Source of the DNA: Pseudomonadaceae bacterium
GTDB taxonomy: Bacteria > Pseudomonadota > Gammaproteobacteria > Pseudomonadales > Azotimanducaceae
Assembly: GCA_024743175.1 (NCBI GenBank)
Contig: JANSXA010000003.1
Coordinates: forward strand, 434,001 to 498,000
Length of the DNA stretch: 64,000 bases
Direction: 5' to 3'
Shown: piece by piece, positions 1-64,000 of the stretch
How positions within the stretch are numbered: position 1 is the first letter of the stretch
How the letters are laid out: every line of letters begins with the position of its first letter
Notes under the pieces: generated by a model
The model's database searches: none
Seen by the model: only the letters and a program-made list of their open reading frames with translations
Told to the model about the DNA's origin: nothing
Made by a program: the position numbers and the translations under genes

Positions 1-591
1 AAACCGGAAGGATTTCTGGAACGGCAGGTACCCCGCTGGGTGGCGCAACTTGAGAGTTACAACCAGCTCGAAGGCTGGCCGGGTCTTTCTTCTCTGCCCG
101 GAATGGATGTCATTCCAGGTTGGCTTGAAGCGAACCGGCCCGCTGAGTTTACGCCCGGCATCATGCATGGCGACTACCATCTCGCCAATGTCATGTTTTG
201 CCATGACAGCGCTGAACTCGCTGCCATTGTTGACTGGGAGCTGTGCACGATTGGCGACCCTTTACTTGACCTCGGCTGGCTGATGGCGATGTGGCATGAT
301 CCGGAAGAGCAGGAGCGGCACGATCAACGGGAAACAAAGTCAATTCTGGCTGATGGCTTCCCCACCATAGAAGAAATGGTTGATCACTATGCGCAACGCA
401 CCACCCGCAATCTCGATTTACTGGGCTGGTATGGCGTGCTCGCATGTTTCAAGCTGGGTGCGATTCTGGAAGGCACCTACGCCCGGGCATGTGCGGGTCA
501 GGCGCCGGTGGAGACCGGTGATGCTCTGCACGCACATACTCTGGACCTGTTTAATCGAGCACTAAGAATGATAGGAAAAACAGATGGATAA
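1..591 (+). CDS. Phosphotransferase (APH-like) family protein, C-terminal part
   Basis: The reading frame is open from the first base, so the start lies outside the window; the GTG at base 40 is internal. The visible 196 residues carry the APH/choline-kinase fold signature: HGDYHLANV from base 166 (catalytic loop) and VDWELCTIGDPLLDL (metal-binding Asp region). Proteins of this subgroup are usually encoded beside acyl-CoA dehydrogenase, SDR and MaoC genes and are thought to phosphorylate a small hydroxylated or CoA-linked substrate; the substrate is unknown. It overlaps the next gene by 8 bases, so it is the upstream member of the same operon. Confidence 0.88.
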   Translation, partial: KPEGFLERQVPRWVAQLESYNQLEGWPGLSSLPGMDVIPGWLEANRPAEFTPGIMHGDYHLANVMFCHDSAELAAIVDWELCTIGDPLLDLGWLMAMWHDPEEQERHDQRETKSILADGFPTIEEMVDHYAQRTTRNLDLLGWYGVLACFKLGAILEGTYARACAGQAPVETGDALHAHTLDLFNRALRMIGKTDG

Positions 592-1336
592 ACTATTCGA
601 CTTTACCGATCAGGTGGCTGTGATCACCGGTGGCAGTCGGGGTCTTGGTCGGCAGATGGCGCTAGCCCTGGCTGAGCGAGGTGCGGATGTGGTCATTGCC
701 AGCCGTAAGCTGGACGCCTGTGAGGAAGTGGCAGGTGAAATCGAAGCCATGGGTCGCAAGGCAATGGCCCATGCCTGTCACGTCGGTCACTGGGATGAAC
801 TGAGTGGTCTGGTTGATGCGGTGTATGAACGTTTTGGTCGCATCGATGTTCTCATCAACAATGCTGGATTGTCGCCACTCTATCCGAGTCTGGGAGAGGT
901 GACTGAAGACCTGTTCGATAAAGTGGTAGCGATTAATCTGAAAGGGCCATTCCGCCTCATGGCACTGGCTGGTGAGAAGATGGCACAGGCGGGCGGGGGC
1001 AGCATTATCAATATTTCCAGTGTAGCCTCGCTGCGACCGTCACCCACCTCCGAACCCTACGGTGCAGCCAAAGCCGGGCTAAATGCATTGACGGGTTCTT
1101 TTGCATCAGCCCTCGGCCCGAAGGTTCGCGTGAACTGTATTGTTGCGGGGCCGTTTCTCACGGATATTTCGAAAGCCTGGGATATGGAGGCATTTGCTGA
1201 GCGTGCTGAGAACAATATCGCTCTGGAGCGTGGTGGGCAGCCTGACGAAATTGTTGGTGCGGCACTGTACTTTGCGAGCAAGGCAGGCTCCTTCACCACC
1301 GGCACAACCGTTACGGTGGATGGTGGCGTCAAGTGA
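584..1336 (+). CDS. SDR family NAD(P)-dependent oxidoreductase
   Basis: A 250-residue classical short-chain dehydrogenase. The cofactor motif TGGSRGLG is at residues 15-22, NNAG at 92-95, catalytic Ser in NISSVAS (about 145-146), and YGAAK (Tyr159, Lys163). The C-terminal TTVTVDGG motif is normal for the family. It oxidises or reduces an alcohol/ketone substrate that cannot be named from sequence. It overlaps the genes on both sides (8 and 4 bases), so it is translationally coupled inside the catabolic operon. Confidence 0.93.
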   Translation: MDKLFDFTDQVAVITGGSRGLGRQMALALAERGADVVIASRKLDACEEVAGEIEAMGRKAMAHACHVGHWDELSGLVDAVYERFGRIDVLINNAGLSPLYPSLGEVTEDLFDKVVAINLKGPFRLMALAGEKMAQAGGGSIINISSVASLRPSPTSEPYGAAKAGLNALTGSFASALGPKVRVNCIVAGPFLTDISKAWDMEAFAERAENNIALERGGQPDEIVGAALYFASKAGSFTTGTTVTVDGGVK

Positions 1337-2388
1337 AATACTCCGTCGCATTTGCCTCAGAAGTCGATTCATGGCGTTGGGCCAAGCGGGCTGAAGCGCT
1401 GGGTTTTTCTACGGCGTGGTTTTATGACACACAGTTGCTTAATCCTGATGTGTTTATCTGCATGGCCCTCGCTGCGCATGAAACTTCAACCATACGGCTG
1501 GGCACCGGCGTGTTGGTGCCTTCCAACAGGATTGCTCCGGTTGCTGCAAACGCGTTTGCGTCGCTGAACAAAATTGCACCCGGTCGAATTGATATTGGCA
1601 TTGGTACAGGTTTTACGGCGCGTCGTACGATGGGGCAAGGTGCTGTTAAGTTAAGCGAAACACGAGATTATATTGTAACAATGCAGGCGATGTTGCGCGG
1701 TGAAATCGCCGATTGGCGTGACGCAGACAAGATGCATAAGGTGCGATTTCTGGATCCTGAATTTGGATTGATTAACATCGAAGATGAGATGCCGCTTTGG
1801 TTCTCTGCCTTTGGCCCCAAGGCGCAAGAGTTGACTGCAGAGCTCGGCGCGGGCTGGTTGAATTTCGGCGTGCACAAAGCCGATTTAGCGATTGAGAATA
1901 TGCGGTCCGCCTGGCAGGCGGCGGGGCAGTCGCCTGAAAGTTTGCAGGCCAACCTGTTCTTCTTAGGGGCAGTGCTCACGGGTGACGCGGAAGAAGACAC
2001 TAACAGATTGATGGCACAAGCGGCGCCACAGGCGGCCGTCATGTTCCACAACATGGCGGATGAAGTGGGTGCGATGGGTGGTGCCAATATGGAAGCAGGC
2101 CCGCTTGGGGACATAGCTAATGAGTACTTAAAAGTGCACGCTCAATACGAACCCGAAGATGCCAGGTATCTGGAGAACCACCGCGGGCATCTTATGTACT
2201 TACGTCCTGAAGAGCGTCATATTACGCCTGAACTCGCTCGCTCAATGACGCTCAGTGGTACGCGCGAAGAGCTCGTCGAGCGCCTGCAGGACATCAAGCG
2301 CTCAGGGTACTCACAGGTTACGGTTCAAGTTGTGCATGGTCATGAGGCAGCGTTAGAAGAGTGGGCGGATATTTTTGCGGCACTCTAG
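1333..2388 (+). CDS. LLM class flavin-dependent oxidoreductase
   Basis: A 351-residue luciferase-like TIM-barrel protein. The N-terminal strand and GFSTAWFYDTQLLNPD region, the RLGTGVLVPSNR segment and the GRIDIGIGTGFTARR segment are typical of F420- or FMN-dependent LLM oxidoreductases. The ATG overlaps the SDR stop by 4 bases (ATGA-type coupling). With the MaoC and PrpD genes downstream it probably performs an oxidation in a ring or branched-acid degradation pathway; cofactor type and substrate are not decided by sequence reading. Confidence 0.88.
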   Translation: MKYSVAFASEVDSWRWAKRAEALGFSTAWFYDTQLLNPDVFICMALAAHETSTIRLGTGVLVPSNRIAPVAANAFASLNKIAPGRIDIGIGTGFTARRTMGQGAVKLSETRDYIVTMQAMLRGEIADWRDADKMHKVRFLDPEFGLINIEDEMPLWFSAFGPKAQELTAELGAGWLNFGVHKADLAIENMRSAWQAAGQSPESLQANLFFLGAVLTGDAEEDTNRLMAQAAPQAAVMFHNMADEVGAMGGANMEAGPLGDIANEYLKVHAQYEPEDARYLENHRGHLMYLRPEERHITPELARSMTLSGTREELVERLQDIKRSGYSQVTVQVVHGHEAALEEWADIFAAL

Positions 2389-2422
2389 TTCAATTGAAGA
2401 GTCTATTTGAGGTCAAAACAAC

Positions 2423-2947
2423 GTGAGCGAAATAGAAGAAGTTCTAAAGAGCGCAGTGCTACGAAAGCGCGGACAGGGGTACCATGATTTTGAAGTTGGG
2501 GAGACGATCAACCATCACTGGGGACGCACTATTACCGAGGCGGATGCCATTTCCTTCTGTCACCTGACGCTGGCGTATAACCCTTTGTACTTCAATAAGG
2601 AATATGCCAGAGAATTAGGGCACCCGGATATCGTGGTTAATCCGCAACTCGTGTTTAACGTCATTCTTGGTCTGTCCGTAGAGGTCTGCTCTGAAGGTCT
2701 CGGCGGGCCATTCCTGGGCGTTTACGATCTCAAATACCTGGAGCCAGTCTACCCCGGCGACACCCTGACGGCAGTGTCGGTTACGGAAGCTAAACGTGAA
2801 TCGCAGAGCACTGAAGGCCGCGGCGTAGTGACCTGGTTCAACGAAGGGTTTAACCAGCACGGTAACAAGGTCATTGAATACCGACGATCCAACCTGGCCA
2901 TCTGGAAAGGTCAGATGGGTGGCAGGAAGGAGAAGAAGGATGGGTAA
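2423..2947 (+). CDS. MaoC family dehydratase (first copy)
   Basis: A 174-residue single hot-dog MaoC-like protein with a GTG start. The opening block GYHDFEVGETINHHWGRTIT and the NPLYFN segment match the family active-site region, in which an Asp and a His hydrate enoyl-CoA thioesters. It is followed by a second, diverged MaoC gene overlapping by 8 bases; paired MaoC genes often form a heterodimer, which is inferred here. A purine-rich stretch at the end of this gene is the ribosome site of the next one. Confidence 0.85.
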   Translation: MSEIEEVLKSAVLRKRGQGYHDFEVGETINHHWGRTITEADAISFCHLTLAYNPLYFNKEYARELGHPDIVVNPQLVFNVILGLSVEVCSEGLGGPFLGVYDLKYLEPVYPGDTLTAVSVTEAKRESQSTEGRGVVTWFNEGFNQHGNKVIEYRRSNLAIWKGQMGGRKEKKDG

Positions 2948-3422
2948 ACTTGCCAGTCTCACAAGCCCGGACAACTATTTCGAAGATTTCGAAGTGGGAC
3001 AGACTATTCGTCATGCTCGAGGCAAAACCATAACCGAGCTGGAAAACGTTAACATCACTAACATGGTGATGAACACAGCGCAGGCACACTTTAATCTCGA
3101 TCAGATGAAGAAAACACCGTTAGGAAAAATTCTTTGTTATGGCGGTGTGAATTTTTCCCTTGTGCTTGGCCTTGCATCTCAGGATACCGTTGAGAACGCA
3201 CTTGCCGAGCTGGGTCTGGACAACATCCAACTGAAAGCCATGGTGTTTCATGGCGATACGCTCTATGCATATTCCAAGGTGCTGGAAAAACGTGAGAGCG
3301 ATCGCGAAGACGCCGGTATCGTTGTGTTTAAACACTTTGGCGTCAATCAGAACAAGGAGCTGGTGGCTGAAATTGAGCGTACTGCATTGATTAAGAAAAA
3401 GAGCCACTGGCTCGACCGCTGA
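2940..3422 (+). CDS. MaoC family dehydratase (second copy)
   Basis: A 160-residue MaoC-like protein. I place the start at the ATG at 2940 because the strong GGAAGGAGAAGAAGG stretch lies just upstream and the family alignment begins with YFEDFEVGQTIRHARGKTIT; a longer frame starting at 2874 would add 22 residues with no family support. It is diverged from the preceding MaoC protein but has the same layout (N-terminal D-F-E-V-G-x-T-I block, central helix NTAQAHFNLD, C-terminal strands). Probably acts with its partner as an enoyl-CoA hydratase. Confidence 0.85.
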   Translation: MGKLASLTSPDNYFEDFEVGQTIRHARGKTITELENVNITNMVMNTAQAHFNLDQMKKTPLGKILCYGGVNFSLVLGLASQDTVENALAELGLDNIQLKAMVFHGDTLYAYSKVLEKRESDREDAGIVVFKHFGVNQNKELVAEIERTALIKKKSHWLDR

Positions 3423-3452
3423 GAACTGGAATAAAACAAGGGAGTAAACCGC

Positions 3453-4748
3453 ATGGATTTTCTGGCGGCATGGGGAAAGTACAAAGAGCTGACCATTAAA
3501 GACCTGCCTGAGGAGGTGGTGACCGTAGCGAGTCAGTGTATACAGGACTGGTTCGGCTGTGCGGTAGCAGGCAGCACCGAACCCCTCGCGCAGATTCTTC
3601 GTGATCAGTTCGGTTACCGCAGCGGTGCCTGCACGGTGATCGGCAGTGACCTGAAACTGGATGCACCTACAGCAGCACTGCTCAATGGTGCCAGCGGTCA
3701 TGCGCTGGACTTTGATGACACCGGATCCAGAACCGGGTGCCATTCCACCGCGCCGGTACTGCCCGCAGCGCTGGCGGTTGCCGAAGAAATGGGACTCAGC
3801 AGTGAAGCGCTACTTACTGCATTTGTTGTAGGTGTGGAAGTAGTAGGACGGGTCCATTACGCCATGGGTACCGATCATTACCCGCGTGGCTGGCACACCA
3901 CAGCAACTTATGGTGCCTTTGGTGCCACTGCGGCAGTTGCGCATCTGTTAGGCCTTGATCAGGAAAAGTATGCCATTGCCATGGGGCTCGCTGCGTCTCA
4001 TGCCAGCGGCGTGAAAGCCAACTTTGGCACCATGACTAAGCCTTTGCATCCAGGGCACGCTGCGGAAAGTGGTGTTAACTGCGCGCGTCTGGCGGCCGCC
4101 GGTTTTACTGCTAATCCGGCAGCGGTTATGGGTAACCAGGGATATGTCCAGGCAGCCTCTAACGGCGCAGATCGTTCCGCCGAGTTGATGGCTGTGACGG
4201 ACGAGTGGTTGATTCTCGGCACTCTGTTCAAGTTCCATGCCGCCTGTCATCTGACGCATTCAGCGATAGAAAGTGTTCTGAAGATGCGCACCAGACTGAA
4301 TGTAGACGAATTGTCTTCCCTGACGATAACTGTCAATCCTGGTCTATTGGATATATGTGGTATTGAAGAGCCAACTACCGGGCTGGAGGGTAAATTCAGC
4401 CTGCGCGGCACGGCGTCTCTAGCGCTCAATGGCATTGACACCTCAAGTCCCGACACCTACGTGGATGAGGTAATCAGTAGCGAAGTTGTGCAGAGCCTGA
4501 TTCCCAAGGTAACCGTGGAAACTGACAAGGCCCTGACCCAATTCCAATCTAAAGTGGTGTGGGTAGATGCGTCGCAGAACGCTCACGAGGAGTTCTGTGA
4601 TATGTCGATTCCCGCAACCGATCTGAAGGCACAGGGTGACAAGCTGAAGCAGAAATTCTCTTCTCTGGTGAATTTTGGTAATGCGGACCATGATGCGATG
4701 AGCGCCAAGGTCCGGGATATCTTAACCAGTCAGCAGGTGCATTTGTAA
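3453..4748 (+). CDS. MmgE/PrpD family protein
   Basis: A 431-residue protein of the 2-methylcitrate dehydratase/aconitate-decarboxylase fold. Diagnostic segments are GHALDFDDTG near residue 85, RGWHTTATYGAFGATAAVAHLLG, and KPLHPGHAAESGVNCARLAA. PrpD homologues dehydrate tricarboxylates, but MmgE-type copies near MaoC and SDR genes act on other, uncharacterised acids. It starts at an ATG after GGGAG (about 3440), and closes the operon that starts upstream of the window. Confidence 0.92.
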   Translation: MDFLAAWGKYKELTIKDLPEEVVTVASQCIQDWFGCAVAGSTEPLAQILRDQFGYRSGACTVIGSDLKLDAPTAALLNGASGHALDFDDTGSRTGCHSTAPVLPAALAVAEEMGLSSEALLTAFVVGVEVVGRVHYAMGTDHYPRGWHTTATYGAFGATAAVAHLLGLDQEKYAIAMGLAASHASGVKANFGTMTKPLHPGHAAESGVNCARLAAAGFTANPAAVMGNQGYVQAASNGADRSAELMAVTDEWLILGTLFKFHAACHLTHSAIESVLKMRTRLNVDELSSLTITVNPGLLDICGIEEPTTGLEGKFSLRGTASLALNGIDTSSPDTYVDEVISSEVVQSLIPKVTVETDKALTQFQSKVVWVDASQNAHEEFCDMSIPATDLKAQGDKLKQKFSSLVNFGNADHDAMSAKVRDILTSQQVHL

Positions 4749-4791
4749 ATCATGGATATAGCCTGCTTCAGGCTGCTGAGGATGTTTGCAC

Positions 4792-5658
4792 ATGAGCAGG
4801 TTCTCCATTCAAACCGATTCAGGTACCAGGTACGACGAAAATGAAGATGCCGTCGGCTATGACGAATCGTTAGCACTCTGGCTGGTGGCTGATGGTATGG
4901 GCGGTCACGCCGCCGGCGAGGTCGCCAGCAAAATCGCGCGCGATACCTTTATTGAGCGCATCCGAACTGGTGAGAGCCACACCCAGGCGGCATTGAGCGC
5001 ACATTCCCAGATCGTCATATCTGGCGACGAGCATGAGGCACAATCAGGCATGGGTTCGACGATCGTAGCAATGCAGATTATCGATGAGCATGCCGCTCTG
5101 GTGTGGGTTGGGGACAGCCGTGTGTATCTCTGGCGGGCGGGTCACTTGAGCGTTGTGACACGTGATCACTCATACGTACAGACACTGATCGATCAAGGCC
5201 AATTGAGCGACGCAACCGCGCGTAATCACCCAAAGCGCAATATGGTCACTCAAGTGCTTGGCGTGGGAGACCCCCAACCGGAGACGGCATACCTAAGCCT
5301 GCGGCCTGGCGATTGGTTGATATTGTGTAGTGACGGTCTGAATGATGAACTGACGGACGGTGAAATAGCTGAACTGCTCGAATCCACTTACGATGTCTCC
5401 AACGTGGCTGAGTTACTTGTTAGTCAGGCCGTTCAAAATGGAGGACGCGATAATGTGAGTGTTATCGCGGTTGAGTATGAAAACCCATCCAAGTCACATG
5501 AAATCCCTGAAGATGTCACCGTAAAGTCGGACGGGGAAATTATGCCAACGGCTATCTGGGCCTCGATCCGAAGATTCCCTGGCAGGCCATTAGTGCTGGG
5601 TTTGATCGCTGCGCTGGCGCTTTTTTTAGCCTATTGGATAGTGATTGGTTTCAGGTAG
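4792..5658 (+). CDS. PP2C-family serine/threonine phosphatase with C-terminal membrane anchor
   Basis: A 288-residue protein. PP2C metal-site motifs are all visible: DENEDAVG, VADGMGGHAAGE, the DHSYVQ helix, CSDGLNDELTDGE and GGRDNVSVIAV. The last about 25 residues form one hydrophobic segment, so it is probably tethered to the inner membrane with the catalytic domain in the cytoplasm. I prefer ATG 4792, preceded by TGAGGA, to an in-frame TTG at 4786. The 3' end overlaps the convergent FHA gene by 8 bases. PP2C/FHA pairs normally accompany a Ser/Thr kinase, but none is visible here. Confidence 0.92.
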   Translation: MSRFSIQTDSGTRYDENEDAVGYDESLALWLVADGMGGHAAGEVASKIARDTFIERIRTGESHTQAALSAHSQIVISGDEHEAQSGMGSTIVAMQIIDEHAALVWVGDSRVYLWRAGHLSVVTRDHSYVQTLIDQGQLSDATARNHPKRNMVTQVLGVGDPQPETAYLSLRPGDWLILCSDGLNDELTDGEIAELLESTYDVSNVAELLVSQAVQNGGRDNVSVIAVEYENPSKSHEIPEDVTVKSDGEIMPTAIWASIRRFPGRPLVLGLIAALALFLAYWIVIGFR

Positions 5659-6274
5659 CTGCAACAACGACTGTTGCGCGATTATCTACTGATATTTTTA
5701 GTTCCGGACCACCCGGGTAAAGCAGCAGGGACGCATCGCCATCCAGCCGGGCGGTTTGAATTTTTTTTCCGTCCAATTCTGTGCCATTGGCGCTGCCCAT
5801 GTCGACAATCTGCCAATGCCCGTTGACCTGTTCGAATTTTACGTGGTGGCGTGACACCATCGGATCGGAAATCTGCAGCGCGCAGTCGTCGTCGCGTCCG
5901 ACCACAAAGTCCCTTGAAAATGTTTGGCTGCGACCCTGCCAGGTTGCGGTGACCGGAGGCATTATTGGGTCTCCTGCCAGAATAGTCATCTGTCCAGTCG
6001 GGTTTCTAGGGCCAAGATCGCGTTGCAGACCCGTCTTATCAAGTTCAAAAACCCAGGCAATCACAATGACGACAGGCGTGAGTGAGAAAATAGCTACAAG
6101 AAAGTAGCGCGATGCCCAGTCCGGGAAATCCAGAGCAGCAAAAATGTCCGGAGCGCCGGCTGAAAGACCCCAGGCCGCAGCCAGGTAAAAACTTGTTACC
6201 TAGAAAACTTTGCGTCGTTTTAGCTCACCCCAAAAAATCTGAATGCGCCTGGATGCCTTAGTTCTAACTTTCAT
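5651..6274 (-). pseudogene. FHA-domain membrane protein gene interrupted by an in-frame amber codon
   Basis: Reading from ATG 6274 the frame encodes FWGELKRRKVF, then TAG at 6202-6200, then continues in the same frame with VTSFYLAAAWGLSAGAPD, a hydrophobic segment, AWVFELDKTGLQRD and a C-terminal FHA domain (VVGRDDDCALQISDP, SRHHVKF, DMGSANGTELDG). The N-terminal LKRRKV...AW-FELT-type unit is the membrane module found in front of many proteobacterial signalling proteins, so both sides of the TAG belong to one 207-residue protein. A GTG at 6064 could restart translation but would cut the membrane segment. Either a recent nonsense mutation, a sequencing error or suppression. Confidence 0.82.
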
Positions 6275-6419
6275 TTACGACATGTGCTGCTTTCTCGATT
6301 TCAAGAGGCTAAGCGTGTTCGCAGCTGATGACAAGAGTTACGCGTTAAGCGACGAGATAGAGACGTATGGTGCTGTCACGTTTTAGTATAGGCTGCGGTT
6401 TTGTTCAGAAGAAGTGCAG

Positions 6420-7763
6420 ATGCAAAAGCCACGTTTTATCCTCGGTAAACTGTCCACCCTCCTGCTGGTCGCGCTGACATCGCTGGCAAGTGTCCACGCA
6501 AACAACGAACTGGCTCAGGCCATCGAAAACGATTACGCCGAACATCTGGAGCAACTGTTCGACCATTTTCACCGCAATCCAGAGCTTTCTCTGCTGGAGA
6601 CGAAAACCGCCGCGCGAATGGCAGAAGAGCTGCGGGCTGCTGGCTTTGACGTTACCGAAGACGTGGGTGGCACCGGTGTCATTGCCATGCTCGAGAACGG
6701 CCCTGGTCCGATGGTAATGATGCGTGCGGACATGGACGGCCTGCCAGTGGAGGAAAAATCCGGTCTTGAGAACGCTTCAAAAGCTACCCAGACGGATCCC
6801 ATCACGGGCAATCTGGTGCCAGTCATGCATGCCTGCGGTCACGATGTCCATATCACCAGCCTGGTTGGTACTGCGCGCCAGATGGTCGCGCGCAAACATG
6901 CATGGTCTGGCAAGCTGATGCTGTTGGTTCAACCGGCAGAAGAACGGGTACTGGGCGCGCGAGCGATGAAAGAAGACCGCCTGTGGGAGCGCTTCGGGCA
7001 ACCTGATTACGCCTTGGCCTTTCATGTTTCGTCAGAGTTCGAGGCGGGCAAAATTAATGTTATCGACGGCAGCCCTTACGCCGGAGCAGACACAGTGGAT
7101 ATACGCATTTACGGGATCGGGGCGCATGGTGCTTCGCCACATGCAGGTAAAGACCCGGTGCTGTTAGGCAGCCAGATTGTGGTTGCGTTGCAGACCCTTG
7201 TTGCAAGGGAATTGTCCCCGCGCGACCCAGGCGTTGTAACCGTCGGCTCCTTCCATGCAGGCTCGAAACACAACATTATTTCTGACTATGCTCATCTGCA
7301 GTTGACGGTTCGTAACACCAGTCCTGCGACGCGCGCCACGTTGCTCGAAGGTATTGAGCGCATTGCGGTCAATATGGGTCGGGTTGCAGGTCTTCCTGAA
7401 GATTTGTTGCCCGAAGTTGTTATTTCAGAAGAAAGCGTTCCGCCCACTACCAACAACTCGAAGCTGACCCAAAGGCTGCAAGGCGCATGGATTGAAAAAA
7501 TGGGTGAGAACGCCGTCATGAGTGTTGGTACCAAGGGCATGGGTGCTGAAGACTTCCCTTTCTTCACCACCGAACCTTACATTCCCAGCGTGTACTGGGC
7601 CATTGGTGGTACACCAAAGGAAGTCATCGAATATGCTGCGGCTGGCGGCCCACCCGTCCCCAGCCACCACTCACCATTGTTCAAAATCAGTCCTTCGCCG
7701 TCAGTACAACGAGGTGTTGAATCAACCGTGGTTGCACTCGAAGAGCTTCTGCAAACAAAATAG
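6420..7763 (+). CDS. M20-family amidohydrolase (exported)
   Basis: About 447 residues, with an N-terminal signal peptide ending near SLASVHA. The M20D/IAL-type metal motifs are present: HACGHDVH near residue 140, PAEE near 175, and the HGASPHAG dimerisation-domain motif. The family hydrolyses N-acyl amino acids or related amides in a di-metal site. ATG 6420 is chosen over GTG 6414 because AGAAG lies 6-10 bases ahead. Its stop directly abuts the stop of the convergent gene. Signal peptide implies periplasmic action, unusual compared with cytoplasmic hippurate hydrolases. Confidence 0.9.
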   Translation: MQKPRFILGKLSTLLLVALTSLASVHANNELAQAIENDYAEHLEQLFDHFHRNPELSLLETKTAARMAEELRAAGFDVTEDVGGTGVIAMLENGPGPMVMMRADMDGLPVEEKSGLENASKATQTDPITGNLVPVMHACGHDVHITSLVGTARQMVARKHAWSGKLMLLVQPAEERVLGARAMKEDRLWERFGQPDYALAFHVSSEFEAGKINVIDGSPYAGADTVDIRIYGIGAHGASPHAGKDPVLLGSQIVVALQTLVARELSPRDPGVVTVGSFHAGSKHNIISDYAHLQLTVRNTSPATRATLLEGIERIAVNMGRVAGLPEDLLPEVVISEESVPPTTNNSKLTQRLQGAWIEKMGENAVMSVGTKGMGAEDFPFFTTEPYIPSVYWAIGGTPKEVIEYAAAGGPPVPSHHSPLFKISPSPSVQRGVESTVVALEELLQTK

Positions 7764-8831
7764 TCAGTCTTCTCCTGAGGCAAGTGTTTCAGCTTCAAGC
7801 AAGCGCGCACCACGGAGTATGTTGCCAACAGCGTAGTTGCCCTCGTGGCAGGCGTATTCATAAACGCGCTCCTCAGGCCTTGTTGTCGCCGGCCAGACGA
7901 AATCACCCTGCCATGGCTCGGTCCACATACCCGGATCGTTAACCGTAAACTCATAGCGCAGGGAATCAGCGTCGATGCGAGTGAAGCGTTCAACGACATG
8001 TAATGTGGGGGTGGTGGAAATAAAACCCCAGTAGCCTTTGAAGTTTGTCGTGTCGACAACCAGGGTGTCTCCTTCCCACCAGCCGATGGAATCACCCAGC
8101 CAGAACTTCATATGCTCAGGCAGGTGTTCGGAATTCATCCGCACAACGCGAGCGTCATGAACCATCTCGTTGAGAATCATCACTTCGTCTTCGGTCTGCA
8201 CAATCCGATGCAGGTTGTTGTAGATCGACGGCAGTGCGGGCACTGCACCTCGGAAACTCGCCACACACCGGTCAGAGGCCAGGAGACGTTCCGGATGATC
8301 GAAGGGCCCGGGTCGGTCCCACTCTAACCAGTACGCGCTACCGTCGTTGTGGGTCAGCTGGTCTGCAACAATTCTCTGTCCCTCTATGGCCTCTGGTGTT
8401 AACGGTGGTTGGCGCCCGTCAGAGGGTTCAGTAATGATTGAGGTTCGGAACTTCCCCTCTACCAATGACATTGAATCGCCTGGATCAACCCAGAAACTAT
8501 TGTAGCCACCAACGTTACCACCCGCACCGCCTGTGCCGTCACCCCCTGCAGGCGGCGCACCACGATCAGGGTCGCTCGGCGCATCTGCGGCGGCTGTTCT
8601 TTCAGCGCGCATCTTTACGATCTTCTCAGCTTCTTCGGGGGTCATGTAAAGCGACTCGCCGAACTCTTCGGGTCTTTGAACGGGCGTGAGTGTGGCGATG
8701 TCGTAAGTACCGCTGAGGTCAGGCTTACCATTTTGTGTGCGAGGCATTTCACGCTCACCGGCCCAGAGCGGAGTGTTCAGAAGAAGTACCGCAACAGCGA
8801 ACAGTGGATAAAATAGAATGTTGATGCGCAT
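7764..8831 (-). CDS. Secreted protein of unknown function (PDLSGTYD type)
   Basis: A 355-residue protein with a clear signal peptide (hydrophobic stretch ending PLWAGE). It shows the opening TQNGKPDLSGTYDIATLTP, a glycine-rich linker around residues 94-112, and a C-terminal beta-rich region with WWEGDTLVVDTTNFKG and ERFTRIDADSLRYEFTV. Similar GKPDLSG..W / FKG proteins are frequent in marine gammaproteobacteria and Acidobacteria but have no known function. It lies 76 bases downstream of the phytanoyl-CoA dioxygenase gene on the same strand and may be the last gene of that operon. Confidence 0.82.
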   Translation of the reverse strand: MRINILFYPLFAVAVLLLNTPLWAGEREMPRTQNGKPDLSGTYDIATLTPVQRPEEFGESLYMTPEEAEKIVKMRAERTAAADAPSDPDRGAPPAGGDGTGGAGGNVGGYNSFWVDPGDSMSLVEGKFRTSIITEPSDGRQPPLTPEAIEGQRIVADQLTHNDGSAYWLEWDRPGPFDHPERLLASDRCVASFRGAVPALPSIYNNLHRIVQTEDEVMILNEMVHDARVVRMNSEHLPEHMKFWLGDSIGWWEGDTLVVDTTNFKGYWGFISTTPTLHVVERFTRIDADSLRYEFTVNDPGMWTEPWQGDFVWPATTRPEERVYEYACHEGNYAVGNILRGARLLEAETLASGED

Positions 8832-8907
8832 GATCAGAAGCTCCTAAGCGTAACTATAAATACAGGGTACAGGCAGACGCTCTTGGACGCTCGCCAAAAC
8901 GCAGCTC

Positions 8908-9681
8908 TCAAAGCGGTGATTTGCCGTAGACCAGGCCAAAACCCCTGGTTTTGTAACCGAGTAGTACCAGCAACTCCTCGGATGCAGACTCGGTAACTTC
9001 TTTGTCCAGAGAGAGAAACCAGTTTTCCTGGGTGCGATAAATAGGCCGGGTATAGAAGCCAAACAACCCGGCTCGGGAATCATTCGAACGATTGCAGCCT
9101 GTCCGATGCATCAGGCGGCTTTCAAAAACTATCAGAGTTCCCGCAGGAGCGATCAACGGTTCAGCCACGTCATCGAAAGAGGAGGGGTCCAGATCGTTTG
9201 CAAGGTGGCTGCCGGGAATCACCTCCGTTGCACCATTGTCTGAGGTGAACTCATCCAGCGCCCAGGCGAAGTTCATACCCTGCGGTCGTGGTGGCCACGG
9301 TTTCGGTATGTAGAGTTGATCCTGGTGCCAGGCACCGCCATCGCTGCCAGGTTCAGCGATGTTGGCGGAAATATTGCTCAGCAGGGCCGGCCAGCCGATA
9401 ACTTCTTTAAGCAGTGTCAATACAACCGGCAACTGAACCATTTGCTGGAACACCTTATGACGATTGAGAATGTTCCATACTCGGACGTTGCCTTCACCGT
9501 AATCGAGCTCAAACCTGTCTGCCCCGCGAGCGAGGGTGATATCTTCCTGTGCAGCGCGATAAGTGGCATCCCGTGCCAGAGTAAGCTGTTTGTTGGATAG
9601 CTGATCGGATACAAGCGCCAGACCGTATTGCTGCAGGTCAGATGAAACCTGATTCATGTTGTCAGTCACTTCAGGTAGCAC
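8908..9681 (-). CDS. Phytanoyl-CoA dioxygenase (PhyH) family protein
   Basis: A 257-residue Fe(II)/2-oxoglutarate-dependent oxygenase. The facial-triad motif HxD is in GGAWHQDQLYIPKPWP, the distal His in RLMHRTGCN, and the 2OG-binding Arg follows in SNDSRAGLFGFY. GTG 9681 is preceded by GGAGAAGAAGC at good spacing and lies only 18 bases after the ABC ATPase stop, so it is co-transcribed with the importer. The substrate is unknown; the context suggests oxidation of the compound brought in by the transporter. Confidence 0.9.
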   Translation of the reverse strand: MLPEVTDNMNQVSSDLQQYGLALVSDQLSNKQLTLARDATYRAAQEDITLARGADRFELDYGEGNVRVWNILNRHKVFQQMVQLPVVLTLLKEVIGWPALLSNISANIAEPGSDGGAWHQDQLYIPKPWPPRPQGMNFAWALDEFTSDNGATEVIPGSHLANDLDPSSFDDVAEPLIAPAGTLIVFESRLMHRTGCNRSNDSRAGLFGFYTRPIYRTQENWFLSLDKEVTESASEELLVLLGYKTRGFGLVYGKSPL

Positions 9682-9699
9682 GCTTCTTCTCCGCTGGAT

Positions 9700-10662
9700 T
9701 TACTTTGGTCGCACATGACAGGCTACGCTGCCGCCGTTTGCGAGCTGTTCGTGCACGGGAATCTGTTCCCGACATACCGGCTGTGCAAATGGGCATCTCC
9801 CGTGAAAGGCACAACCTGAAGGCGGATCCAGTGGGCTTGGGATCTCGCCGCTCAGTGGTGGCTCGCGATTGGCACGCTGGCGCTTAGGGTCCGGAACAGG
9901 CACTGCGGCCAATAGCGCCCGGGTGTAAGGGTGTGCCGGTGCCTCGAAAATGCGTTTTGTCGGACCCTGTTCGACAATGCGTCCAAGATAAGTCACCGCC
10001 ACCCGATCAGCGATGTGTCTGACCACCCCGAGATCGTGAGATATGAACAGGTAAGCCATACCAAATTCACGTTGCAGATCTTCCAGTAGATTGAGGATCT
10101 GATTCTGCGTGGAGACGTCCAGCGCGCTGACCGCTTCGTCAAGCACCAGCAGCTTGGGTCGCAGCGCGATGGCGCGAGCGATAGCAACACGCTGTCGCTG
10201 ACCGCCGGAGAATTCGTGGGGGTAACGTGCCATATGGTGTGCATCCAACCCCACCAGCCGCAGCAGGCGGAGGACCTCTGTTTCCAGCTCCGCGCCCTGG
10301 GCGCGCCCGTGCACGGCCAATGGTTCAGCAACGATATCGCGGATCAGCTTGGAAGGGTCAAGGGATGCATAAGGGTCCTGAAACACCATCTGCAGATTGG
10401 GTCGTACCCGGCGCAACCTGGCGCCAGACAGTGCAGTCAGGTCCTCGCCATCCAGATGTACACTGCCATTTGCAGGTTGAACCAGGCGCACAACGGCGCG
10501 GGCCAGGGTGGATTTGCCGGAACCCGACTCACCAACCACTGCAAATGTCTCACCTGCGGCCACGGTAAAATCCATCTGTTGTACGGCTTTCAGCAGGCGT
10601 TTGCGCGTTAACAGGCCGGAACCCACTTTGAAGTTGATTGCGAGGTTGCGTACTTCAAGCAT
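9700..10662 (-). CDS. ABC transporter ATP-binding protein, DppF/OppF type
   Basis: 320 residues from ATG 10662. A longer open frame reaches 10833 but that extension overlaps the upstream ATPase gene and has no family similarity. Walker A is GESGSGKST, signature FSGGQRQRVAIARA, Walker B LLVLDEAVSALD, and the C-terminal oligopeptide-ABC cysteine motif GCAFHGRCPFAQPVC is present. It forms the ATPase heterodimer with the preceding gene (8-base overlap) to energise uptake of di/oligopeptides or a similar solute. Confidence 0.95.
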   Translation of the reverse strand: MLEVRNLAINFKVGSGLLTRKRLLKAVQQMDFTVAAGETFAVVGESGSGKSTLARAVVRLVQPANGSVHLDGEDLTALSGARLRRVRPNLQMVFQDPYASLDPSKLIRDIVAEPLAVHGRAQGAELETEVLRLLRLVGLDAHHMARYPHEFSGGQRQRVAIARAIALRPKLLVLDEAVSALDVSTQNQILNLLEDLQREFGMAYLFISHDLGVVRHIADRVAVTYLGRIVEQGPTKRIFEAPAHPYTRALLAAVPVPDPKRQRANREPPLSGEIPSPLDPPSGCAFHGRCPFAQPVCREQIPVHEQLANGGSVACHVRPK

Positions 10663-11641
10663 CGCCTGCACCCCGCAGTGACAGAGTTGAGTGCAGCGGA
10701 CAGCGAGTGAAATGTCCGCTAACGTCTTCCAGCTGAGGTGGTTTTGTGCTGCATATTGGCTGCGCATAGCTGCAACGGGGTGCGAACCGACATCCGTTCG
10801 GCAGCGCCCAGGGTACCGGCGGTGAGCCGGCAATCACCGGCAGGCGTTCACCCGGCTCGCCAAGCTGAGGCATGGCACGCAGCAAACCTTCTGTGTACGG
10901 GTGCGTGGGCGCCGCAAACAAATCCTCGACATTAGCGGTTTCCACGATTTGACCGGCGTACATAACCGCCACCCGGTCGCAGATATCCGCTACTACTCCC
11001 AGATTGTGGGTCACAAACAGCATGCCCATATCGAAGCGCTCCTGCAGCTGGCGCAACAGGTCGAGAATCTGCGCTTGAACTGTGACGTCCAATGCGGTGG
11101 TGGGTTCGTCGGCAATCAGTAGTTTCGGCTCGCAGGCCAGTGCCATGGCGATGGCGGCGCGCTGGCGCATGCCGCCGGAAAATTCATGCGGATAAGCTGT
11201 GGCGCGCTGGCGTGGATCGGGAATGCGCACCAGATCCAATACCTCCACCGCACGATCCATAGCGGCGCGTCGCCCGAGCCCCATATGAGCGCGCACGCTT
11301 TCCGCAATCTGTTCGCCGATGGTAAATGCCGGGTTCAAGCTGGTCATAGATTCCTGAAAAACCATTGCGACGTCGCGTCCGCGGCGTTTGCGCAGGTCGA
11401 CATCCGGCAGAGTCAGCATATCTTCGCCTTGCAGTAGAATCCGACCCTGGCTTATGCGTCCCGGGGGCGTGGGTACCAGGCGCATAATGGACAAGGCGCT
11501 GACGGTTTTGCCGGAGCCGGACTCACCCACCAAACCAAGGGTTTCGCCAGGGGCGATCTCGAAGTTGATGCCGTCGACTACCGTGACCCACCCGTACTCT
11601 GTGAGGAACTCCACAGCGAGATTTTCCACCTGCAGCAGCAT
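10655..11641 (-). CDS. ABC transporter ATP-binding protein, DppD/OppD type
   Basis: 328 residues. Walker A GESGSGKT, signature [15 protein letters not shown], Walker [13 protein letters not shown] and the C-terminal [15 protein letters not shown] motif mark it as an oligopeptide-type ATPase. Start and stop are coupled to its neighbours: its ATG shares one base with the permease stop (TGATG), and its end overlaps the OppF-type start by 8 bases. Confidence 0.95.
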
Positions 11642-12531
11642 CAGCTTTCCGTCCGCACTTCGCGGCCGAGAGCATCGCGCAGGCCATCACCAATGGTGTA
11701 AAGAGCAAGCACGGTAAAGGCAATAGCCAGGCCAGGGAAAACGATCAGAGACGGGGCATGATCAATATATCGAATAGCACGGCCAACCATAGCACCCCAG
11801 CTCGAATCCGGTGGTTGCGTGCCGAGGCCAAGAAAACTCAGGCCTGCTTCGGCCAGCATAGCAACGCCGGCAAACACCGATATCTGCACAAACAGCGGTG
11901 ATACCACGTTTGGTAACACGTGCCGGGTAATGATCCATGATTCGGTGCAGCCTATGCTGCGTGCCGCTTCTACGTAGGTTTCCGACGCAACACTCATGGT
12001 GGTGGCTCGCATCAGGCGCAGAAAAGTTGGTGACAACAGAATGCCGACAGCAATCATCGCATTGGTCAGACTGGGGCCCAGCACGGCGATAATAGCCACG
12101 GCAAGAATCAAAGGCGGAAACGCCATCAACGCATCGGTGGCGCGCATAGTAAAATTATCTATATAGCCTCCAGCCAGACCGGCGATCAATCCGGGCGGGA
12201 CACCGATGAGCAGCGCGATCACCACTGCCTGCAACGCTGCCAGCAGCGATACCCGGGCGGCAAACAACATGCGGCTGAACACATCGCGACCGAGTTCGTC
12301 GGTACCGAACCAGTGACTCGCGCTTGGCCCCTGAAGTACAATCTCCAGATTGATTGCCAGTGGATCGTATGGGGCAATCCAGGGTGCGGCCAGCGCAGCA
12401 AGCGTGAGCAGAACCACGAAAGCAAGGCCCGCCAGAGCCAGCCGCTGCCGGGCGAACCGACGCAGAAAACGACGCAAAGCACTGGGTGAGGCTTGCACTA
12501 CTGCACCTGTCATTTCGGACGTATCTGTCAT
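11641..12531 (-). CDS. ABC transporter permease, DppC/OppC type
   Basis: 296 residues with an N-terminal membrane segment followed by the periplasmic N-terminal OppC signature (YDPLAIN...HWFGTDELGRDVFSR) and five further hydrophobic segments. The EAA-loop is around EAARSIGCTESWIITRHVLPN. It pairs with the DppB-type permease just upstream (4-base overlap) to form the inner-membrane channel. Confidence 0.95.
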   Translation of the reverse strand: MTDTSEMTGAVVQASPSALRRFLRRFARQRLALAGLAFVVLLTLAALAAPWIAPYDPLAINLEIVLQGPSASHWFGTDELGRDVFSRMLFAARVSLLAALQAVVIALLIGVPPGLIAGLAGGYIDNFTMRATDALMAFPPLILAVAIIAVLGPSLTNAMIAVGILLSPTFLRLMRATTMSVASETYVEAARSIGCTESWIITRHVLPNVVSPLFVQISVFAGVAMLAEAGLSFLGLGTQPPDSSWGAMVGRAIRYIDHAPSLIVFPGLAIAFTVLALYTIGDGLRDALGREVRTES

Positions 12532-13472
12532 TGCGGCCGTACCTTGGGATTAAAGTAGCCGTAGGAAATATCAACCAGGAGGTTGATTAACACGGCGACA
12601 AACACTGCGAGGATCACCACACCCTGTATCATCGGCAGGTCCCGGGTGAACACCGAGGCCACTGCAAGCTGACCGATACCAGGCATGCCGAATACCTGTT
12701 CCACAATGATGGTGCCACCCAGCAGTGCATTGGCCTGCACGCCTAGAATCGTCACCATGGGAATGGCGGCATTTTTCAAACCATGCTTTATGACCACACT
12801 GCGTTTCAACAACCCTTTGGCCTGGGCAGTACGAATGTAGTCCTGCTGCATTACATCCACCATGGCACCGCGTAACTGACGGGTTAGAATAGCGGCGGCG
12901 GAGAAGCCGAGGGTAAATGACGGCAGTGCGATGTGTGACCACCACTGCAGCACGCCTTCTGATAAAGCGGCGTAGCCGGTGGCGGGAAACCACGCATGGC
13001 GGATGGCGAAGAGCAGCGCGAGCATCAGACCCAGCCAGAAATTCGGAATCGCAAGGCCAGCTGAAGCGCCTACGGTGACGATCCTGTCGAGCAGGCTGCC
13101 AGGACGTGTGCCAGCCAGAACGCCGGCGGGCACGGCAATAAGCAGGGCAATGATAATGGCTGCACCGGCGAGGGACAGCGTGACGGGCAAACGCTGTAAC
13201 AGCACCCCTGAAACGGACTGGTCAGAAAACAACGATGTACCTAAGTCTCCCTGCAGTAAACCGACCAGCCAGTGGCCATAACGCACCAGCACCGGTTCGT
13301 TCAAACCCAGCTCCTCGCGGATGCGCTCCACGGTTTCTTCAGACGCGTCCTCGCCAGCCAGCAGATAGGCAGGATCGCCGGGTATGAGCAGCACCATGGA
13401 AAACACCAGCAGCGATACCACCAGCAGCAGTGGGATCATGGCGAGCAGGCGTTCTGCAATGAATCTGAACAT
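12528..13472 (-). CDS. ABC transporter permease, DppB/OppB type
   Basis: 314 residues. The family opening (MFRFIAERLLAMIPLLLVVS), the GDPAYLLAGEDAS and LGLNEPVLVRYGHWL segments and the EAA-type loop (TAQAKGLLKRSVVIKHGLKN) are all recognisable. Its ATG overlaps the last base of the substrate-binding protein gene, placing it second in the operon. Confidence 0.95.
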   Translation of the reverse strand: MFRFIAERLLAMIPLLLVVSLLVFSMVLLIPGDPAYLLAGEDASEETVERIREELGLNEPVLVRYGHWLVGLLQGDLGTSLFSDQSVSGVLLQRLPVTLSLAGAAIIIALLIAVPAGVLAGTRPGSLLDRIVTVGASAGLAIPNFWLGLMLALLFAIRHAWFPATGYAALSEGVLQWWSHIALPSFTLGFSAAAILTRQLRGAMVDVMQQDYIRTAQAKGLLKRSVVIKHGLKNAAIPMVTILGVQANALLGGTIIVEQVFGMPGIGQLAVASVFTRDLPMIQGVVILAVFVAVLINLLVDISYGYFNPKVRPQ

Positions 13473-15016
13473 CAGCGCCGTATCCTCACGCCGCGAAATT
13501 CGGGTTTGTTACCTGAGGCCCAAACCCGCATACCTTCCACTTCCGGGCGTAGAGCGAATGTAGAAGAGGGTAAATACAGCACCAGATCCAGTGCCTGACG
13601 GGCAATCTCTGCCGCGGCAGCCTGCAGCTGTGTCGGCCGCTGCTGCGGATCAATTTCCTGCCGCGCAAGTTGTGCCAGAACCATCAGTTCGGGTGTGCTG
13701 TGTCCACCGGGGTTGGGTAGTGAGCCCGGAGTGAAGAGCAGGTCGATGGTTTGTGACGGGTCCGGACGACCACCCCAGGTCACCAGCGCGGCGTCACCTT
13801 CCGATGTGCCGTAAAAGCGTTCGCTGATTTGTGCGCCTTCCAGAACCCAGGGAATTGCGGTCACGCCAATTTCGGCGAACTGGTACTGAAGCACTTCGAA
13901 CAATGGCATGTAGCTGGGAATATTCGGCACGATCAACTCGAAGCTGAAGCCCTCTTTCAGACCGGCCTCAGCCAGCAATGTGCGCGCCCGGTCTGGATCA
14001 TAGTTGTAGTAGTCGGCCCCTGTTGCGGCATCATGCGCCATATAGCCGATGGGAAAGTGCTGGGCTGAAGCTTCGCCGTAGCCAAAACTCAGCGCCCGCA
14101 CCAGTGATTTGCGGTCCACTGCATGGTTAAGAGCCTGGCGCACCCGCTTGTCGGAGAATTTGGACCGGTTCCGGTTCAGCTGCATGTGCAGCACTTCAAG
14201 GCCGACGCCTGTTTGCACTTGCAGGTTGTAGCGTCGCGCCTGTTCAATCTGCAGGGTACCAATTGTTGTGCCATCCACCTGTCCGGAACGTACGGCATTG
14301 AGGCGGGTGGTGGTATCTGGCGTGAGCACCAGCTGCAGGCGCTGCACGCCAGCATCTTCAGGCGCCCAGTAGTCATCGAAACGCTCGTACACCGAGCGGT
14401 TGCCGAGTAAGAATTCCACGTGCCGGAAGGGTCCTGCGCCTACTCCTTTAAGATCCAGGCCGCCAGCCCGCAGCGCCTGCGGACTGACCATCATGCCCGC
14501 TCGGTCGGAGAGAATAAGTGGCAGTGCAGCATCTGGAGCGTCGAGATGTAACCGCACGTGTAACGGATCGATGATTTCCACGCGCTGGATGTGTTTGAGC
14601 TCTGCTTTCACGGCACTGCCAAGCACGGTTTTTGCGCGCTCGATGTTAATGGCCACAGCTTCGGCGGTGAACGGTTCACCATCGTGAAAGGTCACTCCCG
14701 GGCGTAAATCAAGATCCAGCCAGGCACCGTTTGGACCAAATCGCCAGGCACGCGCCAGGCCCGGCACTGCGGTACCTGCAGGGCTCATGTGGATGAGCCG
14801 ATCATAGACCGGAAACAACCAGGTATTGTCGTAGCTTGAAGTTGCCCGATGTGGATCGAAGCGCGTGACGCCTGATGCCAAAGCAAAGGTTGCCGTAGCG
14901 TTCGGGTCGACCTTGGCATTGGGATTGTACTGCGGCAACTCGGGCCCACACCCGGCCAGCGTGGACAGGAGTAACAACACGATGCACAGATCGCGCAGGC
15001 ATGTGTTCAGCGCCAT
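13472..15016 (-). CDS. ABC transporter substrate-binding lipoprotein (SBP family 5)
   Basis: 514 residues from ATG 15016, chosen because it yields a compact lipoprotein signal peptide ending in the lipobox LAGC; an upstream in-frame ATG at 15046 adds ten polar residues. The body is a family 5 extracellular solute-binding protein (TFALASGVTRFDPHRA, RPGVTFHDGEPFTAEAV, LNHAVDRKSLVRAL). First gene of the importer operon; it is a periplasmic lipid-anchored receptor for peptides or another amphipathic solute. Confidence 0.93.
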   Translation of the reverse strand: MALNTCLRDLCIVLLLLSTLAGCGPELPQYNPNAKVDPNATATFALASGVTRFDPHRATSSYDNTWLFPVYDRLIHMSPAGTAVPGLARAWRFGPNGAWLDLDLRPGVTFHDGEPFTAEAVAINIERAKTVLGSAVKAELKHIQRVEIIDPLHVRLHLDAPDAALPLILSDRAGMMVSPQALRAGGLDLKGVGAGPFRHVEFLLGNRSVYERFDDYWAPEDAGVQRLQLVLTPDTTTRLNAVRSGQVDGTTIGTLQIEQARRYNLQVQTGVGLEVLHMQLNRNRSKFSDKRVRQALNHAVDRKSLVRALSFGYGEASAQHFPIGYMAHDAATGADYYNYDPDRARTLLAEAGLKEGFSFELIVPNIPSYMPLFEVLQYQFAEIGVTAIPWVLEGAQISERFYGTSEGDAALVTWGGRPDPSQTIDLLFTPGSLPNPGGHSTPELMVLAQLARQEIDPQQRPTQLQAAAAEIARQALDLVLYLPSSTFALRPEVEGMRVWASGNKPEFRGVRIRR

Positions 15017-15046
15017 CCCTACTTTCCCCCCTGTACAGCCGCTCAT

Positions 15047-15388
15047 GAATCCCCTTTATCAACCGGGAAAGTAAAACACGTTTAATTGTCGGCGTACATT
15101 GAGGTAGGTGACGAAAAGTGTTTTGCCGGGATGCCAAATGCCGGGCGACGCTGTGTGGACTGATGTTTGCGGCGGATTCAGAATAGAGGGCACACTAGGC
15201 CTGGTCGAATCCGGTGCTGGAAAAATTGAACCCTGCACTCAGTTGATATCAATTGGTACGGTTGTTGCTGGAGGTTGCCTGGGTTTCAAAAAAATTGGGG
15301 AAGCAATGATGTCAGGTGCAAGTTCAGCAGAACCCGTCGTCGCAAACGGCAGGCAGGTGCATAACACTGGACGGACATCTTTTTAGTC
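15047..15388 (+). other. Intergenic region between divergent operons, with one sigma-54-type promoter
   Basis: This 342-base gap separates the minus-strand importer operon from the plus-strand antiporter. It holds the sigma-54-like site at 15254-15269. A 92-codon open frame at 15108-15386 shows no family resemblance or ribosome site I trust, so I do not call it a gene. No clear promoter for the importer operon was recognised. Confidence 0.6.
15254..15269 (+). promoter_or_regulatory. Sigma-54-type promoter for the antiporter operon
   Basis: TGGTACG-gttg-TTGCT fits the -24/-12 consensus at 11 of the 12 specified positions with exact spacing. Predicted start is about base 15281, giving a leader of roughly 108 bases to the GTG at 15389. 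Confidence 0.72.
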
Positions 15389-17203
15389 GTGGACAAAGTC
15401 AGCTTAATGGCGTTAATCGGCGTGCTCACAATTGCATCCCAGCTGCTCGCGTACCGCTACAATATCCCCTCGATTCTTCTACTCCTGCTCAGCGGAATCC
15501 TGGTCGGTCCGGTGCTTGGATGGCTGAATACAGACGCCCTGCTTGGAGACCTTCTCTTTCCGATTGTCAACCTGGCGGTGGCCGTTGTGTTGTTTGAAGG
15601 CGCGCTGACATTGCGTTTTCGAGATCTGCAATACACGGGCACCGCCTTATGGCGGATGTTGAGTATCGGAGTTCTTGTTACCTGGTCCATTGTTACCTTG
15701 GCTACACATAGCCTGACCGAACTGGATTGGCCGCTTGCTATTCTATTCGGCGCGATCATGGTGGTGACAGGGCCAACCGTTATTCGACCAATGCTCAGAG
15801 CGGTTCGTCCAACTGCAAAAGTCGCCAAACTGCTCAATTGGGAAGGCATTGTTATAGACCCTTATGGCGCTTTGTTAGCGGTCGTCGTTGCCGACGCCAT
15901 TTTCGTAGTGGGCCAGTCGAGTAGCTATGCCAGCGCGATGTTGTTGCTGCTGAAAATGCTTGCGGCAGGTGGTCTTAGTGGCATTGCTTTCGGTTATGCC
16001 ACAAGTTTTGTGCTGCAACGGCGTTGGATTCCCGACTATCTGCAAAAAGTTGTCACTTTACTGACGGTAGTCACTCTCTTTGCGATTTCAAACAAGCTGA
16101 GTCATGAATCAGGACTCATTGCCGTCACAGTGATGGGTATCTGGATGGCCAATGCGGACGTCTGGGTGGAGGAGATCCTCGATTTCAAAGAGTCCCTCAG
16201 TATTCTGTTGGTTTCCGGTCTGTTCATATTGTTAGCAGCACGGCTGGATCTGAACGCGCTTGTCGCTGTGGGTTTTCCCGCGCTTGTGCTTGTCCTTGTG
16301 GTTCAGGCAGTTGCCAGGCCGCTGGCCATCCTACTGTCCACCTGGCCCGGTGATCTGACCTGGCGGGAACGCGGCTTATTGGCCTGGATAGCTCCACGCG
16401 GGGTTGTTGCTGCGGCAATTTCTGCTCTTTTTGCGCTGCGACTTGAAGAGCAGGGTTATCCAGGTGCCAATCTACTGGTCCCCCTCGCGTTTTCAGTGAT
16501 CATAGGGACCGTCGTCTGGCAGAGCTTTACTGCACCAGGCCTCGCGCGTTGGCTCAAAGTGGCTCAGCCTAAACCCAAAGGCATTCTTTTTGTTGGTGCC
16601 AGCGACTTAGCGGTTGAAATTGCGAAAAAGCTGGAGGAGGACAACATTCCGGTGATGGTTGTCGATAGTGCCTGGGAAAATATTCAGACAGCGCGTATGG
16701 CAGGACTCTCGACTTACTATGGCAGGCCGACGTCTGTACATGCTGAACGTTATCTTGATTTGACCGGATTAGGATACCTGTTTGCGATGGAGTTCCGTGA
16801 ACCGGACAATGCGCTCGCTTGTGTTAAGTTTGCTCGGGAAATGGGTAGCCAGAACGTGTATACCCTCTTACCCTCATTGGAAATCGAACAACACGCGAAA
16901 CAGCACGTCTCCCTAAGTTATCAGGGGCGGCAACTGTTTGGTGAAGGTGTCAGTCATGTCAAGCTCCTGGCGTTACTGAGACAGGGAGCAGAGTTGAGCA
17001 GTACGCATCTCACGGAAGATTTTGATTGGACTAGCCTGCAACGACGGCATTCTGCACTATACGCCCTGTTGGCTTGGGACGAGCAACAGAATCTACGCAT
17101 CAATGTGACAGGTGAGGCGTTTGAGCCGCAACCTGGCGAAAAAGTATTGAGCCTTATTGTTGACAAAAAATCAGACGAACAGAAGCGTGTTGAAAGCAGT
17201 TGA
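15389..17203 (+). CDS. Cation/proton antiporter (CPA1/NhaP type) with cytoplasmic TrkA-N domain
   Basis: 604 residues. Residues 1-390 form about 12 hydrophobic segments with antiporter motifs (LFEGALTLRFRDL, VTGPTVIRPMLRA, NWEGIVIDPYGALLAVVVAD, WIAPRGVVAAAISALFAL). Residues about 395-510 make a Rossmann TrkA-N/RCK-like domain starting GILFVGASDLAVEIAKKLEE. GTG 15389 is used; ATG 15407 is an alternative. The family exchanges Na+ or K+ for H+ across the inner membrane. It leads a run of osmotic/ion-stress genes with DUF2254 and MscS. Confidence 0.93.
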   Translation: MDKVSLMALIGVLTIASQLLAYRYNIPSILLLLLSGILVGPVLGWLNTDALLGDLLFPIVNLAVAVVLFEGALTLRFRDLQYTGTALWRMLSIGVLVTWSIVTLATHSLTELDWPLAILFGAIMVVTGPTVIRPMLRAVRPTAKVAKLLNWEGIVIDPYGALLAVVVADAIFVVGQSSSYASAMLLLLKMLAAGGLSGIAFGYATSFVLQRRWIPDYLQKVVTLLTVVTLFAISNKLSHESGLIAVTVMGIWMANADVWVEEILDFKESLSILLVSGLFILLAARLDLNALVAVGFPALVLVLVVQAVARPLAILLSTWPGDLTWRERGLLAWIAPRGVVAAAISALFALRLEEQGYPGANLLVPLAFSVIIGTVVWQSFTAPGLARWLKVAQPKPKGILFVGASDLAVEIAKKLEEDNIPVMVVDSAWENIQTARMAGLSTYYGRPTSVHAERYLDLTGLGYLFAMEFREPDNALACVKFAREMGSQNVYTLLPSLEIEQHAKQHVSLSYQGRQLFGEGVSHVKLLALLRQGAELSSTHLTEDFDWTSLQRRHSALYALLAWDEQQNLRINVTGEAFEPQPGEKVLSLIVDKKSDEQKRVESS

Positions 17204-17228
17204 TATTTATTGTTAGAAAGAGTGGTGC

Positions 17229-18575
17229 ATGCACGCTAAAATTGTTGACCTGATAAGGCGCTTCCGAGGCAGCTATTGGTTTATTCCTTCGCTGATGGTG
17301 GGCTCAGCCTGTCTGCTTGCCCTGTTTTGCGCGTGGCTCGATGCTGAATATTTCGACGACAAGACGCTAAACGTTGCCTGGCTGTATCAGGGCGACGCCG
17401 CCGGCGCACGAGCAGTCCTGGCTGCCATTGCAACCTCAATGATAGGTGTCGCGGGTGTAACGTTTTCCATGACCATTGTGACGGTTTCGTTTGCAGCCTC
17501 AAATATCGGCCCCCGTCTCATTGACAACTTCATGCGAGATAGGGGCAATCAGGTGACCTTAGGCACTTTCATTGCCACCTTTGCCTATTGTCTGTTAGTG
17601 CTGCGAAGTGTAACTGACCCGAGTCAGGCCGGTGAAGCTGCGCATGTACCACACTTCTCGTTGCTGGTCGCCATGCTGTTGACCGCACTGAGTGTCATCA
17701 ATCTTATTTATTTCATTCACCATATACCGGAGTCAATCAATGTCGGCAATCTGGCGCACAAACTTGCACATGATTTGCAGGTGCAGATAGAACGTGAGTT
17801 TCCACCGGATGCAGACACAAAAGAGCAGGCTGCGGTTGATTTACCTGGTGATCAGCAGCGCTATGATTCAATGCGCCTTAATGGATACGCTGTAAGAACA
17901 AAAACTGCAGGATATATCCAGGTGCTGGATGTCCAAGAGCTTGTTGCGGAGGCCGCCAGTAAAGATGTCACGCTGTTGCTGGCGTGCAGACCAGGGGGGT
18001 TTGTGAATCAGACAGATGTCCTGCTCTATGTCTGGCCAGGCAAAGAACTGTCAGAGAAAGAAGAACGCCAGTTAGCTGACAAGATCGTCGTGGGTGAAAA
18101 ACGGACCAGTGATCAGGACTTTCTGTTTCTCGTCGACCAACTTATTGAGATCATCCTGCGTGCACTGTCACCAGGGACAAATGACGCCTTTACGGCGGTG
18201 AGCTGTCTTGACTGGATACAATCGACTCTGCTTCTGGTTATGTCTCGTCGTCCAGAGCTGGCCGAGCGGTTTGACGACGAGAAAAAACTGCGGTTAGTGA
18301 TTCCCACGGTAACGTTTGAAGAGCTGACCGATGCCTTTTTCCTTCAGCCCCTGCAGTACGTGGCCGGTAATCGTGTTGCAGCCGTGCGAATGATGGAGGT
18401 GTTTGCTGCTTTGTTATCCGCATCGCGAAATGCCACGCAGACGGAAATTATTCTCAAACATGTTGAGCGCTTGAACAATGCTGCCAGGGAGCAGCTGCCA
18501 GTAAAGTCTGACCAGGAAGATCTGCAGTCTTTGTATGTTAGTACGCTTGCACGGGTGGCAAACCCTGTGATTTGA
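17229..18575 (+). CDS. DUF2254 inner-membrane protein
   Basis: 448 residues. Four hydrophobic segments in the first about 160 residues (SLMVGSACLLALFCAWLD; SMIGVAGVTFSMTIVTVSF; TLGTFIATFAYCLLVLRSV; LLVAMLLTALSVINLIYFI) and a long cytoplasmic C-terminal region are typical of DUF2254, whose function is unknown. It starts 25 bases after the antiporter and is probably in the same transcript. A distant second member lies at 49390-51000. Confidence 0.88.
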   Translation: MHAKIVDLIRRFRGSYWFIPSLMVGSACLLALFCAWLDAEYFDDKTLNVAWLYQGDAAGARAVLAAIATSMIGVAGVTFSMTIVTVSFAASNIGPRLIDNFMRDRGNQVTLGTFIATFAYCLLVLRSVTDPSQAGEAAHVPHFSLLVAMLLTALSVINLIYFIHHIPESINVGNLAHKLAHDLQVQIEREFPPDADTKEQAAVDLPGDQQRYDSMRLNGYAVRTKTAGYIQVLDVQELVAEAASKDVTLLLACRPGGFVNQTDVLLYVWPGKELSEKEERQLADKIVVGEKRTSDQDFLFLVDQLIEIILRALSPGTNDAFTAVSCLDWIQSTLLLVMSRRPELAERFDDEKKLRLVIPTVTFEELTDAFFLQPLQYVAGNRVAAVRMMEVFAALLSASRNATQTEIILKHVERLNNAAREQLPVKSDQEDLQSLYVSTLARVANPVI

Positions 18576-18601
18576 GAAAATCGAGTTTTGAACCTGGCTG
18601 C

Positions 18602-18617
18602 TGGCATGACTATGGCA
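18602..18617 (+). promoter_or_regulatory. Possible sigma-54-type promoter upstream of the DUF1840/MscS pair
   Basis: TGGCATG-acta-TGGCA keeps the GG and GC dinucleotides at the correct spacing but has G for T in the -12 box. The TGGCATGAC word is directly repeated (18602 and 18613), so it could also be an operator. Leader to ATG 18685 would be about 55 bases. Confidence 0.45.
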
Positions 18618-18684
18618 TGACTTTCGCCATAGAGAGCAAAGTAGAGCCGGTCTAAGTAGAACCGGTCAACGGAGAAAAAACGCT

Positions 18685-19035
18685 ATGGTTGTTTCGTTTC
18701 ACGCCCATGGGCACACCAGAATTACGATGTTTGGCGATGTTGCCATGGAATTTTTGCAAATGATGGGTTTACCTGCCCAGGTACCCGGCACGCTGCTGCC
18801 CGAGGAAATAGATTTGGCAATAGCAGCGTTAAAGAATGCGCTGCAGTCCGTTCCCGAGTCGTCAGGCAATGAGTATGCCGTAGAACCGGCCTTAGAACAG
18901 GACGAAGAACAGGACGAAGATATGGAACCGCAGATCAGCATGTCCGCTCGAGCGACGCCTCTCCTGAAGTTGCTTGAAGATGCCAGGCGAGACGATACTT
19001 ACGTTTCCTGGCAAGAAGGATTTTCGAGCAGATGA
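18685..19035 (+). CDS. DUF1840 domain-containing protein
   Basis: 116 residues. The VVSFHAHGHTRITMFGDVAMEF opening (read in shorter blocks: VVSFHAHGH, TMFGDVAMEFLQMMG), the VPGTLLPEEI segment, an acidic central linker (EQDEEQDEDME) and the C-terminal TPLLKLLEDA block match DUF1840, a small cytoplasmic family of unknown function. It overlaps the mechanosensitive channel gene by 4 bases (ATGA), a strong hint of functional linkage. Confidence 0.85.
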   Translation: MVVSFHAHGHTRITMFGDVAMEFLQMMGLPAQVPGTLLPEEIDLAIAALKNALQSVPESSGNEYAVEPALEQDEEQDEDMEPQISMSARATPLLKLLEDARRDDTYVSWQEGFSSR

Positions 19036-20441
19036 AGCCCCCGCCGTTTCTCTGCTTAAAATTCAGTCTGACCTGTCTATTTTTCCTGTCGGCGGTAACA
19101 TTTACTGATGCTGCCTGGGCAGAGTCGGCTGGCGATAAGCAAGCCTCGGCAGGAAGTGAGGTAATATCAACCGATTCCACTGACGCAACTGATGATGCTA
19201 TCCAGAATCGATTGGAGGCCATCTTTTCCGAAGTGGATACGTTGAGCAAAGTAACGGTATCCGTTAGTGAAGGTGTGGCGACGCTGTCCGGCAGCACATC
19301 GAATGATGAGCGCGCAAACAGTGCGCTGAATCTGGCGCAACGGCTTGCGGGCGTGGTCACCGTGCAGGATGAAATCCAGCGCACACTTGACCTGCAGGAT
19401 AACCTGTCGCCTTTAGTCGACGAACTCAGCTCGACGTTACTTCGTTGGTACAGGGCTCTGCCGCTGCTCCTGCTCGCTCTGGTAGTCTGTGTAACGATCA
19501 CTTACACCGGCCATTGGCTTGCTGGGATGAACAGATTCTGGGAGCGGCTTGCGCCAAATGTTTTTTTAGCCGACTTACTGGCGCAGACCTTTCGCATAGC
19601 CGCGTTTATTCTGGGGCTGGTGATTGCGTTGAGTTTAATTGGTGCGAATACGCTTACAGGCACCGTGCTTGGCGGCGCAGGCGTGGTCGGTATTGCGGTT
19701 GGTTTTGCTGTACGTGATACGCTGGAGAACTACTTTGCGAGTATTCTGCTGAGTGTACGCCAACCTTTCCGAGTAGGTGATCATGTCCTGATCAATGAGC
19801 ACGAGGGAAATGTAGTCCGCTTGACCTCCCGGGCAACAGTATTGTTGACACTGGATGGTAACCACCTGCGGATCCCTAACGCGGTAGTCTTCAAAGGCGT
19901 CATTTTAAATTACTCAAGTAACCCGGAGCGCCGCTTTGATTTTGAGCTCGGGGTAGACGCCGACGATGATCCCATTGCCGCTCTGGGTACAGGCATTGAA
20001 GCGATATCAACGTTGCCGTTTGTACTGTTAGAACCTGAGCCCTCGGGCCACATCAGCGCAGTGGGCGACTCGAATATTCTGCTGCAGTTTCAAGCCTGGA
20101 TTAACCAACGTGAAGCGGATTTTCTGAAGGCCAGAAGTCGCGCAATCAGTGTGGCCAAACAAGCGCTTGAAGACAAAGGATTCACGCTGCCTGAGCCGAT
20201 CTATCGTTTGCGGTGGGATAATCTGAACATGCAGGATAATCCGCTGCGCGTATTGCCGGGTGAGCACTTGCGCGAACCGATAGACCGAAACGACAGTGAT
20301 GCCTCACCGAAGGAAGAAAACGAAGCGTACGCGGACCTGTTAGACGTATCACCGGATACAGCGCTGGAATCCAAAGTGATCGAAGAGCAGGGCGAAGCGG
20401 CAGAAACAAATCTGCTTGATGCAACAAAACCTATAGAGTGA
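19032..20441 (+). CDS. Mechanosensitive ion channel (MscS family) with periplasmic BON domain
   Basis: 469 residues. A signal-like N-terminus is followed by a BON domain (about residues 58-118: IQNRLEAIFSEV..VTVSVSEGVATLSGS), three hydrophobic segments, and the MscS pore/beta domain (GGAGVVGIAVGFAVRDTLEN, PFRVGDHVLI). The acidic C-terminal tail is about 80 residues. MscS channels open on hypo-osmotic stress; BON domains bind phospholipid or envelope partners, so the fused domain may sense the outer layers of the envelope. Confidence 0.93.
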   Translation: MKPPPFLCLKFSLTCLFFLSAVTFTDAAWAESAGDKQASAGSEVISTDSTDATDDAIQNRLEAIFSEVDTLSKVTVSVSEGVATLSGSTSNDERANSALNLAQRLAGVVTVQDEIQRTLDLQDNLSPLVDELSSTLLRWYRALPLLLLALVVCVTITYTGHWLAGMNRFWERLAPNVFLADLLAQTFRIAAFILGLVIALSLIGANTLTGTVLGGAGVVGIAVGFAVRDTLENYFASILLSVRQPFRVGDHVLINEHEGNVVRLTSRATVLLTLDGNHLRIPNAVVFKGVILNYSSNPERRFDFELGVDADDDPIAALGTGIEAISTLPFVLLEPEPSGHISAVGDSNILLQFQAWINQREADFLKARSRAISVAKQALEDKGFTLPEPIYRLRWDNLNMQDNPLRVLPGEHLREPIDRNDSDASPKEENEAYADLLDVSPDTALESKVIEEQGEAAETNLLDATKPIE

Positions 20442-20445
20442 TGTT

Positions 20446-20472
20446 GGATCCGCTGCGCGTACAGGCGGATCC
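20446..20472 (+). terminator. Hairpin between convergent genes
   Basis: Perfect 8-base inverted repeat GGATCCGC / GCGGATCC with an 11-base loop, positioned 5 bases after the MscS stop and 20 bases from the convergent SOD stop. No U-tract follows on either strand, so it may be a bidirectional or processing hairpin rather than a classic intrinsic terminator. Confidence 0.4.
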
Positions 20473-20492
20473 AGGCATTCCTGAGCCGATGT

Positions 20493-21086
20493 TCAGGCCT
20501 TGGCAAAGTTCGCGTTGGCGAAATCCCAGTTGATGATGTTATCCAGTAGCGATCGTATGTAGGCCCCACGATCATTCTGATAATCCAGATAGTAAGCATG
20601 TTCCCACACATCTATTGTGAGCAGTGGCGTGGCATCGCTTGTTAATGGAGTCTGCGCATCGGTGGTGCTGGTGACAAAAAGTTTGCGCTCGTTCGGTTCC
20701 CAGCACAGCCAAGCCCATCCCGAGCCGAATTCGCCTGCACCGGCATCCTGTAGAGCATCCTTTAAGGCCTCAATATCGCCAAAATCGTTATTGATCTGGT
20801 GCTGCAGTTCAGAGCTTGGTGAGGTGGAGTTGCCGGCGTCCAGGCTCTGCCAGTAGAACGTATGATTCCATACCTGTGCTGCACAGTTGAAAACGTGGCC
20901 GTCCGAGGTGGAGATGATGTCTTCCAGGGATGCATCCCGTCTTTCATCGTCATCCGCTAGCGCATCGTTCAACTTGGAAACGTAGCCTTTGTGGTGTTTG
21001 TTGTAGTGAAAGTTCACGGTACGCGCGCTGATGTACGGCTCAAGCGCGTCTTCAGCGAAGGGTAAGGGGTCTAGTTCGAAAGTCAT
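20493..21086 (-). CDS. sodB: Superoxide dismutase [Fe]
   Basis: 197 residues. Metal-ligand blocks are NFHYNKHHKGYV (first His), AQVWNHTFYW (second His) and DVWEHAYYLDYQN (Asp and His). FGSGWAWL and TPLTSDATPLLTIDVWEHAYY are the Fe-SOD forms of these positions. The start is ATG 21086 (the second of two adjacent ATGs), 6 bases after GAGG. It lacks a signal peptide, so it disproportionates superoxide in the cytoplasm. It is convergent with the MscS gene and no sigma-54-like site is seen upstream. Confidence 0.97.
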   Translation of the reverse strand: MTFELDPLPFAEDALEPYISARTVNFHYNKHHKGYVSKLNDALADDDERRDASLEDIISTSDGHVFNCAAQVWNHTFYWQSLDAGNSTSPSSELQHQINNDFGDIEALKDALQDAGAGEFGSGWAWLCWEPNERKLFVTSTTDAQTPLTSDATPLLTIDVWEHAYYLDYQNDRGAYIRSLLDNIINWDFANANFAKA

Positions 21087-21196
21087 CATGGTCCTCGTTT
21101 TCAAATCTGCTGGTCAGCTTTGACCAGTGTGTTTATTTTATCGAAAAGCTTGTAAAGCCAACCTGAAATGAAAACAGCAAGAATTGGGCCAGAGGA

Positions 21197-22537
21197 CTAA
21201 TCCAGCTCGTCGAACTCTGCGTCACCGGCATTGCGATATTCCTCAAGACGGTTGTAGAGCGTTTTTGGAGAAATCCCTAAAGCTTCAGCGGAATCTTTTC
21301 GATTGCCTCTGTAGCGTTTCAGAGTTTGTAGAATGACGTCCCGTTCGATCTCCCTCAGCGTCTTGTCTGAGCTTGCTGGCTGCGGGTCTTCTGCGGGTTT
21401 CAGGCTTTCAAACTGATCGGGTACCGCCAGCTCGGAGGACTCTGCCGGAGTTGCGATCACGCAACGATGTACGGCGTGACGTAGTTCCCGGACATTGCCC
21501 GGCCAGTCCCAAGCGGTGAATTTCACCAGAGCATCATTCGAAATGCTCAGATTGCGTTGGTATTTTTCATTGAAATCCTGCAGAAATTCGGCCACCAGCA
21601 ATGTTATGTCGTCTCTGCGTTCCCGCAAGGGCGGCAGTGAAATAGGGAATACGTTCAAACGATAGTAGAGGTCTTCTCTCAATTTTCCACTAGCCACGGC
21701 TTCAGCAAGATCCTGGTTTGATGCCGAGACGACCCGCGCGGAAACAGCGATCTGTTCTTCTCCGCCTACTCTTGTGATTTCCCGACTCTCGAGGGCGCGC
21801 AATAGATGAGGCTGTTGATCAATCGCCATCTCAGTGATTTCGTCTAAAAACAGCGTACCTGCAGCCGCCCGTTCGAAAGCGCCAAGGTGTCTTTGATTAG
21901 CGCCGGTAAAACTCCCTTTTTCATGCCCAAAAAGTTCGCTTGCTACCAGTTCTTTGGTGAGTGCACCGCAGTTAACCGGCTCAAGAGTGCCAGTACACTC
22001 ACTTGCAGCGTGTATCGCCTGAGCAACAAGTTCCTTGCCTGTGCCACTTTCACCGGTGACAAACACCGGCGAATCCGTAGGTGCCACCATCCTGATCTGC
22101 TCGTAGATGGTTTGCATGGCGGCGCTTTCGCCGATGAGGCAACCAAAGTGACGATCGGTCTGCCGGGGAGGGCGCTCGTCCTGGGTGGGAGATTCCAGCA
22201 CACACAATTCTGCCAGCGCCTCAGGATCAACGGGCTTTTCCAGATAATGCAGATTAGGACCTTGCAAATTAGTGATGGCCGACTTCATCGCTGAATGCCC
22301 AGTGATGACGATAGTCCGCTGGGTTGCAGCCAGAGCTGGCGCGTCTAACAGTTCTAAACCGTTACCATCCGGCAACATCAGATCTACAATTAATATGTCG
22401 ATCGCGTGTTTTGCCAGCTGTTCACGCCCATCGCGAATGGTTTCAGACTGCGTAACCTGATGACCTTTGGCAGCGAGATATTCGCAGACAGCTTCTCGAA
22501 AGCTGTGTTCATCATCAACAACTAAGATGCTGCTCAC
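21197..22537 (-). CDS. Sigma-54-dependent response regulator (NtrC family)
   Basis: 446 residues in three parts: receiver domain (VVDDE, phospho-acceptor Asp52 in VDLMLPDGNG, Lys101 in LEKP), AAA+ domain (Walker A GESGTGKE 162-169, sigma-54 contact loop GSFTGA 208-213, GTLFLDEITEM, R-finger region RLNVFPI), and a Fis-type HTH (ERDVILQTLKRYRGNRKDSAEALGIS region). The contact loop is GSFTGA instead of GAFTGA. No kinase gene adjoins it. It is the only activator of its kind in the window and lies among the sigma-54-like promoters, so it is the best candidate to drive them. Confidence 0.95.
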   Translation of the reverse strand: MSSILVVDDEHSFREAVCEYLAAKGHQVTQSETIRDGREQLAKHAIDILIVDLMLPDGNGLELLDAPALAATQRTIVITGHSAMKSAITNLQGPNLHYLEKPVDPEALAELCVLESPTQDERPPRQTDRHFGCLIGESAAMQTIYEQIRMVAPTDSPVFVTGESGTGKELVAQAIHAASECTGTLEPVNCGALTKELVASELFGHEKGSFTGANQRHLGAFERAAAGTLFLDEITEMAIDQQPHLLRALESREITRVGGEEQIAVSARVVSASNQDLAEAVASGKLREDLYYRLNVFPISLPPLRERRDDITLLVAEFLQDFNEKYQRNLSISNDALVKFTAWDWPGNVRELRHAVHRCVIATPAESSELAVPDQFESLKPAEDPQPASSDKTLREIERDVILQTLKRYRGNRKDSAEALGISPKTLYNRLEEYRNAGDAEFDELD

Positions 22538-22573
22538 TAAAAATATCCTTAACGCTCGCCCTGTAGTTCAACG

Positions 22574-22596
22574 GCGCGTCCTGCTGTGGGACGCGC
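22574..22596. other. GC-rich hairpin in the activator leader region
   Basis: Perfect 8-base stem GCGCGTCC / GGACGCGC with loop TGCTGTG, 37 bases upstream of the activator start. It could be a leader hairpin affecting expression of the activator, or an operator. Confidence 0.45.
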
Positions 22597-22711
22597 TGTC
22601 AGCCTTTTCGACCAGAGGCAATTATGCAGTGTTGTGAATTATTTTGTCTGCTGAATTTTGCGTTGCTGAGCCGAGTTGAAGCCGGCGTGGTACCAACGTA
22701 CCTGATGAGCC

Positions 22712-22743
22712 GGTAAAACCTACCCCTGGGTGGTAAAGCTTAC
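22712..22743 (+). promoter_or_regulatory. Putative activator-binding sites (tandem GGTAAA..YTAC)
   Basis: Two 12-base repeats, GGTAAAACCTAC and GGTAAAGCTTAC, are spaced 20 bases start to start (about two helical turns) and lie 88-119 bases upstream of the sigma-54-like site at 22831. That is the usual place for an enhancer-binding protein. Related words occur at 36263-36274 (GGTAGGAATTAC) and 43393-43404 (GGTTAAAATTAC), also upstream of sigma-54-like sites. Confidence 0.45.
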
Positions 22744-22830
22744 TTTTCGGGCTCGCGGCCTCAACTTCTGGTGAGTTGTTATCTAGCTACCATCGACTGG
22801 CCAATCGCCATCCTGGAGGGGGTGATCCGC

Positions 22831-22846
22831 TGGCACGTTAGTTGAA
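22831..22846 (+). promoter_or_regulatory. Sigma-54-like site upstream of the sortase gene
   Basis: TGGCACG-ttag-TTGAA: perfect -24 box, but the -12 box has GA in place of the near-invariant GC. Distance to ATG 22885 is 38 bases. The same TGGCACG-N5-TGAAT word recurs at 23638 before the substrate gene. Confidence 0.5.
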
Positions 22847-22884
22847 TTGCGTTTCTGTATGAACAAGCTGATTTATAACAGGCA

Positions 22885-23625
22885 ATGTCGAACGTAAGAG
22901 TAAGGGTGCTGATCGAGTGTCTATTCTGGGTTGGTGCCGTTTTCTGTTTTTTACCTTTGATAGCAGCCAGTATGCCTCGGCCTTCTCTTGCTGCGCAAAC
23001 TCAAAATCTTATTGGAGAATCTTCTGACAACAGCGTGCAGGTCACTCAAACAGAGACAATTAAGGCCTCCACATCGTCCCGCATAAATACAAAAGCGTCT
23101 TTGTCTGAGAGGTGGAAAACACCTGTCTTGCGGGAATGGTCCGCCGAGCGCCGCGAGAGCTTTTTGGGTTGGTTAATAGACAGCCCCGAACCGATTGCTG
23201 TGATCGAATTTCCGAAGTCGGGTGAGCAGGTTGCGGTGTTTGCGGAAGAATCAGAACGTGCCATGACGTTGGGTGCAAGTTACCTGGATGGCGTAGCCAG
23301 CATCAGTGAGGACAGCGGAAACGTTGCGCTTTCTTCTCACAGAGATGGTCCGTTCCGCCAATTACGCTTCGTCAACGAAGGGGACGTTATCAACCTGTAT
23401 ACCCCCAATGGTACGCAGCGCTTCCGCGTGCGTCAGACAAGAATAGTTGGTCCCGAAGAGGTGAGTGTGCTTGATGACAACGGTGAGCATCGCCTTACGC
23501 TGATTACCTGTCATCCATTTTACTTTGTTGGGTCTGCACCTAAGCGCTTCATCGTCGAAGCTATCAAGCTGGATGAACCGGTAACACTCATGCCTGATGT
23601 GGCGTTGTGTGGCAACTGTCAGTGA
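22885..23625 (+). CDS. Class GN (gram-negative type) sortase
   Basis: 246 residues. An N-terminal membrane segment (about 10-30) is followed by a sortase beta-barrel with catalytic His152 (ALSSHRDG), Cys209 (LTLITCHPF) and Arg221 (APKRFIVEA). Spacing and the TC-x-PF and R-F/Y-V-V-type ends match the proteobacterial sortases usually paired with one dedicated target. It cleaves a C-terminal LPxT-like signal and transfers the protein to an amine acceptor, acting at the periplasmic face of the inner membrane. The next gene encodes a protein with exactly such a signal. Confidence 0.92.
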   Translation: MSNVRVRVLIECLFWVGAVFCFLPLIAASMPRPSLAAQTQNLIGESSDNSVQVTQTETIKASTSSRINTKASLSERWKTPVLREWSAERRESFLGWLIDSPEPIAVIEFPKSGEQVAVFAEESERAMTLGASYLDGVASISEDSGNVALSSHRDGPFRQLRFVNEGDVINLYTPNGTQRFRVRQTRIVGPEEVSVLDDNGEHRLTLITCHPFYFVGSAPKRFIVEAIKLDEPVTLMPDVALCGNCQ

Positions 23626-23637
23626 AGATTTTGGAAC

Positions 23638-23653
23638 TGGCACGCTTTGTGAA
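23638..23653 (+). promoter_or_regulatory. Sigma-54-like site upstream of the sortase substrate gene
   Basis: TGGCACG-cttt-GTGAA: perfect -24 box with a poor -12 box. Because the site before the sortase is degenerate in the same way (both TGGCACG-N5-TGAAT), the pair may be a protein-binding element rather than two promoters. Confidence 0.35.
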
Positions 23654-23755
23654 TCACTCAAGTCAGCGCAAGAGCGTCTTTTTTTACGACTAACATTAAT
23701 AAAAAAACGGGAGCCGCTGTTGTCAGTCAACTTTGGCGCTTGAGAAGGAGTAATC

Positions 23756-24325
23756 ATGTTCAAAACACATATGTCTAAATTTATGGCTGCGGTAGCTGCA
23801 ATGTTTGTCAGTAGCGCAGTGTTCGCTTTGGAGCGGGATCAAATCCGTGGGGAGCTGGTCGACGTGGACCGGGATTTACGTTCAGTTGAAGTGCGCGTGT
23901 TGGAGGTTGGCGACGACGTTTCCACACGAATCGGGCGCACTGAAGTGTACGAAATTGATGAGTCTACAAAGATTGAATTTGATGTGGATCGTCCCGGCAG
24001 CTTTCTGCGGACGCGTCATCTTGATGGATTCAGTGATCTGGCTGTCGGGCAGGAAGTGGTTATGGACTTCAGGCTGTTAGGCGAACGCCGAATGGCAACT
24101 GTGGTTTATTCCGGTCCGGTACTGTTTACCAGATTCCCCGTGCAGACAGAGGGGAATGACATCAACGAAGCGGATGAGCCGCAGTACGTAGCGCAAACGA
24201 CACGGCGCACAAGTCTGCCAGATACAGCCTCCCCAGTTTACAGCCTGGCATTGTTGGGTCTGGGTCTTGGTCTGACGGCTGGCGTGCTGCGCTATAAAAG
24301 GAAAGCCGCGGTGAAGGTCAAATGA
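23756..24325 (+). CDS. Sortase substrate: secreted OB-like domain protein with LPDTA sorting signal
   Basis: 189 residues. Signal peptide 1-24 (cleavage after AVFA), a beta-rich domain 27-121 of the kind that starts IRGELVDVDRDLRSVEV (DUF5666/OB-like), a linker, then LPDTA at 154-158, a hydrophobic segment 161-178 and a basic tail YKRKAAVKVK. This is a complete sortase sorting signal in a gram-negative protein. It lies 130 bases downstream of the sortase, with GAGAAGGAG before the ATG. Its domain differs from the VIT/vWA type reported for many proteobacterial sortase targets. Confidence 0.88.
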   Translation: MFKTHMSKFMAAVAAMFVSSAVFALERDQIRGELVDVDRDLRSVEVRVLEVGDDVSTRIGRTEVYEIDESTKIEFDVDRPGSFLRTRHLDGFSDLAVGQEVVMDFRLLGERRMATVVYSGPVLFTRFPVQTEGNDINEADEPQYVAQTTRRTSLPDTASPVYSLALLGLGLGLTAGVLRYKRKAAVKVK

Positions 24326-24456
24326 GCGCTAGCGATAACGCCGCAGAACTGCGGGAGCTGTTATCAGAATTCGATAACGGCCTGCTTGTAACAGTTGATG
24401 ACAAGCGCCTGCATGGGCGCCCCATGCACATCGCTGAGCGAAAGGAAGCCAGTTGA
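24322..24456 (+). CDS. Short ORF resembling the N-terminus of a pyridoxamine-phosphate-oxidase-like protein
   Basis: 44 codons, starting with an ATGA overlap at the end of the sortase-substrate gene. The peptide (AELRELLSEFDNGLLVTVDD, then LHGRPMHIAE) matches the first strand-helix of the flavin-binding general-stress-protein-26 family (pattern L..FD..ML.T....L..RPM.IAE), which is normally 140-170 residues. The frame stops at TGA right after this and I see no continuation in other frames. So it is a truncated remnant or a real small peptide. Confidence 0.55.
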   Translation: MSASDNAAELRELLSEFDNGLLVTVDDKRLHGRPMHIAERKEAS

Positions 24457-24537
24457 CTTACATTCGTGACAGAAAAGGCCGCGTTTAACGCATCAATCGC
24501 CCTCGGGCAAAGTTTTGAAGATTCAGGAGAAAATTAG

Positions 24538-24777
24538 ATGGAAGGTTCCAGTGACAGAGAACATGCGAAGGACAACAAACAAGATGATTCCGATGACAAG
24601 AAAATGCACGGAGAAGGGGATCATGAAGCGGATCAAAGGTATCGCAAACGCACCAAAGAATTTCTAGAAACACAAGAGGGTGAGGAAGCCAGTGCAACCC
24701 CGGTAAAGCGATCCGACGAAGAAAAGGCAGAAGATAAGGCCGCCCGGGAAAAAGCCTTGAAGAAAGCACGCCACTGA
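24538..24777 (+). CDS. Small highly charged stress-type protein
   Basis: 79 residues, over half charged or polar, with no hydrophobic core. The central HGEGDHEADQRYRKRTKEFLE block resembles a short family seen in proteobacteria (H-G-E-G-(D/N)-x-(E/D)-A-x-R-x-Y) of unknown function, probably disordered and helical. AGGAGAAAATTAG before ATG 24538 supports the start. It sits between the sortase cassette and the hybrid kinase. Confidence 0.75.
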   Translation: MEGSSDREHAKDNKQDDSDDKKMHGEGDHEADQRYRKRTKEFLETQEGEEASATPVKRSDEEKAEDKAAREKALKKARH

Positions 24778-24913
24778 CGTCGGGAAGGTGTGTGTGTATT
24801 GGAAACGGTGTTCAAAGAGCTACAATACCCGCTGATGCAAAGTTGCCTGTAAATTAGTTCGGGAGAACTCTGAAGGTGGAAGCGTTCTACTCGAAAGTGG
24901 TGGTTCGGATTAA

Positions 24914-27900
24914 ATGAGCAGTTCGAAAAAGGACAGCTCAACAGAAGCAAACCATCCGCTGGTTCTCGGAGTGGGCGGGTCCACGGGTGGTTTCGATGCG
25001 TTTCAGGCGCTCATTGCAAACCTGAGAGATGCATCGGAATTAGCCATTGTATTTGTACAGCATCTGGCTCCAGAAAGTGGATCGTTGTCGCCTGACTTAC
25101 TCACCAGCCTGACACCGATGGACGTGGTAGAAGTTCAAACGCGCCGTAAACTTAAGCCAGGTACAATTTACGTCTGCCCGCCGCGACGTTTGTTGACGTT
25201 GAAAAACGGTTTTCTCTATACCCGCAAAGATCGCGACAATCGCGCAGCCCCTGTTATAGACCACTTTTTTAATTCGATTGCGCAAGACCAGGGTGAGCGT
25301 GGCATTGGCGTCGTGCTCTCCGGTAACGGTACAGATGGAACGTTAGGTCTGAAAGCGATCAGCGATAGAGGTGGGTTGACGTTTGCCCAGGATACAAAGT
25401 CTGCACAAGCGGACTCTATGCCTCGCAGCGCAGCGCTTACCGGCGTTGCAGACCATGTTCTGCCCCCAGAGCAAATTGCGCAGGAACTGACAAAGTATGT
25501 AAAACACATGGCGATTACTGCTCAACCCGAGGCAGCCAAACGACGCCTCGCCGATATCAAAGACGCCATTCCGCAGATTGCTGACTTTCTCCTTGCAAAA
25601 ACTCAGCACAACTTTCAGCACTACAAACTTAATACTCTGACACGTCGCATTCAAAGACGTATGCAGGTTTTAAAGATCTCTGGTGTTGATGATTATGTTG
25701 AATACCTGCGAACAGAAGAAGACGAAGCACAGACGTTGTTTCGGGAACTTCTTATCGGAGTAACGAAGTTTTTCCGAAACACTGACGCATTTGACTCACT
25801 CGCACAGAACGTACTGCCGAAATTGTTTGAGCATCGCTCGCCAAGTGATTGTGTACGGATATGGATTCCTGGATGTGCAAGCGGGCAGGAGGCATATACG
25901 TTAGCGATCTTGTGCAGAGAGGCTATGGAAGCTGCTGGAGTGTCATGTGACTTAAAGATTTTTGCCACAGACATTGACGAGCGTGCTTTGTCGATTGCTC
26001 GCAGTGGCGCCTATCCACTGGCTATAGAAGAGCAGGTATCGTCAGAGCGTATCAAGCGGTTCTTTTTCAAACGAGGTAAACGCTATCACGTCGTAAAAGA
26101 GGTTCGTGATACGGTACTTTTTTCCGTGCACAACCTGATCAGCGACCCGCCGTTCTCGCGGCTGGACCTGATCTCATGCCGCAATCTCCTGATTTACCTG
26201 GGGCCGCACCTGCAGAAAAAGCTGATACCGCTGTTTCACTACGCACTGCGTCCCAATGGCTATCTTTTTTTGGGCTCCAGCGAAAGCATCACTTCTCATG
26301 CAGAGCTGTTCAGATCAGTGGATACAAAGGCTCGGATTTCACAGCGCAAAGGGACCGCCATAGGTTCTGCTGGTAGTGGTCTGCCACGGTCTGACTATGC
26401 GGCGCCTTCAGGCGAAGAATCCGTGGGACCTGATTCATCAACTGACCTGTCAGATATTCGTCAGCGAATTGTGCTTGACGAGTTCGCTCCAAAAAGCGTG
26501 ATCGTCGACAACGATGGAAAAGTAGTTAACGCGGCGCCGGATATGCAGAAATATCTGACGGTGAATAGCGGAAACTACCAGAACAACATTATGAAAATGA
26601 CTGCTCGTGGTCTGCGTATCGGCTTGCGGGCAGCCTTTACCGAGGCACGCAAAACCCGTCGTAGAGTTGTCCACGAGAATTTGTCTATCCGCCTGGGAGA
26701 ATTGACTCAAAGGGTCATGATCACGGTGCAACCCATGCCCAGGCTGGGTGAAGAAGAAGCCCTCTTTATGGTTGTGTTTCAGGATGTGGGCAAACCGTTC
26801 CATCGTGAAGAAGTGGAAACCTCCAATGCTGTGCTGTCCAATCGGGTTGATGATGAGGCGGTGGTTGCGCAGTTAGAACGTGAGCTTGAAACAACGCGAG
26901 ATGATCTGGAAAGAACGCTGCAGGAAATGGAGGCAACAAACGAAGAGCTTAAGTCTTCGAATGAAGAACTGCTCTCGATGAACGAAGAGCTTCAGTCTGC
27001 AAATGAAGAACTGGAGACCTCAAAAGAAGAAATACGTTCGGGCAGTGAAGCGGTGTCCCAGGCCAAAAACGACCTGGAGAATCTGCTGCAAAGCTCACAG
27101 ATTGCAACAGTGTTTTTAGATAACGAATTGAGAATTCGTAGTTTTACGCCGGCTATCACGCAGATCTATGACCTGATACCCACTGATGTTGGTCGTCACA
27201 TAAGTCGCTTCGCACCTCTGGTTGACGAAATGCCGGATCTCCCGGACATACAGGAAACAAAAAGCCTGACCAGTCAAAACCAGACACAGCGAAAGGCGAT
27301 AGAAAACACCATACGTGCTGCGTCCGGGAAGTCCTTTATCCGTCGCGTACTGCCCTATGTAAATCATAACGGCCAAGTAGAAGGCATGGTTGTCACTTTT
27401 GTAGACGTCACAGAGCTGCGCAAAAGGGAAATGCGTTTCCGAGGTACGTTTGAAAACGCAGCGGTGGGAATTGCGCATGTGGCACTTACCGGGGAATGGC
27501 TACGGGTAAATGACCGGCTGTGTGAAATCGTAGGCTACACCCGCCAGGAACTATTGCAGAAAACCTTCCAGGACATAACTCATCCAGATGACCTGGACGC
27601 TGACCTCGAAATGCTCAAACGGCTGACAAATGGTGAAATTGATACTTACAGCCTTGAAAAGCGTTACCTCCGGTCTTCCGGCGAAGCGCTCTGGACGAAG
27701 CTGACGGTATCAATCAGCGAATCTGAAGGAGGCGAGCCTGAATACGCAATATCTGTTGTTGAAGATATTGATGAGCAGGTCCGTAATCATGACGCGTTGC
27801 GGGCAAGTGAGACGCTCGTGCGCACGATTGCCGAAAATTCAACAGAGGCGCTTGTCATGATGGATGATCGCGGTTTTGTCACTTATTGCAATCAGGCATG

Positions 27901-30550
27901 GCTGAACATGTCGGGTTTTGATCAGCGTGAAATGCGTTCGAAGTCACTGCACGATCTGGTGCATCATCACTACGCTGATGGACAACCGTACCCGATTGAT
28001 GAATGCCCGATTCAACAAGCTTTACCCGAAAATACCCAGCTACGCGGACATGAAGATCTGTTTTTCCGCAAAGACGGGAGTGCGTTTCACGTTGTGTGTG
28101 CCGCAAATCCGATAATCAGAGAAGGCAAACCTACGTCGACGGTCTTAGAGATTCGTGATGTAACACAGCAGAGGCTTGCAACACAAAAGCTCGCTACTTC
28201 CAGGCAACAACTCGCGATGGCGCTTAGAGCGGCGCGTATGGGCTCATTCGTCTGGGATAAAGAAGCCAATGTCTTGACGGCGGACGGGACGCTGAAAGAT
28301 ATTCTGGAGATGCGGTCAGGTCCAAAGTTGGACAAAGGAGCGTTGTTCAACAATGTTCATCCAGACGATTTGAAAGAACTGCTGTCGGTGATTGATGCCA
28401 GTGCAGATGAAGCAGGCGAGTATCTGCACGAATATCGGATTGTTCGAACTGATAACAAGGTTCGCTGGCTCTCGACTGCGGGTAGCTGGCTGGCAGAATC
28501 TGACGCACCCTCAAAGCGACTGTCAGGTCTGGTCTGGGACATAACAGAACGAAAAAATACCGAAAACGCAATACGCCTGAGTGAAGAGAGACTCCGTATT
28601 GCTGCTCGCTCCGCTGGATTTGGAACGTTTTATATTGACCTGGAATCTAATTCAATACAGTGGTCAGATGAGTTCAAAACTCTGGTGGGATTGCAACCGT
28701 ATGACGAACCCACAATTGGAATCGGTGAAGTACCCGAGTTTGTTCATCCTGACGACAAAGAAAAGGTTGCCGCTTACCTGGAAACGGTGATCACTGATCT
28801 GCATGAATCAGATCACACGCTCGACCATCGGATTGTTTCTGCTGACGGTGATGTCCGCCACGTGCGCATGCAATCTCACTCCCTGTTCAGAACCCGCGGT
28901 ACAGATAAGCAGATCTACGCCATTGTGGGAACTGTTCTGGATATCTCCAGACAGCACGCGAATGAGCGTTTGCTGCAACGCGAACGTCGCATTGCTCAGG
29001 CTGCCAGTGAATCAAAAAGTAAATTTGTAGCGAATATGAGTCACGAAATTCGTACACCGATGACTGCTGTATTGGGCTATACAGACCTTTTATCTGCTCT
29101 GGAACGGGAGCCCAAAAAGCTCGAATATCTGCAGATTATCAAGCGCAATGGCAGCTTCCTGCTGGATATCATGAACGATATTCTGGATATATCAAAGATT
29201 GAAGCGGGCAAAATGGATTTTGACCGGGCGCTTTTTGCGCCTCATGAACTGGTGGCAGAAGTGCATTCAACAATGAAGTTGCGAGCGGCCGAGAAACACC
29301 TGGCTTTTGATGTTGAATACGAAGGGTTGATTCCTGAAAAAGTCAGTAGTGATCCAAAACGCTTAAAGCAGATTCTCGTGAACCTGATTGGCAATGCGAT
29401 CAAGTTCACAAATCAGGGAAAGGTAAGTTTAGTTGTTCGACTGCTAGCAGAACCTGCCTCGCGACTTCAGTTTGAGGTAATCGATACGGGCATCGGGATG
29501 ACCGATGAACTTCAGGAGCGTCTTTTTCAACCGTTCATGCAGGGTGATATGTCCGTTTCACGTGAATTCGGTGGTACCGGCCTTGGCCTGGCTATCAGCC
29601 GTCATCTGGCTAAACTTCTGGGCGGCGATGTGTCAGTTGCCAGTGCGCCGGGCAAGGGTAGTACATTCACGTTTTCCATAGACATAGGCGAAATGTCGGA
29701 TGTGAAACTTGTTGACCCCGCTGATGCAGATTTATCGCGCATACACAATACACGGCCAGCTGATCAGAATCGTTCGAAAGCTACTCGCTTGAATTGCCAT
29801 GTTCTGGTAGTTGATGACAGTGAAGACATTCGTCTTCTGGTCAAACAGATTCTGACGGATTCTGGTGCGACGGTGGATGTGGCGCAGGATGGTTACGCGG
29901 CCGTTTCAAGTATCGAGCAGGCGCTTGTCGGTAATACGGATCTCCCGGACCTGATCTTGCTGGATATGCAGATGCCCAGGCTGGACGGGTATCAAACCGC
30001 CAGCAGGCTCCGAAAGATGGGTTTTGACGGACCCATTATTGCGCTGACCGCTGATGCGATGCACGGTGATATGGCGCGGTGTATTGAAGCCGGTTGTAAT
30101 GCCTATTTGAGTAAGCCTGTAGACGCGCCAGAACTCGTTGCAGCTGTACACCAGTACAGTCCTGACTTGAAAGCTCAAATGCATGGGAATGTGCTAATCG
30201 TGGAAGACTCCATCGATGCGGCTACAGCCCTGCAGCAGTTATTCAAAATCAGCGGCGTGACGGCAAACATCGCTCTCACAGGAAAAGATGCGCTGGCGTA
30301 TGTTGAAGTGAATTCACCCAGAATAATTCTGCTCGATTTGAATCTTCCGGATATGTCTGGCTTTGATCTGCTCGATAGTCTGCAAGCGTTGGAAAGCTTA
30401 TCGCACTCTGCGTTTGTGGCGATGACAGGACAGCAGGACCCTGGCGATGTCGAGCGTTGTCTGGCTGCTGGGTTTCAACATCACATAGGAAAGCCGGTCG
30501 ATTTTGAGCGCTTGCTTTCGCTGGTTCAATCAGTTGCGTCTGATCAATAG
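24914..30550 (+). CDS. CheB-CheR-PAS hybrid histidine kinase with two receiver domains
   Basis: 1878 residues. CheB methylesterase domain 15-195 with triad Ser23 (GGSTGG), His50 (FVQHLAPES) and Asp141 (GNGTDG); CheR methyltransferase 210-475 with IPGCASGQEAYTLA; a coiled coil about 650-715 (repeated NEEL-type heptads); five PAS-like domains about 725-1350; HisKA with His near 1377 (NMSHEIRTPM); HATPase about 1480-1590 (NLIGNAIKF, DTGIGM, GTGLGLAIS); receivers about 1635-1750 (LILLDMQMP) and 1755-1875 (IILLDLNLP). No membrane segment, so it senses from the cytoplasm. No chemoreceptor or CheA gene is visible, so its output is likely gene regulation. Confidence 0.96.
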   Translation: MSSSKKDSSTEANHPLVLGVGGSTGGFDAFQALIANLRDASELAIVFVQHLAPESGSLSPDLLTSLTPMDVVEVQTRRKLKPGTIYVCPPRRLLTLKNGFLYTRKDRDNRAAPVIDHFFNSIAQDQGERGIGVVLSGNGTDGTLGLKAISDRGGLTFAQDTKSAQADSMPRSAALTGVADHVLPPEQIAQELTKYVKHMAITAQPEAAKRRLADIKDAIPQIADFLLAKTQHNFQHYKLNTLTRRIQRRMQVLKISGVDDYVEYLRTEEDEAQTLFRELLIGVTKFFRNTDAFDSLAQNVLPKLFEHRSPSDCVRIWIPGCASGQEAYTLAILCREAMEAAGVSCDLKIFATDIDERALSIARSGAYPLAIEEQVSSERIKRFFFKRGKRYHVVKEVRDTVLFSVHNLISDPPFSRLDLISCRNLLIYLGPHLQKKLIPLFHYALRPNGYLFLGSSESITSHAELFRSVDTKARISQRKGTAIGSAGSGLPRSDYAAPSGEESVGPDSSTDLSDIRQRIVLDEFAPKSVIVDNDGKVVNAAPDMQKYLTVNSGNYQNNIMKMTARGLRIGLRAAFTEARKTRRRVVHENLSIRLGELTQRVMITVQPMPRLGEEEALFMVVFQDVGKPFHREEVETSNAVLSNRVDDEAVVAQLERELETTRDDLERTLQEMEATNEELKSSNEELLSMNEELQSANEELETSKEEIRSGSEAVSQAKNDLENLLQSSQIATVFLDNELRIRSFTPAITQIYDLIPTDVGRHISRFAPLVDEMPDLPDIQETKSLTSQNQTQRKAIENTIRAASGKSFIRRVLPYVNHNGQVEGMVVTFVDVTELRKREMRFRGTFENAAVGIAHVALTGEWLRVNDRLCEIVGYTRQELLQKTFQDITHPDDLDADLEMLKRLTNGEIDTYSLEKRYLRSSGEALWTKLTVSISESEGGEPEYAISVVEDIDEQVRNHDALRASETLVRTIAENSTEALVMMDDRGFVTYCNQAWLNMSGFDQREMRSKSLHDLVHHHYADGQPYPIDECPIQQALPENTQLRGHEDLFFRKDGSAFHVVCAANPIIREGKPTSTVLEIRDVTQQRLATQKLATSRQQLAMALRAARMGSFVWDKEANVLTADGTLKDILEMRSGPKLDKGALFNNVHPDDLKELLSVIDASADEAGEYLHEYRIVRTDNKVRWLSTAGSWLAESDAPSKRLSGLVWDITERKNTENAIRLSEERLRIAARSAGFGTFYIDLESNSIQWSDEFKTLVGLQPYDEPTIGIGEVPEFVHPDDKEKVAAYLETVITDLHESDHTLDHRIVSADGDVRHVRMQSHSLFRTRGTDKQIYAIVGTVLDISRQHANERLLQRERRIAQAASESKSKFVANMSHEIRTPMTAVLGYTDLLSALEREPKKLEYLQIIKRNGSFLLDIMNDILDISKIEAGKMDFDRALFAPHELVAEVHSTMKLRAAEKHLAFDVEYEGLIPEKVSSDPKRLKQILVNLIGNAIKFTNQGKVSLVVRLLAEPASRLQFEVIDTGIGMTDELQERLFQPFMQGDMSVSREFGGTGLGLAISRHLAKLLGGDVSVASAPGKGSTFTFSIDIGEMSDVKLVDPADADLSRIHNTRPADQNRSKATRLNCHVLVVDDSEDIRLLVKQILTDSGATVDVAQDGYAAVSSIEQALVGNTDLPDLILLDMQMPRLDGYQTASRLRKMGFDGPIIALTADAMHGDMARCIEAGCNAYLSKPVDAPELVAAVHQYSPDLKAQMHGNVLIVEDSIDAATALQQLFKISGVTANIALTGKDALAYVEVNSPRIILLDLNLPDMSGFDLLDSLQALESLSHSAFVAMTGQQDPGDVERCLAAGFQHHIGKPVDFERLLSLVQSVASDQ

Positions 30551-30583
30551 CAGGTAAGAGACAAAGACCCGATATCAGTCCTG

Positions 30584-30599
30584 GCCTGAATATTGCCTT
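30584..30599 (+). promoter_or_regulatory. Sigma-54-like promoter for the DUF1328 gene
   Basis: TGGCCTG-aata-TTGCC keeps GG and GC at exact spacing with two off-consensus bases. The leader to ATG 30713 would be about 100 bases. Confidence 0.5.
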
Positions 30600-30712
30600 T
30601 ACTTTACTGAGCCGAAACGAAGCAGATTGCTATTCGGCAAAACACAGTAGAAAAAACGAACTCACACTCTTCACAGCTGTGAACTTTGGCGGGCTCGGAA
30701 AAGGAGATAAGC

Positions 30713-30877
30713 ATGTTTGGATGGGCATTAACATTTTTGATTGTAGCGATTGTTGCAGGTTTGTTAGGTCTAACGGGAATTGCAGGCGCAGCGACGAATA
30801 TCGCTTGGATATTGTTTGTTGTTGGCTTAGTGGTCGCGGCCCTGATGTTTTTCAATGGGCGTGCACCCAGGGCTTGA
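30713..30877 (+). CDS. DUF1328 small membrane protein (YtjA-like)
   Basis: 54 residues with two hydrophobic segments ([16 protein letters not shown] and [18 protein letters not shown]), length and sequence typical of the UPF0391/YtjA family of stress-linked inner-membrane peptides. ATG 30713 is used because AAGGAGATAAGC directly precedes it; an in-frame upstream ATG at 30686 would add nine residues with no ribosome site. Confidence 0.92.
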
Positions 30878-30984
30878 TAGACCTGAGTGGGAAATATTGC
30901 CGATCAGAGGATCGTACTTACCGACATCGGGTTGGCAGTAGTTCCCCCTCACCTTTGAAACCCGTAGTGTAGCGGATGACTGGC

Positions 30985-31000
30985 TGGCACGCCTTTTGCT
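30985..31000 (+). promoter_or_regulatory. Sigma-54 promoter for the double-BON gene
   Basis: TGGCACG-cctt-TTGCT is a full match to the consensus with exact spacing, the best in the window. Predicted start is about base 31012, a leader of about 63 bases before ATG 31075. Confidence 0.85.
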
Positions 31001-31074
31001 GCACCAGAGGTATAGACTGTCATCGAAGGGATTTGTTGGCAGAAGACATACAAGCGCCAAAGGAGGCCATACAA

Positions 31075-31815
31075 ATGAAACGTTCAATTAAACATCCAGT
31101 GTTTAAACTCAGCGCGCTGTCAATAGGTATATTGCTTGCGACGAACTCAACGTTCGCGAATGAACACAAACATAATAAACACGAAGATAGTGTACAGGCT
31201 GAGACTAAGCAGGCCTGGCAAGAAGCCAAGAAAGAAACAAAGCAGGCATGGCAGGCAGCCAAAGCGGAAACGCGAGATGTTGCTGAGTACACAGAGGCTG
31301 CAAGTCGAAACGCCTGGTTGGATGGTAAGCTTGAAACCGCATATTTATTCAACCGGCACCTGAATAATTTCACCATCGATACCAAAGTGAAGGGAGATGT
31401 AGCCTATCTGTCAGGAAACGTCGATTCTGAAATCGACAAATCGCTCGCGGAGCAGGTCGCCCTGAGTATTGAAGGCATCAGCAGCGTAGAAAATATGCTG
31501 AATGTTGACGCTGAGAAAGCGCGTGAAGAACGCAAGCTTTCGAACAGTGATAAACAGATGCAGAGTGACAAGCGCTCATTTGCACAGCGCATAGAGGATA
31601 TGACGACGACTGCGACGGTTAAGACTAAGCTCCTCGCTAATGACAGCACCGGCGGCATGGATGTTAATGTCGATACGATGAACGCCGTAGTTACCCTTAA
31701 CGGTAAGGTGAGTAGCTCGGCCGAGAAAGCTTTGGTAGAACAAATTGCCTCTAACACAGACGATGTGCGTTCTGTTAATAACTCGCTGCAAGTGAGTGAA
31801 GAACAAGACGGGTAA
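31075..31815 (+). CDS. Periplasmic protein with two BON domains (OsmY-like)
   Basis: 246 residues from ATG 31075, preceded by AAAGGAGG; an upstream extension of 33 codons is not supported. Signal peptide ends near TNSTFA. A charged helical region with imperfect repeats (TKQAWQEAKKE / TKQAWQAAKAE) follows, then two BON domains (VKGDVAYLSGNV and MNAVVTLNGKV as core strands). OsmY-type proteins are periplasmic and induced by osmotic and stationary stress. A strong terminator follows. Confidence 0.92.
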   Translation: MKRSIKHPVFKLSALSIGILLATNSTFANEHKHNKHEDSVQAETKQAWQEAKKETKQAWQAAKAETRDVAEYTEAASRNAWLDGKLETAYLFNRHLNNFTIDTKVKGDVAYLSGNVDSEIDKSLAEQVALSIEGISSVENMLNVDAEKAREERKLSNSDKQMQSDKRSFAQRIEDMTTTATVKTKLLANDSTGGMDVNVDTMNAVVTLNGKVSSSAEKALVEQIASNTDDVRSVNNSLQVSEEQDG

Positions 31816-31875
31816 TGACGCTCTTATTGGAATTTGAGCAAAGCCTTGTGAGCCAGCTGTTCTGGCCCGCACGAA

Positions 31876-31913
31876 GCGTTGAGCAGTTTGCTACTGCTCA
31901 ACGCGTTCTTTTT
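31876..31913 (+). terminator. Rho-independent terminator
   Basis: Perfect 11-base stem GCGTTGAGCAG / CTGCTCAACGC with loop TTTGCTA, followed by GTTCTTTTT. It ends the transcript of the double-BON gene. Confidence 0.88.
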
Positions 31914-32014
31914 CCTGAAAAGAAAAGTAACATCAGCTTCAACGAGCAGCCGATGTTTCAAGTGGTAACTCAGCGAATTATGGCTCGGTGGCGAATGGGC
32001 TGTCAGTTCTGACC

Positions 32015-33007
32015 ATGAATACAACACTTTCAAAAAACACCGAGAAGGGGTTGGTGGACCGACTTGTTTTTGACTCGGTTGCAAAAACGCTGTCGATAAC
32101 GGACAGCGAAGCAGGATTTTTCGAGGCAAACGGAGACAGTGTTGGAGCAAAAGCGCTCGAATCTCTCGGACCAAAGCTGCAATTCTCGCAGCCCCTTACG
32201 TTAGGAGAGTGGCTGTCCACGCAGAGTTTTTCTTCGGACTCCGGTTGTTACCTGGTGCCGTTGTCTGAATCTGCAGGAGCAGTTTTTGTTCATTTTGAAC
32301 CCAGGACTGAAGCCACTCCCCGGTACGTGGATATTACTCTAGAATCAATCACAGCAGACCCGGCCCAGGTTAATCTGCTGCAAACGGCCGCGCTGTCTCA
32401 CCTTGTCATGCGTTCTGGCCATGAGTTTCTGAATCATCAAAATGGCATTCAAATGAATGCCCGTTTGATAGAAATAATGAATCAGAACGACAGCGACACG
32501 AAGCTCGACATTGAAACAGCATTAAGTCGGCTGCTGTCTGACAGCCATCGGTCTGTGACCCTTTTCAGAGCACTGCAGAAAATTGAGCGCTGTAGAGAAC
32601 GTAAGGGTCAAGGCGAGATATCAATATCGGTAATGCGGGAGATACTGGAAGTGTTACATGGTACCCAGGGCCGTCACTTGGTCCTCGAACTGCCAGATAC
32701 ACAGCATTTGCCCGCGGACTATCTGTTATGTCTTTGTGTATTCCTGTCAGGTCTGCTTAGTGAAACTGAAGAGGCGGTACGGCTAAGTACCAGCGCAACC
32801 GAGCTGGTCGTGACCTGGTCCGAATCTGCAAACAGCAATGCAGGTTTCTGGGATAAACACCTGTCTCCACATCACCAACAGATGGCGCATGCGGCGCTGC
32901 CAACGAGTTTTGCTGCCTGGGGATTGATGCTGCAGGGGCGCAGCGAACAAAGAAGCGGAAACACCATCGAGCATCGATTGCATCTGGCATTGCCCAGTCC
33001 GCAATAG
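32015..33007 (+). CDS. Uncharacterised protein, possible histidine-phosphotransfer-like fold
   Basis: About 330 residues from ATG 32015 (a GTG at 31988 would add nine). I do not recognise the family with certainty. Residues about 125-190 contain SHLVMRSGHEFLNHQNGIQ followed by a long helix pair, like the His-bearing hairpin of histidine kinases or of ChpT-type phosphotransferases, and the C-terminal third may be a degenerate ATPase-like fold without N, G1 or G2 boxes. It could relay phosphate between the hybrid kinase upstream and a response regulator; this is inference. Confidence 0.6.
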   Translation: MNTTLSKNTEKGLVDRLVFDSVAKTLSITDSEAGFFEANGDSVGAKALESLGPKLQFSQPLTLGEWLSTQSFSSDSGCYLVPLSESAGAVFVHFEPRTEATPRYVDITLESITADPAQVNLLQTAALSHLVMRSGHEFLNHQNGIQMNARLIEIMNQNDSDTKLDIETALSRLLSDSHRSVTLFRALQKIERCRERKGQGEISISVMREILEVLHGTQGRHLVLELPDTQHLPADYLLCLCVFLSGLLSETEEAVRLSTSATELVVTWSESANSNAGFWDKHLSPHHQQMAHAALPTSFAAWGLMLQGRSEQRSGNTIEHRLHLALPSPQ

Positions 33008-33055
33008 TTGTCCAATCAAGAAATCTAGTCTTCCGCGGCGGTTTACACTGATGTG

Positions 33056-33071
33056 TGGCATGTTTGTTGCT
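33056..33071 (+). promoter_or_regulatory. Sigma-54 promoter for the aldehyde dehydrogenase gene
   Basis: TGGCATG-tttg-TTGCT; one deviation from consensus, exact spacing. Predicted start is about base 33083, some 27 bases before ATG 33110. Confidence 0.75.
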
Positions 33072-33109
33072 GCTGATCATATAAATATCACCGACGCAGG
33101 AAACCGGCA

Positions 33110-34492
33110 ATGTCTAAAACATCTCCCGAACAGAGAATTCTCAAAAGCGTTAATCCTCATAACAACGAAGCGATCGAAGAGTACGCAGAACATACTGATG
33201 CTGAAGTCAGGCAGCGTATGGAAGATGCCGGCAGGGCTTTTGTAGACTGGTCAAGGGTAGCAACTGAGGATCGAATACCTGTGCTGGAAGGGCTGATCAC
33301 TCAACTCGAACAGCGAAATGAAGAGTTTGCACAGCTGATAACAAGCGAAATGGGCAAACCAATTACGCAATCCAGAAAAGAGGTTTCTAAGTGCGCAAGC
33401 CTTTGTCGATACTATTCTGATAATGCGGAATGGTTTCTATCTCCTGTGATTACCAACACGAGTGCCAAGCGCGCTTCCGTTCTACACCGCCCGCTTGGCG
33501 TTGTATTGGCCATCATGCCCTGGAATTTTCCTTTCTGGCAGGCGATGCGGTTTACTGTTCCCGCCCTTGTTGCAGGTAATAGTGTCTTGTTGAAACATGC
33601 ACGAAATGTCAGTGGCTGTGCGTTAGCGCTGGAAGATCTGTTCAGCCAGCTTGTTGATATTCCCTTGTTTCAAACGCTCCTGGTGTCGTCAGAGCGGATC
33701 GAAAGCGTGATTCAAGATGATCAGGTTGCAGCGGTTACTTTTACCGGCAGCACAAAGGCGGGAGCTAAAGTTGCGTCTCTGGCAGGAGCTGCGATCAAAA
33801 AATCCGTGCTCGAATTAGGCGGAAGTGATCCCTACGTTGTACTGAAGGACGCAGATGTTGAAGAGGCTGCAAACGTTTGTGCCCAGGCGCGTTTGTTGAA
33901 TAATGGCCAGAGCTGTATTGCTGCGAAACGATTCATCGTCGAAAAAGCGGTTGTTGAAGAATTCAGCCGCTGTTTGAAAGATGCATTCAACGCTCAAAGG
34001 GTTGGTAATCCCATTGAAGACGCAACTGACATCGGTCCTCTGGCCAGACCCGATCTCGTGCAGTTGTTGCAGAACCAGGTGGCAGATGCGTTAACGGATA
34101 ATACGAAGCTCCTTGTTGGGAGTCGTTGTGCTGAGGGTAACTATTATCCGCCAACAATACTCACCGATGTCGAGGCGGATAACATCGCCGTCAGGGAAGA
34201 ACTCTTTGGACCTGTTGCCCCGGTAATGAACGCTGATAACGAGACTCATGCCGTTGAGCTTGCCAACAACTCACGATATGGCCTTGGCGCTGCGATATTT
34301 TCACCTGATGTGGAAAAAGCCTGGCGCATTGCTACAGATCAATTGCAGGCCGGTTCTGTTGCCGTTAATGGTCAGGTCGTTTCGAACCCGAAACTACCTT
34401 TTGGTGGAATCAAAGATTCAGGATACGGTCGCGAACTGGGTCCGCAAGGTATTTTGGAGTTTGTTAACGTTAAAACAGTGTGTGAGTTTTGA
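33110..34492 (+). CDS. NAD(P)-dependent aldehyde dehydrogenase (succinate-semialdehyde type)
   Basis: 460 residues. Nucleotide-site block FTGSTKAGAKVASLAG, catalytic Glu in LELGGSDPYVV, catalytic Cys in NNGQSCIAAKRFIVEKA, PWNFPFWQ substrate-entry helix and the C-terminal PFGGIKDSGYGRELG block. The NNGQSCIAAKR form is typical of succinate-semialdehyde dehydrogenases (GabD/Sad group); the actual aldehyde is not certain. Own sigma-54-like promoter upstream suggests induction under stress, perhaps detoxifying aldehydes. Confidence 0.93.
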   Translation: MSKTSPEQRILKSVNPHNNEAIEEYAEHTDAEVRQRMEDAGRAFVDWSRVATEDRIPVLEGLITQLEQRNEEFAQLITSEMGKPITQSRKEVSKCASLCRYYSDNAEWFLSPVITNTSAKRASVLHRPLGVVLAIMPWNFPFWQAMRFTVPALVAGNSVLLKHARNVSGCALALEDLFSQLVDIPLFQTLLVSSERIESVIQDDQVAAVTFTGSTKAGAKVASLAGAAIKKSVLELGGSDPYVVLKDADVEEAANVCAQARLLNNGQSCIAAKRFIVEKAVVEEFSRCLKDAFNAQRVGNPIEDATDIGPLARPDLVQLLQNQVADALTDNTKLLVGSRCAEGNYYPPTILTDVEADNIAVREELFGPVAPVMNADNETHAVELANNSRYGLGAAIFSPDVEKAWRIATDQLQAGSVAVNGQVVSNPKLPFGGIKDSGYGRELGPQGILEFVNVKTVCEF

Positions 34493-34518
34493 CGGATAAT
34501 GATCGTTGGTAAGGTTTG

Positions 34519-34550
34519 CGCACAGGAGCGGTAATTGACCGCACCTGTTT
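34519..34550 (+). terminator. Hairpin downstream of aldehyde dehydrogenase
   Basis: Inner stem GCGGT / ACCGC (loop AATTG) extended by CAGG / CCTG with single-base bulges. It lies between convergent genes. The nearest T run is 20 bases further on, so termination is plausible but not classic. Confidence 0.5.
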
Positions 34551-34565
34551 GCGGTGGAAGTACTT

Positions 34566-35033
34566 TTATTCTGAAAGTGCTTCCTCGCTGTAACTTGCCA
34601 GGAACTCACTTCTGGAAACCTGCCCATCCTCATCCAGATCGGCAGAAGTGAAGGCAAAGGATTGGTCCAGTGGCCATTCACCAACGCTGATAGTGCCGTT
34701 GGAATCTTTGTCGAGCTCGATGAATTCTGGCTGTAGTTTGTTGTACGGCATCTGGGTGTCTCTGACAGCACTCTGGTCTTCGACCTCCTGCGTTTGTGAC
34801 TGCTGATCCTCTATGTATTGATCAATAGGGTCTTCATCAACAATTACCTCGCCTGGCACCGGTATGGGTCTCGTTGTTTCAGGCTCGTAGGTGTCATCCT
34901 CACAGCCTGTCAGCGCGAAAATGCTGATGCTGAAGACAGCCGAACAAATCAGTGAACGGCCTGTGGTCGAGAGTTTGTTTTTTTCAGCACTAGGGGCGGC
35001 TTGAGTTTCGGGTTGTCTAATAAATTCAGTCAT
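34566..35033 (-). CDS. EF-hand lipoprotein
   Basis: 155 residues from ATG 35033 (AAGG 7-10 bases upstream). An unusually long polar N-region of about 28 residues precedes a hydrophobic segment ending in the lipobox LTGC, so it is probably a lipoprotein. After a Pro/Asp-rich linker come two EF-hand loops at the C-terminus: DKDSNGTISVGE and DLDEDGQVSRSE. It should bind Ca2+ in the periplasm. A sigma-54-like site lies upstream on the same strand. Confidence 0.88.
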   Translation of the reverse strand: MTEFIRQPETQAAPSAEKNKLSTTGRSLICSAVFSISIFALTGCEDDTYEPETTRPIPVPGEVIVDEDPIDQYIEDQQSQTQEVEDQSAVRDTQMPYNKLQPEFIELDKDSNGTISVGEWPLDQSFAFTSADLDEDGQVSRSEFLASYSEEALSE

Positions 35034-35098
35034 ACTGATACCTTGAACATGTTGTTTTCCAGGGGCCATGGATTCGAACTGGCCTGTAACTGGAGGAT

Positions 35099-35114
35099 TG
35101 CAAATCCTATGCCA
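35099..35114 (-). promoter_or_regulatory. Sigma-54-like promoter for the EF-hand lipoprotein
   Basis: On the minus strand: TGGCATA-ggat-TTGCA, exact spacing, with one or two deviations in the -24 box. The leader to ATG 35033 would be about 54 bases. Confidence 0.7.
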
Positions 35115-35166
35115 TGGTAGAAAGTAACTTTCTGAAAGTCTCTTTCAAGTTGACCCTCTCTAACGG

Positions 35167-35463
35167 CTAGTCCTCATGGTGCAGCTTGCTTTTTACAGGC
35201 TTGAACAACGCAAAGGTGATGAAGGTGACGGTCGAGATCAGGATTGCGATTTCGTACCGGCCGCCGGCTACAGCTAACCCAATTGCGCCTGTAGCCCAAA
35301 GCCCTGCTGCTGTGGTAGTGCCTGAGTACTGAGAGTCTGATTTCAGGATGGCACCACCGCCGATGAATCCGATGCCGGTGCCGTGCAACTCAGGGAGTGT
35401 CAGGACATGGGCAATGTGTTTGCCAGACCGGTGCCGAGTAATTGTTAACAGCGGTACATTCAT
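35167..35463 (-). pseudogene. MgtC/SapB family protein, N-terminally truncated
   Basis: 98 codons. Residues 29-90 are a good match to the C-terminal half of the MgtC/SapB membrane domain (GIGFIGGGAILKSDSQYSG, TTTAAGLWATGAIGLAVAGG, then a hydrophobic segment), but the family normally has three more membrane helices ahead of this. The first 27 residues here (TRHRSGKHIAHVL...) are hydrophilic and unlike the family. I could not find the missing part in another frame. Probably a decayed remnant, possibly with a re-used start. Confidence 0.65.
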
Positions 35464-35506
35464 TGCATTACTGATTGTTCAGAATAGAAACGGATAGATA
35501 AGTCAG

Positions 35507-36220
35507 ATGCGCAACCGACAGAAATTCACACGACACGCGATCCTTGCCTGGTTACTTATTGCATTTATCCCGGCGTGCTCTGGCTACCCGACCTTGGCGC
35601 CAGCGACGGATGCGGAAGTAACTACCGGCCTTGATACTGCGATAGCAACGAGCAACCGCATAGAAGTCAAAGTAGAGTTCGAAGACTGGTCTCGTGAGCC
35701 GCGTGTCAGGCAATTTGTAACGCCGTTGAAAGTCAGTATCCGCAATACTTCGACGGAAACGATTGTTCTGCAGTATCAACATCTGTTTCTGCAGGCTAAT
35801 GGAGAAAAACGCTACGCAGCTCTTCCGCCGTACGCAATTGATGGCGAGATCACAAAGACTGCTGGTGCTGTAGCTGGTTACACGTCGATTGGTTTTTTAG
35901 CTAACGAATTCCATATATCCCCCTATCACCAGCTCTACTACCCTGATCTGGCGGTACATTCCGGCCCATTTGAATACGATCGAGCTTATTACGATCGGTA
36001 CTATCCAATCTGGCAGAAAATAGAACTGCCTACGCCTGCGATGGCCCGCCGCGCCATCCCGGAAGGCGTGATCCGTCCTCAGGGAATTGTGAGCGGCGTT
36101 GTGTTCTTCGAGCCAGTTGATGTGTCAGAGGACGAAATTGAGTTCCGTTTCAGGCTGGTGCGAGACACTGACGGTGATGCTATCGGGTCAATAAGCATTC
36201 CTTTCAAAGTATCGCAATAA
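35507..36220 (+). CDS. Lipoprotein of unknown function
   Basis: 237 residues with a lipoprotein signal ending IPACSG. The remainder is beta-rich: an EDWSREPRV segment, a VTPLKVSIRNTSTETIVLQY strand pair resembling an immunoglobulin-like domain, then a tyrosine-rich middle (SPYHQLYYPDL, YDRAYYDRYYP) and FRLVRDTDGDAIG near the end. No named family recognised. It is divergent from the MgtC remnant. Confidence 0.75.
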   Translation: MRNRQKFTRHAILAWLLIAFIPACSGYPTLAPATDAEVTTGLDTAIATSNRIEVKVEFEDWSREPRVRQFVTPLKVSIRNTSTETIVLQYQHLFLQANGEKRYAALPPYAIDGEITKTAGAVAGYTSIGFLANEFHISPYHQLYYPDLAVHSGPFEYDRAYYDRYYPIWQKIELPTPAMARRAIPEGVIRPQGIVSGVVFFEPVDVSEDEIEFRFRLVRDTDGDAIGSISIPFKVSQ

Positions 36221-36359
36221 CATCAGCGTAGTTTCTTGAACCGGAAAAGTTTCCGCTTTATCGGTAGGAATTACAGCTTTGTGTGACACGCTTTCGACGT
36301 GTCCAGCGCGGAACCCCAGGCGCGATAGACGCTACAACGGATCTCCCTCACAGAATGTC

Positions 36360-36375
36360 TGGCATGGAGATTGCA
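36360..36375 (+). promoter_or_regulatory. Sigma-54 promoter for the universal-stress/ferritin operon
   Basis: TGGCATG-gaga-TTGCA, one deviation from consensus, exact spacing. Leader about 34 bases to ATG 36421. A GGTAGGAATTAC word at 36263-36274, resembling the putative activator sites at 22712, lies about 90 bases upstream. Confidence 0.75.
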
Positions 36376-36420
36376 CTCTTCAGTTGTAATTGAAGAGGCG
36401 TAAATATTCACACCTCGCAA

Positions 36421-37524
36421 ATGAAACAAGGTAAAGCCGTGGCGCAGGACAGGACCCCTAAATCAAGTCAGTACATGCCCGAGATAGAGCGTGTCCTGGT
36501 GGTCATCAGTCCAGACCTGGTGCAGCCGGGTTCACCAGAAAAATCACCCTTGCTGACGCGGGCCTTGTTGCTCGCCTCAGAAACAGGATGTGATCTTGAA
36601 CTGTTTCACGTCTGTTACGACGAAGCAGGTCCCGCAAGCCGTTTCAGGGATGAAGATGAGCTTCAGCTTCAACAGAAAAAGCTGTTTGATCTTGAAAAGA
36701 AGCAGATGACCAAGCTGGCAGAAAACATGCTCATGTCAGAAAACCTGCGAAGGGAAGATGTCAATGTGACCCATGATACTCGATGGGAGTCGCAACGTTC
36801 GGCAGCCATTCTACAGAAAATTGCGGATTTTCAGCCGGACCTGGTAATTAAGCAGTCCAGGGATCACAACTATCTCTTAGGAATCGCCAGCAACACAGAT
36901 TGGGAGCTCATTCGTCAATCAACGGCTCATTTGTGGTTTGTTGCAGAGAAGCAATTTGACAGCGTCGATGGACTTGTCGCGGCGGTTGGAACAAACGGTG
37001 ATGTTGACGTTGACGAAATATTTGGTGACGCAGACTATGACGTGTTGCGTATGGCTAATCTCATAGGCGGAATCTTCAAGGCTCACATCGTACCTGTGCA
37101 TGCCTTTCAGACGCCAGCGGGTTGGGGCACTTATGCTGCCTACGCACCTGTGTTTGGCGCAGACAGTAATCCGATTGAAGCAGGCTTTCTGGATACGAAG
37201 CAGCAGCTTCAACAAGCCGCTAAGGATCACGGCGAGCACATTGAGGCGTTTGCCAAATATTTCCAAATCGAACCTTCCAGCATTCGGCTTGCTCTCGGAC
37301 ATCCTAGCGACGTGATTGCAGCAACCGCATCGGAAGAAAACGCGCAGCTGATCGTTATGGCAGCGAGAAATTTATCTCGTTGGGAGCGATTTCGTGAGAC
37401 CACGACAGCGGAGAAGGTTCTTTCTAAAACGCTGTGCGATGTCTTGTTTGTAAAAGATCAGGCCATCTCAGCAGACACTGACGATGGAGCTCAACGAGCC
37501 ACCACGTCAATTCACACCAACTAA
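36421..37524 (+). CDS. Tandem universal stress protein (UspE-like)
   Basis: 367 residues with two Usp domains: about 20-170 (RVLVVISPDL ... LLTRALLLASETGCDLELFHV) and 175-345, the latter with a good C-terminal nucleotide-loop-like block LALGHPSDVIAATASEENAQLIVMAARNLS. UspE-type proteins are cytoplasmic and induced on stress and growth arrest. First gene of an apparent four-gene stress operon (gaps of 17, 48 and 65 bases). Confidence 0.9.
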   Translation: MKQGKAVAQDRTPKSSQYMPEIERVLVVISPDLVQPGSPEKSPLLTRALLLASETGCDLELFHVCYDEAGPASRFRDEDELQLQQKKLFDLEKKQMTKLAENMLMSENLRREDVNVTHDTRWESQRSAAILQKIADFQPDLVIKQSRDHNYLLGIASNTDWELIRQSTAHLWFVAEKQFDSVDGLVAAVGTNGDVDVDEIFGDADYDVLRMANLIGGIFKAHIVPVHAFQTPAGWGTYAAYAPVFGADSNPIEAGFLDTKQQLQQAAKDHGEHIEAFAKYFQIEPSSIRLALGHPSDVIAATASEENAQLIVMAARNLSRWERFRETTTAEKVLSKTLCDVLFVKDQAISADTDDGAQRATTSIHTN

Positions 37525-37541
37525 CCGATCAGGAGGGTTCC

Positions 37542-37826
37542 ATGAGCACCAGAAAAGAATACATCGAGAAGGCTAAGTCAAAGCTGGATGACCTGGACAG
37601 TGAGCTTGACAAGCTCGAAGACCAGGCGAAAGAAGCTAAAGGCGATCTCGAAAAGCAACGTCGTCAGGAAATTGACAAGGTGAAAGAGCATCGAAGAGAT
37701 CTGAAGGCCAAAATTGACGAACTTCAGTCCGCAAGTGATGCGGCCTGGGAAGATTTGAAGGATGGCACTGAGTCCGCCTGGAATTCGTTGACAGATTCCC
37801 TTAAGAGCGCAAAAGAAAGATTTTAG
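37542..37826 (+). CDS. Small coiled-coil protein
   Basis: 94 residues, almost entirely one or two amphipathic helices rich in Lys, Asp and Glu (KAKSKLDDLDSELDKLEDQ). It resembles short sll1863-type coiled-coil stress proteins of unknown function. AGGAGGG precedes the ATG, and it follows the Usp gene by 17 bases. Confidence 0.85.
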   Translation: MSTRKEYIEKAKSKLDDLDSELDKLEDQAKEAKGDLEKQRRQEIDKVKEHRRDLKAKIDELQSASDAAWEDLKDGTESAWNSLTDSLKSAKERF

Positions 37827-37874
37827 ACGATATTGACGGGGGATTAACTTAATTTTACGACGAAGGAGTCAGTT

Positions 37875-38411
37875 ATGAACAACACAGCCTACCAATCAGA
37901 TATCAGTGCAATTCGAGACCGTGCCCGTGAGCATGTCGAAAATGGCGCGGTAACTGATGGCTATCAAGCTAATCGGGAATCCGTAGTCGACATGCTGAAT
38001 TCAGCGTTGGCGACCGAGTTAGTCTGTATTCTGCGCTATAAACATCACTACTATATGGCGTCAGGCATAAACGCCCAGGTGGCAGCAGATGAGTTTCTCG
38101 AGCACGCAGAGGAAGAGCAGACTCATGCAGATGCGTTAGCGACACGGATTGTACAACTGGGTGGCGTACCGGATTTCTCACCGAAGGGATTGCAGGATCG
38201 TAGCCATTCAGAATACGTGGCGGCAACTACTCTTTCTGCGATGGTGAAAGAAAACCTGATAGCGGAACGTATTGCGATTGACAGCTACAAAGACATGATT
38301 CGGTATCTGGGCGATGATGATCCCACTACCACAGGTGTGTTAGAGGAGATTCTGGCGGTAGAAGAAGAGCACGCTGATGACCTTGCTGGCTTGATGAAGA
38401 GTGACTCGTAG
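37875..38411 (+). CDS. Ferritin-like (bacterioferritin-type) protein
   Basis: 178 residues, a four-helix bundle with paired metal motifs: Glu in ALATELVCILRY, ExxH in EEEQTHADALA, Glu in KENLIAERIAID, and ExxH in VEEEHADDLAG. This is the bacterioferritin/Dps-like di-iron pattern; iron storage or oxidant protection in the cytoplasm is likely. It lies in the Usp operon and has GAAGGAG upstream. Confidence 0.9.
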   Translation: MNNTAYQSDISAIRDRAREHVENGAVTDGYQANRESVVDMLNSALATELVCILRYKHHYYMASGINAQVAADEFLEHAEEEQTHADALATRIVQLGGVPDFSPKGLQDRSHSEYVAATTLSAMVKENLIAERIAIDSYKDMIRYLGDDDPTTTGVLEEILAVEEEHADDLAGLMKSDS

Positions 38412-38476
38412 ATTTTTCGATTTGTGCTCTTCATTGAACGTAAAAATTTCCTCAGCTCGGTAAACATTGCATTGTC

Positions 38477-38782
38477 ATGGAGAACACCTGGGCTCTGATA
38501 ACTGTAGGCGTGTTACTGCTTGTGGCAGCAGTTCCGTATGTCAGAAGAATCCGCCATCCAGATCAACGCCTGTTAGCAGCGTACTTGATATTTATGACGC
38601 TTACCCTGACAGGTAGCGTAGTCATGTATGCGCTGCTTGTGCCTCTTTTCCAGAGCCTGAGTCTGCTTTCTTATCTGAAGCACCCTGTGGGAGCTTTGGT
38701 TTTTACAATCTTGATCTTTCTGCCCGGCTTCCTGCTGGGCAGCTGGCAGGCACGAAAACCGCCCGTCAGAAGGCGGCCGTAA
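38477..38782 (+). CDS. Small inner-membrane protein of unknown function
   Basis: 101 residues with three hydrophobic segments (LITVGVLLLVAAVPYV; LIFMTLTLTGSVVMYALLVPLF; GALVFTILIFLPGFLLGS) and a basic tail KPPVRRRP. No family recognised. The start lacks a strong ribosome site. Probably the last gene of the Usp operon. Confidence 0.75.
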   Translation: MENTWALITVGVLLLVAAVPYVRRIRHPDQRLLAAYLIFMTLTLTGSVVMYALLVPLFQSLSLLSYLKHPVGALVFTILIFLPGFLLGSWQARKPPVRRRP

Positions 38783-38791
38783 ATTCTTATC

Positions 38792-38807
38792 TGGAACGAA
38801 AGTTGCA
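38792..38807 (+). promoter_or_regulatory. Sigma-54-like promoter for the 226-residue periplasmic protein
   Basis: TGGAACG-aaag-TTGCA: A for C at one -24 position, otherwise consensus and exact spacing. Leader about 108 bases to ATG 38927. Confidence 0.68.
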
Positions 38808-38926
38808 AAATAAGTTGTACAGGCCGTCGCAATTTATCGTCGGCGGAAATTTATCAACATCAAAGTAGCAGCCAGGCGGTTTCTGAAACGAAGCCTGGCC
38901 TCGCTACCGAAAAGGAGTATTTAAAT

Positions 38927-39607
38927 ATGAAAACACAGAATACCCATTTCAAACAGAAACGTTGGCTTCCAAATATCAGATGCGCTGTTCCGGCAGTTGC
39001 TTTCATGGCGTTGACATCGGCATCTGGTTTGAGCGCGGAACCAAATCCCTACGCTCTGGTCGATGAGAGCTGGATCAGCATCAGCGGGGAAGTACAGTTC
39101 CTGCAGCCTGACTCATTCACCCTCGACTATGGCGACGGCTCGGTCATTGTGGAAATGGATGATGGTGACCGAGATGCTGACGCATACAAACTAATTGAAG
39201 GCGACAACGTTAACGTTTTAGGTGTCATCGACCGTGACCTGTTCGAACTGACCAGCATAGAAGCAAGCTCCGTGTTCGTTGAAAAACTGGATACGTATTT
39301 CTACTCGAGTGCTGTTGACGAGGAAGACATGCCGCTTTTGATGGCAGCGATTGAAGACAAACCTGCATCCTTTGTGCAAGGCAAAGTGACAGACGTTGAT
39401 GACACTGAATTTTCAATCAACTTTGGATTGAACGAAATCCGTGTTGATGTTGACGACATGTTGTACAACCCATTGGACGACGAAGGCTACCAGAAAGTTC
39501 AGGTAGGGGACGTTGTACGGGTCAAAGGGGAATTGGATACAGATTTTCTGCAAGGCAGGGAATTTGAAGCTGAACGGGTCACGACGCTCCGCAAAGCTGC
39601 AAGCTGA
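38927..39607 (+). CDS. Periplasmic protein with two OB-like domains
   Basis: 226 residues with a long signal peptide ending near SGLSAEP. Two similar beta-rich units follow: WISISGEVQFLQPDSFTLDY ... VNVLGVIDRDLFE, and SFVQGKVTDVDDTEFSINF ... VVRVKGELDTDFLQGREFEA. Each has the G-x-V-x-(x)-h-x-D-(T/S)-F-x-h pattern of small OB folds (NirD/YgiW- or DUF5666-like). The sortase substrate at 23756 carries a related domain. AAAAGGAG precedes the ATG. Confidence 0.82.
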   Translation: MKTQNTHFKQKRWLPNIRCAVPAVAFMALTSASGLSAEPNPYALVDESWISISGEVQFLQPDSFTLDYGDGSVIVEMDDGDRDADAYKLIEGDNVNVLGVIDRDLFELTSIEASSVFVEKLDTYFYSSAVDEEDMPLLMAAIEDKPASFVQGKVTDVDDTEFSINFGLNEIRVDVDDMLYNPLDDEGYQKVQVGDVVRVKGELDTDFLQGREFEAERVTTLRKAAS

Positions 39608-39628
39608 TCTAATCCACCCTAAAAAAAC

Positions 39629-39660
39629 GCGGCGCCAGCTGGGCGAGCGGCTGGCGCCGC
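39629..39660 (-). terminator. Strong hairpin with U-tract only on the minus strand
   Basis: Perfect 11-base stem GCGGCGCCAGC / GCTGGCGCCGC with a 10-base loop. On the plus strand it is preceded by seven A residues and followed by AATATC, so the canonical U-tract exists only for minus-strand transcription. The genes on both sides are on the plus strand. Confidence 0.6.
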
Positions 39661-39684
39661 AATATCGGAAAAGGAGGAAGTCTC

Positions 39685-40146
39685 GTGCAGAGCGAAAAAC
39701 CAGGTAATCTGTTTCTAATAGCCTGCTTACTAACAATTGTGGGCGCAATGAACGGCTGTGCGAATCTGCAGGGGACAGTACCGACAGATGAAATCTCAGG
39801 GTTAGCAGCAACATTTCTGACAATCAATGAGCTACCCTTTGCAGACACTTCAGTTTGTTTGCCCACACAACGATATCGACAGGTTGAAGTGGTTAACGAG
39901 GATCAGCTTTTGTTCTCTGGGACGGCTGACCGCTACTGGCTGAATGAATTAAAAACAAGCTGCCCAATGCTTGATACCGGCGAAACGATGATGTTTGAGT
40001 TGTCTGGTAGTCGTCTGTGCGAATTCGACTCTGTTCGGTCCGTTGATCTGAATATATGGTATTGGAGCAATTCGCCGCCTTGTGTCCTCGGTGTTTTCAA
40101 ACGCCTGTCGGGAGAGCAGGCTGCTCTTCTGCAACAGAATCAGTAA
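39685..40146 (+). CDS. DUF6491-type lipoprotein (first copy)
   Basis: 153 residues. GTG start with AAAAGGAGGAAG upstream. The signal peptide ends at the lipobox MNGC. The mature region has four spaced cysteines in the family layout (CLPTQRYRQVEVV, DRYWLNELKTSCP, SRLCEFDSVR, CVLGVFKRL). Function unknown. A diverged paralogue lies at 41236-41709, on the other side of LpxR. Confidence 0.8.
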   Translation: MQSEKPGNLFLIACLLTIVGAMNGCANLQGTVPTDEISGLAATFLTINELPFADTSVCLPTQRYRQVEVVNEDQLLFSGTADRYWLNELKTSCPMLDTGETMMFELSGSRLCEFDSVRSVDLNIWYWSNSPPCVLGVFKRLSGEQAALLQQNQ

Positions 40147-40204
40147 CAACAGGACGCAATTTCTCTTGAACGTTTACAGTGGCGCACAGCGCCGACGGTT
40201 TGAC

Positions 40205-41194
40205 ATGAGTAAAGCAATAGTCATGCTGGCTATTGCCATGTTTACAACTGCTGCGACAGCAGAAGAGGGGGAGACAGTCGTGCGTGACGATGAACGCGGC
40301 ACGCTCAGTCTTGTTATCGAAAATGACGTGCTCGCTGGTAGCGATAGAAACTACACAAATGGAGTGCGGGTATCCTGGCTATCTGGGACCAGGGAAAGTT
40401 CAGGATTTGCACAGAAAATATCCGGGTCAGGCTCAAATGCAAAGGTGCGACATGGGTTCGCGTTCGGCCAGTCAATTTTCACCCCGAATAATCTGGACGC
40501 AGAGCGACGACTACCTGATCAACACCCCTATGCAGGGTGGTTGTATGGCGAGTACTCCTGGTTAATCCAACAACGTGACATTATCGATCATTTCACAGTT
40601 CAGGCAGGGATTGTTGGACCCAGCGCAGGAGCGGAGTGGGCGCAGAATGAATTTCATTCAATCATAGATTCAGAAAAGGCAAACGGTTGGGATAATCAGA
40701 TTGATGATGAAGTAGGGGTGGTTGTTTCGTACGATCGGAAACTGCGGGCGCTGGCCAATTTTGGTATGGGCGGCATGAGCGTTGATATCACACCTAGTTT
40801 TGGTCTATCCCTGGGCAACATTTACACAAATGCCCGTGTTGGTCTCATGATGCGTATCGGTAATGACCTTCGAAATGATTTCAGTCCGCCCAGAATTCGG
40901 CCTTCTTTAACGGGCGCTGGTTTCTTTGATCCTCGTGATGGAGCCAGCTGGTATTTTTTTGCAGGCGCTGAGGCACGCGGTGTAGCCCACAACATATTCC
41001 TGGACGGCAGCCTTTTTCGGAAAGATGAAGTGGATCTATCCAGTAAAGATTTTGTTGCAGACTTTCAGGCTGGGTTTGTCGTTCAGCTTCACAATGTACA
41101 GTTTGCTCTGACCTATGTGGAGCGCAGCGATGAGTTTGAAGAACAGGTAGAACCGCAACAGTTTGCGGCGCTCAGCCTGTCTTTAAAGCTTTAG
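40205..41194 (+). CDS. LpxR-like lipid A deacylase family outer-membrane protein
   Basis: 329 residues from ATG 40205, which gives a signal peptide ending TAATAEE; a longer frame to 40082 overlaps the upstream gene. The family block LVIENDVLAGSDRNYTNGVRVSW carries the conserved Asn-Asp pair and the YTNG motif (quoted in parts), and HPYAGWLYGEYS follows. The C-terminus ends in alternating strands and a terminal Leu as in outer-membrane barrels. LpxR removes the 3'-acyloxyacyl chain of lipid A; catalytic function here is inferred. Confidence 0.9.
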   Translation: MSKAIVMLAIAMFTTAATAEEGETVVRDDERGTLSLVIENDVLAGSDRNYTNGVRVSWLSGTRESSGFAQKISGSGSNAKVRHGFAFGQSIFTPNNLDAERRLPDQHPYAGWLYGEYSWLIQQRDIIDHFTVQAGIVGPSAGAEWAQNEFHSIIDSEKANGWDNQIDDEVGVVVSYDRKLRALANFGMGGMSVDITPSFGLSLGNIYTNARVGLMMRIGNDLRNDFSPPRIRPSLTGAGFFDPRDGASWYFFAGAEARGVAHNIFLDGSLFRKDEVDLSSKDFVADFQAGFVVQLHNVQFALTYVERSDEFEEQVEPQQFAALSLSLKL

Positions 41195-41235
41195 TCAGTC
41201 TCTGCTTCAAATAAGCAAAGATGAGTGAAGTTGTA

Positions 41236-41709
41236 TTATCGCCGCTGAAAGCGGGTCAGCTGACATTGGCCCATGTCCATTAACGCTGGTGCGCCTGTCT
41301 GCAACAGGCGAATGCTATCTCCTGCGCACAAGGCATTTTTTGCAGGATCAATGGCTATAGTCAGGGGTTGGGGTACCTGGCATTTCAGCGGGCTGGTGCT
41401 GTTCACCCAGCGCGAGCCGTCACGCAGCAGAAACTCAATCTGATCCGGCGACTGTTGTGCTTTGCGAATCAGCTGTATGTCGGGCAAGGGTAAACATTCC
41501 CGATCGCGCGCAATGTCCTGAAGGGCGGTCACTTCCCGTTCCCCTAACTTGTCAGAGAGTTTTTGTTTTGTTGATGGCTCACAACCCGAGGCCAGAGTGA
41601 GTGTCAGGAAACAAGCGGCGGCGTAGATAAACTTGGCTGATTTGAGCAGGCAAACCTGGCCGGTCTCCGGCGCTTTGACCTGATTGAGATTGGATGTGTC
41701 CTTTTGCAT
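41236..41709 (-). CDS. DUF6491-type lipoprotein (second copy)
   Basis: 157 residues. Lipobox in TLASGC after a hydrophobic segment, with a long 25-residue polar N-region. The Cys pattern (CLPLPDIQLIRK, GSRWVNSTSPLKC, NALCAGDSIRLL, MGQCQLTRF) is the same as that of the protein at 39685, so the two are paralogues. Its ATG overlaps the dodecin stop by one base (TAATG), so it is translationally coupled to dodecin. Confidence 0.78.
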   Translation of the reverse strand: MQKDTSNLNQVKAPETGQVCLLKSAKFIYAAACFLTLTLASGCEPSTKQKLSDKLGEREVTALQDIARDRECLPLPDIQLIRKAQQSPDQIEFLLRDGSRWVNSTSPLKCQVPQPLTIAIDPAKNALCAGDSIRLLQTGAPALMDMGQCQLTRFQRR

Positions 41710-41918
41710 TAAGATTCATCCAGCGAAAAGCCGACTTTCAGAGTGACCTGAAAGAGCCCAACAGAGCCGTTTTCGATGTGTCCGCGAATTTGCTCAACTT
41801 CAAACCATCTGAGCTTATCGATCGTTTCGTTACTTCTTGCGATGGCTTGATTAATGGCATCTTCCACGGTTTCTGTGGAGGAACCGGTAAGTTCGATAGT
41901 TTTGTAGGCATGATCCAC
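41709..41918 (-). CDS. Dodecin family flavin-binding protein
   Basis: 69 residues, full family length. The [18 protein letters not shown] opening, [18 protein letters not shown] and [14 protein letters not shown] blocks are diagnostic. The flavin-stacking Trp is in LRWFEV. GTG start, with GAGGAG 8-9 bases upstream. Dodecins form dodecamers that bind and buffer flavins in the cytoplasm. Confidence 0.95.
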
Positions 41919-41955
41919 GGCAAAACTCCTCTTGGTTTGTGCTTATGTTAGAACC

Positions 41956-41971
41956 TGCAACAGTTGTGCCA
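41956..41971 (-). promoter_or_regulatory. Sigma-54 promoter for dodecin and the second DUF6491 gene
   Basis: Minus strand TGGCACA-actg-TTGCA, exact spacing, one deviation. Leader about 26 bases to the GTG at 41918. It is back to back with the next site. Confidence 0.75.
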
Positions 41972-42008
41972 CACATATTTATCCTGGAGAGAGGGAAAAA
42001 CTTGAGTC

Positions 42009-42024
42009 TGGTACGAACTTTGCT
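42009..42024 (+). promoter_or_regulatory. Sigma-54 promoter for the 176-residue membrane protein
   Basis: TGGTACG-aact-TTGCT, exact spacing, one deviation. Leader about 84 bases to ATG 42120. Only 37 bases separate it from the divergent site at 41956-41971. Confidence 0.75.
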
Positions 42025-42119
42025 GCTTTAACGTAAGCATTGATTTGATGACGCTCGGAAGCTGTGCTTTCGGGCCGTTGAAATCATCAAATCAGATCAG
42101 ACTGTAAATGGAGGTCTAA

Positions 42120-42650
42120 ATGTCAACGGTGAGTTTATCGGGCGAGAAATATGACTCGAAAGTTGGGGGAACCTTTGCCAGCGAAGCTGCTGCGCAAAGG
42201 GCAACAGAACAGCTTGTTTCTGCGGGTTTCAGAAACGAACAGATATCACTTGTTAGACCAGATGATGCGCATCCGGGTCGAAAGATTGAGCCGGAGAGCA
42301 AGGGAATTGTAAGAACCATGGTGAAAGCTCATTTACTGCTTGGAGCAACGGGCTTGCTGCTTGGTTTGCTGGTAGCTTCGTTTCTGGTGCTCTGGTCAGG
42401 GTTTGAAATAGCCGCTTCAAGTCCCGTTATGATATACGTTGGCCTGAGCTTTCTGGGCGGTGCAGCGGGCTTGCTGTTGGGTGGTCTGTATGGGCTGCGT
42501 CCGGATCATGACGCTCTCACTCAGAATGTGAAGGCAGCTGCGAATGACGATAATTGGAGCGTTGTTGTTCACACACAGAGTGAAGAAGAGAAACATCGCG
42601 CCGGCGAATTGCTGGAGCAGCATACAGATGTCACACACGAAACTTTATAG
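42120..42650 (+). CDS. Stress-type inner-membrane protein with glycine-zipper segments
   Basis: 176 residues. An N-terminal soluble domain of the general-stress-protein-17M kind (VGGTFASEAAAQRATEQLVSAGF, then EQISLVRPDD), two hydrophobic segments rich in Gly/Leu (LLGATGLLLGLLVASFLVLW; FLGGAAGLLLGGLYGL), and a C-terminal soluble part (WSVVVHTQSEEEKHRAGELL). Topology suggests both ends are on the same side. GGAGG precedes the ATG. Confidence 0.83.
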   Translation: MSTVSLSGEKYDSKVGGTFASEAAAQRATEQLVSAGFRNEQISLVRPDDAHPGRKIEPESKGIVRTMVKAHLLLGATGLLLGLLVASFLVLWSGFEIAASSPVMIYVGLSFLGGAAGLLLGGLYGLRPDHDALTQNVKAAANDDNWSVVVHTQSEEEKHRAGELLEQHTDVTHETL

Positions 42651-42705
42651 CGGCAAGCCTGCATAGACGACCCGATGCTGGATCGTTTGCGCGCCCATGG
42701 CCACA

Positions 42706-43296
42706 CTACCTGGCTTTCCAGATTCTTCGTATGTACCAGCCAAAAAGCAGCGCAAAAATAGTCCAGCTTACGGGGTTCAGGTATTTGCCGACCTGAGTAT
42801 AGTTTTCTCCCAACTCCAGGCCTACCCAGGCGAGCAAGCAACACCAGAGAGCTGAGCCTGCCGCGGTGTAAATGGTGAACTTGAAAATGTTCTGTTCTGC
42901 CAGGCCAGCGGGAATAGAAATAAGAGACCTCACACCCGGAATTAAGCGACAGAAGAAAACAGTCGCAGAGCCATGTTTATCAAACCAGCTTTGAGCGTGA
43001 TCAATGTCGTCTGCGTTGATGCCTATCCAGCGTCCGTGGTTTTCTGCAAGCTTGTAAAGGCGCGCTCTCCCGTAGCTTCGCCCGATCCCGTAAAACACCC
43101 AGGCGCCAACAAGTGAACCCAGCGTGCCAGCCACAACCACGCCCAGCATTGTCATTTCACCAATGCCAGTCTTGTATCCAGCCAGGGGCATGACCAGTTC
43201 AGACGGTATAGGCGGGAAAATGTTTTCCAGCAGCATCAGAAAAAGCAGGCCGACATAGCCTGCGGATTCCATCAATTCGAGTATCCAATCAGCCAA
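42706..43296 (-). CDS. DedA family membrane protein
   Basis: 196 residues. Family blocks: LENIFPPIPSELVMPLAGY, GSLVGAWVFYGIGRSYGR, and FCRLIPGVRSLISIPAGLAE (the re-entrant R...PG..R motif). DedA proteins are inner-membrane carriers proposed to flip phospholipid or undecaprenyl carriers and to support envelope integrity. Convergent with the preceding gene. Confidence 0.93.
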   Translation of the reverse strand: MADWILELMESAGYVGLLFLMLLENIFPPIPSELVMPLAGYKTGIGEMTMLGVVVAGTLGSLVGAWVFYGIGRSYGRARLYKLAENHGRWIGINADDIDHAQSWFDKHGSATVFFCRLIPGVRSLISIPAGLAEQNIFKFTIYTAAGSALWCCLLAWVGLELGENYTQVGKYLNPVSWTIFALLFGWYIRRIWKAR

Positions 43297-43636
43297 TAGT
43301 CTTCTTCCTCTTTCACGAGCGCTTAGATACCACTTCTACGCTTTCGGGTGTCAGGCGGACACACCAGTAGTCGGCAATTATTGCCGGCGAAGGGTTAAAA
43401 TTACTGTTCAGTCCCGGGTCCAATCTGTAGCTCAAAATACCGTCTCAGACCGAACAAACGATCGCGGCCTGCTGAAGAATATTTCTAACAGCAGTGTAAG
43501 TCCAACCATCCGCCAGGCGCCGTATCAAAACGGATTTTTCATTCAATTGGCATCGAAATTGCTTCTTTGGGTAAAGCCTGCGGGCCATTGATACACAAGT
43601 ATCAGGCTCTGCGAGGCGCAACAGCACGAGGCAATA
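43297..43636 (+). other. Intergenic region between divergent DedA and GST-type genes
   Basis: A 340-base region. It contains a perfect 7-base inverted repeat CGGCAAT-T-ATTGCCG (43372-43386), a GGTTAAAATTAC word (43393) and the sigma-54-like promoter at 43548. No convincing open frame. Confidence 0.6.
43548..43563 (+). promoter_or_regulatory. Sigma-54-like promoter for the glutathionyl-hydroquinone reductase
   Basis: TGGCATC-gaaa-TTGCT, two deviations in the -24 box, exact spacing. Leader about 62 bases to ATG 43637. Confidence 0.68.
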
Positions 43637-44767
43637 ATGGGACAACTGATCGATGGCACCTGGCAGGACGATAAACAGATATCGTCAGGTGAAAGTTTTG
43701 AGCGCAAGGCGTCTGAGTTTCGCCACTGGCTGTCTGCTCCAAATGATCCTGCGGGTAACGAGGTGCCGGCAGCAAGCCTGGACGCAGATGTGCAGATCTT
43801 TGCAGCTGCAAAAAACCGATACCACCTCTATGTGGCCTGGGCATGTCCATGGGCTCACCGCACGCTGATCTTTCGAAAGCTGAAAGGTCTGGAATCGCTT
43901 ATATCTGTCTCCATAGCTCAACCTCATATGGGTGACTCCGGTTGGGTTTTTGATCAGTCTAGCGGGGAAGTAGGGCACACGGCTTCTAACCATAATGATC
44001 TGCCGGATACTGACAGCACTCCCGATACAATTAATCACAAAAATGCCCTATACGAAATCTATCAACTTTCTGACCCGGAGTTTACCGGGCGGGTAACAGT
44101 GCCGGTGTTATGGGACACAAAACATGGGCAGATTGTTAACAATGAATCTGCAGATATTATCAGGATGTTCAACTTCGCCTTTGATGATCTGGGTGCCCAA
44201 CCCGGCGATTTTTATCCGTCTGAAAAGCGCGAAGAAATCGACTCTTTAAACGAACGCATTTATTCAACAGTGAACAACGGGGTGTATAAAGCAGGGTTTG
44301 CAAAGAGCCAGAGCGCTTATGATTCGGCGGTTGAAGAACTGTTTGATACCTTATCCTGGCTGGAAACCCGTCTGGCCCGGCAGCGGTTTCTGTTGGGAGA
44401 TGAAACAACCGAGGCGGATTGGCGCCTGTTGCCAACGCTGCTGCGTTTCGATGCCATTTATGCGTTACATTTCAAATGCAGTAAACGCCGTATCATAGAT
44501 TTCCCTAATCTCTGGGCCTACACACGCGACCTTTATCAGCATCCAGGCATCGCTGATACGTTCCGGTTAGCCCCGACGATGCAGCATTACTACACGAGCC
44601 ATCCTGAGATCAATCCGACAGGTATTGTAGCCAGTGCACCAGCGTTGCAGCTTGATGCATCGCATCGCCGTAAGGCAATGACCGCTGATCCAGATAGCCA
44701 GTTAACTGAGGACGCGGGTGTAATTGCACCGCGCCCTGTCCAAGCCAACCGAGGAATACTGTGTTAA
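43637..44767 (+). CDS. Glutathionyl-hydroquinone reductase (YqjG/ECM4-like glutathione transferase)
   Basis: 376 residues. The catalytic Cys is in AWACPWAHRTLIFRKL; HMGDSGWVFD, TVPVLWDTKHGQIVNNESADIIRMF and the C-terminal helix block (TEADWRLLPTLLRFDAIY) are typical of the Xi class, which reduces glutathionylated hydroquinones. About 45 extra C-terminal residues follow the usual end. It overlaps the next gene by 7 bases. Confidence 0.93.
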   Translation: MGQLIDGTWQDDKQISSGESFERKASEFRHWLSAPNDPAGNEVPAASLDADVQIFAAAKNRYHLYVAWACPWAHRTLIFRKLKGLESLISVSIAQPHMGDSGWVFDQSSGEVGHTASNHNDLPDTDSTPDTINHKNALYEIYQLSDPEFTGRVTVPVLWDTKHGQIVNNESADIIRMFNFAFDDLGAQPGDFYPSEKREEIDSLNERIYSTVNNGVYKAGFAKSQSAYDSAVEELFDTLSWLETRLARQRFLLGDETTEADWRLLPTLLRFDAIYALHFKCSKRRIIDFPNLWAYTRDLYQHPGIADTFRLAPTMQHYYTSHPEINPTGIVASAPALQLDASHRRKAMTADPDSQLTEDAGVIAPRPVQANRGILC

Positions 44768-45312
44768 AGCCATTATCGAATGTAAAAAAACCGCGAGACA
44801 AAAATGCAAAGAAGACAACCTTTCTAACCTATGCTCAGCTTATAGATACCACACAGAATCTGGTGGGACTATCAGCAGACAAGTTGCAGCAGGTGGTTGA
44901 CACACGCCTTGCTACAGCGTCGGGTAGTGACAGGCTAACGATGCTTCTGGGTGAAGTGTGTGATGTTCAAGCAACTCTCAAAGAAGACATTGAAAAACAC
45001 CTGCAACGGTCCAACCCGCTGTATTTCGAGACTTACACACAGTTTACTTCTGCCGAGCTTGTAAACGAGTTGAATAAGCCAAGACCGGGATTTTATGAAT
45101 CTGACGCTGATGTAAGTGCTCCAGATAAAGACCACAGCAACGTTCTGGACGCGGCTGTAAATCTGAATGGGGCGTTGTCGGACTTGTTTGAAGACCTGGC
45201 TGCTCGCGCTGATGTCGATGAAATTAAGGGTCAGCTGGTGGCACTGCATGATCTGGTAGCCGGGTACAATAAACGCATATCCGGATCGATTGCTGCGATT
45301 GGCAAAATTTAG
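44761..45312 (+). CDS. Uncharacterised helical cytoplasmic protein
   Basis: 183 residues with a GTG start overlapping the previous stop. Predicted all-helical, no signal or membrane segment. Visible blocks: FLTYAQLIDTTQNLVGLSADK, MLLGEVCDVQATLKEDIEKHL and a C-terminal helix LHDLVAGYNKRISGSIAAIG. It resembles four-helix ferritin-like proteins in outline but has no clear ExxH motif. Function unknown; coupling to the hydroquinone reductase suggests a redox-stress role. Confidence 0.7.
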   Translation: MLKPLSNVKKPRDKNAKKTTFLTYAQLIDTTQNLVGLSADKLQQVVDTRLATASGSDRLTMLLGEVCDVQATLKEDIEKHLQRSNPLYFETYTQFTSAELVNELNKPRPGFYESDADVSAPDKDHSNVLDAAVNLNGALSDLFEDLAARADVDEIKGQLVALHDLVAGYNKRISGSIAAIGKI

Positions 45313-45324
45313 AATCAGCTGATC

Positions 45325-45477
45325 GTGGCGAAAGAGAGTTCTGATATTAAACCGCTGGTTATTGTAACCGGAGCAGATGGTGAGATTAAGCTAATGAGAA
45401 TCATACTTCTGGTCGCTGGGTTACTTCTGACAATGCGTGTTTTGCATCTGATGCTTCCATCATCATGGCTGAGATAG
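45325..45477 (+). CDS. Possible small membrane peptide
   Basis: A 50-residue frame from GTG 45325, with ATG 45394 as an alternative. The N-terminal half is polar (VAKESSDIKPLVIVTGADGE) and the second half hydrophobic (IILLVAGLLLTMRVLHLML). No strong ribosome site. From here to the kinase start (45478-45708) I see no gene; only a weak AAAACC / GGTTTT hairpin with a T run at about 45566-45590. Confidence 0.3.
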   Translation: MAKESSDIKPLVIVTGADGEIKLMRIILLVAGLLLTMRVLHLMLPSSWLR

Positions 45478-45708
45478 TCATCGTTCTGAATCATTTTCCA
45501 ACTGACGACGACAAATCCTATCTAACTGAAATCGCGCAGGATACCGAGAGTTCAGCTGATTAAAACCGTTTGATAGAGAGGTTTTTTTGCTGGACCGGTC
45601 TGTAGTGCAGTGGACAGTGAGTTTTGACCATGCTGTGTTCTGGGTGGGTATGTATTGTTTGAAGACCAAAGATTGCTAGACTGAAGATAGTTTTATTGGT
45701 CGGAGTTA

Positions 45709-48108
45709 TTGACCCATCATTTCAGCAAGTCAGACCTGCAATTGAGTATTTTGAAACTCCGCCACAATTGGCTACCTCTGGTATTTTTACTTCTCGGCCT
45801 GCTGCTCGTGATGTGGCTGGGTATTGCAGGAAAAAGTAACAATGCCGAGCGTATTGGTCTTGAGACCCGAATTACCGCCGAGCAGCTCAAGCTCCGTATA
45901 GAATCGTGCTTCGATGCGCGTGCCAGCCTGGTGCGCACCCTGGCCAGCTACCCTTGGCAATCGACCGACCAGGTTATCTCCGACTGGGCTGAGCGAGCCA
46001 GCGCCTTACTGCCGCTGTACACGGGGATTCAGGCGCTCAACTTTGTCGACAGAGATGGCATCATCCGTGTTGTCTATCCGATCGAACCTAACCTTGCTGC
46101 GCTTGACGCCAACCTGACAATGAACCCTAACGTATCAGTTCTGGACGCATTGCAGCGGGCAGGAAAAAATGGCGCGCTGGCGCGGACGGACATCCTTGAG
46201 CTGTTGCAGGGTGGCAAAGGCTTTGCTTTGTATAAGCCACTCTCAGGGCCCAACGGCCAACCGTTAGGGTACGTGAATGGCGTGTTCCGCATCGAAGCAC
46301 TGATAGATTCCTGCTTACCAGAGGGGCGGCTGCGACGGAATTTTGCATTTGACCTGATCGACGATGGCGCTGTTTTTTACGAACAGGTCGATCCACGCCT
46401 GACTTCGAGCAGCCCTTACCAGACCAACCTTAGAATCAACGTTACTGACAACGACTGGCAATTTACAATCGCACCGCTGACAAGCTACCTCGCGGCGACA
46501 GACGATTTTCTCGACGACATCTGGATTGGTTTAGGCGTCCTGCTGACCACGTTACTGACGCTTGCACTTCGGTTTGCATTAGTCAAGCAACGCGACATAG
46601 AGGCTCGTGAAGACGAGTATCGTTTGCTTGTCGAGAATCAGACTGATCTTGTTGTGAAGGTCACTAATGATGGTGAGTTCCAATACGTCAGTCCCAGCTA
46701 TTGTGAATTGTTTGGCAAAACCGAAGCTGAACTGCTTGGGAAGACTTTTTTGCCGCTTGTGCATGAGGATGATCGTGAGCTCACTGAGCGTTCACTGCAG
46801 CGCTTGAGCCAGCCCCCATACACGTCGTATCACGAACAACGCGCGATGACAAAAAACGGCTGGCGTTGGCTGGCATGGTCCAATCGCGCTGTGCTTGACG
46901 ATCGCGGAGAGGTGGTGGGCATAACGGCTGTTGGCCGCGACGTTACCGAGACCAAACGTCTCGAAGAGCGCGTAGCGCACTCACAAAAGATGCGTGCAAT
47001 GGGTGAGTTGGCAGGTGGTATTACCCACGACTTTAACAATCTGCTGCAGGTTATCCTGGGTAATGTGGAATTCCTGTTGCTCAGTGACAAACACGATGTT
47101 GAGACGCGAACCGCGTTGGAGAACGTGCGTGACGTCGGCACGCGGGCAATGAATCTGACCAAGAAACTTGCGACCCTGAGCCGCCAGGACGTGCCGCGCC
47201 CGGAGCTGTTCGACGTCAACACATTTCTGGCAGAACTTGAGGAACTGCTTGGCCACACCCTTCCAGCCTCTGTGGATTTAACGGTGACACCTGCAGGTTC
47301 GCCGCTGTCTTTGTATGGCGACCGCTCGCAGCTCGAACAGGTCATGCTCAACCTGTGCTTCAATGCACGCGACGCTGTGGCATCTAACGGTTGTATACAC
47401 GTACAAGCCACTCGACAAACAGCTGATGAGGTTGAGCTGCAGTCTGACTCTCCATCGGCTGCGGACGATTATGTTGTCATCACGATTGAGGACAATGGCC
47501 AGGGTATTGATGCAAAAGTCCTGCCTCGTATTTTCGACCCGTTTTTTACTACGAAAGAAACCACCACAGGTACAGGGCTGGGCCTTGCAAACAGTTACAG
47601 CATCGTCGAGGCGCACAATGGCAGAATAACCGTTGACTCGACACCTGGCGAAGGCAGCTGCTTTTCTGTTTATCTACCGCTGTCGACAGCTGAGCAGGGC
47701 GAAATTGACGCGAGTCGTGAAACAACTGCTCCGACGATGACACGCGAACCTGACAGCAGGAAGGGTCTGGTTCTTGTCGCGGACGATAACCCTCAGCTGC
47801 TAGAGCTTACCTGCAAAATACTGCAGAAAATGGGGTATGAAACTTGTGCAGCTGCAGATGGCAGGCAGGCGCTGGATCTCTACGAAGCGCGTCAGGAGGA
47901 AATCCGACTGCTGGTGCTCGACCTTGTTATGCCCCAGATGAGTGGTCAGGAGGTTGCTGCAGCAGTTCGTCAACGCTCTGAAGATGTGCCTATCCTGTTT
48001 GTCTCGGGATATGTACCGGAGCAGACAGAGAGCACTTTGCAGGAACCTTTGCTTCGCAAACCTTATTCTATCAAGGCGTTCACTAAGGCTCTGGACGATC
48101 TTGGTTAG
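45709..48108 (+). CDS. Membrane-bound PAS hybrid histidine kinase (CHASE-like sensor)
   Basis: 799 residues with a TTG start after CGGAG; no better start exists before the first membrane segment. Two membrane segments (about 24-40 and 273-290) flank a periplasmic CHASE-like domain ([19 protein letters not shown]). Then a PAS domain (about 305-425), a HisKA domain with His440 ([12 protein letters not shown]), an HATPase ([17 protein letters not shown]) and a C-terminal receiver with Asp738 ([12 protein letters not shown]). It probably senses a small periplasmic ligand. No cognate regulator adjoins it. Confidence 0.92.
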
Positions 48109-48148
48109 TGTTGATCGCAAATTTGATTATTTGAAGAAGGTGATTCTT

Positions 48149-48661
48149 ATGGTCCGTAAGTTATTTGCTGTACTGTTTATAGCCATGGCGAGCTCAGGAT
48201 TCGCAGAAAGTGAAGCCTCCAAAATCCAAAGCACAATTGATCAGACGGTGTGGAAGACCTTCCAGGCTGCCTTTGAAGCTTTAGACGGCGAGGCGCTTAA
48301 CTCGGTGTACGCGGATGAGGTGCTGCGGGTTACGCCGGAAGGATTGGATGTGACGCAACGGTTTAAAAAAACAAACCAGACGCGATTTCTGGAAAATCGG
48401 CAAAAAGGTGAAGGTGTTGCGCTGGATTTCTGGTTCGATACCCGCCATACCAACGCAGGAGTTTCTTACGATACTGGTTTTTATCGTGTCACGGTGACGT
48501 CCCCAAATGGAGAGCAATCCTACGCATACGGTCAATTCCACATCGTGTTAAAGAATATCGAAGGCCAATGGAAAATTGTGCAGGATTGGGACACAGCAAA
48601 GATTGGTGGTCAGCCTATCACTGAGGACGATTTTAATCGGCGGCAGCCTGTCAGGTTCTGA
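48149..48661 (+). CDS. Secreted NTF2-like (SnoaL/DUF4440 type) protein
   Basis: 170 residues from ATG 48149 (AAGAAGG upstream); a longer frame reaches 47942 but that part overlaps the kinase. Signal peptide ends SSGFAES. The mature part has the NTF2 pattern: a first helix TFQAAFEALDGEALNSVYADE and final strands GQFHIVLKNIEGQWKIVQDWD. Usual role of such secreted forms is unknown. Confidence 0.85.
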   Translation: MVRKLFAVLFIAMASSGFAESEASKIQSTIDQTVWKTFQAAFEALDGEALNSVYADEVLRVTPEGLDVTQRFKKTNQTRFLENRQKGEGVALDFWFDTRHTNAGVSYDTGFYRVTVTSPNGEQSYAYGQFHIVLKNIEGQWKIVQDWDTAKIGGQPITEDDFNRRQPVRF

Positions 48662-48733
48662 TCACAACCCTGAATTGCGGCGCCTTCGATTCAATTGGTG
48701 TAGCCTGAGACTAAATCAGCAGCGGGAAAAACA

Positions 48734-49345
48734 ATGCCGACACCTATCGAGCTGGAAATCTTCACGGACTATATATGACCCTGGTGTTATCTCAGTACCG
48801 GGCGTATTGAAAAACTCAGAGCTGAATTTGATATCAATGTGACCTGGGTGCATTTTCCATTGCACCCTGAAACGCCAGACGCTGGCATCAGCATAGAAGA
48901 ACTGTTTGCCGGGCGCGATATCGACATTGAAGCCATGTATACGCGCATGAAAAGTTTGATGGACGAAGAAAACCTGCCCTACGGTCGGCGCACACATACC
49001 TACAACAGCCGTCTGGCCCAGGAACTGGGCAAGTGGGCGGAGACGCAAGCCGGTGGTGAGGCTATACACGAAGCCTTGTATAAAGCGTACTTTGTTGACG
49101 GTCTGAATATCGCGGAACCGGATGTCCTGGTTGATATAGCAGCCGCTGTTGGCCTGCCAGCCGAAGCAGCGCGGGCGGTGCTGGATACGCGTAGTTTCAA
49201 GTCAGCAGTAGATGCGGATTGGGCTAAGTCACGACAGTACGGAGTGACCGGTGTACCCACGTTTGTCGCAGGGGGTTACGGCGTTGTAGGTGCGCAACCT
49301 TATGAAACCCTGGTCGCATTGATGGAGCAGGTTTCCCCCCCATAA
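48734..49345 (+). CDS. DsbA/FrnE-like thiol oxidoreductase with UGA at the active site, probable selenoprotein
   Basis: 203 residues if UGA is read. From ATG 48734 the frame gives MPTPIELEIFTDYI, then TGA (48776-48778), then PWCYLSTGRIEKL and the rest of a FrnE/DsbA-family protein without frame change (QYGVTGVPTFVAGG near the C-terminus is the cis-Pro region). In this family the position is the first Cys of CPWC, so the motif would be U-P-W-C. A candidate SECIS hairpin lies at 48792-48810. The protein has no signal peptide, so it would act in the cytoplasm. Alternative: a disrupted gene translated from a later start. Confidence 0.85.
48792..48810 (+). promoter_or_regulatory. Candidate bacterial SECIS element
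   Basis: Hairpin TCAGTAC-CGGGC-GTATTGA: 7 base pairs (one G-U) and a 5-base loop with G in its second position. The loop begins 20 bases after the UGA, inside the range known for bacterial SECIS elements, where SelB binds a short stem-loop just downstream of the Sec codon. Confidence 0.65.
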
Positions 49346-49389
49346 TCTTGTATTTTCAAACGGAGTCTTCTCAAAGCGTGTGATTTGCG

Positions 49390-51000
49390 TCAGTAACTTT
49401 CCCGTATCAATTCAAACAGGGGGTCCAGGTAGATTCGGCGTTCGACCGGCAGGTATTGAAAGTTGACACCCAGATCAGACAGCTCCCAGAATTGTTCTCG
49501 ATCATCTGCCAGCATGATCTGACGCAGACGTTCGAGCCGTTCAAACCGCTCTCCGCGTAGGTCCCGTGCAATTCGCTTTGCCCTTGTATCATCGCCGTGC
49601 ATGAGAAACAGCGTCGCTAACTGAACTTGCGCTCGACGAACGCCGAGCAGGCTGGATTCCTGCAATTCAACATTTTCCTCTTTGATCTCGATGTCGAGGT
49701 TCAACAGACAGTCAAGCAGCGCATCCAAACTGTCAGATTTTTCCTGAATGGCCTTCTCAACAAGGCGCATGACGTAAAATGCCGCGCTTTCCAGTAAGAA
49801 CGAAGCGCCGGTATTGTGCGCATACTGTCCATATATGCGCAGGTAATCGGCTACTTCCTCGCACTTTTTACCCTGCCCATTAACCAGCAGCCATTCGGCG
49901 ATTAAACGATATTGATTCATCAAATAATAGGCGGTGCGTCGGTCACCAGCGTTTATCGTCTCTCGCAGGTAACTGTTAAAGACACTGATGGAAAGGTCCA
50001 GCAACCATGGTCTGTTGCCACTGAAACCTGTTGCAATGCGCTGGGTGTTGATGCCAATGAGGTTGGCGACATCACGCTCCCGCATCGCAGCCTGGCCCAT
50101 CAGCGATAAATAGCGGCGGAATACCTTCCGTTCCACCCAGATACCCTGATCTTCGATCGTCGCAATTGTTTCTGGAGCCAGTGCTATGAAGTCTGCATCC
50201 TCTGCAACGCCCCGGCTCATATCAAACCACTCATTGGGTAGTTCGTCGCGGATCTGCACATAGTCGATAACAAAGCCAGCCAGCGCATTTACTGCTGCTA
50301 TGGCAATACCGCGATCACTTTGCTGAATGGCGCTGCGCGCGACGTCTTGCAATTCATCGATGGCTTCTTCTACCCGCTCTTGATTGTGTTTTATTGAGGA
50401 CGCTCGAGCTCTAAGCACCATGCGGTAGGCATCACGACATATTTTGTCGATGACGCTGATAGGTGACAAAAAGGCAAACACAAAATAGATATAAGGTATC
50501 AGGAGCAGCAGACACAGTGTGACCAGGGTCAGGGTGATCGCGAAACCAGCTTGTGGCAGCACCGCATGCGGACCGCTGGAATCCAAGGCAGCGGCAATCC
50601 ATATACATTGCACTGTCGTTACGACAAATATACCCAGTACGGCAAGATTAACCGGCTCTCGCAGGAACAGTCGGGTGATTTGATGGCTGTATCGAGTAGC
50701 GGCCAGTTCGACTACGATTGCCACCACGGTGATTGCAATCGCAAGTACTGCAGCGACCACTTCTGCAGCGCTGGAAAGCGTGTCTAATGCTGCCTGAGTA
50801 TCCAAACTCACCAGCCATGCGATAGGCCGCAATACAACGTCGAGAGATGTGTCACCTAAAACCGCCTGGAAGAATAGCACCAGCAGGCAAACAGCAGATA
50901 AGCCGAAAAAAAGCAGCGCAGGCACTTTGAGTGGTCGGTAAGTCGAGTGTCGAGGACTTTGTTTGATCATGCACGCAGAGTGCAGCAATTGCAGGGTCAT
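49390..51000 (-). CDS. DUF2254-like inner-membrane protein (second copy)
   Basis: 536 residues; ATG 51000 used, ATG 50970 also possible. Four hydrophobic segments are visible: LLFFGLSAVCLLVLFFQAVL, VVAAVLAIAITVVAIVVELA, LAVLGIFVVTTVQCIWIAAAL and a fourth before FAFLSPISVID. The AATRYSHQITRLFLREP loop corresponds to the SNIGPRLIDNFMRD loop of the 17229 protein. A long helical C-terminal part follows. Function unknown. Confidence 0.75.
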   Translation of the reverse strand: MTLQLLHSACMIKQSPRHSTYRPLKVPALLFFGLSAVCLLVLFFQAVLGDTSLDVVLRPIAWLVSLDTQAALDTLSSAAEVVAAVLAIAITVVAIVVELAATRYSHQITRLFLREPVNLAVLGIFVVTTVQCIWIAAALDSSGPHAVLPQAGFAITLTLVTLCLLLLIPYIYFVFAFLSPISVIDKICRDAYRMVLRARASSIKHNQERVEEAIDELQDVARSAIQQSDRGIAIAAVNALAGFVIDYVQIRDELPNEWFDMSRGVAEDADFIALAPETIATIEDQGIWVERKVFRRYLSLMGQAAMRERDVANLIGINTQRIATGFSGNRPWLLDLSISVFNSYLRETINAGDRRTAYYLMNQYRLIAEWLLVNGQGKKCEEVADYLRIYGQYAHNTGASFLLESAAFYVMRLVEKAIQEKSDSLDALLDCLLNLDIEIKEENVELQESSLLGVRRAQVQLATLFLMHGDDTRAKRIARDLRGERFERLERLRQIMLADDREQFWELSDLGVNFQYLPVERRIYLDPLFELIRESY

Positions 51001-51331
51001 GCCAAGCTGGACGCGCGCTGATTATGTCAAAAATAGCCACCTCTCCGAATGTCCGGCGGACACAAAGGTAGCCCGTACATTATTCTGAGGCGCTGCGGTC
51101 ATTGATATTTGCCTTGTTAGTCTGCACTATGCATTGACATCTTTTCTTACGAGCTGTTGTTCAAAGGCTCACGCTGGAGCCAGTCGGGCGGGGCGTTGTG
51201 CGCAAGCTTGCACGCATAAGAAACAAAAAGCGTCAGTTGCGAAAGGTTGAAATTGCGGTCTGCACGGCAACCTCCGCGTTCTTAGCGGATTCGAGTTTTT
51301 AGTTAGTCCACATGTCCAAGGGAGACCTGAT
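51001..51331. other. Intergenic region, no feature recognised
   Basis: 331 bases between divergent genes. Apart from a short palindrome GTCCGGCGGAC near 51050, I see no promoter of recognisable type and no sigma-54-like site with correct spacing. Confidence 0.5.
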
Positions 51332-52720
51332 GTGAAAACATCTATGAAGAAATTATCCAGAGCTATGCGCAGCACCTGTCTCCCAGGCAGATCTCTGGCT
51401 GGTGGATTTGTTATGACGGCAATTCTAACGCTTGCACCACAAGCGCAAGCGGTACTCATTGATGCCGGTACGCTTTATCTGGAATTGAACAGTGCTGTCT
51501 CTCAGGTTCGCTGGGGTGATCGCCCGGGAGGAGAGGCGGATGCTATCCAGCCGCTTCGTGTTGTTAAGAAATGTGAAGTTGATGAGCAGAACACGGCTGA
51601 TCCTGACCTGATTGGACTTGTCGGCAGCGGTACTGTGGGTCTGAGTTTTAACTCTCTGGGGATTGCGAGTTCGAAAGGTGTTGGCTGCGGCAGGTTGGAA
51701 AGCCGGTTAGGCGGCCAGCAGGTCAATCAATCGCTGACACTTGGATTTGCTTCAGCGCTTTCAGGCGTCAAAGCGATAGAGGTTAATCTGGATCTTGAAC
51801 TGAAAGGTAACGTTGAAGCCAGTCTGATAACAAGTCTGGACGGCGCTCAGACGGGGGCCTGGTCTTTGTTGAGCGGCAGCAATGCTGTCGGTTCACTCGG
51901 ATGCGATGCCGTGAGTGGTGAAATCTGTGAAAGCAGCGATGTCAATATTCTATGTCCGTCAAATTCCGATTCTGGCTCTGACAACGGCGGTACTGACAAC
52001 TGTAAGGTTGTGCTTAACGTCGAAGCAGACACGGTTTTCATTCAAGCCCTCGACGGCGAACTTGGCCTCGAAGGTGGAGGTGATAGTGGCACTGAAGCGT
52101 CTCAATTCAATCTTGCGGTTGAATTCGAAGGCGAACTTGATTGCCTTGAAAATGTCTCCATTGTTCCGACCGACCCCAGTGACGCCTACAACCTGACCAT
52201 TCGTCGCCTGACCAATCTCGATGGCTCACAGTGCGACCTGATTCCTTACGATCTTGATTTTGATGGCCAGCTGATCACGTTCGAAAAGCTCGATCTGGGG
52301 CAGTTGATTGCTCACGACATAAATGTGCAATTTGAAAACGAGTCAGTTCCCACCCCGGCTTGCTATCCTTCCTGCACAGATCTGGGGTTTATCCCAAGCA
52401 CACTACAGCAGTTTTCCGGAGCGCCGACGGAAATCGCCATTCCTGCCTGCACCGGCACGCCGGTTTTCTATGATCTCGCCGAAGCGTTTGATCCAGATAC
52501 AGGAGAGGATCTGGTTGGCGAACTCAAGATGATCACGCCACCGTCGGGCGGCTGGGTGGATCTGGAACCTTCATTGCCGGGTCTCCAGCATGGCTGCTGG
52601 TATGACCAGGATATTGATCTCCTGGGACCAGATCCGGAAACCACTGGCAATATCATTATTCGCGTTGGGCAGAAGATTTACCTTATTGGTGACTGGGCTG
52701 CACGGCGCGGAGTTCTCTAA
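51332..52720 (+). CDS. Large secreted protein of unknown function
   Basis: 462 residues, GTG 51332 (GGGAG upstream) or ATG 51344. Long signal peptide ending APQAQAVL. The mature protein is acidic, beta-rich and has many Cys (KKCEVDE, GVGCGRLES, GSLGCDAVSGEIC, DNCKVVL, GELDCLENV, PACYPSCTDLG, PACTGTP, HGCWYD), suggesting disulfides outside the cytoplasm, and a low-complexity NSDSGSDNGGTDN linker. No sorting signal or beta-barrel end. The 3' end overlaps the convergent cyclase gene by 38 bases. Confidence 0.75.
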   Translation: MKTSMKKLSRAMRSTCLPGRSLAGGFVMTAILTLAPQAQAVLIDAGTLYLELNSAVSQVRWGDRPGGEADAIQPLRVVKKCEVDEQNTADPDLIGLVGSGTVGLSFNSLGIASSKGVGCGRLESRLGGQQVNQSLTLGFASALSGVKAIEVNLDLELKGNVEASLITSLDGAQTGAWSLLSGSNAVGSLGCDAVSGEICESSDVNILCPSNSDSGSDNGGTDNCKVVLNVEADTVFIQALDGELGLEGGGDSGTEASQFNLAVEFEGELDCLENVSIVPTDPSDAYNLTIRRLTNLDGSQCDLIPYDLDFDGQLITFEKLDLGQLIAHDINVQFENESVPTPACYPSCTDLGFIPSTLQQFSGAPTEIAIPACTGTPVFYDLAEAFDPDTGEDLVGELKMITPPSGGWVDLEPSLPGLQHGCWYDQDIDLLGPDPETTGNIIIRVGQKIYLIGDWAARRGVL

Positions 52721-55700
52721 TACCCAGTTCTGTGATGATGGAATGAACCCGGGAAGCGTCCTCGGGTTCTTGCAGGCTGCTTTGCTGCGCACGTAGTAAT
52801 ATCCGAGCCTCACGTAGCAGCGCTTCTTCGTACGGCATCGACGACGAAACCGCGTAGTCGAGACCCCACAAGAGCTGCCGCTCTGCATCACTGAACTGAC
52901 CCAACCTGCGTAGCGTTGTTGCCCTGTGCAATGCGATTGTCGGGGTAAGTGATTCGTGATCGTCGGCCGCACGCGCGACGATGTCATCCAGGCCAGCCAG
53001 CGCAACCTCAAGTTTTCCCTGCGCTGATAGGATTGCCACGCCGACCAGGCGTGTTTCCAGTGTCTTGCGCTGCTGTCCGGTCGTCGAGAAGCTCGTTTCG
53101 ATCCGTTGCAAAAGCGCCTGGGCATTTTCCAGCTTATCCTCAGCCAGATAGAGTTGAGCTAACAGCAGTTCGCCTTCATCGACGCCTTCATCGAGTTGGT
53201 TGGCGCGAGCCAATCGGATGGTTTGCAGAATTGCAGTTTCGGCTTGTGGGTATTTACGCTGTTTAAGCAGCATTTCAGCCAGATCAAGCGCAGGGAAAAC
53301 AGCGCTGCTATCGTCGCCGGCGGTAAGAAAATTGTCTCGCGCGGCTTTCATCCATTCAGCAGCTTTAGTCCATTGCCCGGCGATAGCGCAGAAGATACCC
53401 AGGTTTGATCTGACATTCGCCTGCATCCGACTGTTGCCCAAAGATTCGTAGCGTTCGAGCGCTGCATGAAGGGCGCTGGCATCTTCAGGCCCCCGCAGCA
53501 TCAGATCTGCGGAACCGCGAATACTCAAAGTTCGCGCTAAAGCCCCCTCGTTACCAGATCTTCGTGCCTCCTGTTCAGCTTCAATTGCAAGCGCACGTGC
53601 GCCTTCCAGCTGATCCTGCCCGTAGCGAATATTCGCTGCCCATGCCATCAGTTCAGCCCGGCATCGACCAGCATTCTGTGACTTATCTTTGATAAGCAGT
53701 TTTTGACCCAGATGCATGTCTCTGAGCGCGGCACTGAATGAGCGTGTGCGGTCTTTCAGGATGCCGCGCATGCAGATCAATTCGGCGCGAGCTACCTGAT
53801 TATCTCCGCAAAGCTCGAGCGCCTGTCGCAATGCGTCTTTCGCTGCGTCGAACAGACCGGCTCGCTCCCTCAGTACACTGAGCTCACGCCACACGTTTCT
53901 TCTTTCTTCCAACGATACATCGGGCAGGCGTGACGATGCCTCCAAAGCTATCTCATAAAGCTTAGCGCCGTCGAAGTTAGCATATGCAGCGGCGGCTTGT
54001 TGGGCCGCGGTCATTGCATAGCGCCAGGTTTTTTTTGCGTTGCCTGCCAGCGCGTAGTGCAGCGCAAGTTCGTTTGCCAGGGAAACCGGATCCTGTTCCC
54101 GCTGTTCCAAAATGTCAGCGATTTTCTGATGTACAGAACTGCGGTTCTGAAAGGAGATACCCTCATAAATTACATCACGGCATACGCCATTTTTGAACTG
54201 TAACCAACCATCGCCATCAGGCGTGATGAAATCCTCGAGACGCGAAACAACCGAAGGGTCAACCAGTATGCCCAGGCTTGAGATCAATTGCTCCAGAACA
54301 GTAACCTCAAATCTACGGCCAAGCACTGCTGCATAACGAAGGAATTGACGGGCAGGCCCATCAAGCGCATCTATTTGAGCAGACAGCGCAGCTTCCAATG
54401 TTTCCGGTATGTTCACCATCGAACCAAGGTCGCGAGCAGTTTTGACGAGTTCAAGTGCAAACATAGGATTGCCGGATGCTCGTGCGACAATTCGATCAAC
54501 GTCCTGGGTGCGAAATGGTGCCGCCTCGGATGCCAGTTCGACTATTGTGCGAACATCCGGATCAGGCAGAGGCTCCAAGAACACAGTCTTGCCTTCTAAG
54601 GCAGTAAGTTTCTCTTCCGGGGTGGCTGCCCGACCTGCTGCCAGCATCAGCCACCCAGCATCCGTTGTCTGCGCACTGAGTCTATTCAATAAATTAGCTG
54701 ACGCGTCATCGACCCACTGTGCCGCATCCACAACCACGATCTGCGGTCCTTGTGTACAGCAGACAAGCAAGTCAATCATCACTGCCGCTGTTTTCTCCAT
54801 CAGAAAAGACGGGTCCAGGGCTTGAACAGCGGGACCAGGTTCAATAGGTATGTGCAGCACATCACCTACTAAAGAAAGAAAGGGGGTCAACGCTGCTGCA
54901 ACTTCCGAGACCTTGTTCCTTAGTTGTTGCGCCAGTTCAGCGGGTGATGACCCCTCGAGGCCCAGAAAATGACGTAGCGGCTTGTGCACAGACTCGTAAG
55001 GGGTTGTCGCGCCATAGGGGTCTGCCGTCATCCAGATACTTGAAGGCCGCTCGAAGCTTCTCAAAGCCTCATTGATCAGGCGAGTTTTTCCAATTCCTGC
55101 CGGTCCGGCAAGCAGAATCACCGAGCCTCTGCCTCGTTGTGAGTCGCGAACTGCTGCCTTTAGCTGGGTTAGCGCGGAAGCGCGTCCTATGAAATCATTG
55201 ATCTCGAGACCCTCACGCTTGCGCGGCCCGATTTCGTCACCCACATCGTAGAGAACAACCTTTTCTGCTTTACCTTTGAAAGCAAATGGGCCCGACTGAA
55301 CGCTTTTATACAATACGAGGCACTCATCCAGCACAGAAGGGTGCACGTAGATTCTGCCAGATTGGGCCTTTCCCATAATCCGCGCAGCGGTATTGGTCGT
55401 GTCGCCCATTGCCGAATATGCCGCTCGTCTGGTAGTTCCAATTTCGGCAACAAAAACGTGTCCGCGGTTAACACCGGCGCGCAGAGGCAGTGGTAATTGC
55501 AGATTCATCAGGCGACGCAGGGCGCGCAACATAGCCCCTTCGTCATCTTCGTGGCCACTTGGCACGCCCGAGGCCAGGAAAAGTTTCCCGCCACCTTGAT
55601 CAATATCGACCGCCAGAAGTGTGACCCCTTCGGCGTCCAGGCATTCCTGTGCTGCGCTGAGCGTTTCATGCAATGCCTCCGCTACTCCCGAAGCACCGGC

Positions 55701-56534
55701 TTCGACTAACAGACGATCTGTCCCGCTAAAACCGACAAAAGCGATGCAGGCAACTCGATGTTCGGGCTCAGGGATAGCCCGTCCCAAGTGGTCTTCAAGC
55801 ACCTGGGGAATCAATAACTGTGTAGACGCCTGATCCGCCCGCGTGGTGAGTTTGTTCATCGACAGGGGTGATGACCGCGGTACCCGCCACTTCAAGCGAT
55901 GAAAACCGTCAGCTCCGAGGTTTGTTGCATCGGCTGTTAAACACTGTGCTGTAGCTTGACTGATTAACACTTCACCGGCATTCGCTGCATTCTCCAGTTC
56001 AATCACGCGATCCAGGACTGGGCCAGTAACGATCAGTTCCCGGGAGCTGGTCCCCACCATGAAGAAGTGCACTCCACCGCTGTGAATGCCAATTGACATT
56101 GATAGTTTCAGTGAACCAACTGAAGTCCGAATGCTGGCGGCTTCCTTCAATATCTGACGCATCGCAACGGCTGTGCTCGCCGCATGTTCGGTATGGTCTG
56201 GTCCCTGAAAAAACAACAGCAGCGCATCTCCCCCGAACTTCAGCATGTCTCCACCGCGTGTTGCTGCTGTATCGAGCATTGCTGTAAACACCTGTCCCAA
56301 TGTTTCTACCAGCTCCTCGCCACCACGTCGTCCCTGTTGCGCCAGGCGTTCGGCGAGCGCAGTAAACCCGGAGATGTCACCGAATAACAGACTGCCCTCC
56401 AGTATTTTGCTCTGTTCATCAGGGGTTGTGGCCTGCCAGTCAAGCGCGAGGGCAGGTATGTGTCGCGAGACGCTAAGCGGTTCTCGGTCCGGGTCTATGC
56501 CAGCCTCGCTTTGTGGGTGAAAAGTGGTGCTCAT
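52683..56534 (-). CDS. Soluble-adenylate-cyclase-like protein (cyclase-cyclase-AAA-TPR)
   Basis: 1283 residues. First class III cyclase domain about 45-205 with both metal aspartates (FGDISGFT and KFGGDALLLFF). The second, about 255-425, lacks the first Asp (FVGFSG) but keeps YSAMGDTTNTAARIM. Then an NTPase with Walker A AGPAGIGKTR and a VVVDAAQW Walker B-like strand, and a TPR-rich C-terminal half. This order matches mammalian ADCY10 and bacterial relatives. It would make cAMP in the cytoplasm; the C-terminal part is probably regulatory. Confidence 0.9.
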   Translation of the reverse strand: MSTTFHPQSEAGIDPDREPLSVSRHIPALALDWQATTPDEQSKILEGSLLFGDISGFTALAERLAQQGRRGGEELVETLGQVFTAMLDTAATRGGDMLKFGGDALLLFFQGPDHTEHAASTAVAMRQILKEAASIRTSVGSLKLSMSIGIHSGGVHFFMVGTSSRELIVTGPVLDRVIELENAANAGEVLISQATAQCLTADATNLGADGFHRLKWRVPRSSPLSMNKLTTRADQASTQLLIPQVLEDHLGRAIPEPEHRVACIAFVGFSGTDRLLVEAGASGVAEALHETLSAAQECLDAEGVTLLAVDIDQGGGKLFLASGVPSGHEDDEGAMLRALRRLMNLQLPLPLRAGVNRGHVFVAEIGTTRRAAYSAMGDTTNTAARIMGKAQSGRIYVHPSVLDECLVLYKSVQSGPFAFKGKAEKVVLYDVGDEIGPRKREGLEINDFIGRASALTQLKAAVRDSQRGRGSVILLAGPAGIGKTRLINEALRSFERPSSIWMTADPYGATTPYESVHKPLRHFLGLEGSSPAELAQQLRNKVSEVAAALTPFLSLVGDVLHIPIEPGPAVQALDPSFLMEKTAAVMIDLLVCCTQGPQIVVVDAAQWVDDASANLLNRLSAQTTDAGWLMLAAGRAATPEEKLTALEGKTVFLEPLPDPDVRTIVELASEAAPFRTQDVDRIVARASGNPMFALELVKTARDLGSMVNIPETLEAALSAQIDALDGPARQFLRYAAVLGRRFEVTVLEQLISSLGILVDPSVVSRLEDFITPDGDGWLQFKNGVCRDVIYEGISFQNRSSVHQKIADILEQREQDPVSLANELALHYALAGNAKKTWRYAMTAAQQAAAAYANFDGAKLYEIALEASSRLPDVSLEERRNVWRELSVLRERAGLFDAAKDALRQALELCGDNQVARAELICMRGILKDRTRSFSAALRDMHLGQKLLIKDKSQNAGRCRAELMAWAANIRYGQDQLEGARALAIEAEQEARRSGNEGALARTLSIRGSADLMLRGPEDASALHAALERYESLGNSRMQANVRSNLGIFCAIAGQWTKAAEWMKAARDNFLTAGDDSSAVFPALDLAEMLLKQRKYPQAETAILQTIRLARANQLDEGVDEGELLLAQLYLAEDKLENAQALLQRIETSFSTTGQQRKTLETRLVGVAILSAQGKLEVALAGLDDIVARAADDHESLTPTIALHRATTLRRLGQFSDAERQLLWGLDYAVSSSMPYEEALLREARILLRAQQSSLQEPEDASRVHSIITELGIRELRAVQPSHQ

Positions 56535-56715
56535 GTCTCCGCTATCTCAATAACAAGCTATCGAGTATAAACGCGCTGGCTGTGTTACACCCTCGCATTT
56601 GCAGTGTTTTGTCCCAGCATGGCTTTGCCCATATCGCCGTAGAGATCGGTTTAAGAAAAGACAACATGATCAGTGGCAATGGAGATATCTCTGACGGCAC
56701 GCTGTATCGGGTTGC

Positions 56716-57374
56716 TCAGAAAACCGCACTGGCACTGGTTTTCTCGCTGATGCGCAGGGTGGCTTCTTTGTAGGTATAAGCGGCATAAGCCATTCGTGAG
56801 AGCCAGTAAGCGCGCTCTGCATTGGTCGCTTTGTTGCGTTTTGCCATTACGTCTGCCATTACATCACGAAGTACCAACTCAGCTGTATCCATCCTTAAAG
56901 CGGCTTCGCCGATCACGCCGCTGACATCAGGCAGGGGAGAACCTGCCCGTAACACATTGTTCTCAATCTTGTGGCGCATCTGATCTGAAAACTCAGCAAG
57001 CGCCATCTGCGCAGCGCCCAGTATGGGCAACGCTGCGGTAAACCCCAGTACAGGCATAAGAAAGAACATAGGCACTGGACCGGTTTCATCGTCCATAACG
57101 AGGCCACCTGCCAGGATCCAGGTGCCATGTACGATACCGATGCCCGAGCCCATGGAGGCATCGGCGCGAGACAGAGTCAGGACCACATCAAAAAGGCATC
57201 CAGATCAGCTTCATGGCCACCATATTTATCAGGCACCATTAAGGAAAACAGGCCGCTCTCACGAATAGCCTCAATCACATGATCCAGCGGCTTGCGATTG
57301 ATTTCCGCCTCGCGAGTGGTCTCGCGTAGAAGCGGCGCGAGTTTTTCAGCTTGTTTGATCAGGTCCATTAACAT
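56716..57374 (-). pseudogene. Acyl-CoA dehydrogenase-like gene, frameshifted and internally deleted
   Basis: The first piece (57374 down to 57177) begins DLIKQAEKLAPLLRETT and contains SGLFSLMVPDKYGGHEADLDAF, an acyl-CoA dehydrogenase N-terminal domain, then hits a stop after FLMWS. One missing base near 57188 would join it to VVLTLSRADASMG in the next frame. After that, SGIGIVHGTWILAGGLV and MFFLMPVLGFTAALPILGAAQ are fused with large parts missing. The pieces total about 215 codons against about 390 for the family, so two internal deletions are likely. C-terminal helices look intact. Confidence 0.85.
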
Positions 57375-57531
57375 CTTCTTCTCGAGACGCTCATGTCGTG
57401 TTGCTACAATACAATAACTTGTTAACGGCAGACGAAACCGGGTTCGAATGACGATGCAAACGGTCCTCATTTTCCCCCTGCGTCTGGATATTCACGTAAA
57501 CTGTCGCTTTAGTCATACAGAGAGATAGCAA

Positions 57532-58209
57532 GTGGAATTTGATGATGTCCTCCTCGGGCGCCGCAGCATTCGAGGTTATAAATCCGATCCGGTGCCAAAA
57601 GCATTGATAGAAGAAGTTCTGGCTCTGGCCATGCGTGCGCCGTCATCGATGAATACGCAGCCATGGAATTTTACCATTGTGTCCGGCGAACCGCTGGACC
57701 GCATACGCGCCGGTAATACGGAACGTAATCTGGCTGGTGTACCGCATTCGCGTGAGTTCCGCATCGGACAGGCTTTTGCCGGGCAGCATCGCGATCGCCA
57801 GGTGGGTGTTGCCAAGCAGTTGTTTGCGGCCATGGGAATCGAGCGTGAAGATAAAGAAGGGCGTCAGGACTGGGTACTGCGTGGCTTTCGTCAGTTTGAT
57901 GCGCCTGTTTGCGTGATTATTACCTACGACCGCGTATTGGCAGACAGCGATGACACCGCATTCGACTGTGGCGCAGTCACAACCGCGCTGGTAAACGCAG
58001 CCTGGTCCCGTGGATTGGGTGCGGTGATCAACAGTCAGGGCATTATGCAGTCGCCAGTGGTACGCGAGCATGCTCAGATTGCTGAAGATCAGGTGATAAT
58101 GAAAGCGGTTGCACTCGGCTGGCCGGATGACACTTTTCCAGCTAACGCGGTCGTTTCAGAACGCAAGAGCGTCGAAGAAGCGGCAACTTTTCTGGGCTTT
58201 GACGACTGA
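57532..58209 (+). CDS. Nitroreductase family protein
   Basis: 225 residues, GTG start with GAGAGATAG upstream. FMN-site blocks: GRRSIRGYKSDPVPKALIEE, RAPSSMNTQPWNF, and GLGAVINSQGIMQSPVVREH with ALGWPDD near the end. NAD(P)H-dependent FMN reductase fold; substrate unknown. Cytoplasmic. Stands alone on the plus strand. Confidence 0.93.
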   Translation: MEFDDVLLGRRSIRGYKSDPVPKALIEEVLALAMRAPSSMNTQPWNFTIVSGEPLDRIRAGNTERNLAGVPHSREFRIGQAFAGQHRDRQVGVAKQLFAAMGIEREDKEGRQDWVLRGFRQFDAPVCVIITYDRVLADSDDTAFDCGAVTTALVNAAWSRGLGAVINSQGIMQSPVVREHAQIAEDQVIMKAVALGWPDDTFPANAVVSERKSVEEAATFLGFDD

Positions 58210-58306
58210 GGATCGGCGTCGAAAAACGACAGTGGTTTTGACTTAATGTTCACTCGCGGTGCCCTATGCTCCTGCAATTAGATGATCGCAGGAGCGTATT
58301 CCAACC

Positions 58307-58969
58307 ATGATAGATCTGAAAGATCTACATATGAGCTATCCGGTTGAACAATCCCGGGTGGCCGTGCTTCAAGACGTCAATCTGGCTATTCAGGCAGGGG
58401 AAAGTGTTGCTGTTGTAGGACCTTCCGGTTCGGGTAAGACCACGCTGCTTCTGTTGCTTGCGGGTCTGGATCATCCGGATTCCGGCACAATTGAGATACA
58501 GGGCGTCGTTCTGAATGAACGCTCTGCAGATGACCTGGCGGACTTGCGTCGCGATCGGATGGGTATTGTCTTTCAATCTTTCCACCTGATTCCCAGCCTG
58601 ACGGCGCTGGGTAACGTGACGTTGCCGCTGGAAATAGCAGGAGATCCAGAGGCCACTGCTAAAGCCCGGGAAATCTTACAGCGCGTTGGGCTCGCTCATC
58701 GCGAATCACATTATCCCATGCAGCTTTCTGGTGGTGAGCAGCAGAGAGTCGCTATCGCCCGAGCGCTTGTGCATGCACCGCCGCTGATTCTGGCGGATGA
58801 GCCCACTGGTAACCTGGATAAAGCGACGGGCAGTGGTGTCAGCGATTTATTGTTCGATTTACACGACAATTTAGGCAGCACACTGGTGCTGGTCACCCAC
58901 GATAGCGCTCTAGCAGCCCGCTGCGATCGGCAGCTGCGTCTGGATGGCGGTTGTCTTGTCGAAGCATAA
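58307..58969 (+). CDS. ABC transporter ATP-binding protein (YbbA/LolD type)
   Basis: 220 residues. Walker A GPSGSGKTT, signature LSGGEQQRVAIARAL, Walker B LILADEPTGNLD, H-loop VTHD. The MacB/LolD-type pattern and its overlap with a two-FtsX permease gene point to the YbbAP group, which handles lipophilic or envelope substrates in an outward direction. Confidence 0.94.
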   Translation: MIDLKDLHMSYPVEQSRVAVLQDVNLAIQAGESVAVVGPSGSGKTTLLLLLAGLDHPDSGTIEIQGVVLNERSADDLADLRRDRMGIVFQSFHLIPSLTALGNVTLPLEIAGDPEATAKAREILQRVGLAHRESHYPMQLSGGEQQRVAIARALVHAPPLILADEPTGNLDKATGSGVSDLLFDLHDNLGSTLVLVTHDSALAARCDRQLRLDGGCLVEA

Positions 58970-61475
58970 AACGCTGCCTTTTCTGCTTAAGTTTGCCTGG
59001 CAGGATCTGCGAGGTAGTGGCCAGTCCCTTTGGGTTTTATGTGCCTGCCTTGTGCTTGGCGTTACCCTGGTTGCGGCGACCGGTGGCTTATACCAGCAAG
59101 TCTGGCAGGGTTTGCAGGCAGACAGCAGGCAGATAAGTGGCGGCGATTTACAGGTTGAAGCGCGTGAGCGACTACCGGCAGAAGCCCTTAACTGGATGCA
59201 GGCGCGTGGTCAGGTTTCTCTGCTCATAGAATTTGACACGATGATGGGGACCGTGTCAGGTGACTTTCAGCTGGTGGAAGTGCAGAGTGTTGATGACCGC
59301 TATCCGCTTTATGGCGCGCTTTCCCTCGATCCATCATTACCGTTGGCTGAAGTCACACGCTTTAAGGACGGATATCACGGCCTGGCCATGGACCCTGTTC
59401 TGGCTGATCGTCTCAACATTGCAGTTGGCGACAAAGTCGAGATTGGTGCGCTGCAGTTACAGGTTCGCGCAGTGATTACAGATCAGCCCGACCGCAGCCT
59501 TACCGCCAGCTGGCGGGGCAGCCCCGTGATGATCTCCGAAGACGCTTTGCGGGAAACACAGCTGCTGCTGCCTGGAAGCCTTGCGGAATACGAATATCGG
59601 GTGCGGACCCAATTCGATTTAGAGCAATGGCAGAGTGATTTCTTTGCAGCCTTTCCAGGTACGGACTGGGAAGTCAGCACCTTTCTAGACAGGAGTGATC
59701 GTGTCGGTGAACGATTGGCTCAAGCGGTATCAGCGCTTCTGATAGTGGGTTTCAGTACTTTGTTCATCGGCGGCTTGGGTGTTTTTAACAGTGTGCAGGC
59801 GTATCTGCAGGGAAAACTCGGCACCATTGCCACGCTGCGATCGGTGGGGTTGAGAGATCGGCCGTTGGCGCTTGTTTACCTGCTGCAGATTCTGATCATG
59901 AGCATCTTGTCCTGTGGCGTAGGCGCCTTGTCAGGCTTTTTGCTGTCTTTAGGTGGAGCTTTCCTTGTCGAATCTCAGGTGCAGATAGACACGGTTGTCA
60001 GCAGCGCCCTTGTGCCTAGCTTGCTCGCTGCAGTGTTTGGTCTTTTCACAGCTATGACGTTCTCCGCACCTGCTGTGGGACGGGCGTTGTCTGTAGATCC
60101 AGCGGTACTTTTTCGAAGCCTGGACGGGGTTGAAACCGGAACACCGCGGGCCTGGTGGATAGCCACGCTGGTGGGTGCTGTGCTGGTTGTTGTGTTAGTT
60201 CTGATTGCCCTGCCGGATCCTGTATTTGCTGCCGCTTTTGTGGCTACTGTTCTGGGTTTACTGGCGATGCTGGATGGCATTGTACGTCTGATAAAATACC
60301 TGGCGTTGAGGATGGATGAACGTGCGCCAGCGAGGCGTCCTTTTGCCGTGCATCTGGCGCTGGCCAATCTTCATCGACATGGTTCCGCATTGAGGGTGTC
60401 ATTGCTGACCTTGGGATCTTCACTCACGCTGCTGGTAGCGTGCACCATTCTCATTTCATCTGTGCTTGAAACCATTGCCGAGACTGTACCGGAAGAGTCC
60501 CCAGATCTGGTCTTATACGACGTAGCACCTGATCAGTATCGGCAGGTTGAACAGATTCTCAAGCGTTCGGGAGCAAACCGTGTTGATCTTGCACCACTGG
60601 TGCAGGGCAGGCTGCAGGCTGTGAACGGCGCCTCTCTGCATTCAAGTACAAACCTTGAAGCGCAGAGGGAAGCACGGGATGAACACAAGCTGACCTATCG
60701 CGCGGGCAATATTGATGGTGTCACCCTGGTGCAGGGCAGCTGGTGGCCGGAAGACTCAGACAGCGCATGGGCGGTGATGGAAGATCGTGAGGCAGATCAG
60801 ATTGGACTGGCTGTCGGGGATAAGCTGGCCTTCGATATCGCCGGGCGAACATTAGAGGTCACCCTCGCTGGGATCTATAGACAACGGGGCATACAGACTC
60901 GGTTCTGGTTTGAAGCCATCCTTTCCGATGGCGTTTTAGATGCCTCTATCTCGCGCTACGTTGGCGCCAGCTACATGTCTGCTGAACAGGCGATTTCCGC
61001 GCAGAACGAGATTGCTGAGTTTGCACCCAATATTGTTTCTGTTCGTACTGCAACGATCATTGCCACTGCCAGAGATCTGCTGGGTAAAGCTGTGGCGGGT
61101 CTGGCTGTTGTCTCGGCTGTGGCCCTCAGTGTCAGCCTGCTGGTGCTTACCGGAGTGATGGCAAGTCATCGTTCGCGGCAGGCTTACTATGCCACTATTC
61201 TGCACACCATCGGCGCGCGCCTGAGTGTGATTCGACTGAGTTTAACGCTGGAATATATGTTGCTTGCAGTTGTCACCTCTGTGTTTGCGCTCATACTGGG
61301 CATACTGATCGCTTTGCCGTTACTGCATTTTCAGCTCCGATTACCTCTGACATTTCCGCTCTGGCCCGCGGTGGTTACGGCGTTCGGTGTAAGTTCAATA
61401 TGTCTGTATGCCGGAGCAGGTTACCTCATGCGGCGCCTGCATTTGCAACCCGCAACTTTGTTAAAAAGTCAGTGA
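58944..61475 (+). CDS. FtsX-like ABC permease (YbbP type)
   Basis: 843 residues, ATG 58944 overlapping the ATPase gene by 26 bases. One N-terminal membrane segment, a periplasmic MacB-like domain (about 60-240), a three-helix FtsX unit (about 250-390: FSTLFIGGLGVFNSVQAYLQGKLG in parts), further segments, a second periplasmic domain (about 510-690) and a final FtsX unit ending YLMRRLHLQPATLLKS. This ten-segment double-FtsX layout and length match YbbP. Confidence 0.94.
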   Translation: MAVVLSKHKTLPFLLKFAWQDLRGSGQSLWVLCACLVLGVTLVAATGGLYQQVWQGLQADSRQISGGDLQVEARERLPAEALNWMQARGQVSLLIEFDTMMGTVSGDFQLVEVQSVDDRYPLYGALSLDPSLPLAEVTRFKDGYHGLAMDPVLADRLNIAVGDKVEIGALQLQVRAVITDQPDRSLTASWRGSPVMISEDALRETQLLLPGSLAEYEYRVRTQFDLEQWQSDFFAAFPGTDWEVSTFLDRSDRVGERLAQAVSALLIVGFSTLFIGGLGVFNSVQAYLQGKLGTIATLRSVGLRDRPLALVYLLQILIMSILSCGVGALSGFLLSLGGAFLVESQVQIDTVVSSALVPSLLAAVFGLFTAMTFSAPAVGRALSVDPAVLFRSLDGVETGTPRAWWIATLVGAVLVVVLVLIALPDPVFAAAFVATVLGLLAMLDGIVRLIKYLALRMDERAPARRPFAVHLALANLHRHGSALRVSLLTLGSSLTLLVACTILISSVLETIAETVPEESPDLVLYDVAPDQYRQVEQILKRSGANRVDLAPLVQGRLQAVNGASLHSSTNLEAQREARDEHKLTYRAGNIDGVTLVQGSWWPEDSDSAWAVMEDREADQIGLAVGDKLAFDIAGRTLEVTLAGIYRQRGIQTRFWFEAILSDGVLDASISRYVGASYMSAEQAISAQNEIAEFAPNIVSVRTATIIATARDLLGKAVAGLAVVSAVALSVSLLVLTGVMASHRSRQAYYATILHTIGARLSVIRLSLTLEYMLLAVVTSVFALILGILIALPLLHFQLRLPLTFPLWPAVVTAFGVSSICLYAGAGYLMRRLHLQPATLLKSQ

Positions 61476-61514
61476 AACTCTGAACTTTGAAGGATCCGTC
61501 AAGCGCGACACAGC

Positions 61515-61955
61515 TCACAAGGCTATGCCATTGAGATCAACTTCTGCTTCGCGTTTGTCCCGACGTCGAAGGGAAACAAACCGGTGCTGGGTGCGCCAGC
61601 CTTTATCAGTTTTAACTATCCTGTCGTAGTAACTGGCGGTTGAGGTCTTTCCCTTGCCAATCAAAGCAACAATACGAAAACGCAGAGAGACGCCGGTTTC
61701 ATCTGAATCAGCATAAATGTTAGTCATCATGTGGGTGCGGGGATGAGCCGCCTCAGATTCCATGAAAGACTTGATATCTTCGAGCCCGTTACAAATCCGG
61801 GAGCCGACGCCGGTAAGATCAAACACCGCGTCCTGAGTAAACACGCTGTCGAGTGCAGCCCAGTTTCGGTCATCAATTGCGTCGCCGTATCGACCTGGCA
61901 GTTCGTGTATCTCAACCCGGTCGTGGGTTGTCAGAACGTATGGCGTATCGGTCAT
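61515..61955 (-). CDS. NTF2-like (SnoaL-type) protein
   Basis: 146 residues without signal peptide. The pattern DRVEIHELPGRYGDAIDDR, WAALDSVFTQDAVFDLTGVG, HPRTHMMTNIY and GWRTQHRFVSLRRRD is typical of SnoaL-4/scytalone-dehydratase-like proteins, which catalyse dehydrations or isomerisations in catabolic clusters. Close to the SDR gene on the same strand (56-base gap). Confidence 0.88.
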   Translation of the reverse strand: MTDTPYVLTTHDRVEIHELPGRYGDAIDDRNWAALDSVFTQDAVFDLTGVGSRICNGLEDIKSFMESEAAHPRTHMMTNIYADSDETGVSLRFRIVALIGKGKTSTASYYDRIVKTDKGWRTQHRFVSLRRRDKREAEVDLNGIAL

Positions 61956-62011
61956 GGGTCCGCTCCAGGGTTCCAGTTAGAGGCTTTTAGTCTGCGTTCA
62001 AAATAGTGTCA

Positions 62012-62848
62012 CTACATGATGTAATCATCGCCCGATGCCCGCACGGTAATATCGCTGATCGATACCCCCCAGGGTTGATTAATGGCATAGATGATCTGAT
62101 CTGCCAGAGTGTCAGGGTCGAGCATGAAGTATTCGATGTCGTTGATGTCAGAATGGGACGCCGGTAATTGTCCCACTTCTGCAGCTTCAAATTTCGAGAA
62201 CGCGCTGGCTGCGTTCTGTCCCAGCAGCCCGGTGACCGCCTGTGGATTGATGATGCCGCTGCTGAGGTTTGTACCTGGTATACCCGTCGGCCGCACGATG
62301 GTGACCTTGATTCTACCTTGTGATTCCACGCGCAGGGATTCTGACAAGAACACGACAGCTGCTTTGGTTGCACCATAAACGCCACCGCCAGCAGTTGGAT
62401 GATTTCCGTAAATGGAAGCGATGTTCACCACATGGCCCCGTCCCTGGCGCAACATCTGATCATGTACTGCGGTGATACCATTGAGTACACCTTTGATATT
62501 GATGTCAATACAGCGCTCCCAGGCAGCAGCTGCGGCTTCATGGTCTGAATAAAATGCGAGAGGCATAACACCCGCGTTGTTGATCATCACGTCGATGCGG
62601 CCGTATGTTTCTGTTGCACTGCTGGCCAGCACCTTCATCTCACTTCGGTTTGTGACATCTGCAACTACCGCTGTTGCGTTACCACCGTTATCTGATATGT
62701 CTCTGACGGTTTCATTGAGGGTGTCCCGGCTGATGTCAGCAGCAACGACGCGCGCCCCCAGACTTGCAGCCTTCTGGCAGACAAGTCTGCCAAAACCGCT
62801 GCCGGCACCTGTGACAACAATGACTTTGTCCTCTAGATAATTGTTCAC
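62012..62848 (-). CDS. SDR family NAD(P)-dependent oxidoreductase
   Basis: 278 residues, GTG start overlapping the acylase stop by 4 bases (GTGA). Cofactor site TGAGSGFG, NNAGVM, catalytic Ser in NIASIYG and YGATK. The C-terminal extension beyond the usual 250 residues is about 30 residues. Substrate unknown. Confidence 0.92.
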   Translation of the reverse strand: MNNYLEDKVIVVTGAGSGFGRLVCQKAASLGARVVAADISRDTLNETVRDISDNGGNATAVVADVTNRSEMKVLASSATETYGRIDVMINNAGVMPLAFYSDHEAAAAAWERCIDINIKGVLNGITAVHDQMLRQGRGHVVNIASIYGNHPTAGGGVYGATKAAVVFLSESLRVESQGRIKVTIVRPTGIPGTNLSSGIINPQAVTGLLGQNAASAFSKFEAAEVGQLPASHSDINDIEYFMLDPDTLADQIIYAINQPWGVSISDITVRASGDDYIM

Positions 62849-64000
62849 TGTTGCATGTCACCGGTTTTTGTCTTCGGGAGATAGTCTGGCTTGCCGGGTT
62901 GATAGGCGCGTTCGGTATTTTTCAGCACATCCGGCCAGGCGAACCAGGCTGGTTTGAAACGCTTCTCAGAAAGCAGGGTCGCCTGATCAAAGAAATGTGG
63001 CGAAGCGGGGTCATGACTCTGCCCATAGTGCAGATAACTGGCTGCGCGCACGCCATCAGGATGGAACTCATAGACAGCCTGATAGGATGAGCCCGTCACC
63101 GCATATTGATGCTGACGATTTGGATCATCAGTAGGTGGCGTGTGGTAGACGGTGAAGGCAACGCCCAGCGGACCACGTACCCCTGCGTTGGGCAGGCTGG
63201 GCTGGCGATCGTCAAAGGGCACTTTGGCAACGTCACTATACGGTGCGTGGCGTTGAATACGATGCACCTCACCATAAGGCACCCGCCAGTTTCCATAGCG
63301 TGAGACCAGTTTTTCTGCCGCTGTCGCCAGTGCCTCGAATCGAGCCGGGATGTCTGCAGTGAACTCTGCTTTCAAAGTTTCCACTGGATAACCTCGACCG
63401 TAGAGCTCTTCGTACCAGGCGATTGCCAGCGTAGTCTGGGTCGAATCGATTGTGCTGCGGTAGTCCCAGTCCAGCAAATGCGTTAGATACGGTCGCACTC
63501 GGTCAGCGAGATCCGCATCTGATGTTTCCAGTTGTTGAAAACGGCGTTTGTAACGGGGCAGTTCGGTCATCGGCCAGTACAGGGTTGTATCGTAGGCCAT
63601 CTTCTGCCAGTCCTCGAAAGTCACATCGTCAGCCTGACGCAGCAGCCAGCGAGACAGTTTCGCCCGCCGTTTATCATCGGTTGCATCCTCTACCATGTAA
63701 GCGGGGAAGTCTTTCATCGAAGGGTTGTCATCGTCCGTGGTGGTGAAGGGCGATGAGTTACAGTTCTGCATGAATCCGGACTGTGGGTTGAGTACCTGCG
63801 GTAACTCTTCAATAGGATGAAAGTCTCCCCATTCCATGTCCGGATCCGCGCCGTCAACGGGTTTTGTCCAATCGACGCCGGTCTTTCTCTTTGCAATGGT
63901 GCCATTGTAGAGGTAAAAAATATTGCCATCTGCATCCGCATACATCGTGTTGAAGGTCTGCAACTGCAGCTGGGATGCTGCTGCATACCACTGCTCGAAG
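62845..64000 (-). CDS. Penicillin acylase family protein, C-terminal part
   Basis: The frame is open to the edge of the window (FEQWYAAASQLQ upstream of the TTG at 63963), so the N-terminal signal, alpha chain and catalytic Ser lie outside. The visible 384 residues are the back half of the beta chain: TFNTMYADADGNIFYLYNG, QNCNSSPFTT, and the late HSYQAVYEF-type region (VTGSSYQAVYEF). Family members are periplasmic Ntn hydrolases acting on acyl amides, including acyl-homoserine lactones. Confidence 0.9.
   Translation of the reverse strand, partial: FEQWYAAASQLQLQTFNTMYADADGNIFYLYNGTIAKRKTGVDWTKPVDGADPDMEWGDFHPIEELPQVLNPQSGFMQNCNSSPFTTTDDDNPSMKDFPAYMVEDATDDKRRAKLSRWLLRQADDVTFEDWQKMAYDTTLYWPMTELPRYKRRFQQLETSDADLADRVRPYLTHLLDWDYRSTIDSTQTTLAIAWYEELYGRGYPVETLKAEFTADIPARFEALATAAEKLVSRYGNWRVPYGEVHRIQRHAPYSDVAKVPFDDRQPSLPNAGVRGPLGVAFTVYHTPPTDDPNRQHQYAVTGSSYQAVYEFHPDGVRAASYLHYGQSHDPASPHFFDQATLLSEKRFKPAWFAWPDVLKNTERAYQPGKPDYLPKTKTGDMQQ

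Follow-up and report, generated by a model that had tools for sequence, protein, structure and literature searches.

A conserved in-frame UGA and a SECIS-like hairpin mark a candidate FrnE-like selenoprotein in Azotimanducaceae

Described DsbA-like and FrnE selenoproteins and the gene in the window

DsbA-like selenoproteins with a UxxC motif have been described from Sargasso Sea data since 2005 (9 sequences, COG2761; PMC1088965) and also from sequenced bacteria (PMC1794560). In the GOS data, the group named DsbA 1 is reported with 63 selenocysteine (Sec) and 704 Cys sequences and as more abundant in marine samples, next to groups named DsbA 2 and DsbA 3 (PMC2398784). The earlier note on this DNA, made from its letters, was therefore right that Sec at CxxC motifs has been reported in marine DsbA-like proteins (PMC1088965, PMC2398784). 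A 2026 review lists a "DsbA-like protein form 1" and describes the functions of such proteins as largely uncharacterised (PMC13188914), and two DsbA-like sequences are given for Asgard archaea (PMC11227280). Among eukaryotes, Sec-containing FrnE is listed for green algae (Mamiellophyceae and Mesostigma; PMC6627142), SelenoDB 2.0 holds a Sec family named "FrnE (DsbA)" (PMC3965025), and in algae DsbA ranks with the most widespread Sec proteins (PMC7539508). In the published criterion, a bacterial SECIS is a hairpin directly downstream of the UGA with a G in a small apical loop, whereas in eukaryotic mRNAs the SECIS is located elsewhere (PMC1088965). FrnE of D. radiodurans (drFrnE) is a proposed cytoplasmic disulfide reductase whose active site is regenerated with the help of a C-terminal CX4C; this motif is found in many FrnE proteins, and some proteins are called FrnE without it (PMC8945050).

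The window analyzed here, a stretch of 64,000 nucleotides, carries on its forward strand a DsbA/FrnE-like gene of 203 residues that runs from ATG 48734 to a TAA ending at 49345. Its frame is otherwise open, and the sole in-frame TGA is codon 15 (48776 to 48778, forward strand). With TGA translated as Cys, the product matched Pfam DSBA (PF01323) at 127.5 bits (cut-off, 25.6), and the TGA fell on the first Cys of CPWC; around it the product reads MPTPIELEIFTDYI-U-PWCYLSTGR... The earlier note had claimed one frame with a lone TGA exactly at the first catalytic Cys, and our analysis confirmed this. The putative active-site motif U-P-W-C (48776 to 48787, forward strand) aligned to Cys22-Cys25 of drFrnE, and P, W, and C followed the TGA in all 119 distinct TGA sequences that we collected. 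The gene lies between a DUF4440 gene (48149 to 48661, forward strand) and a DUF2254 gene (49390 to 51000, reverse strand). For this frame, the mechanical open reading frame (ORF) list held only a GTG ORF at 48839 to 49345 (forward strand), which is without the active site and is what a Sec-blind gene caller would be expected to report; the truncation to a start near 48839 that the note had foreseen was thus borne out. A codon-usage scan of the window for TGA codons flanked in frame by coding-like sequence on both sides gave two positions, 48776 and 30680; the latter is likely the end of one gene followed by the start of another in the same frame. Rfam had no match within the window at gathering scores.

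In its features, the gene resembles the bacterial DsbA-like UxxC selenoproteins (form 1), which share the Pfam DSBA domain, the UxxC motif, a hairpin past the UGA whose small loop contains a G, and an origin in marine and other bacteria (PMC1088965, PMC2398784, PMC13188914). Among the features tested we found no difference from form 1, a likeness drawn from published descriptions; AACY01178397 and NIP15863.1 are among the published sequences. Most simply, the gene in the window would belong to these already described kinds of DsbA-like/FrnE selenoproteins. The orthologous group around it is near-fixed for Sec, compared with 63 Sec and 704 Cys sequences in DsbA 1, which is a wider set (PMC2398784). 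Eukaryotic selenoprotein FrnE is likened to it by name, as a Sec-containing FrnE/DsbA (PMC3965025, PMC6627142), but differs in its eukaryotic host and in a SECIS located elsewhere in the mRNA (PMC1088965). The D. radiodurans FrnE structures (PDB 5cnw and others) match over the full length (125 bits; fold TM 0.90) with CPWC at the position of UPWC, but drFrnE has Cys in place of Sec and a C-terminal CX4C that is absent from the window protein (PMC8945050). Full-length similarity and the same fold agree with a place in the FrnE subfamily of DsbA; the C-terminal CX4C, which it does not have, is not strictly defining for that subfamily. None of the NCBIfam models reached its cut-off for the window protein. 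The nearest, NF041057 (Rcas_1661 family thioredoxin-like (seleno)lipoprotein), is likewise thioredoxin-like and has a name that allows for Sec, but it matched the C-terminal part only, at 45.9 bits against a cut-off of 190, and we do not count the protein as a member.

Conservation of the UGA codon and of the downstream hairpin

We searched 200 genomes of the same GTDB family for homologues with Cys or Sec at this position, as the earlier note had proposed, and found TGA there, with Cys codons rare. Of 53 listed family matches (the window's own included) that span the active site at ≥39% identity, 52 have one TGA and one has TGC (genome G034, locus L068); partial matches missing the site were not counted, and the weakest family matches lie outside the list that was counted. 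A scan of contigs from other genomes returned 431 relatives, and among the best 80 the codon was TGA in 79 and TGC in one (L162). By their record titles, these 80 include Alpha-, Beta-, and Gammaproteobacteria, "Delta"- and Lambdaproteobacteria, Acidobacteria, and Rokubacteria MAGs. The contig scan is biased, in that one of its two patterns finds only Cys-coded sites and the other requires the peptide encoded by the hairpin; its query was made from TGA members, and the 80 that were kept are those nearest to the query. Distant Cys relatives may well be under-represented in it. The argument in the note that a random nonsense mutation would be unlikely to hit this codon gains from the recurrence of the same TGA in both sets.

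Below 39% identity, the full-length listed family matches were mostly free of stops and represent other DsbA paralogues, and the two inspected (L079 and L080) have CPWC. Four loci of the same GTDB family (L073 to L076, from genomes G008, G163, G169, and G087) form a distant second DSBA group at 27 to 30% identity, with one TGA in the context SDYL-U-PWCYN; this group is perhaps the published DsbA 2. Among viral contigs, no stretch fitted the search patterns, and the 826 plasmid records that matched were all below 60% identity. One record titled Klebsiella pneumoniae (a MAG; L163) holds a gene that is sister, on a starred branch, to that of a lake betaproteobacterium MAG (L165), and its title is probably wrong.

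At L162 the codon is TGC, two of the seven stem pairs are left, and a different, GC-rich fold is predicted at the site. No selB above the cut-off was found in the L162 genome; its best match (196 bits, in a 396-residue frame) is taken for EF-Tu by the size of the frame. L162 falls inside a betaproteobacterial Sec clade (99/92) in our careful tree of 44 rows, which is unrooted. At L068, also TGC, one of the seven stem pairs is left. This sequence sits on a long branch among Sec sequences (nearest placement, 83/62; wider clade, 98/92; unrooted tree), and selB is still present above the cut-off in its genome, so here the change to Cys does not go with a loss of the machinery. With the trees unrooted, both sequences are best read as putative Sec-to-Cys changes.

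The SECIS-like hairpin of the window gene occupies 48792 to 48810 on the forward strand, with its stem at 48792 to 48798 and 48804 to 48810 and its loop, CGGGC, at 48799 to 48803. It has seven pairs, one of them G-U; the stem starts 13 bases past the UGA and the loop begins 20 bases past it. Lying downstream of the UGA and having a G in its small loop, the element agrees with the bacterial SECIS criterion. The note had placed a hairpin from 48792 with its loop 20 bases after the UGA; this position holds, and the stem is conserved with paired substitutions. In 51 family sequences, distinct over the 63 bases from the TGA on (357 cells), the stem was paired in 99.4% of cells, compared with 26 to 42% when the 3' partners were slid by 1 to 3 columns. 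Both sides had changed in 8 cells, against a shuffled mean of 0.5 (0/500 shuffles as high), and the covariation score was 0.105 versus 0.044 (0/500 shuffles as high). Two of the five pair measures were unexceptional, namely, the number of pairs changed on both sides (2; 17/500 shuffles) and the number of further pair types (5; 196/500). RNAalifold predicted the same stem.

The pattern extends to the 120 distinct sequences from both searches, in which 831 of 840 cells were paired; every sequence has at least six of the seven pairs, 111 have all seven, and the second loop base is G in all 120. The mismatches are A.C in pair 19-33 (8 sequences) and U.C in pair 17-35 (1 sequence). A quick tree requires at least two changes from A-U to U-A and two from A-U to G-C in pair 19-33, and one from U-A to C-G in pair 21-31. 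Several of the paired changes also alter the protein (Ser to Cys or Gly, Ile to Val), which indicates that the RNA structure holds even where the residue does not. Codon choice, analyzed in 119 distinct sequences (the outlying L072, counted in the 120 above, was left out), is fixed most strongly inside the hairpin, with CTC for Leu in 115/117, AGT for Ser in 107/109, CGT for Arg in 83/83, and ATT for Ile in 100/117, whereas in the rest of the same genes these codons have shares of 0.19, 0.13, 0.10, and 0.27, respectively. Outside the hairpin the preference is milder (Tyr TAC, 0.88 versus 0.58 at -2; Val GTG, 0.73 versus 0.34 at +24).

A second hairpin overlaps the first at 48782 to 48800 of the window (alignment columns 7 to 13 with 19 to 25), shares the 5' arm of the SECIS, and is paired in 94.7% of cells. 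We considered this upstream fold as a competing structure and rejected it: it has no two-sided change and scored no better than shuffles (297/500 as high). Since it is without covariation, we put its pairing down to the fixed W-C-Y and hairpin codons, of which it is probably a by-product. A switch between the upstream and SECIS folds is a less likely possibility.

Selenocysteine machinery and alternative readings of the UGA

The window's genome (4.72 Mb in 18 contigs, 98% complete) encodes the genes for Sec insertion, and selA, selB, selC, and selD, for which the earlier note had suggested looking elsewhere in the genome, are all present above cut-offs. The tRNA-Sec gene scored 71.7 bits (gathering score, 47) and was also called by ARAGORN as tRNA-Sec with anticodon tca; selB (424 bits), selA (518 bits), and selD (271 bits) exceeded the curated cut-offs. 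The selA, selB, and tRNA-Sec genes adjoin on contig C7 (276126 to 279444). Some 11 kb from them, selD is part of a 725-residue frame with a further match to Nterm_to_SelD, which is a pyridine nucleotide-disulfide oxidoreductase domain. The note had held that absence of selB and tRNA-Sec would speak against its reading; both are in this genome. Altogether, the claim of a candidate selenoprotein is supported by the conserved TGA, the covarying hairpin, and these four genes.

Two side observations concern the same contig. A CSWC DsbA-like gene (L050:15345-15992, reverse strand) has a start that overlaps the end of the fused selD gene and is possibly a selD-linked redox protein. Between selABC and selD, the stretch L050:6015-13912 contains Pfam matches to a phage-type integrase (12656 to 13912, reverse strand) and a tape-measure-like protein (6015 to 7970, reverse strand), possibly a mobile element near the tRNA-Sec gene.

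Across the named records, selB was above the cut-off in 66 of the 78 searched genomes (41/49 and 25/29), a count that covers TGA-bearing genomes only, with the Cys-coded L162 set aside and L114 left out. The 12 genomes without selB above the cut-off are all MAGs, and we read these misses as probable MAG incompleteness. Within the window's GTDB family, selB was above the cut-off in 158 of 200 genomes, so common that its co-occurrence with the gene there says little. In a draw of 299 genomes from the phylum (completeness of at least 90% was asked for; the rows shown are at 98 to 100%), 43 had selB and only one, the window's own, had the protein at 1e-30, so most Sec users in this draw manage without the gene, and a lone holder is too few for comparing co-occurrence. 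A search for formate dehydrogenase as a second Sec user gave no match above the cut-off, and the five matches had no internal stop.

How the UGA is read can be judged from these data together. Were it a nonsense mutation or an assembly error, with the gene dead or starting downstream at GTG 48839, standard gene calling would yield just the truncated ORF that it does yield; but the same TGA recurs in independent genomes with intact frames on both sides, the hairpin covaries, Sec machinery is present, and the product from GTG 48839 would be without its active site. We consider this account vanishingly improbable, and a pseudogene or sequencing error is ruled out by the conserved TGA and the open frame on either side of it. 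Decoding of the UGA as another amino acid, such as Cys or Trp, through a suppressor or a changed code would fit the Cys found at this position in rare relatives. A changed code is rejected because TGA closes 14 of the 30 mechanical ORFs of at least 250 amino acids in the window, some of which are possibly spurious; moreover, only the gene at 48734 to 49345 has an internal TGA among the nine DSBA matches of the genome, tRNA-Sec and SelB are present, and a suppressor would have no need of the hairpin. Such decoding is thus highly unlikely as well. Selenocysteine at residue 15 of a FrnE-like thioredoxin fold is, in our assessment, almost certainly the correct prediction. Sequence comparison supports Sec as the reading of the UGA, and likewise the SECIS, the machinery, the fold, and where Sec sits in that fold.

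Fold, putative chemistry, and implications

An AlphaFold2 model built from a 50-sequence alignment (mean pLDDT, 88.2; pTM, 0.85) has a thioredoxin fold with a helical insert, and its first helix runs from residue 16, directly past U15. A T-G-V-P loop (49247 to 49258, forward strand), which we take to be the cis-proline loop that faces the active site in thioredoxin folds, lies in a part of the model with low local confidence (residues 171 to 180; mean pLDDT, 59); G170, V174, and P175 are invariant in the 50 aligned sequences. Foldseek placed D. radiodurans FrnE structures first (TM 0.89 to 0.90; 35 to 36% identity), followed by S. coelicolor SCO1869 (TM 0.89; 31%), with YjbH, kappa glutathione S-transferase (GST), HCCA isomerase, and DsbM at lower scores. 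A profile search also returned FrnE and SCO1869 first and aligned U15 and C18 to Cys22 and Cys25 of drFrnE.

C18 is the sole Cys of the window protein, and 88 of the 120 distinct members have no Cys beyond the active site. A C-terminal CX4C was found in 0/120 members (L035 is cut by the contig end), so regeneration must differ from that of drFrnE. From these features, we infer that the product is a cytosolic selenol-dependent disulfide oxidoreductase relying on an external reductant; the cytosolic location is probable, as no signal peptide was seen by eye. During translation, SelB with Sec-tRNA(Sec) would bind the hairpin and deliver selenocysteine at codon 15. The product would act as a stand-alone protein, its U15-P16-W17-C18 active site lying where the first helix begins. 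The U15 selenolate would then attack a disulfide or another oxidized thiol, C18 would resolve the resulting mixed selenylsulfide, and the U15-C18 pair would be restored by thioredoxin reductase or by glutathione/glutaredoxin as the cellular reductant.

Disulfide-reductase chemistry is the reading of the Sec protein that we moderately favor. The alternative is a selenoprotein that works unlike FrnE and is no general disulfide reductase: it could resemble kappa GST or HCCA isomerase, be a peroxidase, or detoxify thiols bound to metal or selenium by reducing them. This appears rather doubtful, although it draws on several observations. Kappa GST, HCCA isomerase, and the cytosolic reductase DsbM all appear in the fold search (TM 0.67 to 0.77), the CX4C past the active site is absent from every member, and the 725 neighboring ORFs of 80 loci hold no shared family that names a pathway (the best, by eye an SDR, occurs in 13/80 loci). 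On the other hand, the best full-length matches in both fold and sequence are FrnE and SCO1869, and the UxxC pair is retained in every TGA member counted.

The finding leaves the picture of Sec insertion unchanged. Annotation that ignores Sec would shorten this gene and its relatives and cost them their active site. The sequences collected here form a clearly delimited orthologous group, with a covarying SECIS and a putative natural Sec-to-Cys reversion accompanied by hairpin loss; they can serve to train Sec-aware gene finders and to study why the enzyme keeps Sec. Tentatively, these proteins could represent an old lineage within the FrnE-like proteins for which Sec is nearly obligate; Sec would then be the normal state in mostly uncultured bacteria from several phyla, and Cys an infrequent reversion. 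Sec might then be kept for a reaction, such as fast reduction of a diselenide, a selenylsulfide, or a metal-bound thiol, that proceeds without the resolving CX4C of Cys-FrnE, and this lineage may be ancestral to the Sec-FrnE of algae and animals.
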